This document shows positions 1 to 40,229 of a stretch of DNA of 40,229 bases, piece after piece (positions within the stretch are counted from its first letter, which is position 1; the number at the start of each line of letters is the position of its first letter). This DNA comes from Mycobacterium sp. (GTDB lineage: Bacteria > Actinomycetota > Actinomycetes > Mycobacteriales > Mycobacteriaceae), in contig JAGQTU010000034.1 in assembly GCA_020438865.1 (NCBI GenBank), positions 1 through 40,229 on the forward strand, given 5' to 3'. A model generated the notes under the pieces. It was not told the origin of the DNA. It was given only the letters and a program-made list of their open reading frames with translations, and did no database searches. The position numbers were made by a program, and so were the translations under genes.

Positions 1-3000
1 CTCGATGCGGCCCGACGTGTGATCGGGCCCCTGGCCCTCATGACCGTGCGGCAGGAGCAGTACCACGTCGGAGGTCTGGCCCCACTTGGCCTCGCCGGAG
101 CTGACGAACTCGTCGATCACCGACTGTGCGCCGTTGAGGAAGTCGCCGAACTGGGCCTCCCACAACACCATTGCCTCGGGGTTGCCCACCGAGTAGCCGT
201 ATTCGAATCCGACCGCGGCGAACTCCGACAGCGGCGAGTCGTAGACCATGAACTTGCCGCCGGTCGGGGTGCCGTCCTCGTTGATGGCCAGCAGTGACAG
301 CGGGGTGAACTCGTTGCCGGTGCGCCGGTCGATGATCACCGAGTGGCGCTGGGTGAACGTGCCGCGCCGGGTGTCCTGACCCGACATGCGGATCAACTTT
401 CCTTCGGCGACAAGGGTTCCCAGCGCCAGCAGCTCGGCGAACGCCCAGTCGATCTTGCCCTCGTAGGCCATCTCGCGGCGCTTGTCGAGTACCGGCTGCA
501 CGCGCGGGTGCACCGTGAAGCCCTCGGGGAAGGCCAGGTGCGCGTCGCCGATCCGGGCCAGCAGGGCCTTGTCCACCCCGGTGGTCATACCTGTCGGGAT
601 CACCTGATCGGATTCGACGGATTCGCTGGGTTCGGGCTGGTACTTCTCCAGATCGCGGACCTCGTTGAAGACCCGCTCCAGCTGGCCCTGGTAGTCGCGC
701 AGGGCGTCCTCGGCCTCCTTCATCGAGATGTCGCCGCGGCCGATCAGGGATTCGGTGTAGGACTTGCGCACCCCGCGCTTGGTGTCGATCACGTCGTACA
801 TCGCGGGCTGGGTCATCGACGGGTCGTCGCCCTCGTTGTGCCCGCGACGGCGGTAGCACAGCATGTCGATGATGACGTCCTTCTTGAACTGCTGGCGGAA
901 GTCCATCGCGAGCCGCGCCACCCACACGCACGCCTCCGGGTCGTCGCCGTTGACGTGGAAGATCGGGGCGCCGACCATCTTGGCCACGTCGGTGCAGTAC
1001 TCCGAGGACCGCGAGTTCTCCGGTGCGGTGGTGAACCCGATCTGGTTGTTGACGACGATGTGGATCGTGCCGCCGGTGCGGTACCCGCGCAGCAGAGCCA
1101 GGTTCAGCGTCTCGGCCACCACACCCTGACCGGCGAAGGCCGCGTCGCCGTGCAGCATCAGCGGCACGATGGTGAACCCGTTCTCACCGTCACCCTTGTC
1201 CAGCAGGTCCTGCTTGGCGCGCACCAAGCCCTCCAGCACCGGGTCGACGGCCTCCAGGTGCGACGGGTTGGCGGTCAGCGAGACCGCGATGTCGTTGTCG
1301 CCGAACATCTGGATGTAGTCGCCCGATGCGCCCAGGTGGTACTTCACGTCACCGGAGCCGTGCGCCTGCGACGGGTTCAGGTTGCCCTCGAACTCGCTGA
1401 AGATCTGCGAGTAGGGCTTGCCGACGATGTTGGCCAGCACGTTGAGCCGGCCGCGATGTGGCATGCCGATGACGACCTCGTCGAGGGCGTGTTCGGCGGC
1501 CTGGTCGATCACCGCATCCATCATCGGGATGACGGTCTCCGCGCCCTCAAGCGAAAAGCGCTTCTGCCCAACGTATTTGGTCTGCAGGAAGGTCTCGAAC
1601 GCCTCGGCGGCGTTCAGCTTGCTCAGGATGTACTTCTGCTGCGCGACGGTGGGCTTGTCGTGTTTGACCTCGATACGCTCCTGCAGCCACTTCTGCTGCT
1701 CCGGTTCGAGGATGTGGGTGTACTCCACGCCGATGTGCCGGCAGTAGGCATCGCGCAGCAGCCCGAGCACGTCGCGCAGCTTCTTGTACTCCTGGCCGGC
1801 GAACCCCTCCACCTTGAACACCCGGTCGAGATCCCACAGGGTCAGGCCGTGGGTGTTCACGTCGAGGTCCGGGTGCATCCGGAACCGGGTCTTGTCCAGC
1901 CGTAGCGGGTCGATGTCTGCCATCAGGTGACCGCGGTTGCGGTAGGCCGCGATCAGCTCGATGACCCGGGCGTTCTTGTCGACGATCGAGTCCGGGTTGT
2001 CGATGCGCCAGCGCACCGGCTCATAGGGGATACCGAGTTCGAAGAAGATCTCGTCGAAAAAGTCGTCGCTGAGCAGCAGTTCGTGAATGGTCCGCAGGAA
2101 GTCGCCGGACTCAGCGCCCTGGATGATGCGGTGGTCGTAGGTCGACGTGAGGGTGATGAGCTTGCCGATGCCCAACTCGGCGATGCGCTCCTCGCTGGCG
2201 CCCTGGAACTCGGCCGGGTACTCCATGGCGCCGGCGCCGATGATCGCGCCCTGCCCGGCCATCAGCCGCGGCACCGAGTGCACGGTGCCGATGGTGCCCG
2301 GGTTGGTCAGCGAGATCGTCACCCCGGCGAAGTCCTCGGCGGTGAGCTTGCCGTCCCGGGCGCGCCGGACGATATCCTCGTAGGCGGCGATGAACTGACC
2401 GAACCGCATGGTCTCGCAGTTCTTGATGGCCGCGACCACCAGCGAGCGCTTGCCGTCCTTGCCCGGCAGATCGATGGCCAGGCCCAGATTGGTGTGCGCG
2501 GGGGTGATCGCGTTGGGCTTGCCGTCGATCTCGGCATAGTGCCGGTTCATGTTGGGGAACTTCTTGACCGCCTGCACGATCGCGTAGCCGAGCAGGTGGG
2601 TGAACGACACCTTGCCGCCGCGGGTGCGCTTGAGGTGGTTGTTGATCACGATGCGGTTGTCGATCATCAATTTGGCCGGGATGGCCCGGACGCTGGTCGC
2701 CGTCGGGATCTCCAGCGACGTGTTCATGTTCTTGACGACCGCGGCCGCGGCGCCGCGCAGCACCTGCGACTCCTCGGTCGCCTCGCCCTGCGGGGCGGCG
2801 GGGGCGGCCTTTGCCGGGGTGTCGAGCTGCGCGCCGGCGCCGTTGCTGGTCGGCGGGGTCTTGGCCGGCGGCGCCGGTTTGGCCGGGGCGGGCGGCGGCG
2901 CCGGTTCGGGCGGCGACACCGGGGCCGCCGCCGCGGCGGCTGGCGTGGCGGCCTGCGGGGTGGGGGCGGTCGGGGTTCCGTTGCCGGCGGCCGTGTCGGT

Positions 3001-3135
3001 CGTCGGTTCCGGGTTGTAGTCGACCAGGAACTCGTGCCAACTCTCGTCGACCGAAGACGGGTCGTCGCGGAACTTGCGGTACATCTCCTCGACAAGCCAC
3101 TCGTTCTGGCCGAAGGGTGAACTCGTACTGCTCAC
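1..3135 (-). CDS. kgd: Multifunctional 2-oxoglutarate decarboxylase/dehydrogenase E1-E2 (Kgd), C-terminus off window
   Basis: Kgd is a fused E2o-E1o enzyme. It is ThDP dependent and decarboxylates 2-oxoglutarate in the TCA cycle; in mycobacteria it also serves the 2-oxoglutarate dehydrogenase complex and is inhibited by GarA. I translated the minus strand from a GTG at 3135. The N-terminus ([18 protein letters not shown]) is typical. A Pro/Ala-rich linker covers about residues 40-110. The E2 acyltransferase domain carries [16 protein letters not shown] near residue 333. The E1 ThDP motif runs from GDAAFAGQG (about 663) to NNQIGFTT (about 692). About 1045 of roughly 1230 residues are present and the frame stays open to base 1. 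The upstream GAGGCGAG is only a weak ribosome site. The gene reads away from Rv1249c, as in M. tuberculosis. No disruption was seen. Confidence 0.97.
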
Positions 3136-3321
3136 GGCAGGTACTCGCCTCGATTCCTCTACCCGGCAAGGCAGTGCAGACCGCTTGCCTCATCCTCGTT
3201 GGCGACGCCCCCGGCCGCCGCCTAAAAGGCTATCGCTTCTTCGATGTTCCCGAAGCAGCTCAGCCCCATGCGGAACACAGCCCCGCCGACCAGCCGACGG
3301 CGTCGACAACCGACGGTTCGG
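3136..3321. other. 186-bp gap upstream of kgd
   Basis: This non-coding stretch lies between the stop of the Rv1249c-like gene and the kgd start, both on the minus strand. It presumably carries the kgd promoter. On the minus strand a TAGCCT hexamer (TANNNT form) lies near 3225-3230, but no convincing -35 partner was found. No repeat or small gene is evident. Confidence 0.4.
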
Positions 3322-4068
3322 CTAGTTCCCGTTCTCGACCGCGGGCAGCAGGTGCAGCTGCACCGGCCACCGCGCGGGCGCGGGGCCGAACGCCCGGCGG
3401 GCGTTGTTCACGATCTTCTTGCCCATCATGCGGTTGCCGCCGCCGCCGACCGCCGCACCGATCCCGACCGGCAGCATCTTGCCTAGCGCCATCGCGCTGC
3501 GCTTGACGGTGTAGCGCTTGACGAAGTACCGCATCAGCCGGGTGTTCAGCTGCGACACCAGCGGCAGCGGCAGCATCTCGGCGCCCTCGGCCAGCCACGC
3601 GCCATTGGTCCGGCCCGGTCCGACCAGGTCGGCGATCGCGCCCTTGCTCTCGTCGCCGACCAGCACGGCGAGCACCAGGGCGCGCCGCCGCTCGCGGTGC
3701 TCGAGCGGGATGCCGTGCACCTCGGCGACGGCCAGCACGAACACCGCCGTCGCCTCCAGGAACACCAGCGTCTCGCCGGCCACCGCCGACAGCGCCGCCA
3801 GCGTGCCGATGCCGGGGAACGCCGCCGCCGAGCCGACCGCGGCGCCGCTGGCCATCACCGCGGCCAGGTAGCGCTTCTCCAGCTTGGTGACGATCTCGGC
3901 CGGGGTGGCCCCCGGGTGCGAGCGGCGCAGCCGCGCGACCGCGGCCTTGACCGCCGGGGCCTGCGCCCGGGTGCTGCGCTCGATGATCTGCGAGAGCACT
4001 CGGGCCGACATGGTGGCGTCGTCCTCGGGCACGGCGGGCAGCCGATCGTCCTTGCGGCGCAGCTTCAT
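3322..4068 (-). CDS. Conserved mycobacterial membrane-associated protein (Rv1249c-like)
   Basis: A 248-residue protein of unknown function, in the position of Rv1249c beside kgd. Residues 1-65 are charged and basic. Residues about 68-118 form a long small-residue and hydrophobic stretch (AAAFPGIGTLAALSAVAGET), enough for two helices. The C-terminal half is basic, with a Gly-rich patch near residue 210. The glycine-rich hydrophobic layout is loosely like EcsC-family proteins, but I cannot assign that family firmly. The ATG at 4068 has a strong ribosome site (AGGGGAGG, 7 nt upstream). It lies downstream of a divergent junction with the exporter at 4221 and ends 186 bp before kgd, so it may be cotranscribed with kgd. 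Confidence 0.8.
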   Translation of the reverse strand: MKLRRKDDRLPAVPEDDATMSARVLSQIIERSTRAQAPAVKAAVARLRRSHPGATPAEIVTKLEKRYLAAVMASGAAVGSAAAFPGIGTLAALSAVAGETLVFLEATAVFVLAVAEVHGIPLEHRERRRALVLAVLVGDESKGAIADLVGPGRTNGAWLAEGAEMLPLPLVSQLNTRLMRYFVKRYTVKRSAMALGKMLPVGIGAAVGGGGNRMMGKKIVNNARRAFGPAPARWPVQLHLLPAVENGN

Positions 4069-4205
4069 GAACGTGCCTCCCCTGGGGGTCCGATGTCGCC
4101 GACCCGGCGGCTCCGGCGTGACTTCAGGCTAACGAACGGGACCCCCCGGATCGTGCCCCGCCGTGATCCCGATCACCCCGGCCCGGGTAGCCCGCTTCAG
4201 GAACA

Positions 4206-4211
4206 AATAAT
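4206..4211 (+). promoter_or_regulatory. Candidate -10 box of the Bcr/CflA-type exporter gene
   Basis: AATAAT differs from TATAAT at one base and ends 9 nt before the GTG at 4221, so the mRNA may be nearly leaderless. No clear -35 box was found. This spacing favours the GTG at 4221 over the ATG at 4236, which lacks a good ribosome site. Confidence 0.4.
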
Positions 4212-4220
4212 CGCGGCGCG

Positions 4221-5486
4221 GTGCTGACGGTGGGCATGGCAACATCGCCGCCTGTGAGCATCAGCCCCGACATCAGCGCCGCTACGACGGTGGTCCCGTC
4301 GCGGCGCCGGATGATCGTGGTGCTGGGCGCCATGGTGGCACTGGGCCCGCTCACCATCGACATGTACCTGCCCGCGCTCCCGCGCATCGCCGAGGAGCTC
4401 TCCCTGTCCTCCTCGGTCGCGCAGTTGACGCTGACCGGCACGCTGGCCGGCCTGGCCCTCGGGCAACTCGTGGTCGGACCGCTGTCGGACTCGCTGGGCC
4501 GTCGGCGCCCGCTGCTCGCCGGGATCGTGCTGCACATGCTCGCCTCGGCGCTGTGCCTGGTCTCCCCGGACATCGGGATGCTGGCGGTGGCCCGCGGGTT
4601 GCAGGGTGTCGGCGCGGCCGCGGCGATGGTGGTGGCGGTGGCGGTGGTCGGAGACCTGTTCAGCGACTCCGCGGCCGCGACGGTGATGTCGCGGCTGATG
4701 CTGATCCTCGGGGTGGCGCCGATCGTCGCGCCCTCGTTGGGTGCGGCGGTGCTGCTGCACGCGAGCTGGCACTGGGTCTTCGCGGCGCTGATCGTGCTGG
4801 CCGGCGGGTTGCTGGCGGTGGGCGCCCTGATGCTGCCCGAGACCCTGCCGCCGGCTCACCGGCGCCCGCTGCACGTGCGCTCGATCGCGGCCACCTATGT
4901 GCAGCTGCTCGGCGATCTGCGGTTCGTGGTCCTGGTGCTGGTGGCCGCACTGGCGATGTCGGGGCTGTTCGCCTACATCTCCGGTGCGTCGTTCGTGCTG
5001 CAGGGCCGCCACGGCCTGGACCAGCAGAGCTTCGCTCTGGTCTTCGCCGCGGGCGCGATCGCCCTGATCGGCGCGACCCAGTTCAACGTCGTGCTGCTGC
5101 GCCGGTTCGCCCCGCAGCGCATCGTGGTGTGGGCGCTGGCCGTGGCGACGGCGGCCGGGGCGGTGTTCGTCGCGCTGTCCGTCGCCCGTGCCGGCGGCCT
5201 GCCAGGCTTCCTGCTGCCGGTCTGGACGATGCTGGCCATGCTCGGTTTCGTCATTCCCAATGCACCCGCCGTTGCGCTGTCGCGCCACCACGAGGCCGCC
5301 GGTACCGCCGCGGCCCTGCTGGGGGCCGCCCAGTTCGGTCTGGGCGCCGCGATCGCCCCGGTGGTGGGGCTGCTCGGCAACAACGAGATCGCGCTGTCGG
5401 TGGTGATGACCGCGGGGGTCACCATCGCGCTGGTGGCCTCGGTGGCGACGAGACGCGATACCGCTGAAGGCGCGGCGCCGGCCTGA
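4221..5486 (+). CDS. MFS drug exporter, Bcr/CflA (DHA1) type
   Basis: A 421-residue, 12-helix proton-coupled exporter of the inner membrane. The first helix follows SRRRMIVVLGAMVALGPLTI. DMYLPALPRIAEEL is the usual Bcr/CflA start. MFS motif A is GPLSDSLGRRRPLL at about residues 92-105. The C-terminus is short and cytoplasmic. Bcr/CflA proteins export compounds such as bicyclomycin, chloramphenicol and sulfonamides; the substrate here is unknown. The start could be GTG 4221 or ATG 4236. The gene is divergent from the Rv1249c-like gene across 152 bp and is followed 50-60 bp later by ppk2 on the same strand. As I remember it, this gene is absent from the equivalent M. tuberculosis position. Confidence 0.92.
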   Translation: MLTVGMATSPPVSISPDISAATTVVPSRRRMIVVLGAMVALGPLTIDMYLPALPRIAEELSLSSSVAQLTLTGTLAGLALGQLVVGPLSDSLGRRRPLLAGIVLHMLASALCLVSPDIGMLAVARGLQGVGAAAAMVVAVAVVGDLFSDSAAATVMSRLMLILGVAPIVAPSLGAAVLLHASWHWVFAALIVLAGGLLAVGALMLPETLPPAHRRPLHVRSIAATYVQLLGDLRFVVLVLVAALAMSGLFAYISGASFVLQGRHGLDQQSFALVFAAGAIALIGATQFNVVLLRRFAPQRIVVWALAVATAAGAVFVALSVARAGGLPGFLLPVWTMLAMLGFVIPNAPAVALSRHHEAAGTAAALLGAAQFGLGAAIAPVVGLLGNNEIALSVVMTAGVTIALVASVATRRDTAEGAAPA

Positions 5487-5545
5487 CGGGGCGATCCGGG
5501 AGTCCCGGTCCTGCGCGGCGGCCCGGTGCGGTAAGAATGTCGGCC

Positions 5546-6337
5546 ATGGCCGTACCCCGGAGTGTCCGCGAGGAAGAAGAGCTCAAGCCCTACCAGGTGG
5601 AGTTGCTCAAGCTGCAGCGCTATCTGGAGGACGAGAACCGTCGGATGATCGTGCTCTTCGAGGGCCGCGACGCCGCGGGCAAGGGCGGAACGATTCGGCG
5701 GGTCACCCGCTACATGAACGAGAAGCACTACCGGGTGGTCGCCCTCGGCAAGCCCACCGAGGAGCAGCGCACGCAGTGGTACTTCCAGCGTTACGTGGCG
5801 CAGTTCCCCTCCGGCGGGGAGATCGTGCTGTTCGACCGGTCCTGGTACAACCGCGCCATGGTGGAACCGGTCTTCGGGTTCTGCACCGACGAGGAGTACC
5901 GCAACTTCCTCAAGGGCGTGGTGGGTTTCGAGAAGGATCTCGTGCGCCAGGGCACCATCCTGGTGAAGCTGTACTTCAGCGTCACCAAGGAGGAGCAGGC
6001 CCGCCGGTTCGAGCGACGCCGCGACGACCCACTGCGGCAGTGGAAACTCAGCGAGATCGACGTCCAGGCCCAGGAACACTGGGACGACTTCACTGAGGCC
6101 AAGTACCACATGCTGCGCCGCACCAGCACCGCCGACGCGCCCTGGACCATCGTGCGCTCCGAGGACAAGCACAAGGCCCGGCTCAACGCGATCCGCGCGA
6201 TGCTCAACGCGGTGCCCTACCTCGGCCGCGCCGATGACGTCGACTTCGTCCCGGACCCCGAGATCGTCATCCCCGCCGCGCAGGAGCTGGCCCTGATGGA
6301 GGCCGACCGGATCCGCAGCGGCAAGTTCACCGGCTAA
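5546..6337 (+). CDS. ppk2: Polyphosphate kinase 2, class I
   Basis: PPK2 transfers phosphate between polyphosphate and nucleoside diphosphates, usually forming GTP or ATP from polyP; it is cytosolic. A single PPK2 domain fills the 263 residues. Walker A is GRDAAGKGG (40-48). The Walker B/lid region is VLFDRSWYNR, with Asp97. The family signatures WYFQRYVAQFP and DDPLRQWKLS are intact. I chose the ATG at 5546: a TAAGAAT stretch ends 7 nt upstream, suggesting a leaderless start. An in-frame ATG at 5537 would add three residues. The gene converges on the baeRF-like gene across 18 bp. Its sequence differs from Rv3232c as I remember it, so it is probably a different PPK2 subgroup. Confidence 0.93.
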   Translation: MAVPRSVREEEELKPYQVELLKLQRYLEDENRRMIVLFEGRDAAGKGGTIRRVTRYMNEKHYRVVALGKPTEEQRTQWYFQRYVAQFPSGGEIVLFDRSWYNRAMVEPVFGFCTDEEYRNFLKGVVGFEKDLVRQGTILVKLYFSVTKEEQARRFERRRDDPLRQWKLSEIDVQAQEHWDDFTEAKYHMLRRTSTADAPWTIVRSEDKHKARLNAIRAMLNAVPYLGRADDVDFVPDPEIVIPAAQELALMEADRIRSGKFTG

Positions 6338-6365
6338 CGCGGGCCAGTCGGGCGCCTAGCCCGCG
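6338..6365. terminator. Stem-loop at the convergent ppk2/baeRF junction
   Basis: CGCGGGC (6338-6344) pairs with GCCCGCG (6359-6365) around a 14-nt loop. It starts right after the ppk2 stop and overlaps the last codons of the opposite gene. There is no T-tract, as is common in mycobacteria. Confidence 0.35.
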
Positions 6366-7462
6366 GAACTCATCTCGGCGTAGCGCAGCACCGCCGCGAT
6401 CCCGTCCGCCGGGCTCAGCCGCTCGTCGGTGCGCACCAGCGCGGCGCCGGTGGCCACCGCCAGCAGCGGCAGCGCCTCATCGGCGCGCAGGGTCCGCTCC
6501 GGCGCCCCACCCAGCTGTGACAAGGTGTCGGCGTCGGGGGCGATCATCGCCAGGTCGGCGTCGGCGACCACGGTGGCGTCGCCGATTTCACCGACGATCA
6601 GGGTGTCCACCGCGCCGTCGCGCAGGGCCGCCGTCACATCGGCCAGGCCCTCGACCGCCAGCCCGGTCCCGCGGCCGGCCGCGAACCGCTGGGCCGCGTC
6701 GTCGATGGTGGCCAGCCGGCGCTTGAGGAACTCCTGGCCGATCTCGTGCTGCACCTCGGCCTCGTCGGTCCCCGCGGCGCGGCCGCCGCCCTGCAACTGC
6801 ACGACCTTGTCGGCCACCCGCTCCGGCAGCGCGGCGGCCAGTTCCGCGCGGGCCCCGGCCTCGCCCTCGACGAACACCAGCTCGGCGCCGGAGTCGTCGA
6901 CCAGGCGGGTGATGCGGTCCGCCACCGCGCCGATGTTCTTGCGGATGGCCTCCTCGACCTTGCCCTGCGCGGTGCCGTACTCGTGGTGTTCGGCGGACTT
7001 GGCCTTGTGCACCGGTCGGCCCTCGCCGTCCACGCTCTCGTTGCGGGTGGCGCCGGCGCGGTGGATCGCGATGTCGGCGCCGGCGTGATCGACGGCGACC
7101 ACCAGATGGGTGGTGTGCAGGTGTCCGTGCTCGACGATGGGAATCAGGTACGGCAGTTCGGAGACTCGCAGCAGGGTGGTGGCGGGCGGCCGGATCAGAT
7201 GTTCGTCGACGACGACGGTGGCGCCGGCGGCGATCACCGCGCGACCGCTGCGGCCGACCGGGGGATGGGTGCCGCGAACAGCGGCGTCGATGGCCTCGAC
7301 GATGGCGGCGTCGACGGACTGTTCCTCGAGATGTTTGCGAACGTCGCGCAACCGGGCGTCGAGTTGGGCGGCCGCGTCCTGGGTGTCGTGCGAATCGTCG
7401 AAATAGACGGAGACGAAGGGGCCTTTCGCGTCCACCAATGGGCGAAAGCGTTCCGAGCGCAT
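6356..7462 (-). CDS. Rv2629-like protein, bacterial eRF1-type (baeRF2) family
   Basis: A 368-residue protein resembling Rv2629 and other bacterial homologues of archaeo-eukaryotic release factor 1 (baeRF). Members are often stress or hypoxia linked, and a ribosome-associated role has been proposed but not settled. The N-terminal FVSVYFDDSHDTQDA and central HTTHLVVAVDHAGADIAI stretches are family-like. The C-terminus has the alternating strand and helix pattern of the eRF1 domain 3 fold. I start at the ATG at 7462 because AGGAGG lies 4 nt upstream. A longer frame to 7579 exists, but its extra 39 residues are composition-poor and lack a ribosome site. It is convergent with ppk2 and divergent from the DHA2 exporter. 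Confidence 0.82.
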   Translation of the reverse strand: MRSERFRPLVDAKGPFVSVYFDDSHDTQDAAAQLDARLRDVRKHLEEQSVDAAIVEAIDAAVRGTHPPVGRSGRAVIAAGATVVVDEHLIRPPATTLLRVSELPYLIPIVEHGHLHTTHLVVAVDHAGADIAIHRAGATRNESVDGEGRPVHKAKSAEHHEYGTAQGKVEEAIRKNIGAVADRITRLVDDSGAELVFVEGEAGARAELAAALPERVADKVVQLQGGGRAAGTDEAEVQHEIGQEFLKRRLATIDDAAQRFAAGRGTGLAVEGLADVTAALRDGAVDTLIVGEIGDATVVADADLAMIAPDADTLSQLGGAPERTLRADEALPLLAVATGAALVRTDERLSPADGIAAVLRYAEMSSAG

Positions 7463-7720
7463 GGATCCTCCTGAGTCTGATATCGGACGGTTCTCCACGG
7501 GGACGATTCCCCCGACCACTGCACACAACCTACGCCGGGCGCGATCACCCGCCTGACCCATCCGCCCGAAGCCGCTCACCCCGGGCCATCCCTCCGTGGC
7601 GATGCCGGCGACCCGCTCGATAGGCTCGGGTCCATTGCTGCATTCGCAGCCGGATCACGGCGTAGGAGATCGGGTGTGCGGCCCGTTGTCGAGGGGATCG
7701 GCCGAGACAGGGGTGGGGAG
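7463..7720. promoter_or_regulatory. 258-bp divergent intergenic region, baeRF / DHA2 exporter
   Basis: The promoters of both flanking genes should lie here. A TAGGCT hexamer (TANNNT form) near 7621-7626 points toward the exporter, with a poor TGGCGA-like -35 about 18 nt upstream. No long palindrome or small gene stands out. The longer frames entering this region from both genes lack coding character. Confidence 0.35.
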
Positions 7721-9667
7721 ATGACCCGGGCGACGACGCGGGCCGAGCCCGACGGGGCGACGACGCGGGCCGAGCCCGACGGGGCCCAGGCGGCCGCGCC
7801 GACCACCAATCCCTGGAACGCGTTGTGGGCCATGATGGTCGGCTTCTTCATGATCCTGGTGGACGCGACGATCGTTGCGGTCGCCAATCCCAGCATCATG
7901 GACGCGCTGCACATCGCCGACTACGACAGCGTCATCTGGGTCACCAGCGCCTACCTGCTGGCCTACGCCGTGCCACTGCTGCTCGCCGGCCGGCTCGGGG
8001 ACCGGTTCGGCCCGAAGAACCTGTACATCGCCGGGCTGGCGATCTTCACGGCGTCGTCGCTGTGGTGCGGGCTGGCCGGCTCGATCGGCATGCTGATCGC
8101 CGCCCGCGTCGTGCAGGGGATCGGGGCGGCCCTGCTGACCCCGCAGACGCTGTCGACGATCACCCGCATCTTCCCGGCGGACCGGCGCGGAGTGGCGCTG
8201 AGCGTGTGGGGCGCCACGGCCGGGGTGGCCACCCTGGCCGGGCCGCTGGCCGGGGGCGTGCTGGTGGACCACCTCGGCTGGGAATGGATCTTCATCGTCA
8301 ACGTCCCGATCGGCGTCCTCGGCCTGGCCCTGGCGGTGTGGCTGGTTCCGGCGTTGCCCACCACCAGCCACCGCTTCGACATTCCGGGCGTGGTGCTGTC
8401 CGGGATCGGCATGTTCCTCATCGTGTTCGGGCTGCAGGAGGGGCAGGCCCACCACTGGGCGCCGTGGATCTGGGCCGTCATCGTCGCCGGTATCGGTTTC
8501 ATGGCCGCGTTCGTCCACTGGCAGTCGATCAACCGCAACGAACCGCTGATCCCGCTGGAGATCTTCGCCGACCGCGACTTCAGCCTCTCCAACGTCGCGA
8601 TCGCCGTCATCGGCTTCGCCGTCACGGCCATGGTGCTGCCGGTGATGTTCTACGCGCAGGCGGTCGCCGGGCTCACCCCGACCCGATCGGCGCTGCTGAC
8701 CGCGCCGATGGCCATCGCCAGCGGTGTGCTCGCGCCACTCGTCGGCCGGATCATCGACAGAACCCACCCCCGGCCACTCATCGGCTTCGGCTTCTCCACC
8801 CTGGCCGTCGCGCTGACGTGGCTGTCCTTCGAGATGGCCCCGACCACCCCGATCTGGCGGCTGCTGTTGCCGCTGACCGCGATGGGAGTGGGCATGGCGT
8901 TCATCTGGGCGCCGCTGGCGACGACCGCCACCCGCAACCTGCCGCCCCGGCTGGCCGGTGCGGGCTCGGGTGTCTACAACGCCACCCGCCAGGTCGGCTC
9001 GGTGCTCGGCAGCGCCGGAATGGCGGCGTTCATGGCGCAGCGGATCGGCGCCCTGATGCCGTCGGGACCGGGCGGACCGGCCGCCCGGGAATCGGCGGTG
9101 CGCCAGTTGCCGGGGTTTCTGCACGAGCCGTTCGCGGCGGCGTTGTCGCAGTCGTTGCTGCTGCCCGCGTTCGTGGCGCTGTTCGGTGTGATCGCGGCGC
9201 TGTTCTTCATCGGGGGAATGCGACGGCGTGTCGAGGGACCGAGCTTCTCACCCGCCGAGGCGGTGACCGAACCGATACCGGTCCACGAGGGCTGGGACGA
9301 CGACTTCTACTTTGAATACAACCTCGATGGCTACGCCGGCGCCGGCGAGGCTGCCGACGTCCCAGCGCCCGACGGGGACGAGGGCGTCGACACCGACCGG
9401 ATCACGTTGCCCGAACCGGAGCCTGTGTTCGAGCCGGAGCCAGTCCATCTTTCCCACAACGGTTTTCATCTCGACGAGGACCGGAATGGCTGTGCCGACT
9501 CGGTCGTCGACGTCGAGGAGTCGCACGGCCGTCACCGGCTGAGCGACGGCACCGCGCCGCATCGGCCCCGGCACTACCGCGCGGAAGACGACGACGCCGA
9601 AACCTACGGCCGGCACGCACTGGCCGGTCGATCGAGGCTGTCCGGCGTCGATCTACCGCTACCCTGA
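7721..9667 (+). CDS. MFS multidrug exporter, DHA2 (14-helix) type, Rv1250-like, with long acidic tail
   Basis: A 648-residue exporter of the EmrB/QacA class, in the place of Rv1250. Motif A is [14 protein letters not shown] and the antiporter motif C region follows [25 protein letters not shown] in helix 1 is typical of DHA2. Residues from about 498 to 648 form a hydrophilic, Asp/Glu/Pro/His-rich cytoplasmic tail with no recognised domain. The ATG at 7721 follows GGGGTGGGGAG. A GTG at 7676 would add 15 unlikely residues. Right after the start, a 9-residue unit ATTRAEPDG is repeated exactly twice. Substrate unknown. Confidence 0.93.
7730..7783 (+). repeat. 27-bp perfect tandem duplication inside the exporter N-terminus
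   Basis: Two adjacent identical 27-nt units (7730-7756 and 7757-7783) each encode ATTRAEPDG, just after the start codon and before the first helix. The duplication is in frame and looks like a recent slippage product. Copy number could vary between strains. Confidence 0.9.
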
Positions 9668-9739
9668 CCGCAGTATTTGGGATCGGTAGGGCTGACGCGG
9701 GTCTGCACTGTTGTCCTGAACGCACCGAAGGGCAACAGC

Positions 9740-11065
9740 ATGAACCGGTCTCGCCGCACCCGTGGAATCCGTCCCGTCTCGCGCACCGGGACTTATCTGC
9801 GTCTCGGCATCGGGGCCTTGGCGGCGGTCGTTATGACGGGGTGCGCCACCTCGACCACCACGCCCGCCGGGCAGGAGGCCGCCCCGTCCAGGCCCGCGTC
9901 GAGCGCCGCTTCGGCGCCGGCGACGCCGGCGGCCGCTCATGGTGTCGAGGGGAGTCTCGCCGATGTTCCCTGGTCGAAGGTGGGCCCCGGCTGGGCGCTG
10001 GCCGTGTGGAGCCCGGCCACCCCGCACCGGCCCGGTGAGCAGCAGGCCCCAGGCGAACCGGCCGGCGAGAACGCGGGCAGCACCCTCTTCTTGGTCGACC
10101 CCGCCGGTGACCGCTACGCCATCACCACGTTCGCACCGGGCGCCAACATGGATCTGGTCGACTGGTCGGGTGACGGCGGCCACGCGCTGCTCACCCAGGC
10201 GGTCGCCACCCGATCGTCGGTGCTGTCGGTGGATCTGCACACCGGCGCGCAGACCGCGCTGTCTGGCGTCGGCCAGCCACGTTTCACCCGGCCCAACGGC
10301 ACCGCGCTGCTGATCTCGACCCACTTCAACGGCGCCGAGCCCGGCACCCTGAAACGGGTTGACCTGCAAGGCAATCTGCAGTTGACGTACCCGACCGAGC
10401 AGCTGGGCGGCGCCGGGCAGTTCAGCGGCGCCTTCGCGGAATCGCCCGACGGCAAGCAACTGGTGCTCGGCACCGCCAACCTGAACAACAACCTGGTGCC
10501 CAGGGCCGACAACAGCCTCGTCGTCCTGGACAACGACGGAACCGTGGTCCGGACGTTGGCGGCACCGATGCCCAAGGCCCTCTGCGCCCCGGTGAAATGG
10601 TGGACCGCGGGGTCGATCCTGGCGCACTGCACCGCCGTCGGAAGCTCGGCGAACCAGTTGTGGGAGGTGCCGTTGGACGGCGCCAAGCCCACGCCGATCA
10701 CGGCGCTCAACTCCGGCCAGGGGGACGACCCGGGCTTCCGGGGCGACCTCGGCGACGGGGACGCCTGGAAGCTGCCGAGCGGAACGTTCCTGCAATCGGC
10801 CGGCGCCTGCGGCACCGGGTTCCTTTCCCGCCTCACCCCCGACGGGCACATCACCCGGGTCACGGTTCCTGGGGTGTCGGACGACGTCGTCGTCACCGGC
10901 GCGACGGCCGATGCGCTGGTGTTGCGCGGCCAGGTGGGTTGCGCCGAAACCACGTCGCTGGTGCGCTACGACCCCGCCGCCAACACCGTGACGGCGCTGC
11001 TCGGACCGCCGATCAACGGCGGCGCGGTCGGCCGGGCCTTGCTCTTCCCGAGCCGGGATTCCTAA
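9740..11065 (+). CDS. Secreted lipoprotein with a predicted beta-propeller-like domain
   Basis: A 441-residue protein starting at the ATG at 9740, preceded by GAAGGG. Residues 1-35 are a lipoprotein signal peptide: a basic N-region (NRSRRTRGIR), a hydrophobic stretch, then VMTGC with Cys35 as the lipidation site. A Ser/Thr/Ala/Pro-rich linker follows. The rest has repeating strand patterns such as FAESPDGKQLVLGTANL and NSLVVLDNDGTVVRTL, like TolB/WD40-type propellers. Cysteines appear in spaced pairs, consistent with export. Function is unknown. It follows the DHA2 exporter by 72 bp on the same strand, so the two could be cotranscribed. Confidence 0.8.
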   Translation: MNRSRRTRGIRPVSRTGTYLRLGIGALAAVVMTGCATSTTTPAGQEAAPSRPASSAASAPATPAAAHGVEGSLADVPWSKVGPGWALAVWSPATPHRPGEQQAPGEPAGENAGSTLFLVDPAGDRYAITTFAPGANMDLVDWSGDGGHALLTQAVATRSSVLSVDLHTGAQTALSGVGQPRFTRPNGTALLISTHFNGAEPGTLKRVDLQGNLQLTYPTEQLGGAGQFSGAFAESPDGKQLVLGTANLNNNLVPRADNSLVVLDNDGTVVRTLAAPMPKALCAPVKWWTAGSILAHCTAVGSSANQLWEVPLDGAKPTPITALNSGQGDDPGFRGDLGDGDAWKLPSGTFLQSAGACGTGFLSRLTPDGHITRVTVPGVSDDVVVTGATADALVLRGQVGCAETTSLVRYDPAANTVTALLGPPINGGAVGRALLFPSRDS

Positions 11066-11144
11066 CCCCTCACCGGGTGCCGGCCCCGCCTCGCAAGAGG
11101 GATATGCTCCCTCGAGGAGAATCGCATTTCCAGCGAGGAGAACG

Positions 11145-11975
11145 ATGGCCGAGACGCACGCGCTCACCGACCGCACACTGGTGATATCGGGGGCCAGCCG
11201 GGGTATCGGGCTGGCCATCGCGCTGGGCGCGGCCCGGCGTGGCGCAAACGTCGTGCTGCTGGCCAAGACGGCTGAGCCGCATCCGAAACTGCCCGGCACG
11301 GTCTACACCGCAGCCGCCGAGATCGAGGCCGCCGGCGGCAAGGCCGTCGCGGTGGTGGGCGACGTGCGCAGCGAGGAGGATGTCGCCCGTGCCGTCGGCA
11401 CCGCGGTCGAGCACTTCGGCGGGGTGGACGTCTGCGTCAACAACGCCAGCGCCATTGCCACCGAGCCCACCGAACAGCTGTCGGCCAAGAAGTTCGACCT
11501 CATGCAGCAGATCAACATCCGCGGCACGTTTCTGCTGACCAAGGCCTGCCTGCCGCATCTGCGCCGCTCGCCCAACGGCCACGTGGTGACGATCGCCCCG
11601 CCGTTGAACCTCAACCCGTACTGGCTGGGCGCCCACCCCGCCTACACCCTGTCGAAGTACGGCATGACACTGCTGTCGATGGGGTGGGCGGCCGAATATG
11701 CCGACACCGGAATCGGTTTCACGTGCCTGTGGCCGGAGACCTACATCGCGACCTCGGCGGTGGCCAACTCGCCGGACTTTGAGAAGGCCCTGGCGTCCTC
11801 GCGCAGTCCGGAGATCATGGCCGACGCGGCGGTGGAGATCCTGACTTCCTCGGGCGCCGAGGTCAACGGCAAATGTCTGATCGACTCCGAGGTGCTGCGC
11901 GCGGCCGGAGTGCAGGATCTGTCGCGCTACGGCGGCGGGGACGACCCGATCGTCGACATCTTCGTCGACCGCTGA
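11145..11975 (+). CDS. HSDL2-like short-chain dehydrogenase (catalytic Ser position is Ala)
   Basis: A 276-residue classical-size SDR resembling human HSDL2 and mycobacterial Rv3224-type proteins. The cofactor loop is SGASRGIG (15-22), followed by NNAS (99-102). The active-site Tyr167 and Lys171 are in AYTLSKYGM. The segment TIAPPLNLNPYW has Ala151 where HSDL2, as I remember it, has the catalytic Ser (ISPPLN), so turnover may be altered. GAGGAG lies at about 11136, a few nt before the ATG at 11145, giving a strong start. It is convergent with the hypothetical gene at 11989, 13 bp away. Substrate unknown. Confidence 0.88.
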   Translation: MAETHALTDRTLVISGASRGIGLAIALGAARRGANVVLLAKTAEPHPKLPGTVYTAAAEIEAAGGKAVAVVGDVRSEEDVARAVGTAVEHFGGVDVCVNNASAIATEPTEQLSAKKFDLMQQINIRGTFLLTKACLPHLRRSPNGHVVTIAPPLNLNPYWLGAHPAYTLSKYGMTLLSMGWAAEYADTGIGFTCLWPETYIATSAVANSPDFEKALASSRSPEIMADAAVEILTSSGAEVNGKCLIDSEVLRAAGVQDLSRYGGGDDPIVDIFVDR

Positions 11976-11988
11976 GGCTGGGCCCCGG

Positions 11989-12549
11989 TCAGCCGGCGGG
12001 CAGCAGGTCGGGGTAGTCGGTGCGCGTCGGCCTGCCGTGGCTGTAGAACGCCTCGAATGCCGCGACCGGCGCCGGGTCCGTCCCGGCAGCCGATGCCGCC
12101 TGGGCCTTGAACACCCTTGCGGCCGAGCTCAATTCGTGTCGAACCGCGGCGCCACGGCTGCCCAGCACGGGAATCCAGGCGTCGCCCCACAGCGTGACCT
12201 CGGTGCGCGCCGAACGCAGAGCGTGGCCCACCGCGTCGCGCACCCGGTCCTCGGCGTTGCACACCGGCCCGGCCGCCGCGAGGGCGCGGGTCGGCGGGCG
12301 GCTGCCGAGCAGGGCTTCCAGGCCCACGGTGCGCACTCCCAGAATCCGCAGCGGCGCCGCGTCCAGGCCGTGCGGCACTGCGACCGTGACGTCCCAGCCG
12401 GCCATCACCCGGTCGAACAACCAGCCTCCGGCGCAGGCGACCACGTCGGCGACGGACCCGCCGATGACGTCGAGCTCGTACCGGGCGACCCGCGGCGTGC
12501 GCTGACCGCGGCCCGCGACCGGTTCTACCTCGAACGCGTCAGCCCTCAT
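11989..12549 (-). CDS. Conserved hypothetical protein controlled by the shared element
   Basis: A 186-residue protein that I do not recognise. It starts RADAFEVEPVAGRG and contains a hydrophobic stretch near ADVVACAGGWLFDRVMAGWD. The middle, with GWDVTVAVPHGLD followed by PLRILGVRTVGLEALL, has an alpha/beta look. The C-terminus (FEAFYSHGRPTRTDYPDLLP) is rich in aromatic and acidic residues. No signal peptide or clear membrane helix was seen. I start at the ATG at 12549; a TTG at 12576 would begin inside the regulatory element. The element before it (12556-12586) is shared with the catabolic operons at 15967 and 16051, which suggests coregulation and perhaps a role in the same pathway. Confidence 0.7.
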   Translation of the reverse strand: MRADAFEVEPVAGRGQRTPRVARYELDVIGGSVADVVACAGGWLFDRVMAGWDVTVAVPHGLDAAPLRILGVRTVGLEALLGSRPPTRALAAAGPVCNAEDRVRDAVGHALRSARTEVTLWGDAWIPVLGSRGAAVRHELSSAARVFKAQAASAAGTDPAPVAAFEAFYSHGRPTRTDYPDLLPAG

Positions 12550-12555
12550 GGAGAC

Positions 12556-12586
12556 AGCGTGACACTTTGACGGCAATCTGTAAAGG
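12556..12586 (-). promoter_or_regulatory. Shared bipartite element, copy A
   Basis: On the plus strand the bases read AGCGTGACACTT, 11 variable bases, then TGTAAAGG. The same arrangement with the same spacing occurs at 16014-16044. Read on the minus strand it can be a promoter: TTTACA (12579-12584), 17 bp, CACGCT (12556-12561), then 6 nt to the ATG at 12549. It could equally be an operator, since GTGACA and TGTAAA are degenerate inverted half-sites. It lies exactly between the hydrolase stop and the hypothetical gene start. Confidence 0.6.
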
Positions 12587-13540
12587 TCAGTTCGTCGTGA
12601 AGAATCGCCGCAGCGCGCCGGCCTGCATCTCGTGCAGCGCCTCGCTGACGGCCCAGTCTGGGCACAGTGAGTCGAAGCCGTGGCAGGTCCCGCCGAAGAC
12701 GTGCAGGTCGGTGCGGACCCCGCACCGCATCAGCTGGCGGGCGTAATCGAGCGCCTCGTCGCGCAGCGGGTCCAGTTCCGAACAGGTGATGAATGTGCTT
12801 GCCGCGCCGATCAATCGGTGATGACGCGCGGGCACCGAATCGGCGGTGGGTGGGCTGTCGCCCAGATAGTGGCGCCACATCAGGGCGGCCGCGGGGCCGT
12901 CGAACCCGGGGGTCGCAGGGAACTCGGCCTTCGACGCCGTCGGCCGGTCGTCGAGCACCGGCTGGTGCAGCAGGGTCCCCACGATCGGGGGCAACGCGTC
13001 CTCGGCGCGCCGCTGGGCCAGCCCGGCGGCCAGCGCCGCGCCGGCACTGCTGCCGGCCACGGCCAGCCGGTGCGGGTCGATGCCGAGGTCCCCGGCCCTG
13101 CTCGACACCCACCGCAGGACCGCGGCGGCGTCGTCGAGCGCGGCCGGGAAGGGGTGCTCGGGGGCCAGCCGGTAGCCGACGGAGACGACGGTGCAGGCCG
13201 CGCGGCGGGCCAGCCCGACGCACTGACGATGATCGGTGTCGAGGTTGCCCAGCACGAATGCGCCTGCGTGACAGTAGATCACCGCGGGTGACGGCGCGGT
13301 GGCGCCGCGGTAGACCCGGACTGGGACGGCGGGCCCGCCATCGCGCGGTACCGTCAGGTCGGTGATGTCGACACCGGAGGTGTCGACGGCCGCGACGGCC
13401 GCGCGCCGGCGCTCGTCGAGTGACTGTCGCACGGCGGCAAGGGTTCCCGATGACAGGTCGCTACGCGCGTTGGCGAACTCCCGCAGGGCGGGGTCGAGCC
13501 GCCGGACGATCTCGGGGTCGGGCCCGTCGGGCGCGCTCAC
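12587..13540 (-). CDS. Alpha/beta hydrolase, hormone-sensitive lipase (HSL) type
   Basis: A 317-residue cytosolic esterase/lipase-like enzyme. The oxyanion motif is HAGAF (91-95), a variant of HGGG. The nucleophile elbow is GSSAG (163-167, Ser165). Asp257 in SELDPLRDE and His287 in TCHGFD complete the triad. It is the last gene of the four-gene operon. I chose the GTG at 13540 because it overlaps the upstream stop as GTGA, matching the other junctions in this operon; a GTG at 13555 would add five residues. It probably hydrolyses an ester or lactone in the same pathway; the substrate is unknown. Confidence 0.9.
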   Translation of the reverse strand: MSAPDGPDPEIVRRLDPALREFANARSDLSSGTLAAVRQSLDERRRAAVAAVDTSGVDITDLTVPRDGGPAVPVRVYRGATAPSPAVIYCHAGAFVLGNLDTDHRQCVGLARRAACTVVSVGYRLAPEHPFPAALDDAAAVLRWVSSRAGDLGIDPHRLAVAGSSAGAALAAGLAQRRAEDALPPIVGTLLHQPVLDDRPTASKAEFPATPGFDGPAAALMWRHYLGDSPPTADSVPARHHRLIGAASTFITCSELDPLRDEALDYARQLMRCGVRTDLHVFGGTCHGFDSLCPDWAVSEALHEMQAGALRRFFTTN

Positions 13541-14247
13541 CCGATCTGCAGGCACTGACCACCGTCGACGACGAGCTCGGATCCGGTGATGAACGCGGCG
13601 CGATCGGAGACCAGGAACGCCACCGCGTCGGCGATCTCCATCGGCTGCCCGAGCCGGCCGCTGTAGGCGCGTGCGACCAGACGCTCGCGGGCCTTTTCGT
13701 CGAGCATGGGGGTCTCGATTGGGCCGGGGAAAACCGCGTTGACCCGGATGCCGTCACCGGCCAGTTCCGCGGCGGCGATCTGGGTCAGGCCGCGCAGTGC
13801 CCACTTCGACGACCCGTAGGCGGCGTGGTACGGGAACGGCCGGATCGCTCCGGTGCTGCAGGTGTTGACGATGGCGGCGCCCTGTGCGCCGCGCAGGTGT
13901 TCCAGAACCGTGCTGATACCCAGGAACGGGCCCAGAGTGTTGACCCGCCAGGCGCGTTCGAACCCCTCGGCCGTCTCCTCGCCGAGCGGCGCGCGGTGCA
14001 GCACGCCCGCGTTGTTCACCAGCACGTTGAGCCCGCCGAAGGTGTCGACCACCCGCGCCACCGCCGCCGACCACTGCGGGGCCGAGCTCACGTCGAGTTC
14101 CACCTGCAGCACCCCGGGGTCATCGGGCGTCATCTCGGCGCGGTCGGCCGCCGCGACCAGGAAGCCGTCGGCGCGCAGCCGCGTCACGATCGCCGCGCCC
14201 TGACCGCGCGCCGCCCCGGTGACCAGTGCGACCCGGTCCCCGCTCAC
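13537..14247 (-). CDS. Short-chain dehydrogenase/reductase (SDR)
   Basis: A 236-residue classical SDR. The cofactor motif is TGAARGQG (10-17), NNAG lies at 78-81, and the catalytic residues are Asn103, Ser131, Tyr144 and Lys148 (YGSSK). The C-terminal GSELVVDGG is typical of FabG-like enzymes. The GTG start at 14247 overlaps the aldolase stop by 4 nt. It is expected to oxidise a secondary alcohol or reduce a ketone with NAD(P)(H) in the catabolic block. There is no sign of damage. The exact substrate cannot be read from the sequence. Confidence 0.92.
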   Translation of the reverse strand: MSGDRVALVTGAARGQGAAIVTRLRADGFLVAAADRAEMTPDDPGVLQVELDVSSAPQWSAAVARVVDTFGGLNVLVNNAGVLHRAPLGEETAEGFERAWRVNTLGPFLGISTVLEHLRGAQGAAIVNTCSTGAIRPFPYHAAYGSSKWALRGLTQIAAAELAGDGIRVNAVFPGPIETPMLDEKARERLVARAYSGRLGQPMEIADAVAFLVSDRAAFITGSELVVDGGQCLQIG

Positions 14248-14999
14248 CGCGGGCCCGCCGCTTCGTCGAGATGGGCGAGCGCCCCGCGCCGCAGCGCCTG
14301 GGACTCGGCGGCCAGGGTGATCATCTGAAAGCCCAACGCGGCCAATTCCTTCCCCGTCACACCATTACCCGCGTGCACGCCCGCGACGACACCGGAAGCC
14401 GTGGCTGCCCGCTGCACGCGGGCCATGGCGTTGCGAACCTGCGGGTGACCGGTGGCTCCGGCCACCGGCACGCCCAGCGAGATGGCGAGATCGGCCGGGC
14501 CGACGTAGATGCCGGAAAGTCCCGGCACCGAGCAGATCTCATCGACCGCGGCCAGTCCGGCGGTGGTCTCGATCATCGCGAACACGCTGACCCGCGACTG
14601 CAGCTCCGCGGGATCGTGGCCCAGGTCGGCCCGCAGCGGACCGAAACTGCGCAGCCCGTCGGGTGCGTAGCGGGTGGCGGCGACCGCGGCCGCGGCCTGC
14701 GCGGGGTTGTCGACCATCGCGACGATGACGGCGTCGGCTCCCGCGTCGAGCACCCGGCCGATCGGCGCCGGGTCGGCCGAGGGCAGGCGCACCGCGGTCG
14801 CGATCGGCACGTGTTCGAGCCGCCGCAGGATCACCGCCACCTCGGCGTCGTCGAGATAGCCGTGCTGGACGTCGAATCCGACGTAGTGGTAGCCCGCGCG
14901 GGCGAACTCCTCAGGGCCGTTGAAACTCGGCGCGGTGATCCAGCCGCCCCACGCCTGCGCCCCGCCCGCCAGCGCCTGCTGCAACCTGCCGTCGCTCAT
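14244..14999 (-). CDS. HpcH/HpaI-family class II aldolase (2-keto-3-deoxy acid type)
   Basis: A 251-residue metal-dependent aldolase-family protein. Enzymes of this family cleave 4-hydroxy-2-oxo acids, usually to pyruvate plus an aldehyde. Visible signatures are FDVQHGYLDD (His46), RLPSADP (Arg71), AMIETTAGL (metal ligand Glu144) and YVGPADLAISLG (metal ligand Asp170). The ATG at 14999 overlaps the MDR stop as ATGA, so the two are translationally coupled. Its presence means the pathway probably passes through a 4-hydroxy-2-oxo acid. A lyase acting on CoA esters (HpcH/CitE branch) is less likely given the QHG and GPADL pattern. Confidence 0.92.
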   Translation of the reverse strand: MSDGRLQQALAGGAQAWGGWITAPSFNGPEEFARAGYHYVGFDVQHGYLDDAEVAVILRRLEHVPIATAVRLPSADPAPIGRVLDAGADAVIVAMVDNPAQAAAAVAATRYAPDGLRSFGPLRADLGHDPAELQSRVSVFAMIETTAGLAAVDEICSVPGLSGIYVGPADLAISLGVPVAGATGHPQVRNAMARVQRAATASGVVAGVHAGNGVTGKELAALGFQMITLAAESQALRRGALAHLDEAAGPR

Positions 15000-15967
15000 G
15001 ACCCGGCGATCGCGATCTTGACCCGGCCGGGTGTCGGTCGGCAGGCGAACTCGAACGCCTCCTGCACCTCATCGATGCCGAACGAGTGGGTGACGTACAT
15101 GCCCAGCAGGTCGGGGTGCTCGCGGGCGAACGCGTCGGCCTCCTCGAGCATCCGCCGGCGGTCCAGCGTCACACCGGATTTCAGCGTCAGGTTGTTGCGC
15201 AGCATGGTGCGCATGCTGATCGGGTAGCTGTCGTCGTCGGGCACCCCGAAGTAGAAGACCGTGCCCCCGAACGCGGCCGCCTCGACCGCGTGGTTGAGGG
15301 TGGCGACCTGATGGCCGACGGCCTCGATGACGACGTCGGGCTTGTCGTGCGGCGAGAGGTGGGCGATCCAGCGGTCACTGGTGGTCCGCACGACGGTGTC
15401 GACGCCGAACTTCGCGGCGATGTCGTCGCGGTAGATCGGTTCCACGCCGGTGACGCGGGCGGCGCCGAACGCCTTCGCGACATAGGAGAACAGCAAGCCG
15501 ATCGAGCCCTGCCCGATCACCGCGACCCGCTTGTCGTGCAGCGGCGGAAGTTGTTCCACGGCATAAAGAATGCAGGCCAGCGGTTGCAGGCCCACGGCGT
15601 GCGCGGGGCTGAGCGTGTCGTGGTAGGGCGCCAGTCCGTTGCCGTCGGAGCTGACGTACTCCATCAGGCCGTCGAAGCCTGAGGCCCAGCCGACCACGCG
15701 GTCGCCGGTCCGGTGGCCGGGATGCGCGGTGGCGACCACCTCACCGACGATCTCGTGGATGGGGAAACCCGCCATCTCCGCGGCCAGTGTGCCGGTGTCG
15801 CCGGGCAGGCGGCCCTGCACGCCCCTGAAGCCCGGCAGGTCGCTGCCGCAGATGCCGGCGGCGAGGAAGCGCAGCAGTACCTGCCCGTCCCGGAGGTCGC
15901 CGGTGTCGGGTTCGGGCAACACGGTCCGCTCGAATGTGTACGGCGCGACGAGTCGGTAGCACCACAC
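14996..15967 (-). CDS. Medium-chain (MDR) zinc-type alcohol/polyol dehydrogenase
   Basis: A 323-residue MDR enzyme, first gene of the minus operon. Catalytic zinc ligands are Cys40 (GICGSD) and His71-Glu72 (PIHEIVGEV). The Rossmann motif is VIGQGSIGLL near residue 150. The four-cysteine structural zinc lobe of classical ADHs is absent and the protein is short, so it belongs to a smaller MDR subgroup. It starts at the GTG at 15967. No good ribosome site is visible, and the upstream leader is about 40 nt if the shared element is its promoter. It may oxidise an alcohol or polyol to supply the aldolase route. Confidence 0.9.
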   Translation of the reverse strand: MWCYRLVAPYTFERTVLPEPDTGDLRDGQVLLRFLAAGICGSDLPGFRGVQGRLPGDTGTLAAEMAGFPIHEIVGEVVATAHPGHRTGDRVVGWASGFDGLMEYVSSDGNGLAPYHDTLSPAHAVGLQPLACILYAVEQLPPLHDKRVAVIGQGSIGLLFSYVAKAFGAARVTGVEPIYRDDIAAKFGVDTVVRTTSDRWIAHLSPHDKPDVVIEAVGHQVATLNHAVEAAAFGGTVFYFGVPDDDSYPISMRTMLRNNLTLKSGVTLDRRRMLEEADAFAREHPDLLGMYVTHSFGIDEVQEAFEFACRPTPGRVKIAIAGS

Positions 15968-16013
15968 GTTCTCAGCCCGCCGAGGTGGGGGTCGTTGACA
16001 GTGCCACGCCAGG

Positions 16014-16044
16014 AGCGTGACACTTGTGCGATGTTTTGTAAAGG
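16014..16044. promoter_or_regulatory. Shared bipartite element, copy B, between divergent catabolic operons
   Basis: It reads AGCGTGACACTT (16014-16025), 11 bases, then TGTAAAGG (16037-16044). The conserved 20 bases and the spacer length match copy A. It lies in the 83-bp gap between the MDR gene (minus) and the lactonase gene (plus). On the minus strand TTTACA and CACGCT are again 17 bp apart. On the plus strand the element ends 6 nt before the ATG at 16051, so a bound regulator would block that gene; AAAGG could also act there as a ribosome site. Confidence 0.65.
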
Positions 16045-16050
16045 CGTGCG

Positions 16051-16905
16051 ATGACCGTCACCGGCTCGCAGCGGCTAGGGCGAACACCGCTGGCCGAGGG
16101 GTTCTGTTTCGGTGAGGGCCCCCGGTGGTTCGAGGGGTTGCTCTGGTTCTCCGACATGCTCGGCGAGGCGGTCCACACCGTCGGCCTCAACGGGTCGGTG
16201 ACCGCGGTGCCGCTGCCGGGCCACAGTCCGTCGGGCCTGGGGTTCCGCCCCGATGGCACGCTGCTCATCGTGTCAGCAGAGCACAGGGTAGTGCTGCGCT
16301 ACGACGGCGACACGGTGGCCGAGATCGCCGACCTGGTCGGGATCGCACCGGCCAACCTGGGTGATCTGGTGGTCGACGGCCATGGCCGCGCCTACGTCGG
16401 TTCGCAGGCGCGCGAGGGCGGGGTGATCGCACGCATCGATCCCGATGACTCGGTGACGCTGGTGGCCGGTGATCTCGACTTCCCCAACGGGATGGTGATC
16501 ACCCCCGACGGCGGCACCCTGATCGTCGCGGAGTCGACCGGCCGCCGGCTGACCGCCTACGACATCGGCGCCGACGGTGGGCTGTCCGGACGCCGGGTGT
16601 TCGCCGGTGGCCTGGACGGGCCGCCGGACGGGATCGCCCTGGACGCCGAGGGCGCGGTGTGGACCTCGATGACGCTGGCGCACCAGTTTGAGCGGGTGCT
16701 GGCCGGCGGTGCCGTGACCGACCGCATCGACATCGGTGAGCGGGCGGCGATCGCCTGCATGCTCGGCGGGCCGGACCGCCGGACCCTGTTCCTGGTGTCC
16801 AGTTCCGATGCCTACCCGGCCAAGCTGGTCGGCACGCGGTTGTCGCGGGTCGAGACGGTCCGGGTGGACGTGCCCGGCGCGGGTTTTCCCTCCGTCGAAA
16901 GGTGA
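16051..16905 (+). CDS. SMP-30/gluconolactonase-like hydrolase
   Basis: A 284-residue six-bladed propeller enzyme of the SMP-30/LRE family, which hydrolyses sugar lactones or related lactones using a divalent metal. Expected metal ligands are visible: Glu22 in GEGPRW, Asn146 in FPNGM and Asp193 in PPDGIALD. Asn102 (PANLGDLVVD) is the usual pocket residue. There is no signal peptide, so it is cytosolic. It starts at the ATG at 16051, 6 nt after the shared element. Its stop overlaps a GTG of the next gene. It is divergent from the MDR-aldolase-SDR-hydrolase operon and probably serves the same pathway. Confidence 0.9.
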   Translation: MTVTGSQRLGRTPLAEGFCFGEGPRWFEGLLWFSDMLGEAVHTVGLNGSVTAVPLPGHSPSGLGFRPDGTLLIVSAEHRVVLRYDGDTVAEIADLVGIAPANLGDLVVDGHGRAYVGSQAREGGVIARIDPDDSVTLVAGDLDFPNGMVITPDGGTLIVAESTGRRLTAYDIGADGGLSGRRVFAGGLDGPPDGIALDAEGAVWTSMTLAHQFERVLAGGAVTDRIDIGERAAIACMLGGPDRRTLFLVSSSDAYPAKLVGTRLSRVETVRVDVPGAGFPSVER

Positions 16906-16907
16906 GC

Positions 16908-17726
16908 ATGTCCGACAGCTACTACGAACTCCTCGACCCGGCCGATCCGCTCGGCGAGCGGTTCCGCGCCACCGACATGGTTCGCAGTACCTGGTCGTCG
17001 CACATCCAGCACGGCGGTCCGGTGTCGGCGCTGCTGGTGCGGGCCTTGGAACGCTGCGCGCCGCGCCCCGACGCCCGGCTGAGCCGGGTTGTCGTCGACC
17101 TGCTCGGCGGTGTGCCCGCCGACGGCGACCTGTGGGTGAGCGCGACGGTGGATCGGAGCGGCAAGCAGATCGAGTTGCTGAGCGCGGTCCTGCTCGGCCA
17201 GGGGCCGGACGGCGCGCCGCGCCCGGTGGCCCGGGCCGGCGGCTGGCGGTTCCAGACGCTGGACACCGCCGCGCTGGTGGCCGACCCGGTGCCGCCGCTG
17301 CCCCCGCGCGAGCAGGGACGCAACCGCAACCTCGCCGAGAAGTTCGACCGCAACTACGTGCACAGCACGGAATGGCTCTGGCTCACCAAGCCGATGGCGC
17401 CGGGAGCGGGCGAGTCGTGGATCCGGCCGCTGGTCGACCTGGTCAAGGGTGAGGCGATGACGCCGACGCAGCGGTTGTTCTCGATCGCGGACTGTGCCAA
17501 CGGCATCGGAACCAGGATCGACATCACCCGGTACACGTTTCTGAACACCGACCTGGCCGTGCACGTGCACCGAGTGCCGGTCGGCGAGTGGGTCGGCATC
17601 CGGTCGGAGACCCGATACGGCCCGGACGGGGTCGCGACGACGGTGGGCACCCTCTTCGACGACGAGGGCGCCGTCGGTGTGATCCAGCAGGCGGTGCTGG
17701 TGCGGCCGCGACCGCCGAAGCCTTGA
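16908..17726 (+). CDS. TesB-like double hot-dog acyl-CoA thioesterase family protein
   Basis: A 272-residue protein of the thioesterase-like (TesB/4HBT_3) type common in mycobacteria. The N-terminal hot-dog has STWSSHIQHGGPVSALLVRA. The second half has FSIADCANGIGTRIDITRYT and the strand HRVPVGEWVGIRSETRYG. Such proteins hydrolyse or bind acyl-CoAs, but many have no known substrate. The ATG at 16908 has AAAGGTG upstream and is preferred; a GTG at 16902 overlaps the lactonase stop. It is cotranscribed with the lactonase, and its pairing with the catabolic operon suggests an acyl-CoA intermediate or product. Confidence 0.82.
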   Translation: MSDSYYELLDPADPLGERFRATDMVRSTWSSHIQHGGPVSALLVRALERCAPRPDARLSRVVVDLLGGVPADGDLWVSATVDRSGKQIELLSAVLLGQGPDGAPRPVARAGGWRFQTLDTAALVADPVPPLPPREQGRNRNLAEKFDRNYVHSTEWLWLTKPMAPGAGESWIRPLVDLVKGEAMTPTQRLFSIADCANGIGTRIDITRYTFLNTDLAVHVHRVPVGEWVGIRSETRYGPDGVATTVGTLFDDEGAVGVIQQAVLVRPRPPKP

Positions 17727-17733
17727 CCGGGCG

Positions 17734-17773
17734 CACCGCCCCGGCCCGAGGGCACCGTCGTTCCCGGGCGGTG
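17734..17773. terminator. Stem-loop at the convergent thioesterase/FAD-oxidase junction
   Basis: CACCGCCCCGG (17734-17744) pairs with CCCGGGCGGTG (17763-17773), 10 of 11 positions, around an 18-nt loop. It fills the space between the two stop codons. No T-tract follows. Confidence 0.45.
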
Positions 17774-19126
17774 TCAGTCGAACAGCACGGCGGGGTTCAG
17801 GTAGCCGGTGGGGTCGAAGGCGGCCTTGATCGCGCGCATCGCCGCGATGTCGGCCGGTTCGCGGGACATGCCGAGATAGGCGCGTTTGCGGCTGCCGATA
17901 CCGTGCTCCGAGCTGACGTTACCCCCTTGGTTCGCAATCAGTTTCATCATCGCGGCGTACAGGTGGCGTTCCTGTTCGGCGCCGCAGCGCAGCACGTTGA
18001 GGTGCAGGTTGCCCTCCCCGATGTGGCCGAACAGGATCGGGATCGCCTCGGGGGCATGCTCGCCGACCAGTCCGACGGCGTCCGAGGCGAACGTCGGGAT
18101 GGCCGAAAGCGGCAGTGACACATCGAACTTCAGTGGCGGCCCGAACAGGCCGACCACCTCGGCGGTGGATTCGCGCACCTGCCACAGCCGTTGCTGGGCG
18201 GCGGCGTCGATGCCCACCGCGGGCTCCCCGGCCAGGTCGGCGCCCTCCAGCGCATCGGCCAGTTGCTCGGTGAGGTCGGTGTCGCCGGCCAGTTCGATCA
18301 GCAGCAGCCAGGCGCCGGCGACCGGCATCGGAACACCCAGCTGCTCGGCGGCCAGGGCGGCGGCCCGCCCGTCGATCATCTCCAGCGCCGCAATGGCATC
18401 GGTGTCGCGCAGCACCCGGCCCGCGGCAACCAGCGCCGCCAGCGTGCTGAACCCGCACACGGCCGTCACCCGGTGGGCCGGAACCGGATGCAGCCGCAGG
18501 TCCAGACCGGTGATCACCCCCAGCGTGCCCTCGGCGCCGATGAACAGGGAGGCGAGGTCGTAACCGGTGTTGTCGGCGCGCACCTGGCTGTGCCGGTGCA
18601 CCACCGACCCGTCGGGCAGGGCCACGTCGACGCCGAGGACCTGTTCGCCCATGTTGCCGTAGCGCACGGTGCGCAGCCCGCCGGCGTTCGTGGACGCCAT
18701 GCCGCCGAGGGTCGCCGAGTCCCGGGCGGCCAGGTCCACCCCGAACAGCAGACCCGCCGCGGCGGCCGCGCGCTGCAGCTCGGCCAGCGGCACGCCGGAG
18801 CCCACCCGCACCCGCCGTTCGACCGGGTCGATCGCGCCGATCCCGGTCAGCCGTTCGGTGGACAGCAACACGTCGTCGTGCTCGGGCACGGTGCCGGCTA
18901 CCAGCGAGGTGCGGCCGCCCTGCACGGTCACGAACGCCCCGGCGCCCCGGCACTCGCGCAGCACCGCGGCGACCTCATCGGCCGAACCGGGCCGCACCAG
19001 CGCGCTGGCCCGGCCCCGGTAGCGACCGGTGTAGTCGACGCTGCGGCCCTCGAGCACATCGGGGTCGGTGACCACATGCGCGTTGCCGACGATGGCCCGC
19101 AGCCGTTCGGTCAGCGTTGCGCTCAT
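17774..19126 (-). CDS. FAD-linked 2-hydroxyacid oxidase/dehydrogenase, GlcD/D-lactate dehydrogenase type
   Basis: A 450-residue flavoenzyme. The FAD-binding (PCMH) domain spans about residues 38-215, with VTVQGGRTSLVAG and SATLGGMASTNAGGLRTVRY. The C-terminal FAD-oxidase domain has GHIGEGNLHLN (368-377; His368, His375) and SSEHGIG (405-411). The family oxidises D-2-hydroxyacids such as D-lactate, glycolate or D-2-hydroxyglutarate. The start is the ATG at 19126, 12 nt after the helicase stop, so they may share a transcript. It adjoins the catabolic block and could oxidise a hydroxyacid from it, but the shared element is not found at this gene. Confidence 0.9.
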   Translation of the reverse strand: MSATLTERLRAIVGNAHVVTDPDVLEGRSVDYTGRYRGRASALVRPGSADEVAAVLRECRGAGAFVTVQGGRTSLVAGTVPEHDDVLLSTERLTGIGAIDPVERRVRVGSGVPLAELQRAAAAAGLLFGVDLAARDSATLGGMASTNAGGLRTVRYGNMGEQVLGVDVALPDGSVVHRHSQVRADNTGYDLASLFIGAEGTLGVITGLDLRLHPVPAHRVTAVCGFSTLAALVAAGRVLRDTDAIAALEMIDGRAAALAAEQLGVPMPVAGAWLLLIELAGDTDLTEQLADALEGADLAGEPAVGIDAAAQQRLWQVRESTAEVVGLFGPPLKFDVSLPLSAIPTFASDAVGLVGEHAPEAIPILFGHIGEGNLHLNVLRCGAEQERHLYAAMMKLIANQGGNVSSEHGIGSRKRAYLGMSREPADIAAMRAIKAAFDPTGYLNPAVLFD

Positions 19127-19138
19127 GGCGTGGGTCTA

Positions 19139-22100
19139 TCACACGTCGCGGTCGTCGGCGCCCGAGAGGGCCAGGAACGCCCCCAACTCCACCAACCCGG
19201 CCGGCGTGGCAGGCAGGTACTCGGTCAGCGCCGCCGAGCGCACGATCACCGCGGCGTACTTGGCCCGGCTCACCGCGACGTTGAGCCGATTGCGGTTGAG
19301 CAGGAACGAGATTCCGCGCGGCACGTCGTCGATCGAGGACGCCACCATCGAGACGAACACCACCGGCGCCTGCCGGCCCTGGAACTTGTCGACCGTCCCG
19401 GTCTGCACCCCGTGCAGCCCGGCCCCGTCGAGCAGGTGGCGCAGCAGCACGACTTGGGCGTTGTACGGGGTGACGACCAGGACGTCGGAGGCGTTCAACG
19501 GCCGGGTGCCGTGCTCGTCGGTCCACGCCGCGCCGAGCAGTCCGGTGATCGCGGCCACGATCGCGACCGCTTCCTCGGGGCTCTCGGTCGAGTTTCCGTC
19601 GTGGTCGACGGCCAGCACGTGCACGCCGGGCTCGAAACCGTCGAGCCGCCGTGCCGCCGTCGTCTCGGACACCGACTGCAGCCGTCCGTCGTAGGACAGC
19701 CGCGACACCGCCGCGCACACCGTCGGGTGCATCCGATAGGAGCGGTCCAGGAAATAGCCGAGCTCGTCGGGCAGGGTGTGCCGACCGTCGACCAGCCAGC
19801 CCAGCGCCGAGGCGTCGACAGGTTCGGGATGGTGGCCCTGGCTGACCTGGGGCAGCTGCTGCGGGTCGCCGAGCAACAGCAGATTGGCGGCCGCGGGAGC
19901 GACGGCGATGGTGTTGGCCAGGCAGAACTGCCCGGCCTCCTCGATCACCAGCAGGTCAAGGCTGCCGGGCGGAACCCGGTTCGCGTTCGCGAAATCCCAT
20001 GCGGTGCCGCCGACCACGCAGCCGTCATGCTCGTCGAGGAAGTCGGGGTAGGCCCCCTCGTCGATGTCGGTCCACGGGCCGGTGCCGTTGGGTTTCTTGG
20101 CCACCAGGGCCGGGTCGACGCCGGCCCCGATGACGTCGCGAAACAGGTTCTCCACCACGGCGTGTGACTGGGCGACGACGCCGATGCGCCAGCGGTGCTC
20201 GTTGACCAGCGCGGCGATCACCCGGGCGGCGGTGTGCGTCTTGCCGGTGCCGGGCGGGCCGTGCACCGCCAGGTAGGACGAATCCAGGGCCAGGACCGCG
20301 GCGGTGAGGTCCTCGACGCAGTCGTCGGTGCGGGGCAGCGGTGCGGGGCCGCGGGGCGGGCAGCGCAGCAGGATGTCGACGACCGCGGACGGTGGCAGCC
20401 CGGGCAACCCGGCCGCGATCTCGGCTGCGAAGACGTCGATCGACTGTCGCAGCGCCTTCGTCGGGAACGGGGCGCCCGGGGTCAGCGCGAAGGGTAGCTG
20501 CTGAAACATGCCGCCGTGCTTGGGTTCTCGGTGCATGACCAACACCTCGGTGGGGGAGGTGTCGTCGTCCCAGCCGATGACGCTGACCGCGCCGTAGGCC
20601 CGCCGTTCCGGGTCGTCGGACAACCCGGCCGGTGTCGGTGGGTCGTACAACGCGAACATGTCCCCGCTCAGCTCGCCGGCGGCCAGCGCACCGGTCAGCC
20701 GCACCCGGCGCTGTGGCTTCCTGGCGCCCTGCGGCACATGCCAGTCGGCGTCGACTGCGGCCTCGTCGGCCAGGAAAACCCCTGGCGCGTCTCCCCATTC
20801 GTCGACCGGGCTGTTGAGCCGGTCGAAGTGGCCCCACCAGAACGGCTTGTCCTCCCGGCGGTGATAGCCACGCGCGGCCGCGATCATCGCCACCGCGCGC
20901 TGTTCGGGGGTGCGGTCGTCGACGTCATCCCCCGCGAAGCGGGCCAGGTTCCGGGCCACGTCGTCATCCACCTCGACCTGGCCGGTGTCGCGGCCCGGCT
21001 GCGGGCCCAACGGCGGCACCCCGGACTCGATGGCGCGGCCCAACAGCCAGTCCCGCAGCCTGCGGGTGGACCGGCAGTCGTAGCGGTTGTAGTCCTCGAT
21101 CTCCTTGAGCACGTTGGCCGCCTCGTCATCGCGGCCCTCGGCGCGCAACTGGGTGTACCGGGCATACATGGTGATCGAGTCGGTGGCGGTGGTGACGTCA
21201 CCGGCGCGCAGTTCCGAACCCATGTACAGCGGTTCGAGCGACTTGAGGCTGTAGTTCTCGGTGCCGACCCGAATGCTCTTGCGCACCAAGGGGAAGAGGT
21301 CCACCAGCACGCCGTCGCGTAGCAGGTCGTCGACCTCGTCCTCGCCCACCCCGTAGCGGCCCGCCAGCCGCAGCAGCGCGGTCTTCTCGTAGGCGGCGTA
21401 GTGGTAGATGTGCATCTTCGGGTGGCGCTTGCGCCGCTTGCGCACCATCGCCAGGAAGTCCACCAGCGCCTTGCGTTCGGCCGCGCGGTCGTGCGCCCAC
21501 AGCGGCGTGAAGTCGTCCTTGGCACCGAGAACACCGAACATGTACTCCAGGCCCCACTCCCGGCCGTCGGCCGTCCAGAGCGGGTCACCCTCGAAGTCGA
21601 AGAACAGGTCGCCCTTGTCCGGGTCGGGCAGCAGCATCAACGGCTGGGCGTCGACCACCTCGTAGGGCGGCTTGCCGTCCGCCCGCGGCGCGATCTGCAG
21701 CGCTGCCTGCCGGGTGAGCGCGGTGGCGGTGCGGGCAGGCAGGCCGGGCACCGGGCCGTCGTGGCGGGCCAACTCGGTGAGCGTCGAGATGCCGGCATCG
21801 ATGAGCCGGGCCCGCTGGGTCACCCGCATGTTGGCGACCAACAGCAGGTCATCATGGGCGCGGACCTGAATCTGGCATTCCGGGCAGCGCATACAGGCCC
21901 GCACGGTGTCGTCGCCCCAGCTGACCGCGGCCCCCCCGGCGTAATGCCGGTCGAGCAGATCCTGCAGGTCGGCGCGCCGGGACCGGTACACCGGCAGCAG
22001 CTCGTCGGCGCGGTAGGCCATCGTGGTGCCGTTGCCCAGCACCAGCTCGACCTCGTCGTGCACGTCGACGCCGGCCGCGGCCAGGGTCTCGGCGTAGGCC

Positions 22101-22534
22101 GCCAGCTGCAGCAGGGCCTCGACCTTGACCGAGCGGGCCAGCTTGGTGTCGCGCAACCGGTAGCGGTCCCCGTCGAGCAGCAGGAAATCGGCGAAACCGA
22201 CGAATCGGCCGTCGAACATCGCGGCCTGGTACACCACCGGCCTCCGTTGCTCGACCGCCCGCAGGGTGGCCTCGGCGGCGGCGGTCAGCCCCGCCACCGT
22301 GTACGCCGGCCTGCCGATGATCGCGACGTCGGTTCGCGAACGCAGCTCGTCGAGGTGGCGCTGCTCGTGGCCGCCGCCGAGTTCGGCGGTCCGGGCGAGC
22401 AGTTCGTCGGAGGCGGCCACTGCCGGGCCCCGGCCGAGGCGGGCGTCGAAGGAGCGCAGCAGGGCATACTCGCAGCGCGCTGCGGCCGCCAGGTCGGAGG
22501 CGCTGTAGATGACCCGATCGTCGACGACGAACAC
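19139..22534 (-). CDS. RecB-like nuclease / DnaQ-like exonuclease / SF1 helicase fusion (Rv1251c-like)
   Basis: An 1131-residue protein. Residues 1-225 are a RecB-type PD-(D/E)XK nuclease: Asp116, Asp129-Thr-Lys131 and the QxxxY motif (Gln143, Tyr147). Cys21 plus Cys214, Cys217 and Cys220 could bind an Fe-S cluster as in Dna2 or AddB. Residues 305-500 look like an RNase H/DnaQ exonuclease: FFDFEGDP (Asp313, Glu315), HIYHYAAYEK and YNRYD (Asp486). Residues 735-1105 are an SF1B helicase: GPPGTGKT (759-766), motif II IEEAGQ (864-869), GDPQQLPQ, TVDKFQG (1047-1053) and LNVAVSRAK (1084-1092). The likely role is DNA or RNA repair or processing. The GTG at 22534 follows TACAGT by 7 nt. It lies 36 bp after the GGDEF-EAL gene on the same strand. 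Confidence 0.9.
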   Translation of the reverse strand: MFVVDDRVIYSASDLAAAARCEYALLRSFDARLGRGPAVAASDELLARTAELGGGHEQRHLDELRSRTDVAIIGRPAYTVAGLTAAAEATLRAVEQRRPVVYQAAMFDGRFVGFADFLLLDGDRYRLRDTKLARSVKVEALLQLAAYAETLAAAGVDVHDEVELVLGNGTTMAYRADELLPVYRSRRADLQDLLDRHYAGGAAVSWGDDTVRACMRCPECQIQVRAHDDLLLVANMRVTQRARLIDAGISTLTELARHDGPVPGLPARTATALTRQAALQIAPRADGKPPYEVVDAQPLMLLPDPDKGDLFFDFEGDPLWTADGREWGLEYMFGVLGAKDDFTPLWAHDRAAERKALVDFLAMVRKRRKRHPKMHIYHYAAYEKTALLRLAGRYGVGEDEVDDLLRDGVLVDLFPLVRKSIRVGTENYSLKSLEPLYMGSELRAGDVTTATDSITMYARYTQLRAEGRDDEAANVLKEIEDYNRYDCRSTRRLRDWLLGRAIESGVPPLGPQPGRDTGQVEVDDDVARNLARFAGDDVDDRTPEQRAVAMIAAARGYHRREDKPFWWGHFDRLNSPVDEWGDAPGVFLADEAAVDADWHVPQGARKPQRRVRLTGALAAGELSGDMFALYDPPTPAGLSDDPERRAYGAVSVIGWDDDTSPTEVLVMHREPKHGGMFQQLPFALTPGAPFPTKALRQSIDVFAAEIAAGLPGLPPSAVVDILLRCPPRGPAPLPRTDDCVEDLTAAVLALDSSYLAVHGPPGTGKTHTAARVIAALVNEHRWRIGVVAQSHAVVENLFRDVIGAGVDPALVAKKPNGTGPWTDIDEGAYPDFLDEHDGCVVGGTAWDFANANRVPPGSLDLLVIEEAGQFCLANTIAVAPAAANLLLLGDPQQLPQVSQGHHPEPVDASALGWLVDGRHTLPDELGYFLDRSYRMHPTVCAAVSRLSYDGRLQSVSETTAARRLDGFEPGVHVLAVDHDGNSTESPEEAVAIVAAITGLLGAAWTDEHGTRPLNASDVLVVTPYNAQVVLLRHLLDGAGLHGVQTGTVDKFQGRQAPVVFVSMVASSIDDVPRGISFLLNRNRLNVAVSRAKYAAVIVRSAALTEYLPATPAGLVELGAFLALSGADDRDV

Positions 22535-22541
22535 ACCGGCA

Positions 22542-22547
22542 ACTGTA
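22542..22547 (-). promoter_or_regulatory. Candidate -10 box of the nuclease-helicase gene
   Basis: On the minus strand TACAGT (TANNNT form) ends 7 nt before the GTG at 22534, which fits a leaderless transcript. It gives the gene its own promoter within the 36-bp gap after the GGDEF-EAL gene. Confidence 0.45.
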
Positions 22548-22570
22548 GGCGCGGGGTCCGATAGGTCAGA

Positions 22571-24586
22571 TCAGGAATCGACGGTCGGCAGCGGTGCCGC
22601 GAGGGGCCGCGCGATGAGGGCCTCGAAGTGTTCGGCGGGCAGCGGCGGGGAGAAGAAATTGCCCTGGTAATAGTTGCAGCCCAATTCGAGGAGCCGGGCG
22701 ATCTCATCCTCCGATTCGGTGCCCTCCGCGATGACCTCCATGCCGAGGCTGCGCGCGAGCACCACGATGGTCCGCACGATCTGCAGGCTCTCCATGTGGG
22801 TTTCCATCCGCGAGATAAATGACCGGTCGATCTTGAGCACCTGCAGCGGGAAGCGGTGCAGATAGCTCAGGCAGGAGAAGCCGGTGCCGAAGTCGTCGAC
22901 GCTGACACCCACGCCGAGTTCGACCAGGCGGGTCAGCGTATCGGCGGCGTACTCCGCATCGTCCATCGTCATCGTCTCGGTGATCTCCAGGCGCAACAGT
23001 TCTGGTGGCAGATCGGTTTCGGCCAGCACCGCACGGACCTGCTCCACCAGGTCCGGCTGGGCGAACTGGCGCGCCGAGATGTTCACGCTGACGGGCAGTG
23101 CGTGGCCGTCCCGGCCGGTGTTCCAGCGGTGCGCCGCCAGGCAGGCCTCACGGAGCACCCACAAGCCCAGCGGGACGATCAGCCCGGTCTCCTCGGCCGC
23201 CGGGATGAACTCGTCCGGATAGCGAAGCGTGTCCGGCGACGTTCGCCAGCGCACCAGGGCTTCCGCGCCGACGATGTCGCTGTCGGCCACCGAGACGATC
23301 GGCTGGTAGTGCAGTTCGAACTTCTGGTCGCGTACCGCCGCCTGCAGATCGCTCAGCAGATCGAGTCGGCGGGTCGCCGAGGCCTGCATGGTGGCGTCGT
23401 ACAACTCACAGCGGGCTTTGCCCCTGGCCTTCGCCTGGTACATCGCCATGTCAGCGTGGCGTACCAGCTCGTCACCGGAGTCCAGTGCGGAGGAACTCAT
23501 CGCGATCCCGATGCTGGCGCTGGTCACCACCTCGTGTCCCTCTATTTGAAACGGGTTGCGTAGCAGGGCCTGTATCGAGTCGGCGGCAGCAACCGCATCC
23601 CGTGCGCTGTGGATGCCGCGCACCAGTATGGTGAACTCGTCACCGCCCATTCGGGCTAGTAGTGCGTTGCCGTCACCCGTAACTTCGCCGCGCTGGATCG
23701 ACTCGTGCAGCCGCGCACCAACCTGGGTGACCAGAACGTCTCCGGCGGCGTGTCCCAGGCTGTCGTTGACGATCTTGAACCGGTCGAGATCGACGAACAG
23801 CACGCAAAAGCCCCTGTCGTTGTCGTTGTCCAGTGCGTACTCGCGGCAGGCTTGGTCCACCTCGCGCAGGAAGTGGGAGCGGTTCGGCAGGCCCGTCAAC
23901 GGGTCGTGCAGCGAGTCGTGCAGCCGGCTCGTGGCGCGGTCGCGCTCGATCAACCGACCGAGCTGGGTACCCGCCTGCCCGAGCATCGTCAGCAGCACAG
24001 GGTCTTTCGGCATCGGGTTCGGGCTGAAGAACTCCAGCGCGGCAACCACTTCGGATCCGATCAGCAACGGGGTGCTGAAGGCGGACCGCAGACCCGATTG
24101 CAGCGCGACCTGTGCGCGAAGGAAGTAGGAGGCACTGAGAATCTCCTCCTCCCAGAACGGCTCTCCTGATGCCCATACCTTTCCGGGCAGTCCCTCATCC
24201 GAGGCGAACACCATCCTCGCTGTGGCGTCCATGAACTGCGAAAGGTCCAGGGCCGGATCGCAGTACCAGATGTTCGACGGCCACATCCGTCGTGCCTCGC
24301 CCTCACCGGCGACGATGAATGCGTGTGCCGCCGACCAGCCGGTAAAGCCGCACATGTACTCCAGAGCCGATGCCACCACCTCCTGCACGGATCCGCCCTG
24401 GTTCGCCATGATTGTGATCTGGGAAAGGAACTCCAGTTCCTGCTGCTTTTGGTACAAGTCGCGGAGACCCTGTTCGGCGATCTCCTCGGCCTTACGGCGG
24501 ATCTGCCGCTCTCGCTCGAGTCGACGGTTCAGCACCCTGTTCTCGTCGGCCAGCGCGGCGGCCTGGTCCCAGTGCTCGTCGGTCAT
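22571..24586 (-). CDS. GAF-GGDEF-EAL cyclic-di-GMP enzyme, partner of the H-NOX protein
   Basis: A 671-residue cytosolic protein that may make and/or break c-di-GMP. Residues about 10-55 form a charged coiled coil, 60-215 a GAF-like domain (FTGWSAAHAFIV, GLPGKVWASGEPFW), 222-395 GGDEF and 405-665 EAL. GGDEF is intact at 314-318, but the RxxD inhibitory site normally just upstream is missing. EAL (442-444) and other catalytic residues are intact: Asn502, EITE, DDFGTG, KIDRSF, EGTES and QG, so both activities are possible. I chose the ATG at 24586, 8 nt after the H-NOX stop and preceded by GTGAGG; the frame continues to 24646 inside the H-NOX gene. Counted lines have lower GC than the neighbouring genes. 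Confidence 0.94.
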   Translation of the reverse strand: MTDEHWDQAAALADENRVLNRRLERERQIRRKAEEIAEQGLRDLYQKQQELEFLSQITIMANQGGSVQEVVASALEYMCGFTGWSAAHAFIVAGEGEARRMWPSNIWYCDPALDLSQFMDATARMVFASDEGLPGKVWASGEPFWEEEILSASYFLRAQVALQSGLRSAFSTPLLIGSEVVAALEFFSPNPMPKDPVLLTMLGQAGTQLGRLIERDRATSRLHDSLHDPLTGLPNRSHFLREVDQACREYALDNDNDRGFCVLFVDLDRFKIVNDSLGHAAGDVLVTQVGARLHESIQRGEVTGDGNALLARMGGDEFTILVRGIHSARDAVAAADSIQALLRNPFQIEGHEVVTSASIGIAMSSSALDSGDELVRHADMAMYQAKARGKARCELYDATMQASATRRLDLLSDLQAAVRDQKFELHYQPIVSVADSDIVGAEALVRWRTSPDTLRYPDEFIPAAEETGLIVPLGLWVLREACLAAHRWNTGRDGHALPVSVNISARQFAQPDLVEQVRAVLAETDLPPELLRLEITETMTMDDAEYAADTLTRLVELGVGVSVDDFGTGFSCLSYLHRFPLQVLKIDRSFISRMETHMESLQIVRTIVVLARSLGMEVIAEGTESEDEIARLLELGCNYYQGNFFSPPLPAEHFEALIARPLAAPLPTVDS

Positions 24587-24594
24587 CCTCACGC

Positions 24595-25131
24595 CTATGC
24601 CGCGCACACCTCGACCAGGCAACGCGGATCCCCGTGGTGCATGCATTCCAGATGCCGCACGGTGAGCGCTTCGCCGTAGTGGTCGCCGACGCCGAGAATG
24701 AAGCCGTGCGCGAGGCCACAGAGCTGTCGTGGTGAGCGATAGCCGATCAGCAGCGAACCGTCCGGCGGCGACGTGAATTCGAAGTGGGGGCAGTAGGCCC
24801 CGGCGTAGAGCTTGCGTACCTCGGGGTGAATGACGCTGTTGAGGCTGCGGAGGAATGGCACCGAGCCCTGGTGGGCGGTGAAGAAGTCGGGCCAGCGTTC
24901 CACCATCTTGGGAATCGCCCGGTGGCCGAACCAGCGCAGGACCTCGTCATCCGAAAGCGACAGAGCCGTTCCCGCCGCCCGCACCAGCGCCATCATCTCG
25001 TCGTCGTCGTAACTGCCCAGGGAGGTGTAGACGCCGTCGACGCGGGCGTCATCGAGCAGGTCCTCCCAGGCGGCGCTCCCGTGGGTGTTGACCACCACTT
25101 CCTCGAGCAGATTGAAGATGACGCCCTTCAC
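24595..25131 (-). CDS. H-NOX (HNOB) haem-based nitric oxide sensor
   Basis: A 178-residue stand-alone H-NOX domain, the bacterial relative of the soluble guanylate cyclase haem domain. Starting at the GTG at 25131 (AGGAGG 5 nt upstream), the numbering matches classical H-NOX exactly: proximal His102, Pro115 and haem-propionate motif Tyr131-x-Ser133-x-Arg135. Position 140 is Leu, and 9 and 74 are Leu and Pro. The distal Tyr that stabilises O2 in clostridial-type H-NOX is therefore missing, which predicts NO over O2. Cys138, His160, Cys163 and Cys171 fit, shifted by one, the zinc site I recall from Shewanella/Vibrio H-NOX. The next gene is a GGDEF-EAL enzyme, the usual partner in other phyla. 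The open frame up to 25212 is not family-like. Confidence 0.93.
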   Translation of the reverse strand: MKGVIFNLLEEVVVNTHGSAAWEDLLDDARVDGVYTSLGSYDDDEMMALVRAAGTALSLSDDEVLRWFGHRAIPKMVERWPDFFTAHQGSVPFLRSLNSVIHPEVRKLYAGAYCPHFEFTSPPDGSLLIGYRSPRQLCGLAHGFILGVGDHYGEALTVRHLECMHHGDPRCLVEVCAA

Positions 25132-25273
25132 GGTCCCTCCTAACGGGGGCGATGTTCGCGCGGGTCGCTGCATCGTCGCATTCCAGGGCGGAGCACAACG
25201 TGATTTGAGCAATTTCTCAAGTCGTCGAACCGCACCGCAATCTGCGGCTGAGCGACCTCGCGTCCCACCGGGA
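25132..25273 (-). promoter_or_regulatory. Promoter region of the H-NOX operon
   Basis: A 142-bp gap between the H-NOX start and the lprE stop. On the minus strand TTGAGA, within the palindrome at 25205-25220, can be a -35 box. A weak TGTGCT lies 17 bp downstream as a possible -10. The leader would be about 60 nt and ends with AGGAGG. No other gene is seen. Confidence 0.4.
25205..25220. promoter_or_regulatory. Imperfect 16-bp palindrome, candidate operator of the H-NOX operon
   Basis: TTGAGCAATTTCTCAA matches its own reverse complement at 14 of 16 positions and is centred on AATT in otherwise GC-rich DNA. It lies 74-89 bp upstream of the H-NOX start and overlaps the proposed -35 box. The regulator is unknown and no regulator gene is adjacent. 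Confidence 0.5.
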
Positions 25274-25849
25274 TCAGGCGTTGCCGATCAGTTCGACGCC
25301 GTTGCCGTTCCAGTGGAATCGGACCACGCTCTGCAGACCCAGGCCGCCGGCGTAGGCCAGTGCGACGGTGTCACCGGTGCTCTGGGCGGCGTCGATCCCG
25401 TTGAAGCCGTAGGTGTCCGGGACGCCAGTGGGAATGTACTTGCCCAGGTGGAACATCACCGCCCGGGTGTTCGGGTTCGCCGCGTTGGTGTTGGCCTTGA
25501 CGATGACCGCCGACAGCTGTGCGCATTCGTTGTAATTGCCGGCCACCGGTTCGGGATTCCAGCCCTGTCCGCTGCGCGGGTCACGCGGGAGTTCGGAGAC
25601 GGCCTGCGCGATCGCCGGTGCCGCCAGGTTGACCGCGCACGGGTCCGGGGGCGGGGGACTGGGCGGCGGGGGTGGCGCCGCGGACGGTGAACCGGTCACC
25701 GAGGACGCGGCCGCGCTGGTGGTACTGGCCTGCGGGGTCTTGGCCACCGTCGAGTCGCCCGAACTGCAGCCGGCGAGCAGCACACCCACTGCCACGCCCA
25801 CCGCCGGGCCCGCTAGCCGATGCCACACACCGGTGCACGGTACCGTCAT
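25274..25849 (-). CDS. lprE: Lipoprotein LprE
   Basis: A 191-residue exported lipoprotein directly upstream of and divergent from deaD, as Rv1252c is in M. tuberculosis. The signal peptide ends LLAGC with Cys28 as the lipidation site. A Ser/Thr/Ala then Pro-rich linker (PPPPPSPPPPDP) leads to a folded domain containing DPCAVNLAAPAIAQAV, NYNECAQLSAVIVKAN and a C-terminal VVRFHWNGNGVELIG. The two domain cysteines probably form a disulphide outside the membrane. The start is the ATG at 25849; a GTG at 25873 would lengthen the signal peptide by eight residues. The mature function is not known to me. Confidence 0.87.
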   Translation of the reverse strand: MTVPCTGVWHRLAGPAVGVAVGVLLAGCSSGDSTVAKTPQASTTSAAASSVTGSPSAAPPPPPSPPPPDPCAVNLAAPAIAQAVSELPRDPRSGQGWNPEPVAGNYNECAQLSAVIVKANTNAANPNTRAVMFHLGKYIPTGVPDTYGFNGIDAAQSTGDTVALAYAGGLGLQSVVRFHWNGNGVELIGNA

Positions 25850-25883
25850 CGGCGCACAAGCAGGTGAGGGCACGCGCTGGCAC

Positions 25884-25889
25884 TAGACT
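25884..25889 (+). promoter_or_regulatory. Candidate -10 box of deaD
   Basis: TAGACT (TANNNT form) ends 9 nt before the ATG at 25899, so the transcript would be leaderless or nearly so. No good -35 box was found in the lprE-deaD gap. Confidence 0.45.
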
Positions 25890-25898
25890 GCTGATCCG

Positions 25899-27608
25899 AT
25901 GACAACCCTGGAAGACGGCGCACCCGCCACCGCCGCCGCGTCCCACGAGACGTTCGCCGACCTGCAGATTCACCCCGCCGTTCTGCAGGCCGTGTCCGAC
26001 GTCGGCTACGAGACGCCGTCGGCCATCCAGGCGGCGACCATTCCGGCGCTGCTGGCCGGCTCCGACGTCGTCGGGCTCGCCCAGACCGGCACCGGCAAGA
26101 CCGCCGCGTTCGCCATCCCGATCCTGTCCAAGATCGACACCGCCAGCCGCGACACCCAGGCACTGGTGCTGGCACCGACGCGGGAGTTGGCCCTGCAGGT
26201 CGCCGAGGCGTTCAGCCGGTACGGTGCGCACCTGAAGATCAACGTGCTGCCCATCTACGGCGGCTCGTCCTACGTCCCACAGCTGGCCGGCCTCAAGCGC
26301 GGCGCGCAGGTCGTGGTCGGGACGCCCGGGCGCGTGATCGACCACCTGGAGAAGGGCAGCCTGGACCTCTCGCACCTCGACTACCTGGTGCTCGACGAGG
26401 CCGACGAGATGCTGCAGATGGGCTTCGCCGAGGATGTCGAGCGGATCCTGGCCGACACCCCGGAGTACAAGCAGGTCGCGTTGTTCTCGGCGACCATGCC
26501 GCCGGGGATCAAGAAGCTCACCGCCAAGTACCTGCATGATCCGGTTGAGGTCACGGTCAAGTCGAAGACGCAGACCGCCGAGAACATCACCCAGCGCTAT
26601 TTCCAGGTGTCGTATCCGCGCAAGATGGACGCGCTGACCCGGCTGCTCGAGGTCGAGCAGGGCGACGCGATGATCGTGTTCGTCCGCACCAAGCAGGCCA
26701 CCGAGGAGGTGGCCGAGAAGCTGCGGGCGCGCGGGTTCGCGGCGGCGGCCATCAACGGCGACATCCCGCAGGCGGTGCGTGAGCGCACCATCGCGCAGTT
26801 GAAGGACGGCTCGATCGACATCCTGGTCGCCACCGACGTCGCCGCCCGCGGCCTGGACGTCGAGCGCATCTCGCATGTGGTGAACTTCGACATCCCGCAC
26901 GACCCGGAGTCCTACGTGCACCGCATCGGGCGCACCGGCCGCGCCGGCCGCTCGGGCACCGCGCTGTTGTTCGTCACCCCGCGCGAACGGCACCTGCTGA
27001 ACTCGATCGAGCGGGTCACCCGCCAGAAGCTCGTCGAGGGGCAGCTGCCCAGCGTCGAGGACGTCAACGCGCAACGGGTGGAGAAGTTCCGCGATTCGAT
27101 CACCGACGCGCTGAACGCACCCGGGTTCGAGATGTTCCGCCGACTGATCGAGGACTACGAGCGCGACAACGACGTGCCGATGGCCGATATCGCCGCGGCG
27201 CTCGCGCTGCAGTCGCGCGACGGCGCGGAGTTCCTGATGACCGAGCCGCCTCCGGAGAAGAAGAGAGAGCGCCCGGAGCGGCCGGAGCGGGAGCGCGCCC
27301 CCCGCAAGACCCGCGACGATCTTGCGACCTACCGCATCGCGGTCGGCAAGAAGCACAAGGTGGGCCCGGGATCGATCGTGGGCGCGATCGCCAACGAAGG
27401 TGGGCTGCACCGAAGCGATTTCGGGCACATCACGATCAAGAGCGACTTCTCGCTCGTCGAATTGCCGGCGAAACTGTCCAGGCAGACGCTCAAAGCGCTT
27501 GAGAAGACCCGGATCTCGGGTGTGCTGATCGACCTGAAACCCGATCGTGGCAGACCGTCGTACGACTCGCGCCCCTCCGGTGGGAAGCCCCGGCGCCAGG
27601 AACGATGA
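25899..27608 (+). CDS. deaD: DEAD-box ATP-dependent RNA helicase DeaD/CsdA
   Basis: A 569-residue cytosolic RNA helicase involved in ribosome assembly, RNA turnover and cold response (Rv1253 position). Motifs in order: Q motif at Gln44, AQTGTGKT (61-68), PTRELALQ (93-100), GTPGR (141-145), DEAD (166-169), SAT (197-199), ARGLDV and HRIGRTGRAG. A Lys/Arg/Glu-rich linker (PPPEKKRERPERPERERAP) precedes a C-terminal RNA-binding domain of the DbpA type (KVGPGSIVGAIANEGGLHRS). It is full length. The following acyltransferase start overlaps its stop by 4 nt, so the two are translationally coupled. Confidence 0.96.
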   Translation: MTTLEDGAPATAAASHETFADLQIHPAVLQAVSDVGYETPSAIQAATIPALLAGSDVVGLAQTGTGKTAAFAIPILSKIDTASRDTQALVLAPTRELALQVAEAFSRYGAHLKINVLPIYGGSSYVPQLAGLKRGAQVVVGTPGRVIDHLEKGSLDLSHLDYLVLDEADEMLQMGFAEDVERILADTPEYKQVALFSATMPPGIKKLTAKYLHDPVEVTVKSKTQTAENITQRYFQVSYPRKMDALTRLLEVEQGDAMIVFVRTKQATEEVAEKLRARGFAAAAINGDIPQAVRERTIAQLKDGSIDILVATDVAARGLDVERISHVVNFDIPHDPESYVHRIGRTGRAGRSGTALLFVTPRERHLLNSIERVTRQKLVEGQLPSVEDVNAQRVEKFRDSITDALNAPGFEMFRRLIEDYERDNDVPMADIAAALALQSRDGAEFLMTEPPPEKKRERPERPERERAPRKTRDDLATYRIAVGKKHKVGPGSIVGAIANEGGLHRSDFGHITIKSDFSLVELPAKLSRQTLKALEKTRISGVLIDLKPDRGRPSYDSRPSGGKPRRQER

Positions 27609-28744
27609 CGGCGTCCAGCGAGGTCGACCAGGGCGGCCTCGAACAGATCTCCACGGTCGACCGGGTCGCCTCGCTCACCGGTGTCCGTGCGCTGGCCGCC
27701 CTGCTGGTGCTCGGCACCCACGCGGCGTACACCACCGGCAAGTACACACACGGCTTTGTGGGACTGGTGTATTCGCGGATGGAGATCGGCGTGCCGATCT
27801 TCTTCGTGCTGTCCGGTTTCCTGCTGTTCGGCCCGTGGGTGACGGCGGCGGCCACCGGGGGTGCGGCGCCGTCGTTGGCGCGCTACACCTGGCATCGGAT
27901 CCGGCGCATCATGCCCGCCTACGTCGTCACCGTGTTGGCCGCCTACCTGATCTACCACTTCCGTGACGGTGGCCCGAACCCCGGCCACACCTGGGTCGGG
28001 CTGCTCCGCAACCTCACGCTGACGCAGATCTACACCGACAATTACATGTTCAACGGCTATCTGCACCAAGGGCTTACGCAGATGTGGAGCCTGGCGGTGG
28101 AGGTGGCGTTCTATGTCGCGCTGCCGATCATGGCCTATGTGCTGCTGGTGGTGTTGTGCCGGCGGCGCTGGCGCCCGGTGCTGCTGTTGACCGGTCTGCT
28201 GGCGCTGACCCTGGTCAGCCCGGCCTGGATGGTGCTGGTGCACACGACGCACTTCCTGCCCGAGGGCGCCCGGTTGTGGCTGCCCGGCTACCTGGCCTGG
28301 TTCATCGGCGGCATGGTGCTGACGGTGCTCAAGGCGATGGGGGTGCGCTGCTACGGGTTCATCGCGGTGCCACTGGCGGTCATCAGCTACCTCATCGCCT
28401 CCACCCCGATCGCCGGCGAGCCCACGACCTCACCGACCGGCCTGGCGCAGGCGCTGGTGAAGGTCGGCTTCTACACCGCGGTGGCGACGTTGGTGGTGGC
28501 TCCGCTGGCGTTGGGCGACCGCGGTTGGTACGCCCGGCTGCTCAGCACCCGGCCGATGGTGTGGCTGGGCGAGATCTCCTACGAGATCTTCCTGGTGCAT
28601 CTCGTGGTCATGGAGATCGCCATGGTCGAGGTGCTGCACTGGCGGGTCTACACCGGTTCGGCGGTGGTGCTGTTCGTCGTGACCCTGTTCATGACGATCC
28701 CCGTGGCGTGGGTGTTGCACCGGTTCACCCGCGTGCGCTCCTAG
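27605..28744 (+). CDS. Membrane acyltransferase, family 3 (Rv1254-like)
   Basis: A 379-residue integral membrane O-acyltransferase of the acyltransferase 3 family, which acylates sugars or lipids of the envelope. The family features are the start LTGVRALAALLVLGTHAAY (catalytic His), FFVLSGFLLFGPW and RYTWHRIRRIMPAYVVTV. About ten hydrophobic helices follow. The C-terminal WLGEISYEIFLVHLVVME is also typical. The ATG at 27605 overlaps the deaD stop (ATGA). It converges on the TetR gene, with a strong stem-loop between them. The acceptor molecule is unknown. Confidence 0.92.
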   Translation: MTASSEVDQGGLEQISTVDRVASLTGVRALAALLVLGTHAAYTTGKYTHGFVGLVYSRMEIGVPIFFVLSGFLLFGPWVTAAATGGAAPSLARYTWHRIRRIMPAYVVTVLAAYLIYHFRDGGPNPGHTWVGLLRNLTLTQIYTDNYMFNGYLHQGLTQMWSLAVEVAFYVALPIMAYVLLVVLCRRRWRPVLLLTGLLALTLVSPAWMVLVHTTHFLPEGARLWLPGYLAWFIGGMVLTVLKAMGVRCYGFIAVPLAVISYLIASTPIAGEPTTSPTGLAQALVKVGFYTAVATLVVAPLALGDRGWYARLLSTRPMVWLGEISYEIFLVHLVVMEIAMVEVLHWRVYTGSAVVLFVVTLFMTIPVAWVLHRFTRVRS

Positions 28745-28760
28745 CGCAGCGGGTTGAGAT

Positions 28761-28804
28761 CGCATTGAGAGCGACTATTGTCCCAAAACTTCGCTCTCAG
28801 TGCG
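28761..28804. terminator. Long stem-loop at the convergent acyltransferase/tetR junction
   Basis: CGCATTGAGAGCGA (28761-28774) pairs with TCGCTCTCAGTGCG (28791-28804), with one mismatch in 14 bp, around a 16-nt A/T-richer loop. It is positioned to end transcription from both sides. Confidence 0.6.
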
Positions 28805-28807
28805 GTT

Positions 28808-29383
28808 TCAACGCGTCGCCGGGCACACCATCGGCACCACGAACTCCTCGAGCATGGCGCGCTCGTCCTCGGCGTCGCGGCCCGGGAAGATCAGCAGTGA
28901 GGTGAGCACTCGCACCAGCCAGCGGGCCCGCCGGTGGACCGCGGCGGGGTCATCGGGGTGCAGCGACAGCAGGAAACCCGCCGTCAGTGCCTGGATGACC
29001 TCGGACTGTTCGGCCATCTCCGCGCCGATGGGGGAGTCGGCGGTGGCGAACCACCCTGAAAGCGCAGGACTTTCGCGCACCAGCCGCATCGACGTGGTCA
29101 GGCCGGCCAGCAGCCGCTCGCGGGGATCCTCGATCTCGCCGATCAACCCGGTCATGTGCTCGTGCAGCCGGTAGGCCTCCCGATGCACGTATGCGGTGTG
29201 CAGCACCTCGCGGTTCTCGAAGTAGCGGTACAGCGTGGCCCTGGAACACCCGGCGGCGCGGGCGATGTCGTTCATACCCACCCCCGCGACATCGTGCTCG
29301 GCGAACAGCGCGCCCGCGGCGTCGAGGATCCGGTCGGCCGCGACCTCCGCGCGCCGGGATCCCAGCCAGTCCCTGCCCGGCAT
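28808..29383 (-). CDS. TetR-family repressor (Rv1255c-like), probable regulator of cyp130
   Basis: A 191-residue TetR regulator. The N-terminal DNA-binding domain covers about residues 15-62 (ADRILDAAGALFAEHD, then VGMNDIARAAGCSRATLYRY, then FENREVL). The ligand-binding C-terminal domain diverges, with LTSLLIFPG near the end. Its ATG at 29383 follows the cyp130 stop with no gap (TAGATG), so the two are translationally coupled. It probably binds the imperfect palindrome in the cyp130 promoter at 30621-30640 and so regulates both genes; a P450 substrate or product would be the natural ligand. That is inference. Confidence 0.92.
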   Translation of the reverse strand: MPGRDWLGSRRAEVAADRILDAAGALFAEHDVAGVGMNDIARAAGCSRATLYRYFENREVLHTAYVHREAYRLHEHMTGLIGEIEDPRERLLAGLTTSMRLVRESPALSGWFATADSPIGAEMAEQSEVIQALTAGFLLSLHPDDPAAVHRRARWLVRVLTSLLIFPGRDAEDERAMLEEFVVPMVCPATR

Positions 29384-30607
29384 CTAGCCGACCACCCGGA
29401 ACGGCACCGCGAGCGGTCGTCGCACGTAACCGCCGCCGGCCCAGACGATTCCGGACTCGTCGACCTCGAAGTCGGGGCAGCGGGCCAGCAGCTCGGTCAG
29501 TGCCACCCGGGCCTGCATCCGGGCGGCGGCGGCCCCGAGGCAGTGATGCGCGCCGTGGCTGAAGGTCAGGATGTTGCGGGGGCGGCGGGTGACGTCCAGT
29601 TCGCCGGCGTCGGCCCCGTACTGGCGTTCGTCGCGGTTGGCCGAGCCGTACAGCAGTAAGACCTTGCGCCCGGCCGGGATCGTGCGGCCGTGCAGTTGCA
29701 CCGCACGGGTGGTGGTGCGCGCCAGCCCCTGCACCGGCGAGGTGAGCCGGAGCAGTTCGTCGACGGCGTCACCGATCAGGTCCGGTTGCCCGGCCAGCAG
29801 CCGGCGTTGGTCGGGCCGCTGGTACAGCAGTTGCACCGAGCCGCCCAGCATGCCCGTGGTGGTGTCGTTGCCGCCGGTGACCATCGTGAAGGTGAAGGCC
29901 AGCACCGCCAGCGTGCCTGCGGCGTCGCCGTCGGCGCCGACTCCGGCGGCCACCAGATGCGAGACGGTGTCGTCCCCGGGGTCGCGCCTGCGCCGCTCGA
30001 TGAGCTCGGCGAAGTAGCCCATCATCGAGCCGACCGCAGCACCGACGGACGCCACCGACCCGGTGGTGTTGGCGGCGACGATGGCCTCGGTCCAGCCGTC
30101 GAACCGGTCGCGGTCCTCTTCCGGGACGCCGAGGTAGTGCGCGACGACCATGGACGGCAGGGGCTTGAACAACTCGGTGACGATGTCGCCGCCACCGGCG
30201 GCCCGCAGCCGTTCGATGCGTTCGATCACGAACCGGCGCACCGCGGGCTCGACGGCCTCGACCTGACGTGGGGTGAACCCGCGGGAGACGAGCTTGCGGA
30301 ACTCGGTGTGCACCGGTGGGTCCTGCATCACCATCGGCGGGTTGTCCTGCAGCCCAATCATTTCCAGCTCACCGTAGTTGACTGTCAGGCCCTGGGCGGA
30401 GGAAAAGGTCTCGTGGTCCCGGGCGGCGTTCCACACGTCGGCGTGCCGGGACAGCACCCAATAGTCGTGCCCAGGGTGATCGGGCACCACGTGGTGCACC
30501 GGGTCATGGTCGCGCAGCGCCCGGTACATCGGCCAGGGCGCGGCCCAAGTCTGCGCCGTGGCCAGCGTGAACGTGACCGCAGCATCTTGAGACATAACGG
30601 CACCCAT
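29384..30607 (-). CDS. cyp130: Cytochrome P450 CYP130-like
   Basis: A 407-residue soluble bacterial P450 monooxygenase in the Rv1256c position. The I-helix oxygen-activation motif is GGNDTT (245-250). The ExxR pair is Glu284-Arg287. The haem loop is FSHGAHHCLG (349-358), with Cys356 as the thiolate ligand; Ser-His at its second and third positions is a variation on FGxGxHxCxG. The ATG at 30607 is supported by a promoter whose -10 ends 6 nt upstream, giving a leaderless mRNA; a second in-frame ATG lies at 30595. The natural substrate is unknown. No redox partner gene is adjacent. Confidence 0.95.
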   Translation of the reverse strand: MGAVMSQDAAVTFTLATAQTWAAPWPMYRALRDHDPVHHVVPDHPGHDYWVLSRHADVWNAARDHETFSSAQGLTVNYGELEMIGLQDNPPMVMQDPPVHTEFRKLVSRGFTPRQVEAVEPAVRRFVIERIERLRAAGGGDIVTELFKPLPSMVVAHYLGVPEEDRDRFDGWTEAIVAANTTGSVASVGAAVGSMMGYFAELIERRRRDPGDDTVSHLVAAGVGADGDAAGTLAVLAFTFTMVTGGNDTTTGMLGGSVQLLYQRPDQRRLLAGQPDLIGDAVDELLRLTSPVQGLARTTTRAVQLHGRTIPAGRKVLLLYGSANRDERQYGADAGELDVTRRPRNILTFSHGAHHCLGAAAARMQARVALTELLARCPDFEVDESGIVWAGGGYVRRPLAVPFRVVG

Positions 30608-30613
30608 GTCTTA

Positions 30614-30642
30614 TGGATACGACAACACAGGCATGCTGTCAA
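30614..30642 (-). promoter_or_regulatory. cyp130 promoter
   Basis: On the minus strand a perfect TTGACA -35 box (30637-30642) is followed by a 17-bp spacer and TATCCA (30614-30619). The latter ends 6 nt before the ATG at 30607, predicting transcription from about the start codon. This is the best -35/-10 pair seen in the window. Confidence 0.65.
30621..30640. promoter_or_regulatory. Candidate TetR operator in the cyp130 promoter
   Basis: GACAACA-CAGGCA-TGCTGTC has 7-bp arms with one mismatch (GACAACA against GACAGCA). It overlaps the -35 box and fills the spacer, an ideal position for repression by the adjacent TetR protein. Confidence 0.5.
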
Positions 30643-30793
30643 GGGACGCTCGTGCGGTGAGCGCGGCCGCGCTCTGGGTCGCGCTGGTGTTGGTTCTCGC
30701 CGTCGGCATGGCACGTCCGACGTCGCGATCCTGCTCGGGGTGCTGTACCTGCGGTCCGAGTTCGGCGGCTGGATCAAGACCAGGCGCGGTTAG
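30633..30793 (+). pseudogene. Possible frameshifted small membrane protein
   Basis: In the 182-bp gap between cyp130 and the next gene, the plus strand opens at an ATG at 30633. It encodes MLSRDARAVSAA then a hydrophobic run (LWVALVLVLAVGMA). After about 30710 the protein-like sequence moves to another frame: SDVAILLGVLYLRSEFGG, then WIKTRRG and a stop at 30793. Joined, the two parts would make a two-segment membrane peptide of about 53 residues. It could be a remnant, a sequencing error or chance in GC-rich DNA. Confidence 0.28.
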
Positions 30794-32157
30794 ACCACCG
30801 CGCCAGGATTGAGGATGTTCTCCGGATCCAGCGCCGCCTTTATCCGCCGGTTGAGCTCCATCGCCTCCGGGCCGAGTTGGCCTGCCAGCCAAGGCTTCTT
30901 GAGCCGGCCCACACCGTGCTCACCGGTGATGGTGCCACCGAGCGCGACGGCCAGGTCCATGATCTCGCCGAACGCGATGTGCGCGCGTTCGGTCATCGCC
31001 GCGTCACTGGGGTCGTAGACGATCAGCGGATGGGTGTTGCCGTCCCCGGCGTGCGCGATCACCGAGATCATCAGGTCGCGGTCCGCGGCGATCTTGGCTA
31101 CCCCGCTGACCAGTTCGGCCAGGGCCGGCAGCGGAACACCGACGTCTTCCAGCAATAGTGGCCCCTTGGCCTCCACCGCCGGGATGGCGAATCGGCGGGC
31201 GGCCACGAACGCCTCACCCTCGGCCGGGTCGGATGTCGAGAAGCATTCCGTGGCACCGGCTTCGGTGAACACCCGTGCCATGAACTCGGCGTCCTCGGCG
31301 CCGGCGGCACCACGGTCGTCGGAGGCGGCCACCATCATCGCCGCCGCCGAGCGGTCCAGACCCATCCGCAGCCTGTCCTCGACGGCGTTGATCGCCACCG
31401 CGTCCATGAACTCCAGCATTGACGGACGGATCCTGCCGGTGATGGTCACCACCGCGTTCGCCGCCGCCTCCACCGAGTCGAACGTCGCGACCACGGTGCA
31501 CGCCGAGTGCTGCGGCGGCAGCAGTCGCAGCGTCACCTCGGTGACTACGCCGAGGGTGCCCTCGCTGCCGACGAACAACTTGGTCAGTGACAGCCCGGCG
31601 ACGTCCTTGAGCCTCGGCCCGCCCAGGCGCACCGCGGTGCCGTCGGCCAGCACCACCTGCAGTCCCAGCACGTAATCGGTTGTTACGCCGTACTTCACGC
31701 AGCACAGCCCGCCGGCATTGGTGGCGATGTTGCCGCCGATGCTGCAGATCTCGTACGACGACGGGTCCGGCGGGTACCACAGCCCGTGCTCGGCGACGAC
31801 CTTCTTCACCTCGGCGTTGAGCAGGCCGGGTTGCACCACGGCGGTGCGGGTCACCGGGTCGACGGTGATGTCGCGCATCTTCTCCGTCGACAGCACGATC
31901 CCGCCGTCCAGTGCGGTCGCCCCGCCGGACAGTCCGGTACCCGCCCCGCGCGGCACGACCGGGACGCGGTGCCTGCTCGCCCAGCGCAGGACGGCCTGGA
32001 CTTCCTCGGTGCGGGTGGGCCGCACCACGGCCATCGGGGTTCCGGCGGACGGGTCGGCGGCGCGGTCCTGCCGGTAGGACGCCAGGATGGCGGGGTCGGT
32101 GACCACGACACCGTCGTCGAGTTCGGCGACCAGGTCGGCCAGCGCGCTCACGGACAT
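30790..32157 (-). CDS. FAD-linked oxidase (GlcD/D-lactate dehydrogenase type), Rv1257c-like
   Basis: A 455-residue flavoenzyme and paralogue of the one at 17774. The FAD-binding domain (about 40-215) has VPRGAGTGLSGGATAL and SIGGNIATNAGGLCCVKYG. The C-terminal domain has IAHAGDGNTHP (367-377) and GEHGVG (412-417), closer to glycolate oxidase GlcD than its paralogue. The substrate is a D-2-hydroxyacid of unknown identity. The ATG at 32157 has a TAGGAT box 6 nt upstream (32164-32169), so it probably has its own leaderless promoter although DUF3237 and tap lie just upstream on the same strand. No damage was seen. Confidence 0.92.
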   Translation of the reverse strand: MSVSALADLVAELDDGVVVTDPAILASYRQDRAADPSAGTPMAVVRPTRTEEVQAVLRWASRHRVPVVPRGAGTGLSGGATALDGGIVLSTEKMRDITVDPVTRTAVVQPGLLNAEVKKVVAEHGLWYPPDPSSYEICSIGGNIATNAGGLCCVKYGVTTDYVLGLQVVLADGTAVRLGGPRLKDVAGLSLTKLFVGSEGTLGVVTEVTLRLLPPQHSACTVVATFDSVEAAANAVVTITGRIRPSMLEFMDAVAINAVEDRLRMGLDRSAAAMMVAASDDRGAAGAEDAEFMARVFTEAGATECFSTSDPAEGEAFVAARRFAIPAVEAKGPLLLEDVGVPLPALAELVSGVAKIAADRDLMISVIAHAGDGNTHPLIVYDPSDAAMTERAHIAFGEIMDLAVALGGTITGEHGVGRLKKPWLAGQLGPEAMELNRRIKAALDPENILNPGAVV

Positions 32158-32163
32158 GCGGCC

Positions 32164-32169
32164 ATCCTA
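32164..32169 (-). promoter_or_regulatory. Candidate -10 box of the Rv1257c-like gene
   Basis: TAGGAT on the minus strand ends 6 nt before the ATG at 32157. It lies in the 22-bp gap after the DUF3237 stop. Confidence 0.45.
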
Positions 32170-32179
32170 GGTCGGCACC

Positions 32180-32653
32180 TCAGAGCACCTCGAACACCTT
32201 GTAGTGCACCTCCGACAGCGACATCTGGTTGAGCGCAACGGTGTGCACCGCGTTGATCCACCGGTAGCGCTCGTCGTCGGTGTCGAACAGCGGGCTGGAC
32301 CGGGCGTACACCTCGTCGTGGCGGACCAGCTCGCCCGCGGTGTAGCGCGTGGTGGCTTCCGGGCTCATCAGCACCCGTCCCGTCACGGTGATGTGGACGT
32401 AGGCGCCGTCGTCGGTGCGCAGAGTGGCCCGCACGTCCAGCCGGGCCACCCCGTCGCTGCCGAGCACCACCCAGTCGCCGCCGCCGGGCAGCAGGTCCCC
32501 GGCGATCCGGTCGCCCTGCACCCGGCCGCGGGTTATCACGAACGTCATCCGGGTGCCGGTCGGAGTGGGGAAGATCTGCGGCGCGTCGAACTCGACGTGC
32601 ATGTCGAGTAGGTGGCGAAAGCGCGGTTCGGCGTAGATGTCAACGAGCGTCAT
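32180..32653 (-). CDS. DUF3237 family protein
   Basis: A 157-residue small beta-barrel-type protein of the DUF3237 family, function unknown. The family signature GDLLPGGGDWVVLGSDGVARL, followed by TLRTDDGAYVHI, is clear, as are YARSSPLFDTDDERYRWIN and the C-terminal YKVFEVL. The ATG at 32653 overlaps the tap stop by 4 nt (ATGA), so it is translationally coupled to the exporter. The same frame runs open to 34303, but the upstream part is an antisense or shifted reading of tap and udgB and is not protein-like. As I recall, DUF3237 is not a separate gene between Rv1257c and Rv1258c. Confidence 0.9.
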   Translation of the reverse strand: MTLVDIYAEPRFRHLLDMHVEFDAPQIFPTPTGTRMTFVITRGRVQGDRIAGDLLPGGGDWVVLGSDGVARLDVRATLRTDDGAYVHITVTGRVLMSPEATTRYTAGELVRHDEVYARSSPLFDTDDERYRWINAVHTVALNQMSLSEVHYKVFEVL

Positions 32654-33891
32654 GGTGTGAGCGTAGGCCCGGCCGGTTCCTCGTCGAGTTCGCGCAGCGC
32701 CGGCAGCAACGGGCAGATGAGCCCGATGACCAGCACGGGCACCGCCAGCACCAGGAACGTCACCTTCAGGCCGAATGCGTCCACCAGGGGACCGGCGAGC
32801 ATGAATCCGAGCGGGCCTGCGGCGTAGGCCATCGACGTCATCACGCCGACCACCCGGCCGCGCAGGTGCTCGGGCGTGCGGGTCTGCATCACCGAGTTGT
32901 AGATCGGCCCGATCGGCCCGTACACCAGGCCGGTGAGCGCCGCGAACGCCAGGATCACCGGAAGCGGCGGCAGGAACGCGATCACCAGCACGGCGGACCC
33001 GAACGTCAGCACCGCGGTGAGCACCGTCGTCCGCTTGCTGGACACCTTGGACAGGACCGTCCAACTCAGCGCACCGACCAGCCCGCCGATCGACAGCGCC
33101 ATCAAGACCCAGCCCAGGTGGGCGGGCTCGTTGCGGTCGGTGAAGTACTTGGGGAACAGCACGCTCTCCATCGGCAGGTACAGCCCGGTGACCGCCAGGT
33201 CGATCAGACCCAGCGTGCGCAGCACCCGGTTGCCCCAGACGAACCGCAGTCCCTCGACCACCCCCGAAACCACCCCCTCTGGCCGCTTGTCGCGCGCGGG
33301 CCGGCCGGCGCCCTCGAGTCGGAGCACCGCCATCGCCAGGATCGACAGCACGAACGCGCCCGCGGTGACCCACATCGTGTTCACCCCGCCCAGCGTCGCG
33401 ATCAGTAGGCCCCCGATGCCCGGCCCGGTGATGTAGGCCAGGTTGAACACCGCTTCGTAGACGCTGTTGGTGTGGTCGAGCGTCCAACCGGCGCGCGCCG
33501 CGGCCTCGGGCAGCATCGACTGGCGGGCGGTCATCCCGGCGGGATCGAAGAACGAGCCCAGCGCCGCAAGCCCGGCCAGCACCACCGTGGTCAGCGACCC
33601 GGTGCCCAACGTGATCGCCAGCACCGGGATGGCGGCGACCGACATCGCCGACAGCGCATCGGCCAGCATCGCCACCCGACGCCGGCCGACGAAGTCCACC
33701 GCCGTGCCCGCGACCAGGGTGGCCACCAGCAGTGGCAGGGTCGCCGCGGCGGCGACGATCGACGCGTCCACCGCGCTGCCGGTGCGCTGCAGCACCAGCC
33801 ACGGGAAGGCCACCATCGAGATGCCGTTGCCGGCCGCGGCGAGGAACGCCGAAGACAGGATCAACAGCGCCGGCACGCGGTTGGTGCTCAC
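32650..33891 (-). CDS. tap: MFS multidrug efflux pump Tap (Rv1258c-like)
   Basis: A 413-residue, 12-helix exporter of the Tap family; Tap pumps export tetracycline, aminoglycosides and other drugs in mycobacteria. The start [20 protein letters not shown], the loop [17 protein letters not shown] (motif A) and [16 protein letters not shown] match the family. The central loop is basic ([13 protein letters not shown]). The GTG at 33891 follows TAAGCT by 6 nt, suggesting a leaderless mRNA. The gap to the divergent udgB is only 47 bp, so there is no room for the long regulated leader associated with WhiB7 control. Substrates here are untested. Confidence 0.92.
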
Positions 33892-33938
33892 CGGCGAAGC
33901 TTAAGCGCGCCCGAGCTCCGAACAGGCACAGTGGACGG
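33892..33938. promoter_or_regulatory. 47-bp divergent promoter region tap/udgB
   Basis: On the minus strand TAAGCT (33898-33903) ends 6 nt before the tap GTG. On the plus strand CACAGT (33927-33932), one base from the TANNNT form, ends 6 nt before the udgB GTG at 33939. Both transcripts would be leaderless. Confidence 0.45.
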
Positions 33939-34793
33939 GTGACCCTGCACGCGCATCCCCGCACCGCAGTGCCGTTCCCATCGCCGGTGCCCGCGGGCAC
34001 GGGTTGGCCGGGTGATCCGGCGACACCGGACACCCCGGTGGCGACGACCGGGCGGCGGGTGACCGCCCTGGCCGCGAAGGTGGCGGACGTCGACGAGCTG
34101 GACGCACTGGTGAGCGTGTGCCGGGCCTGCCCGCGCCTGGTGGCCTGGCGCGAAGAGGTGGCGGTGATCAAGCGCCGCTCGTTCGCCGACGAACCGTACT
34201 GGGGACGACCTATCACCGGCTGGGGTTCCCCGCGCCCCCGCATCCTGGTGCTCGGGCTGGCGCCGGCCGCGCACGGCGGCAACCGGACGGGGCGGGTGTT
34301 CACCGGTGACCGGTCGGGCGATCAGCTGTTTGCCGCGCTGTACCGGGCCGGATTGGTCAACTCGCCGATCAGTGTCGACGCCGCGGACGGCTTGAGCGCC
34401 AAAGACATTCGGATCGCGGCGGCGGTGCGGTGCGCGCCGCCCGGCAATGCGCCCACGCCCGAGGAACGCGCGACGTGCGCGCCGTGGCTGGACGCCGAAT
34501 GGCGGCTGATCGCTCCGCACGTGCGGGTGATCGTCGCCCTCGGCGGTTTCGCGTGGCAGGCGGCGCTGCGGCTGCTCGGCAACAAAGAATGGGCCGAGTT
34601 GCCGTCACCGGCCAAACCCAAGTTCGGCCACGGCGTGGTCGCTGAACTGGCGTCGGGGCGCCAACTGCTGGGGTGTTATCACCCGAGCCAGCAGAACATG
34701 TTCACCGGAAGGCTCACCCCGGCCATGCTCGACGACGTGTTCGCCGACGCCCGCAGGCGGGCGGGGGAAGCTCCCGACGAAGGGTGGTGTTGA
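33939..34793 (+). CDS. udgB: Uracil-DNA glycosylase family 5 (UdgB)
   Basis: A 284-residue Fe-S cluster DNA repair enzyme that removes uracil and related deaminated bases from DNA (Rv1259 position). Four cluster cysteines are visible: Cys61 and Cys64 (CRACP), Cys165 and Cys180. Motif A is GLAPAAHGG (106-114), lacking the polar catalytic residue of other UDGs, which is diagnostic of family 5. Motif B is HPSQQN (248-253). The start is the GTG at 33939; the open frame continues upstream to 33732, but that part lies inside tap and is not protein-like. The luciferase-like gene follows after 7 bp, so they probably share a transcript. Confidence 0.94.
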
Positions 34794-34800
34794 TCAGCTC

Positions 34801-35832
34801 ATGCGACTTTCCGTACTCGACCTGGTCCCAGTGCGCACCGACCAGACCACCGCGGCCGCGCTGGCGGCCACCGTGCGGCTGGCGCAGACCGCCGACCGGC
34901 TCGGTTTCACCCGATACTGGCTGGCCGAACACCACAACATGCCGGCCGTCGCGGCCACCAGCCCACCGGTGCTGATCGCCTACCTCGCCGCCCAGACCAC
35001 CCAGCTGAGGTTGGGATCCGGCGGGGTGATGCTGCCCAACCACGCTCCGCTGGCCGTCGCCGAGCAGTTCGCGCTGTTGGAGGCCGCCGCGCCGGGCCGC
35101 GTCGACCTGGGCATCGGCCGCGCCCCGGGCTCCGACCCGGTGACCTCGATCATGTTGCGCGGCACCGGCGACGATTCCGACATCGAGAACTTCCCGCAGT
35201 ACCTCGACGAGGTGGCGGCGCTGATGGGCGCGCGCGGGGTGCGGATCCCGATCCGCGGCCAGGACTACATCCTCAAGGCCACCCCCGGCGCGACCGGCGA
35301 GCCGCGGATCTGGCTGCTCGGTTCCTCGCTGTATTCGGCGCATCTCGCGGCGGCCAAGGGCCTGCCGTATGTGTTCGCGCATCACTTCTCCGGGCAGGGC
35401 ACGGCCGAGGCGCTGGCGGTGTACCGCTCGGAGTTCCGGCCCAGCGATCTGGCCGCCGAACCGGTGACGTTCCTGACCGTCAACGCGGCGGTCGCGCCGA
35501 CCCGCGCCGAGGCCGAGGCGCTGCTGCTGCCCAACCTACAGATGATGGCCCGGCTGCGGACCGGTCAGCCACTCGGTCCGCTCGACCTGGTCGAGGATGC
35601 CGCCGCGACCACGATGACCCCGCAGGCCGAGGCGGTCGTCGCGGCCGCCCGTGCTCGGGCCGTCGTCGGCGCACCGGCCGAGGCCGCCGACCAGATCCGC
35701 GCGCTCGCAGCCGAATTCGACGTCGACGAGGTGATGGTCAACCCGGTGGCCTCCGCGCGGCGTGGCACCGATCCCGCGACCGCCCCGGCCCGCGAACTCA
35801 CCCTCGAACTGTTGGCCAAGGAGCTGTTCTAG
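34801..35832 (+). CDS. Luciferase-like flavin monooxygenase family protein
   Basis: A 343-residue TIM-barrel protein of the bacterial luciferase-like (LLM) group 1 type, using FMN or F420. The start SVLDLVPVRTDQT, YWLAEHHNMPAVAATSPPV, LRLGSGGVMLPNHAPL and RVDLGIGRAPGSDP are classic for this group. The C-terminus has the usual VVGAPAEAADQIRALAAEF. It starts at the ATG at 34801, 7 nt after the udgB stop, so coupling is likely. Many mycobacterial members have no known substrate. From memory it does not match Rv1260, which I recall as an FAD-dependent oxidoreductase, so this is a local difference. Confidence 0.9.
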   Translation: MRLSVLDLVPVRTDQTTAAALAATVRLAQTADRLGFTRYWLAEHHNMPAVAATSPPVLIAYLAAQTTQLRLGSGGVMLPNHAPLAVAEQFALLEAAAPGRVDLGIGRAPGSDPVTSIMLRGTGDDSDIENFPQYLDEVAALMGARGVRIPIRGQDYILKATPGATGEPRIWLLGSSLYSAHLAAAKGLPYVFAHHFSGQGTAEALAVYRSEFRPSDLAAEPVTFLTVNAAVAPTRAEAEALLLPNLQMMARLRTGQPLGPLDLVEDAAATTMTPQAEAVVAAARARAVVGAPAEAADQIRALAAEFDVDEVMVNPVASARRGTDPATAPARELTLELLAKELF

Positions 35833-35864
35833 CCGCGGCCACGGTCTCCCTGCCGACGGGCGTC

Positions 35865-35926
35865 GTGCCCGGCTACGAGCGACTCCGCGCCGCCGGTCGA
35901 TCGAGAAGTCGCTCGTAGCCGGGCAC
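35865..35926. repeat. Perfect 20-bp inverted repeat at a convergent junction
   Basis: The arm 35865-35884 (GTGCCCGGCTACGAGCGACT) is the exact reverse complement of 35907-35926, with a 22-nt loop. It abuts the stop codon at 35927 of the Ddn-like gene and lies 33 bp after the luciferase-like stop. It could be a bidirectional terminator or a dispersed palindromic repeat. No T-tract is present. Confidence 0.85.
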
Positions 35927-36364
35927 CTAGGGTGTCAGCCGGACCACCGGGATCGGCCGCGTCGTCAGCTTCTGATAGGCGCCGTAACGCCCCGAGTTCT
36001 CCTCGTCGCACAGTTTCCACAGCCGGGCGTAGTCCGCGTCGTCGGGCAACACGACCTGCGCCCGGACGGGCAGCCGCCGGGGGCCGACGTTGATTTCGAC
36101 CTCCGGATTCGTCCGCAGGTTGTGATACCAGGCCGGGTTGCGCGGCGCCCCTCCGTTGGAGGCGACGATCAGGTAGTCCCCGCCGTCGCGGTAGTAGGCC
36201 AGCGAATGCGTACGCAGCTGAGCGGTTTTCGCCCCGATGCTGTGCAACAGCAGCATCCGCGGGGCGAACGGGATGCGGTGTCCCACCCAGCCGTTGCTGC
36301 GCTGGTACAGCGTGTCGTGCACCGTCATGAACCGCATCATCGCGCGGTCGAGCAGCGAGCTCAT
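35927..36364 (-). CDS. Ddn-like deazaflavin (F420)-dependent nitroreductase family protein (Rv1261c-like)
   Basis: A 145-residue split-barrel protein of the F420-dependent Ddn/nitroreductase family, which includes the pretomanid-activating enzyme. Family stretches are LLLHSIGAKTAQLRTHSLAY, YLIVASNGGAPRNPAWYHNL and NPEVEINVGPRRLPVRAQVV. The C-terminus ends in the usual TRPIPVVRL. The ATG at 36364 overlaps the HIT stop (ATGA), so it is the second gene of that operon. The family reduces quinones, nitro compounds or other substrates with F420H2; the natural substrate here is unknown. Confidence 0.93.
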   Translation of the reverse strand: MSSLLDRAMMRFMTVHDTLYQRSNGWVGHRIPFAPRMLLLHSIGAKTAQLRTHSLAYYRDGGDYLIVASNGGAPRNPAWYHNLRTNPEVEINVGPRRLPVRAQVVLPDDADYARLWKLCDEENSGRYGAYQKLTTRPIPVVRLTP

Positions 36365-36783
36365 GGCACCAGCCCCAACGCGGCCCGCAGAATCCGGCCG
36401 GTGGCCTCCCGGTCGGGGTCGCGGCGCACCAGCATCCCCTTGGCGAACGCCAGCTTGTCGCCGTTGCGGCGCGGGATCACGTGCAGATGGATGTGGAACA
36501 CGGTCTGCATCGCGGCCTTGCCGTCGTTGATCGCGATGTTGTTGCCGTCGGCCGCCAGTCCGGAGACCCGAGTGGCCCGGGCAACCTGCTGCCCGACAGC
36601 CAGCATGCCGGCCAGCGTCTCTGCCGGGGTGTCAGTCAGGTCGACGGTATGGCGCTTGGGCAGCACCAGCGTGTGCCCGCGGGTGAACGGGCGGATGTCC
36701 AGGATGCCGAGATGGTCGTCATCCTCGTACACCCGGATCGCCGGGGCGGTGCCGGCCACGATCTCGCAGAACACACATGGCAT
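36361..36783 (-). CDS. HIT-family nucleotide hydrolase (Rv1262c-like)
   Basis: A 140-residue histidine-triad protein that hydrolyses purine nucleotide phosphoramidates or dinucleoside polyphosphates in the cytosol. The triad HIHLHVIP is at 97-104 (His97, His99, His101). Cys3 and Cys6 (CVFC) resemble the N-terminal zinc ligands of some HIT proteins. RPFTRGHTLVLPKRH is typical. I start at the ATG at 36783; the longer frame to 36891 runs antisense into amiB2. TACGGT ends 6 nt upstream of the ATG, so the mRNA is probably leaderless. Confidence 0.93.
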   Translation of the reverse strand: MPCVFCEIVAGTAPAIRVYEDDDHLGILDIRPFTRGHTLVLPKRHTVDLTDTPAETLAGMLAVGQQVARATRVSGLAADGNNIAINDGKAAMQTVFHIHLHVIPRRNGDKLAFAKGMLVRRDPDREATGRILRAALGLVP

Positions 36784-36820
36784 TCCGCCACCGTAGCGGC
36801 ACCGCGTTACGCTCCGGTGG
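36784..36820. promoter_or_regulatory. 37-bp divergent promoter region HIT/amiB2
   Basis: On the minus strand TACGGT (36790-36795) ends 6 nt before the HIT ATG. On the plus strand TACGCT (36808-36813) ends 7 nt before the amiB2 GTG. Both are TANNNT boxes at leaderless spacing. Confidence 0.5.
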
Positions 36821-38212
36821 GTGGACACCACCGACATGGCCTTCGCCGGCGCGGCCGAACAGGCCCGCATGCTCGCGGCCGGAACCATCACCGCACCGGC
36901 CCTGCTGGAGCTCTACCTGGAACGGATCGCCCGGGTGGACCGGGAACTGCGGTCCTACCGGATCGTGCTGGCCGACAGGGCGCGCCGGGAGGCGGCGGCC
37001 GCGCAGGAGTTGCTCGACGCGGGGGAGCGGCTGCCGCTGCTGGGTGTCCCGATCGCCATCAAGGACGACGTCGACGTCGCCGACGAGTTCACCTGCTACG
37101 GCAGCAGCGCCCACGGACTGCCGCCGACCGCCGACGCCGAGGTGGTGCGGCGGCTGCGGGCCGCGGGCGCGGTGATCCTGGGCAAGACCGCGGTGCCGGA
37201 GATGATGCTGTGGCCGTTCACCGAGACGGTCGCGTTCGGCGCCACCCACAACCCGTGGGACGTGTCCTACACCCCGGGCGGTAGCAGCGGCGGCAGTGCG
37301 GCGGCCGTGGCCGCCGGCCTCGCCCCGGTGGCGCTGGGCTCCGACGGGGCCGGCTCGATCCGCATCCCGTCCACCTGGTGTGGGGTGTTCGGGATCAAGC
37401 CGCAGCGTGACCGGGTGCCGATGGCCCCGCATGACGACGCCTGGTGCGGGATGAGCGTCAACGGGCCGATCGCGCGCACGGTCGAGGACGCCGCGCTGTT
37501 CCTCGACGTCACCGCCACCAAGCCCGCGCCACGCGGCGGTTTCGTCAAGGCGGCCGGGCGCAAGCCCGGCCGGCTGCGGATCGCGTTGAGCGCCAAGCTT
37601 CCGCCGACGATGATCGGCCGGGTCGGCCGCCCCCAGCAGCGAGCGCTCGACGGGATGGAGGCACTGCTTCGCGACCTCGGCCACGAGGTGCTGTGGCGCG
37701 ACCCCGACTACCCGGCCTGGGCGGTGTACGGCCACGTGTTGCCCCGGATGTGGCGGGGGATCTACGAGGACGTCCAGCACCTGCCGCACCCGGAGCGGCT
37801 CGAGCCGCGCACCAGGACCGCCGCACGGTTGGGCAGCCTGGTCTCGGACAGTCAGCTCGCCAAGATCCGGGCCGCCGAGCCGACGCTGGCCGCCCGGGTC
37901 GGCTCGATCTTCGACGACGTCGACGTCCTGGTCACCCCCGGAACCGCCCTGGGTCCGTCCCGCGTCGGGCAGTATCAGCACCGCGGCGGCATCGGGACAT
38001 TGGCGCTGGTTGCCAGCCGGGTGCCGTTCAACGCCATCTTCAATGCGACGGGGCAGCCCGCCGCGGTCGTCCCGTGGGGCCTCGACGGCGCGGGTGTGCC
38101 GCTGTCACTGCAACTGGTCGGCCGGCCCTCCGACGAGGCGACCTTGCTGTCGCTCAGCCACCAGATCGAGGCCGCCCGGCCGTGGGCGGGCCGCCGGCCG
38201 CCGGTGTCATGA
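36821..38212 (+). CDS. amiB2: Amidase AmiB2 (amidase-signature family)
   Basis: A 463-residue amidase-signature hydrolase (Rv1263 position). The Ser-cisSer-Lys triad is intact: Lys81 in AIKDDVDV, Ser155 in TPGGSSGGSA and nucleophile Ser179 in GSDGAGSIRIPS. The C-terminal VTPGTALGPSR and FNATGQPAAVVPWG are typical. It hydrolyses an amide to an acid and ammonia; the substrate is unknown. The GTG at 36821 fits the TACGCT box; an ATG at 36836 is an alternative. Its stop overlaps the convergent glycosylase gene by 6 nt. It is cytosolic, with no signal peptide. Confidence 0.94.
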   Translation: MDTTDMAFAGAAEQARMLAAGTITAPALLELYLERIARVDRELRSYRIVLADRARREAAAAQELLDAGERLPLLGVPIAIKDDVDVADEFTCYGSSAHGLPPTADAEVVRRLRAAGAVILGKTAVPEMMLWPFTETVAFGATHNPWDVSYTPGGSSGGSAAAVAAGLAPVALGSDGAGSIRIPSTWCGVFGIKPQRDRVPMAPHDDAWCGMSVNGPIARTVEDAALFLDVTATKPAPRGGFVKAAGRKPGRLRIALSAKLPPTMIGRVGRPQQRALDGMEALLRDLGHEVLWRDPDYPAWAVYGHVLPRMWRGIYEDVQHLPHPERLEPRTRTAARLGSLVSDSQLAKIRAAEPTLAARVGSIFDDVDVLVTPGTALGPSRVGQYQHRGGIGTLALVASRVPFNAIFNATGQPAAVVPWGLDGAGVPLSLQLVGRPSDEATLLSLSHQIEAARPWAGRRPPVS

Positions 38213-38704
38213 GCCGGTGACGACCCGCCAGGCCGCCAGCTTGTCGGTGTAGCTCATCGTCTGCGCGGGGCTGGTCGACGGCAACCGCAGATAGTTCACG
38301 TCGGCGCCGACGTGGACCAGCCGCGCGTAATTATGCTGTGCCGCAGCGCCGTTGAAGTACACCCGGTCGATCGCGGGGTGCGCGGCGAAGAACGCTGCGA
38401 AGTTGTTGGCCACCATGCTGGCCGGCTCGACCGCCGAGTCCAGGCTGCCGGGCCGCCGGCAACTGTGCAGCACATCCCAGACCGCGACACCGTTGCGGCG
38501 CAACACCTCGACCCGACGCCGGTACGGCTCGTCCGCCTCGAACCCGAACAACGCACCGGCGATGCGCCAGAACGCATTTCGTGGATTGCCGTAGTACTCG
38601 GCGGCCCCCAGTGAGATCACACTGGGCATGTTGCCCAGGATCAGCAGGCGGGCATCGGGATCGGCGATGGGCGGCAGTCCCCGAAGCAATGGCGGTCGTG
38701 GCAT
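38207..38704 (-). CDS. DNA-deoxyinosine (hypoxanthine) glycosylase, UDG family 6-like
   Basis: A 165-residue member of the UDG superfamily resembling the hypoxanthine-DNA glycosylase group. Motif 1 is [10 protein letters not shown] (23-32), followed by [10 protein letters not shown] (37-46); motif 2 is LPSTSPA (141-147). Asn40 and Asn43 in the YYxNPRN region are the conserved polar residues. It removes deaminated purines, or uracil in G:U pairs, from DNA; exact specificity needs assay. The ATG at 38704 is supported by a TACGTT box 8 nt upstream. It is convergent with amiB2, overlapping by 6 nt, and divergent from the cyclase. As I remember it, this gene is not between Rv1263 and Rv1264. Confidence 0.88.
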
Positions 38705-38712
38705 CGGCTCCG

Positions 38713-38724
38713 AACGTATACGTT
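38713..38724. promoter_or_regulatory. Perfect 12-bp palindrome forming back-to-back -10 boxes
   Basis: AACGTATACGTT contains TACGTT on each strand (38719-38724 plus; 38713-38718 minus), and the two hexamers abut at the dyad. The plus box ends 6 nt before the cyclase GTG at 38731; the minus box ends 8 nt before the glycosylase ATG at 38704. The whole divergent gap is 26 bp. Confidence 0.6.
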
Positions 38725-38730
38725 GGGCGG

Positions 38731-39861
38731 GTGACGCAGCACCCGGGTACCGCGGACATCGAGGCGTCCGGTCTGCTCGACGGGTTGACCGGGGAGGCCC
38801 GGGCCGAACGCGCCGAATTGATCCCGTACCTGTTGGACCTCGGCATAACCGTCGAGGAGATCAAGGCCTCGTTCGCGCCGATGCTGCTGCCGGCGCGCCG
38901 TGTCCTCGGTGACGACGGCACCTACCTGTCGGCCCGTGAGATCAGTGAGCGCACGGGCCTGGACGTCGATCAGCTGATGCGGTTCCAGCGGGCGAGCGGG
39001 CTGCCGGTGGTCGAGGATCCCGACGCCCCGGTGTTCATGCGGGCCGACGGCGAGCCCGCGGTGCACATCAAGCGCTTCCTCGACTTGGGGATCGACGCCG
39101 ACCAGCTGCTGAGTGTCGTGCGGGTGTTGGCCGAGGGGCTATCCCACGCGGCGGAGATGATGCGTTACACCGCCGTTGCCACCACCCTGCACCCCGGCTC
39201 GACCGAACTCGACATGGCGAAGGGTTCCCAGGCTCTGGTCAGCGCGGCCGCCCCACTGCTGGGTCCGATGATTCAGGACATGCTGATGCTGCAATTGCGG
39301 CACGCGATGGAGACCGAGGCGGTCAATGCCAACGAGCGGGCGGCCGGGGCGCCGCTGCCGGGCGCGCGGATGGTCGCGGTGGCCTTCGCCGACCTCGTCG
39401 GCTTCACCAGGCTGGGCGAGGAGGTGCCCCCCGAGGAGCTCGAGCAATTGGCCAACCGGCTGGCCGAGGCAGCCCGCGAGGTCGCCGTGAAGCCGGTGCG
39501 GTTCATCAAGACGATCGGCGATGCTGTGATGCTGGTTTCCGCCGAGACCGGGCCGCTGCTGGAGGCGATGCTCACCCTCGTCGCGACGATCGACGCCGAC
39601 GAGGCCCTGCCCCAACTGCGCGCCGGGGTGTCCTACGGGGCGGCGGTGAGCCGCGCCGGTGACTGGTTCGGCAGCCCGGTCAACCTGGCCAGCCGGGTCA
39701 CCGGGGTGGCCCGCCCGGCCTCGGTGCTGACGACCGAGGCGGCGCGCGACCAGATCGGCGACGACGACCGCTTCGCCTGGTCGTTCGCCAAGGCCCGCCG
39801 CCTCAAGGGCATCAAGGACGACGTCAAGCTGTTCCGCGCCCGCCGCGCCGAGAACCCCTGA
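38731..39861 (+). CDS. Class III adenylyl cyclase with N-terminal pH-sensing/autoinhibitory domain (Rv1264-like)
   Basis: A 376-residue cytosolic cyclase making cAMP. Residues 1-200 match the helical autoinhibitory domain of Rv1264, an enzyme activated by acid pH. The catalytic domain has FADLVGFT (metal Asp221), KTIGDAVML (Lys260 and metal Asp264), Asp311 in [14 protein letters not shown], plus Asn318 and Arg322, all canonical for an active homodimer. The GTG at 38731 follows TACGTT by 6 nt. The open frame reaches back to 38581, but that part lies antisense in the glycosylase gene. It converges on the small membrane protein gene with a 3-bp gap. Confidence 0.95.
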
Positions 39862-39864
39862 CCG

Positions 39865-40068
39865 TCAGCGCCTGCGTCGCACCGCCACGCCGCCGGCGAT
39901 CACCGCCGCGATCAACAGCACGATCGCCCAGCCGGCGCCGGCCAGCCACCACACCGCCGCGACCGCGATCAGCGCCGGCGAGGCCAGCAGCAGCACCATC
40001 ACCGGATGCTGCCGGACCACGTCCCGGGCGGCCCGGGCGCGCTGCGGATCGAGCTCTTTACCTGCCAT
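39865..40068 (-). CDS. Small two-helix membrane protein
   Basis: A 67-residue hypothetical protein. A polar N-terminus (AGKELDPQRARAARDVVRQH) leads into two adjoining hydrophobic segments (PVMVLLLASPALIAVAAVWW and AGWAIVLLIAAVIAGGVAV) and ends in RRRR. The positive C-terminus suggests an N-in/C-in hairpin in the membrane. The ATG at 40068 follows GATAAT (40075-40080) by 6 nt, so it is probably leaderless; the frame upstream to 40182 is not protein-like. Function unknown. Confidence 0.75.
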   Translation of the reverse strand: MAGKELDPQRARAARDVVRQHPVMVLLLASPALIAVAAVWWLAGAGWAIVLLIAAVIAGGVAVRRRR

Positions 40069-40074
40069 GCGGCC

Positions 40075-40080
40075 ATTATC
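40075..40080 (-). promoter_or_regulatory. Candidate -10 box of the small membrane protein gene
   Basis: GATAAT on the minus strand is one base from TATAAT and ends 6 nt before the ATG at 40068. Confidence 0.5.
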
Positions 40081-40102
40081 CGCAACCGCCGGGGCGGAGC
40101 CC

Positions 40103-40125
40103 GGTGTTCGCCGGTGGCGAACACC
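40103..40125. promoter_or_regulatory. 10-bp perfect inverted repeat, candidate operator
   Basis: GGTGTTCGCC, GGT, GGCGAACACC: 10-bp perfect arms with a 3-bp centre. It lies between the divergent small membrane protein gene and the partial gene at 40162, about 12 bp upstream of a perfect TATAAT. It covers the -35 region of that promoter. Confidence 0.6.
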
Positions 40126-40137
40126 TCGACAGGCCTT

Positions 40138-40143
40138 TATAAT
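40138..40143 (+). promoter_or_regulatory. Consensus TATAAT -10 box
   Basis: A perfect TATAAT in GC-rich DNA, 13 bp after the inverted repeat. Transcription would start near 40150, just before the short ATG-TAA units and the ATG at 40162. No good -35 box is present; the operator occupies that place. Confidence 0.55.
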
Positions 40144-40144
40144 A

Positions 40145-40158
40145 ATGTAAGCATGTAA
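40145..40158 (+). other. Two start-stop units (ATG TAA) in the leader
   Basis: ATGTAA occurs at 40145-40150 and again at 40153-40158, each an ATG directly followed by a stop, 8 bp apart, just before the ATG at 40162. They may be chance, part of a binding site, or minimal upstream ORFs. Confidence 0.4.
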
Positions 40159-40161
40159 TCC

Positions 40162-40229
40162 ATGAAACACACACACATGCACTCGCGCCGCCCCGGCCGT
40201 CCCGGCGGCTGGCAGCAGGCCGACCAGCC
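40162..40229 (+). CDS. 5' end of an unidentified gene (partial, runs off window)
   Basis: An ATG at 40162 opens a frame that stays open to the window end. Its first residues, KHTHMHSRRPGRPGGWQQAD, are rich in His, Arg, Gly and Gln. Some PadR-type regulators begin with a similar His/Gly-rich tail, and a palindromic operator plus TATAAT directly upstream would suit an autoregulated regulator. Twenty-two residues are not enough to assign it. Confidence 0.45.
   Translation, partial: MKHTHMHSRRPGRPGGWQQADQ

Follow-up and report, generated by a model that had tools for sequence, protein, structure and literature searches.

A mycobacterial H-NOX/GAF-GGDEF-EAL gene pair and a candidate docking helix common to H-NOX partners

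In the species studied so far, H-NOX controls adjacent enzymes or kinases (PMC8738867). The way in which an H-NOX is activated differs among the described systems. According to the cited text of PMC12329717, no group-3 H-NOX had been characterized before that of Caulobacter. The Caulobacter protein forms a five-coordinate NO complex, but inhibition of its kinase came only from cysteine oxidation (PMC12329717); in other H-NOX groups, NO does act (PMC8738867). Mycobacterial proteins have been assigned to group 3 as well: a Mycobacterium sp. H-NOX is placed in "group 3" in PMC7108781, and the Mycobacteriaceae are placed there in PMC8738867. The sequence network of the latter contains Mycobacteriaceae H-NOX, and the legend of its neighborhood figure names GGDEF, EAL, and DEAD-helicase families. 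As stated in the cited sections of this 2022 review, no putative NO-sensing H-NOX from a Gram-positive species had been reported, and no complex of an H-NOX and its signaling partner had been solved at high resolution.

Here, a 40,229-nucleotide stretch of DNA from Mycobacterium sp. (the window) was analyzed, in which an H-NOX gene lies next to the gene of a c-di-GMP enzyme. The pair is real and conserved, and it is of a known kind. With a probability of about 0.7, we favor the reading that the products of the two genes form a single two-protein sensor, in which H-NOX would dock on an N-terminal helix of the enzyme (CC45) and its change of state would set c-di-GMP turnover through the GAF domain. 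The pairing of H-NOX with a c-di-GMP enzyme was already known. What is new here is CC45, a helix common to H-NOX partners, and it is the part worth following up.

The gene pair, its insertion site, and its distribution

On the minus strand, the H-NOX gene (24595..25131; 178 amino acids, GTG start at 25131) is followed, after an 8-nt gap, by the GAF-GGDEF-EAL gene (22571..24586; 671 amino acids, ATG at 24586), which is supported by Pfam matches and an AlphaFold2 model. The HNOB profile (PF07700) matched the H-NOX over positions 1-163 of 163, scoring 120.7 bits (cut-off, 25.5). Judged by eye from the sequence, AGGAGGG at 25135..25141 on the same strand is the likely ribosome-binding site of the H-NOX gene. 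For the enzyme, an in-frame GTG at 24592 or an ATG at 24646 is a possible alternative start. The pair had first been described in a sequence-only reading, with which coordinates, Pfam matches, and gap all agree. No sigma-70 match was found for the pair, and its terminator-like matches were at chance level. A shared promoter motif was also considered and rejected: loci L026, L027, L028, and L031 resemble each other, and the window and L035 are unlike them. In comparison with L035, the closest relative, both genes are under purifying selection (dN/dS of 0.115 for the H-NOX and 0.133 for the enzyme), and dS was 0.33 and 0.38 for the pair versus 0.16 and 0.15 for the two flanking genes.

In the enzyme, the GAF_2 (residues 66-214, 23945..24391, 40.6 bits), GGDEF (23414..23911, 129.8 bits), and EAL (22643..23350, 234.1 bits) matches, all on the minus strand, each lie above the Pfam cut-off. 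Both catalytic domains had been called intact and free of an RxxD inhibitory site; indeed, the GGDEF and EAL motifs are unbroken, and the I-site position reads DxxA. The window enzyme has a complete GGDEF motif, as do 52 of 58 aligned partners, and each of the 11 EAL positions inspected is kept in 58/58; the choice of which GGDEF and EAL residues count as catalytic is our assumption. The arrangement is that of an H-NOX-associated c-di-GMP enzyme (HaCE), since a GGDEF-plus-EAL gene adjoins hnox across the 8-nt gap and both domains keep these residues. The AlphaFold2 model of the enzyme had a mean pLDDT of 91.4 and a pTM of 0.62, and a Foldseek search with it returned GGDEF/EAL proteins among the matches listed (50 of 1645). 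The window genome holds 19 GGDEF matches, of which one scores under the family cut-off and one or more are partial, and five related genomes hold 14-25. The pair, suggested earlier as a possible control of dormancy or biofilm, is thus one of many c-di-GMP inputs.

The pair is inserted between two genes of the minus strand, an lprE-like lipoprotein gene (25274..25873; Lipoprotein_21), identified as lprE through Pfam LppP/LprE, and a helicase/nuclease-like gene (19139..22534; AAA_12 and RNase_H_2), for which we adopt the earlier name, Rv1251c-like, as an assumption. Six sampled mycobacterial genomes (those of the window, L026, L027, L028, L031, and L035) carry the pair at this site, with lprE-to-helicase distances of 2733-2793 nt. 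At 29 lprE loci of H-NOX-negative relatives, a set that includes 7 without a readable junction, the same distance was 34-128 nt in 17 and 344-924 nt in 5. The insertion noted earlier is therefore real, as the short junction in 17/29 H-NOX-negative loci indicates.

In the genus, 22 of 396 genomes carry an H-NOX; at the family level, the count is 3 of 401 genomes (within 1 of 31 genera), and at the class level, 17 of 394, three of them of the genus. Among the carriers of the GGDEF-EAL version are one isolate, Mycobacterium sp. M26, and two MAGs, HKST-UBA43 and HKST-UBA42. H-NOX of mycobacteria fall into two clades: A, with 15 loci, of which the 14 other than the window are 65-92% identical to the window H-NOX, and B, with 7 loci at about 40%. 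In a tree of 97 H-NOX, built by a quick method and rooted on clade B, clade A was one group (SH-aLRT 97) within a 68-row set (SH-aLRT 97); judged by record titles, the remaining 53 rows of that set all belong to Pseudomonadota. This nesting suggests that the pair was laterally transferred into mycobacteria from proteobacteria. Partners of this kind had been said to be best known from proteobacteria, and most pairs found here are proteobacterial. As to the companion statement, that no described mycobacterial example was known, no description of a mycobacterial H-NOX/GGDEF-EAL pair was found in the open-license literature, among the matches listed; Mycobacteriaceae H-NOX were already in a published network (PMC8738867).

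The H-NOX and its possible input signals

The best solved relatives of the window H-NOX are 4u99 and 2kii, both H-NOX of S. oneidensis (the species of 4u99 is given in the Fig. 9 legend of PMC12329717). Residues were compared across 97 aligned H-NOX, which include 8 of the 19 class-level loci, those closest to the window H-NOX. The proximal heme ligand His102 (codon at 24826..24828, minus strand) and the YxSxR heme-propionate motif (residues 131-135, with Y131, S133, and R135; 24727..24741, minus strand) are each present in 97/97. The predicted zinc ligands C138, H160, C163, and C171, in the stretch at 24619..24720 on the minus strand, are invariant in 15/15 clade-A H-NOX and occupy the positions of So Cys139, His161, Cys164, and Cys172 named in PMC7108781. 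All three cysteines are kept in 97/97, and H or Q stands at position 160 in 96/97; the window H-NOX thus has the three zinc cysteines plus His/Gln expected of a group-3 H-NOX. From these residues, the heme is predicted to be held on His102, and a Cys3His zinc site is probably present. The distal-Tyr column was located through its distance from YxSxR, with Tt numbering as our assumption. It holds L140 in the window and L or F in 97/97 H-NOX, so the window protein lacks a distal Tyr, the pattern of NO-type H-NOX, which form no stable O2 complex. The distal Tyr is named Y140 in PMC12329717.

The pair had been read as an NO-to-c-di-GMP switch. The conserved pairing and the common N-terminal helix described below lend good support to the coupling with a c-di-GMP enzyme, whereas the NO input is only partly supported, in view of the Cys3His zinc site and the Caulobacter precedent (PMC12329717). 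We place NO and an oxidant at equal odds as the input, each somewhat short of an even chance.

NO on the heme iron may be the physiological input that changes GGDEF-EAL activity. The presence of the proximal His and YxSxR and the replacement of the distal Tyr by L/F are consistent with this tentative reading, and both L. pneumophila and S. woodyi have DGC/PDE partners on which H-NOX acts when NO is bound (PMC8738867, PMC8846402). However, NO fails to activate the Caulobacter H-NOX, the one characterized protein of this published group (PMC12329717). In addition, the six related genomes have no clear NO source of their own. NirK (TIGR02376) was over its cut-off in 0/6, with weak matches below it in 6/6, and the matches to cytochrome d1 (PF02239) that passed the cut-off in 4/6 were weak and partial, the best reaching 31.3 bits as a single match and 56.2 bits when summed over neighbors in long frames; on these matches, NirS is an uncertain candidate.

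Alternatively, and just as tentatively, oxidation of the zinc-site cysteines may activate the H-NOX, with the heme in a structural or secondary role. The near-complete conservation of the zinc ligands across the 97 H-NOX points in this direction, as does a fourth cysteine, C114, present in 15/15 clade-A H-NOX and 51/67 relatives. The Caulobacter H-NOX works in this way in vitro (PMC12329717), and the heme-free V. cholerae H-NOX does likewise (PMC7108781). Nevertheless, the precedent is a single tested group-3 protein, and C114 occurs in 0/7 clade-B and 0/8 class-level H-NOX, its match to the fourth Caulobacter cysteine being tentative. Whether an H-NOX with a zinc site responds to NO or to oxidants is a question that mycobacterial pairs could answer.

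A common N-terminal helix in H-NOX partners

CC45 is a helix of about 45 residues near the N terminus of the enzyme (residues 12-56; 24419..24553, minus strand), recognized from the structural model and from conservation, with a consensus of the type RERxARxEAExIAExGLRxLY. In the AlphaFold2 model, it is contained in one predicted helix of residues 3-63, and the Pfam scan gave no family over this segment. Across 58 partners, the mean column identity of its core (residues 19-47) was 0.749 versus 0.523 for GAF, 0.564 for GGDEF, and 0.621 for EAL. In a ranking of 643 windows of equal length, the core came 28th, after stretches near the EAL active site.

At loci chosen by H-NOX alone, the downstream ORF carried CC45 in 80/80. 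These loci are the kept part of 144 confirmed relatives; 13 are of the mycobacterial kind used in model training (L044-L056, largely duplicates of genomes in the genus search), and 67 are other. When the 396 mycobacterial genomes were searched, CC45 matches were obtained in 20 of 22 H-NOX-positive and, among the scored candidates, 0 of 374 H-NOX-negative genomes. Fifteen of the 20 were strong and came from clade-A genomes, partly by construction, since 14 of the 15 clade-A partners had served to build the model (A2). The remaining five were weak (22-29 bits), lay directly after a clade-B H-NOX, and are independent of the training clade. In the two H-NOX genomes without a model match (G123 and G208), the motif is visible by eye. 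The genome-wide searches scored the best first-look candidates (at most 18 per genome in the genus and 28 in Alphaproteobacteria), so that weaker copies could escape.

Further genomes gave a similar result. Each of 35 further genomes with this H-NOX had exactly one CC45, about 100 bp after an H-NOX; model A5 holds rows from 11 of these genomes and from G1128, the Alphaproteobacteria center genome, which is also that of L067. Three of the 38 H-NOX in the 35 genomes, extra copies in two of them, gave no CC45 match. Among 250 Alphaproteobacteria, there were four matches, all directly after H-NOX: one in the center genome and three, weak, beside more distant H-NOX. At 8 bits or more, the mycobacterial-helix model recognized 81 of 85 adjacent partners outside the training group (L204 among them shows the L067 pair a second time) but only 1 of 65 non-adjacent signaling ORFs (L173). 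The four misses were L124, L125, L210, and L123, the last a fragment ORF at a locus with CC45 in another ORF. Likewise, the helix was found in 0/33 non-adjacent signaling ORFs at 30 GGDEF loci of the window genome and five related genomes. It was present at 12 of the 19 class-level loci and absent at 7 (L124-L129 and L139).

Some resemblance extends to short, HnoK-like kinases whose genes adjoin H-NOX on plasmids of Vibrio and Pseudoalteromonas. The comparison covered 6 of 19 plasmid records and 5 annotated partners, and the CC45-like N terminus of these kinases scored weakly, 4.5-13.7 bits over two models. Genome G211 has a second, SpoIIE-linked CC45 copy (L173) with no H-NOX on its 3.9-kb contig. 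Among the ORFs of 173 loci and the window, no natural fusion of H-NOX and helix was found. The three extra H-NOX copies and the 7/19 class-level loci without CC45, the orphan L173, and the weak HnoK-like resemblance speak against the proposed mechanism.

The helix is kept when the output domain changes. In clade A, the gene downstream of H-NOX has the common N-terminal helix in 15/15, followed by GGDEF-EAL in 6, GAF and a HisKA_3 kinase in 5, a SpoIIE phosphatase in 3, and a contig end in 1 (L042). At the five kinase loci, H-NOX is immediately preceded by a NarL-type response-regulator gene, which in one case is truncated at a contig end. In clade B, a PAS-HisKA-HATPase-REC-Hpt kinase lies upstream of H-NOX in 7/7, and the downstream frame has, by eye in 7/7, a similar helix and then a DHp-like stretch; a HisKA scan of two of these frames put one over and one under the cut-off. 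Counted from the listing, the 80 CC45 ORFs comprise 60 GGDEF-EAL, 8 HisKA, 6 HisKA_3, and 3 SpoIIE proteins and 3 in which no output domain was seen. For the H-NOX/SpoIIE pair, no report was found in the open-license literature, among the matches listed.

Because CC45 tracks H-NOX across genomes, exceeds GAF, GGDEF, and EAL in conservation, and persists through changes of output, we propose it as a new, putative H-NOX docking helix. It is also reasonably probable that stand-alone bacterial H-NOX share this one docking element, a CC45-type helix plugged onto GGDEF-EAL, HisKA, HisKA_3, and mycobacterial SpoIIE outputs; mycobacteria would then have retained sensor and helix and exchanged the output.

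An unlikely alternative is that CC45 serves dimerization or signaling within the partner and that the contact site of H-NOX lies elsewhere, such as on the GAF domain. A long helix ahead of a GAF domain often dimerizes, and GAF is present in nearly all partners of the group. Moreover, HDX and NMR put the contact on both H-NOX subdomains, and the partner-side site is not named in the cited sections of PMC8738867. On the other hand, L033 keeps the helix with a different GAF, which aligns poorly with those of other partners; in the clade-B and HnoK-like partners, the helix occurs with no GAF; and the helix is more conserved than the GAF. That the two proteins are mere neighbors, the enzyme being driven by a ligand of its own GAF, as the M. 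smegmatis DcpA GAF domain responds to GDP (PMC8846402), and the H-NOX serving something else, is highly improbable, given a pairing kept across phyla and through output changes.

In the two-protein sensor that we favor, the H-NOX, its heme held by His102 and zinc probably by C138/H160/C163/C171, would dock on CC45 of the GAF-GGDEF-EAL protein. Its hold on the helix would change when NO binds the heme, when the zinc cysteines are oxidized, or under the two together. The altered hold would then set c-di-GMP synthesis and/or breakdown, presumably by way of the GAF domain. If the pair behaves like most of those studied, c-di-GMP would fall when the H-NOX is activated.

Comparison with known systems

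A short conserved helix that tracks H-NOX is a concrete candidate docking site, and mycobacterial pairs could show whether one sensor module can drive c-di-GMP, phosphorelay, or phosphatase outputs. Like the window pair, the HaCE pairs S. woodyi SWOO_2751/2750 and L. pneumophila LPG1056/1057 consist of a stand-alone H-NOX adjoining a DGC/PDE (PMC8738867, Table 1). Compared with them by description, the window pair is mycobacterial, has CC45-GAF before GGDEF-EAL, and contains an H-NOX with a zinc site of the group-3 kind. The S. oneidensis and V. cholerae H-NOX with HnoK are likewise zinc-site H-NOX; the HnoK side was compared through the plasmid kinases of Vibrio and Pseudoalteromonas, whose H-NOX are 31-35% identical to that of the window. 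We take the full domain order of M. smegmatis DcpA to be GAF-GGDEF-EAL. By description, this protein is, like the enzyme of the window, a mycobacterial GAF-linked c-di-GMP enzyme (PMC8846402). The Caulobacter crescentus H-NOX/HnoK system resembles the window, by description, in its group-3 H-NOX and its Cys3His zinc site with His160 named (PMC12329717). In addition, a Caulobacteraceae MAG relative (L103) has a CC45-GAF-HisKA-HATPase-REC partner. The output of the C. crescentus system, however, is a kinase with a receiver domain, whereas that of the window pair is GGDEF-EAL.

Divergence, enzyme content, and record labels

Between the window and its nearest relative, L035, the synonymous divergence of the H-NOX/GGDEF-EAL pair (22571-25131) was about twice that of its flanking genes. 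GGDEF matches numbered 14 to 25 per genome (G000, G240, G294, G098, G283, and G267), a high count for a mycobacterium; very few are present in M. tuberculosis. Mycobacterial-type H-NOX operons were found at loci L050 and L051 despite the record titles, Bifidobacterium breve. The labels of these MAGs look wrong.

Other partners of mycobacterial H-NOX

SpoIIE-type (PP2C-like) phosphatases were preceded by the H-NOX-partner helix, a proposed docking helix, at four mycobacterial loci: L033 (7553-9019), L036 (15184-17823), L037 (9478-12621), and L173 (2248-3723). At L173, the short contig carrying the helix-SpoIIE gene contained no H-NOX. In the second mycobacterial H-NOX clade (L032, L034, L038, L039, L040, L041, and L043), the gene order was hybrid kinase, H-NOX, and a small protein with a helix and a DHp-like stretch, which seems to lack a kinase core.

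Loci with a NarL-type regulator

A NarL-type response regulator, H-NOX, and a GAF-GAF-HisKA_3 kinase were encoded consecutively at L023, L024, L025, L029, and L030. The layout of these kinases is presumably reminiscent of DosS.
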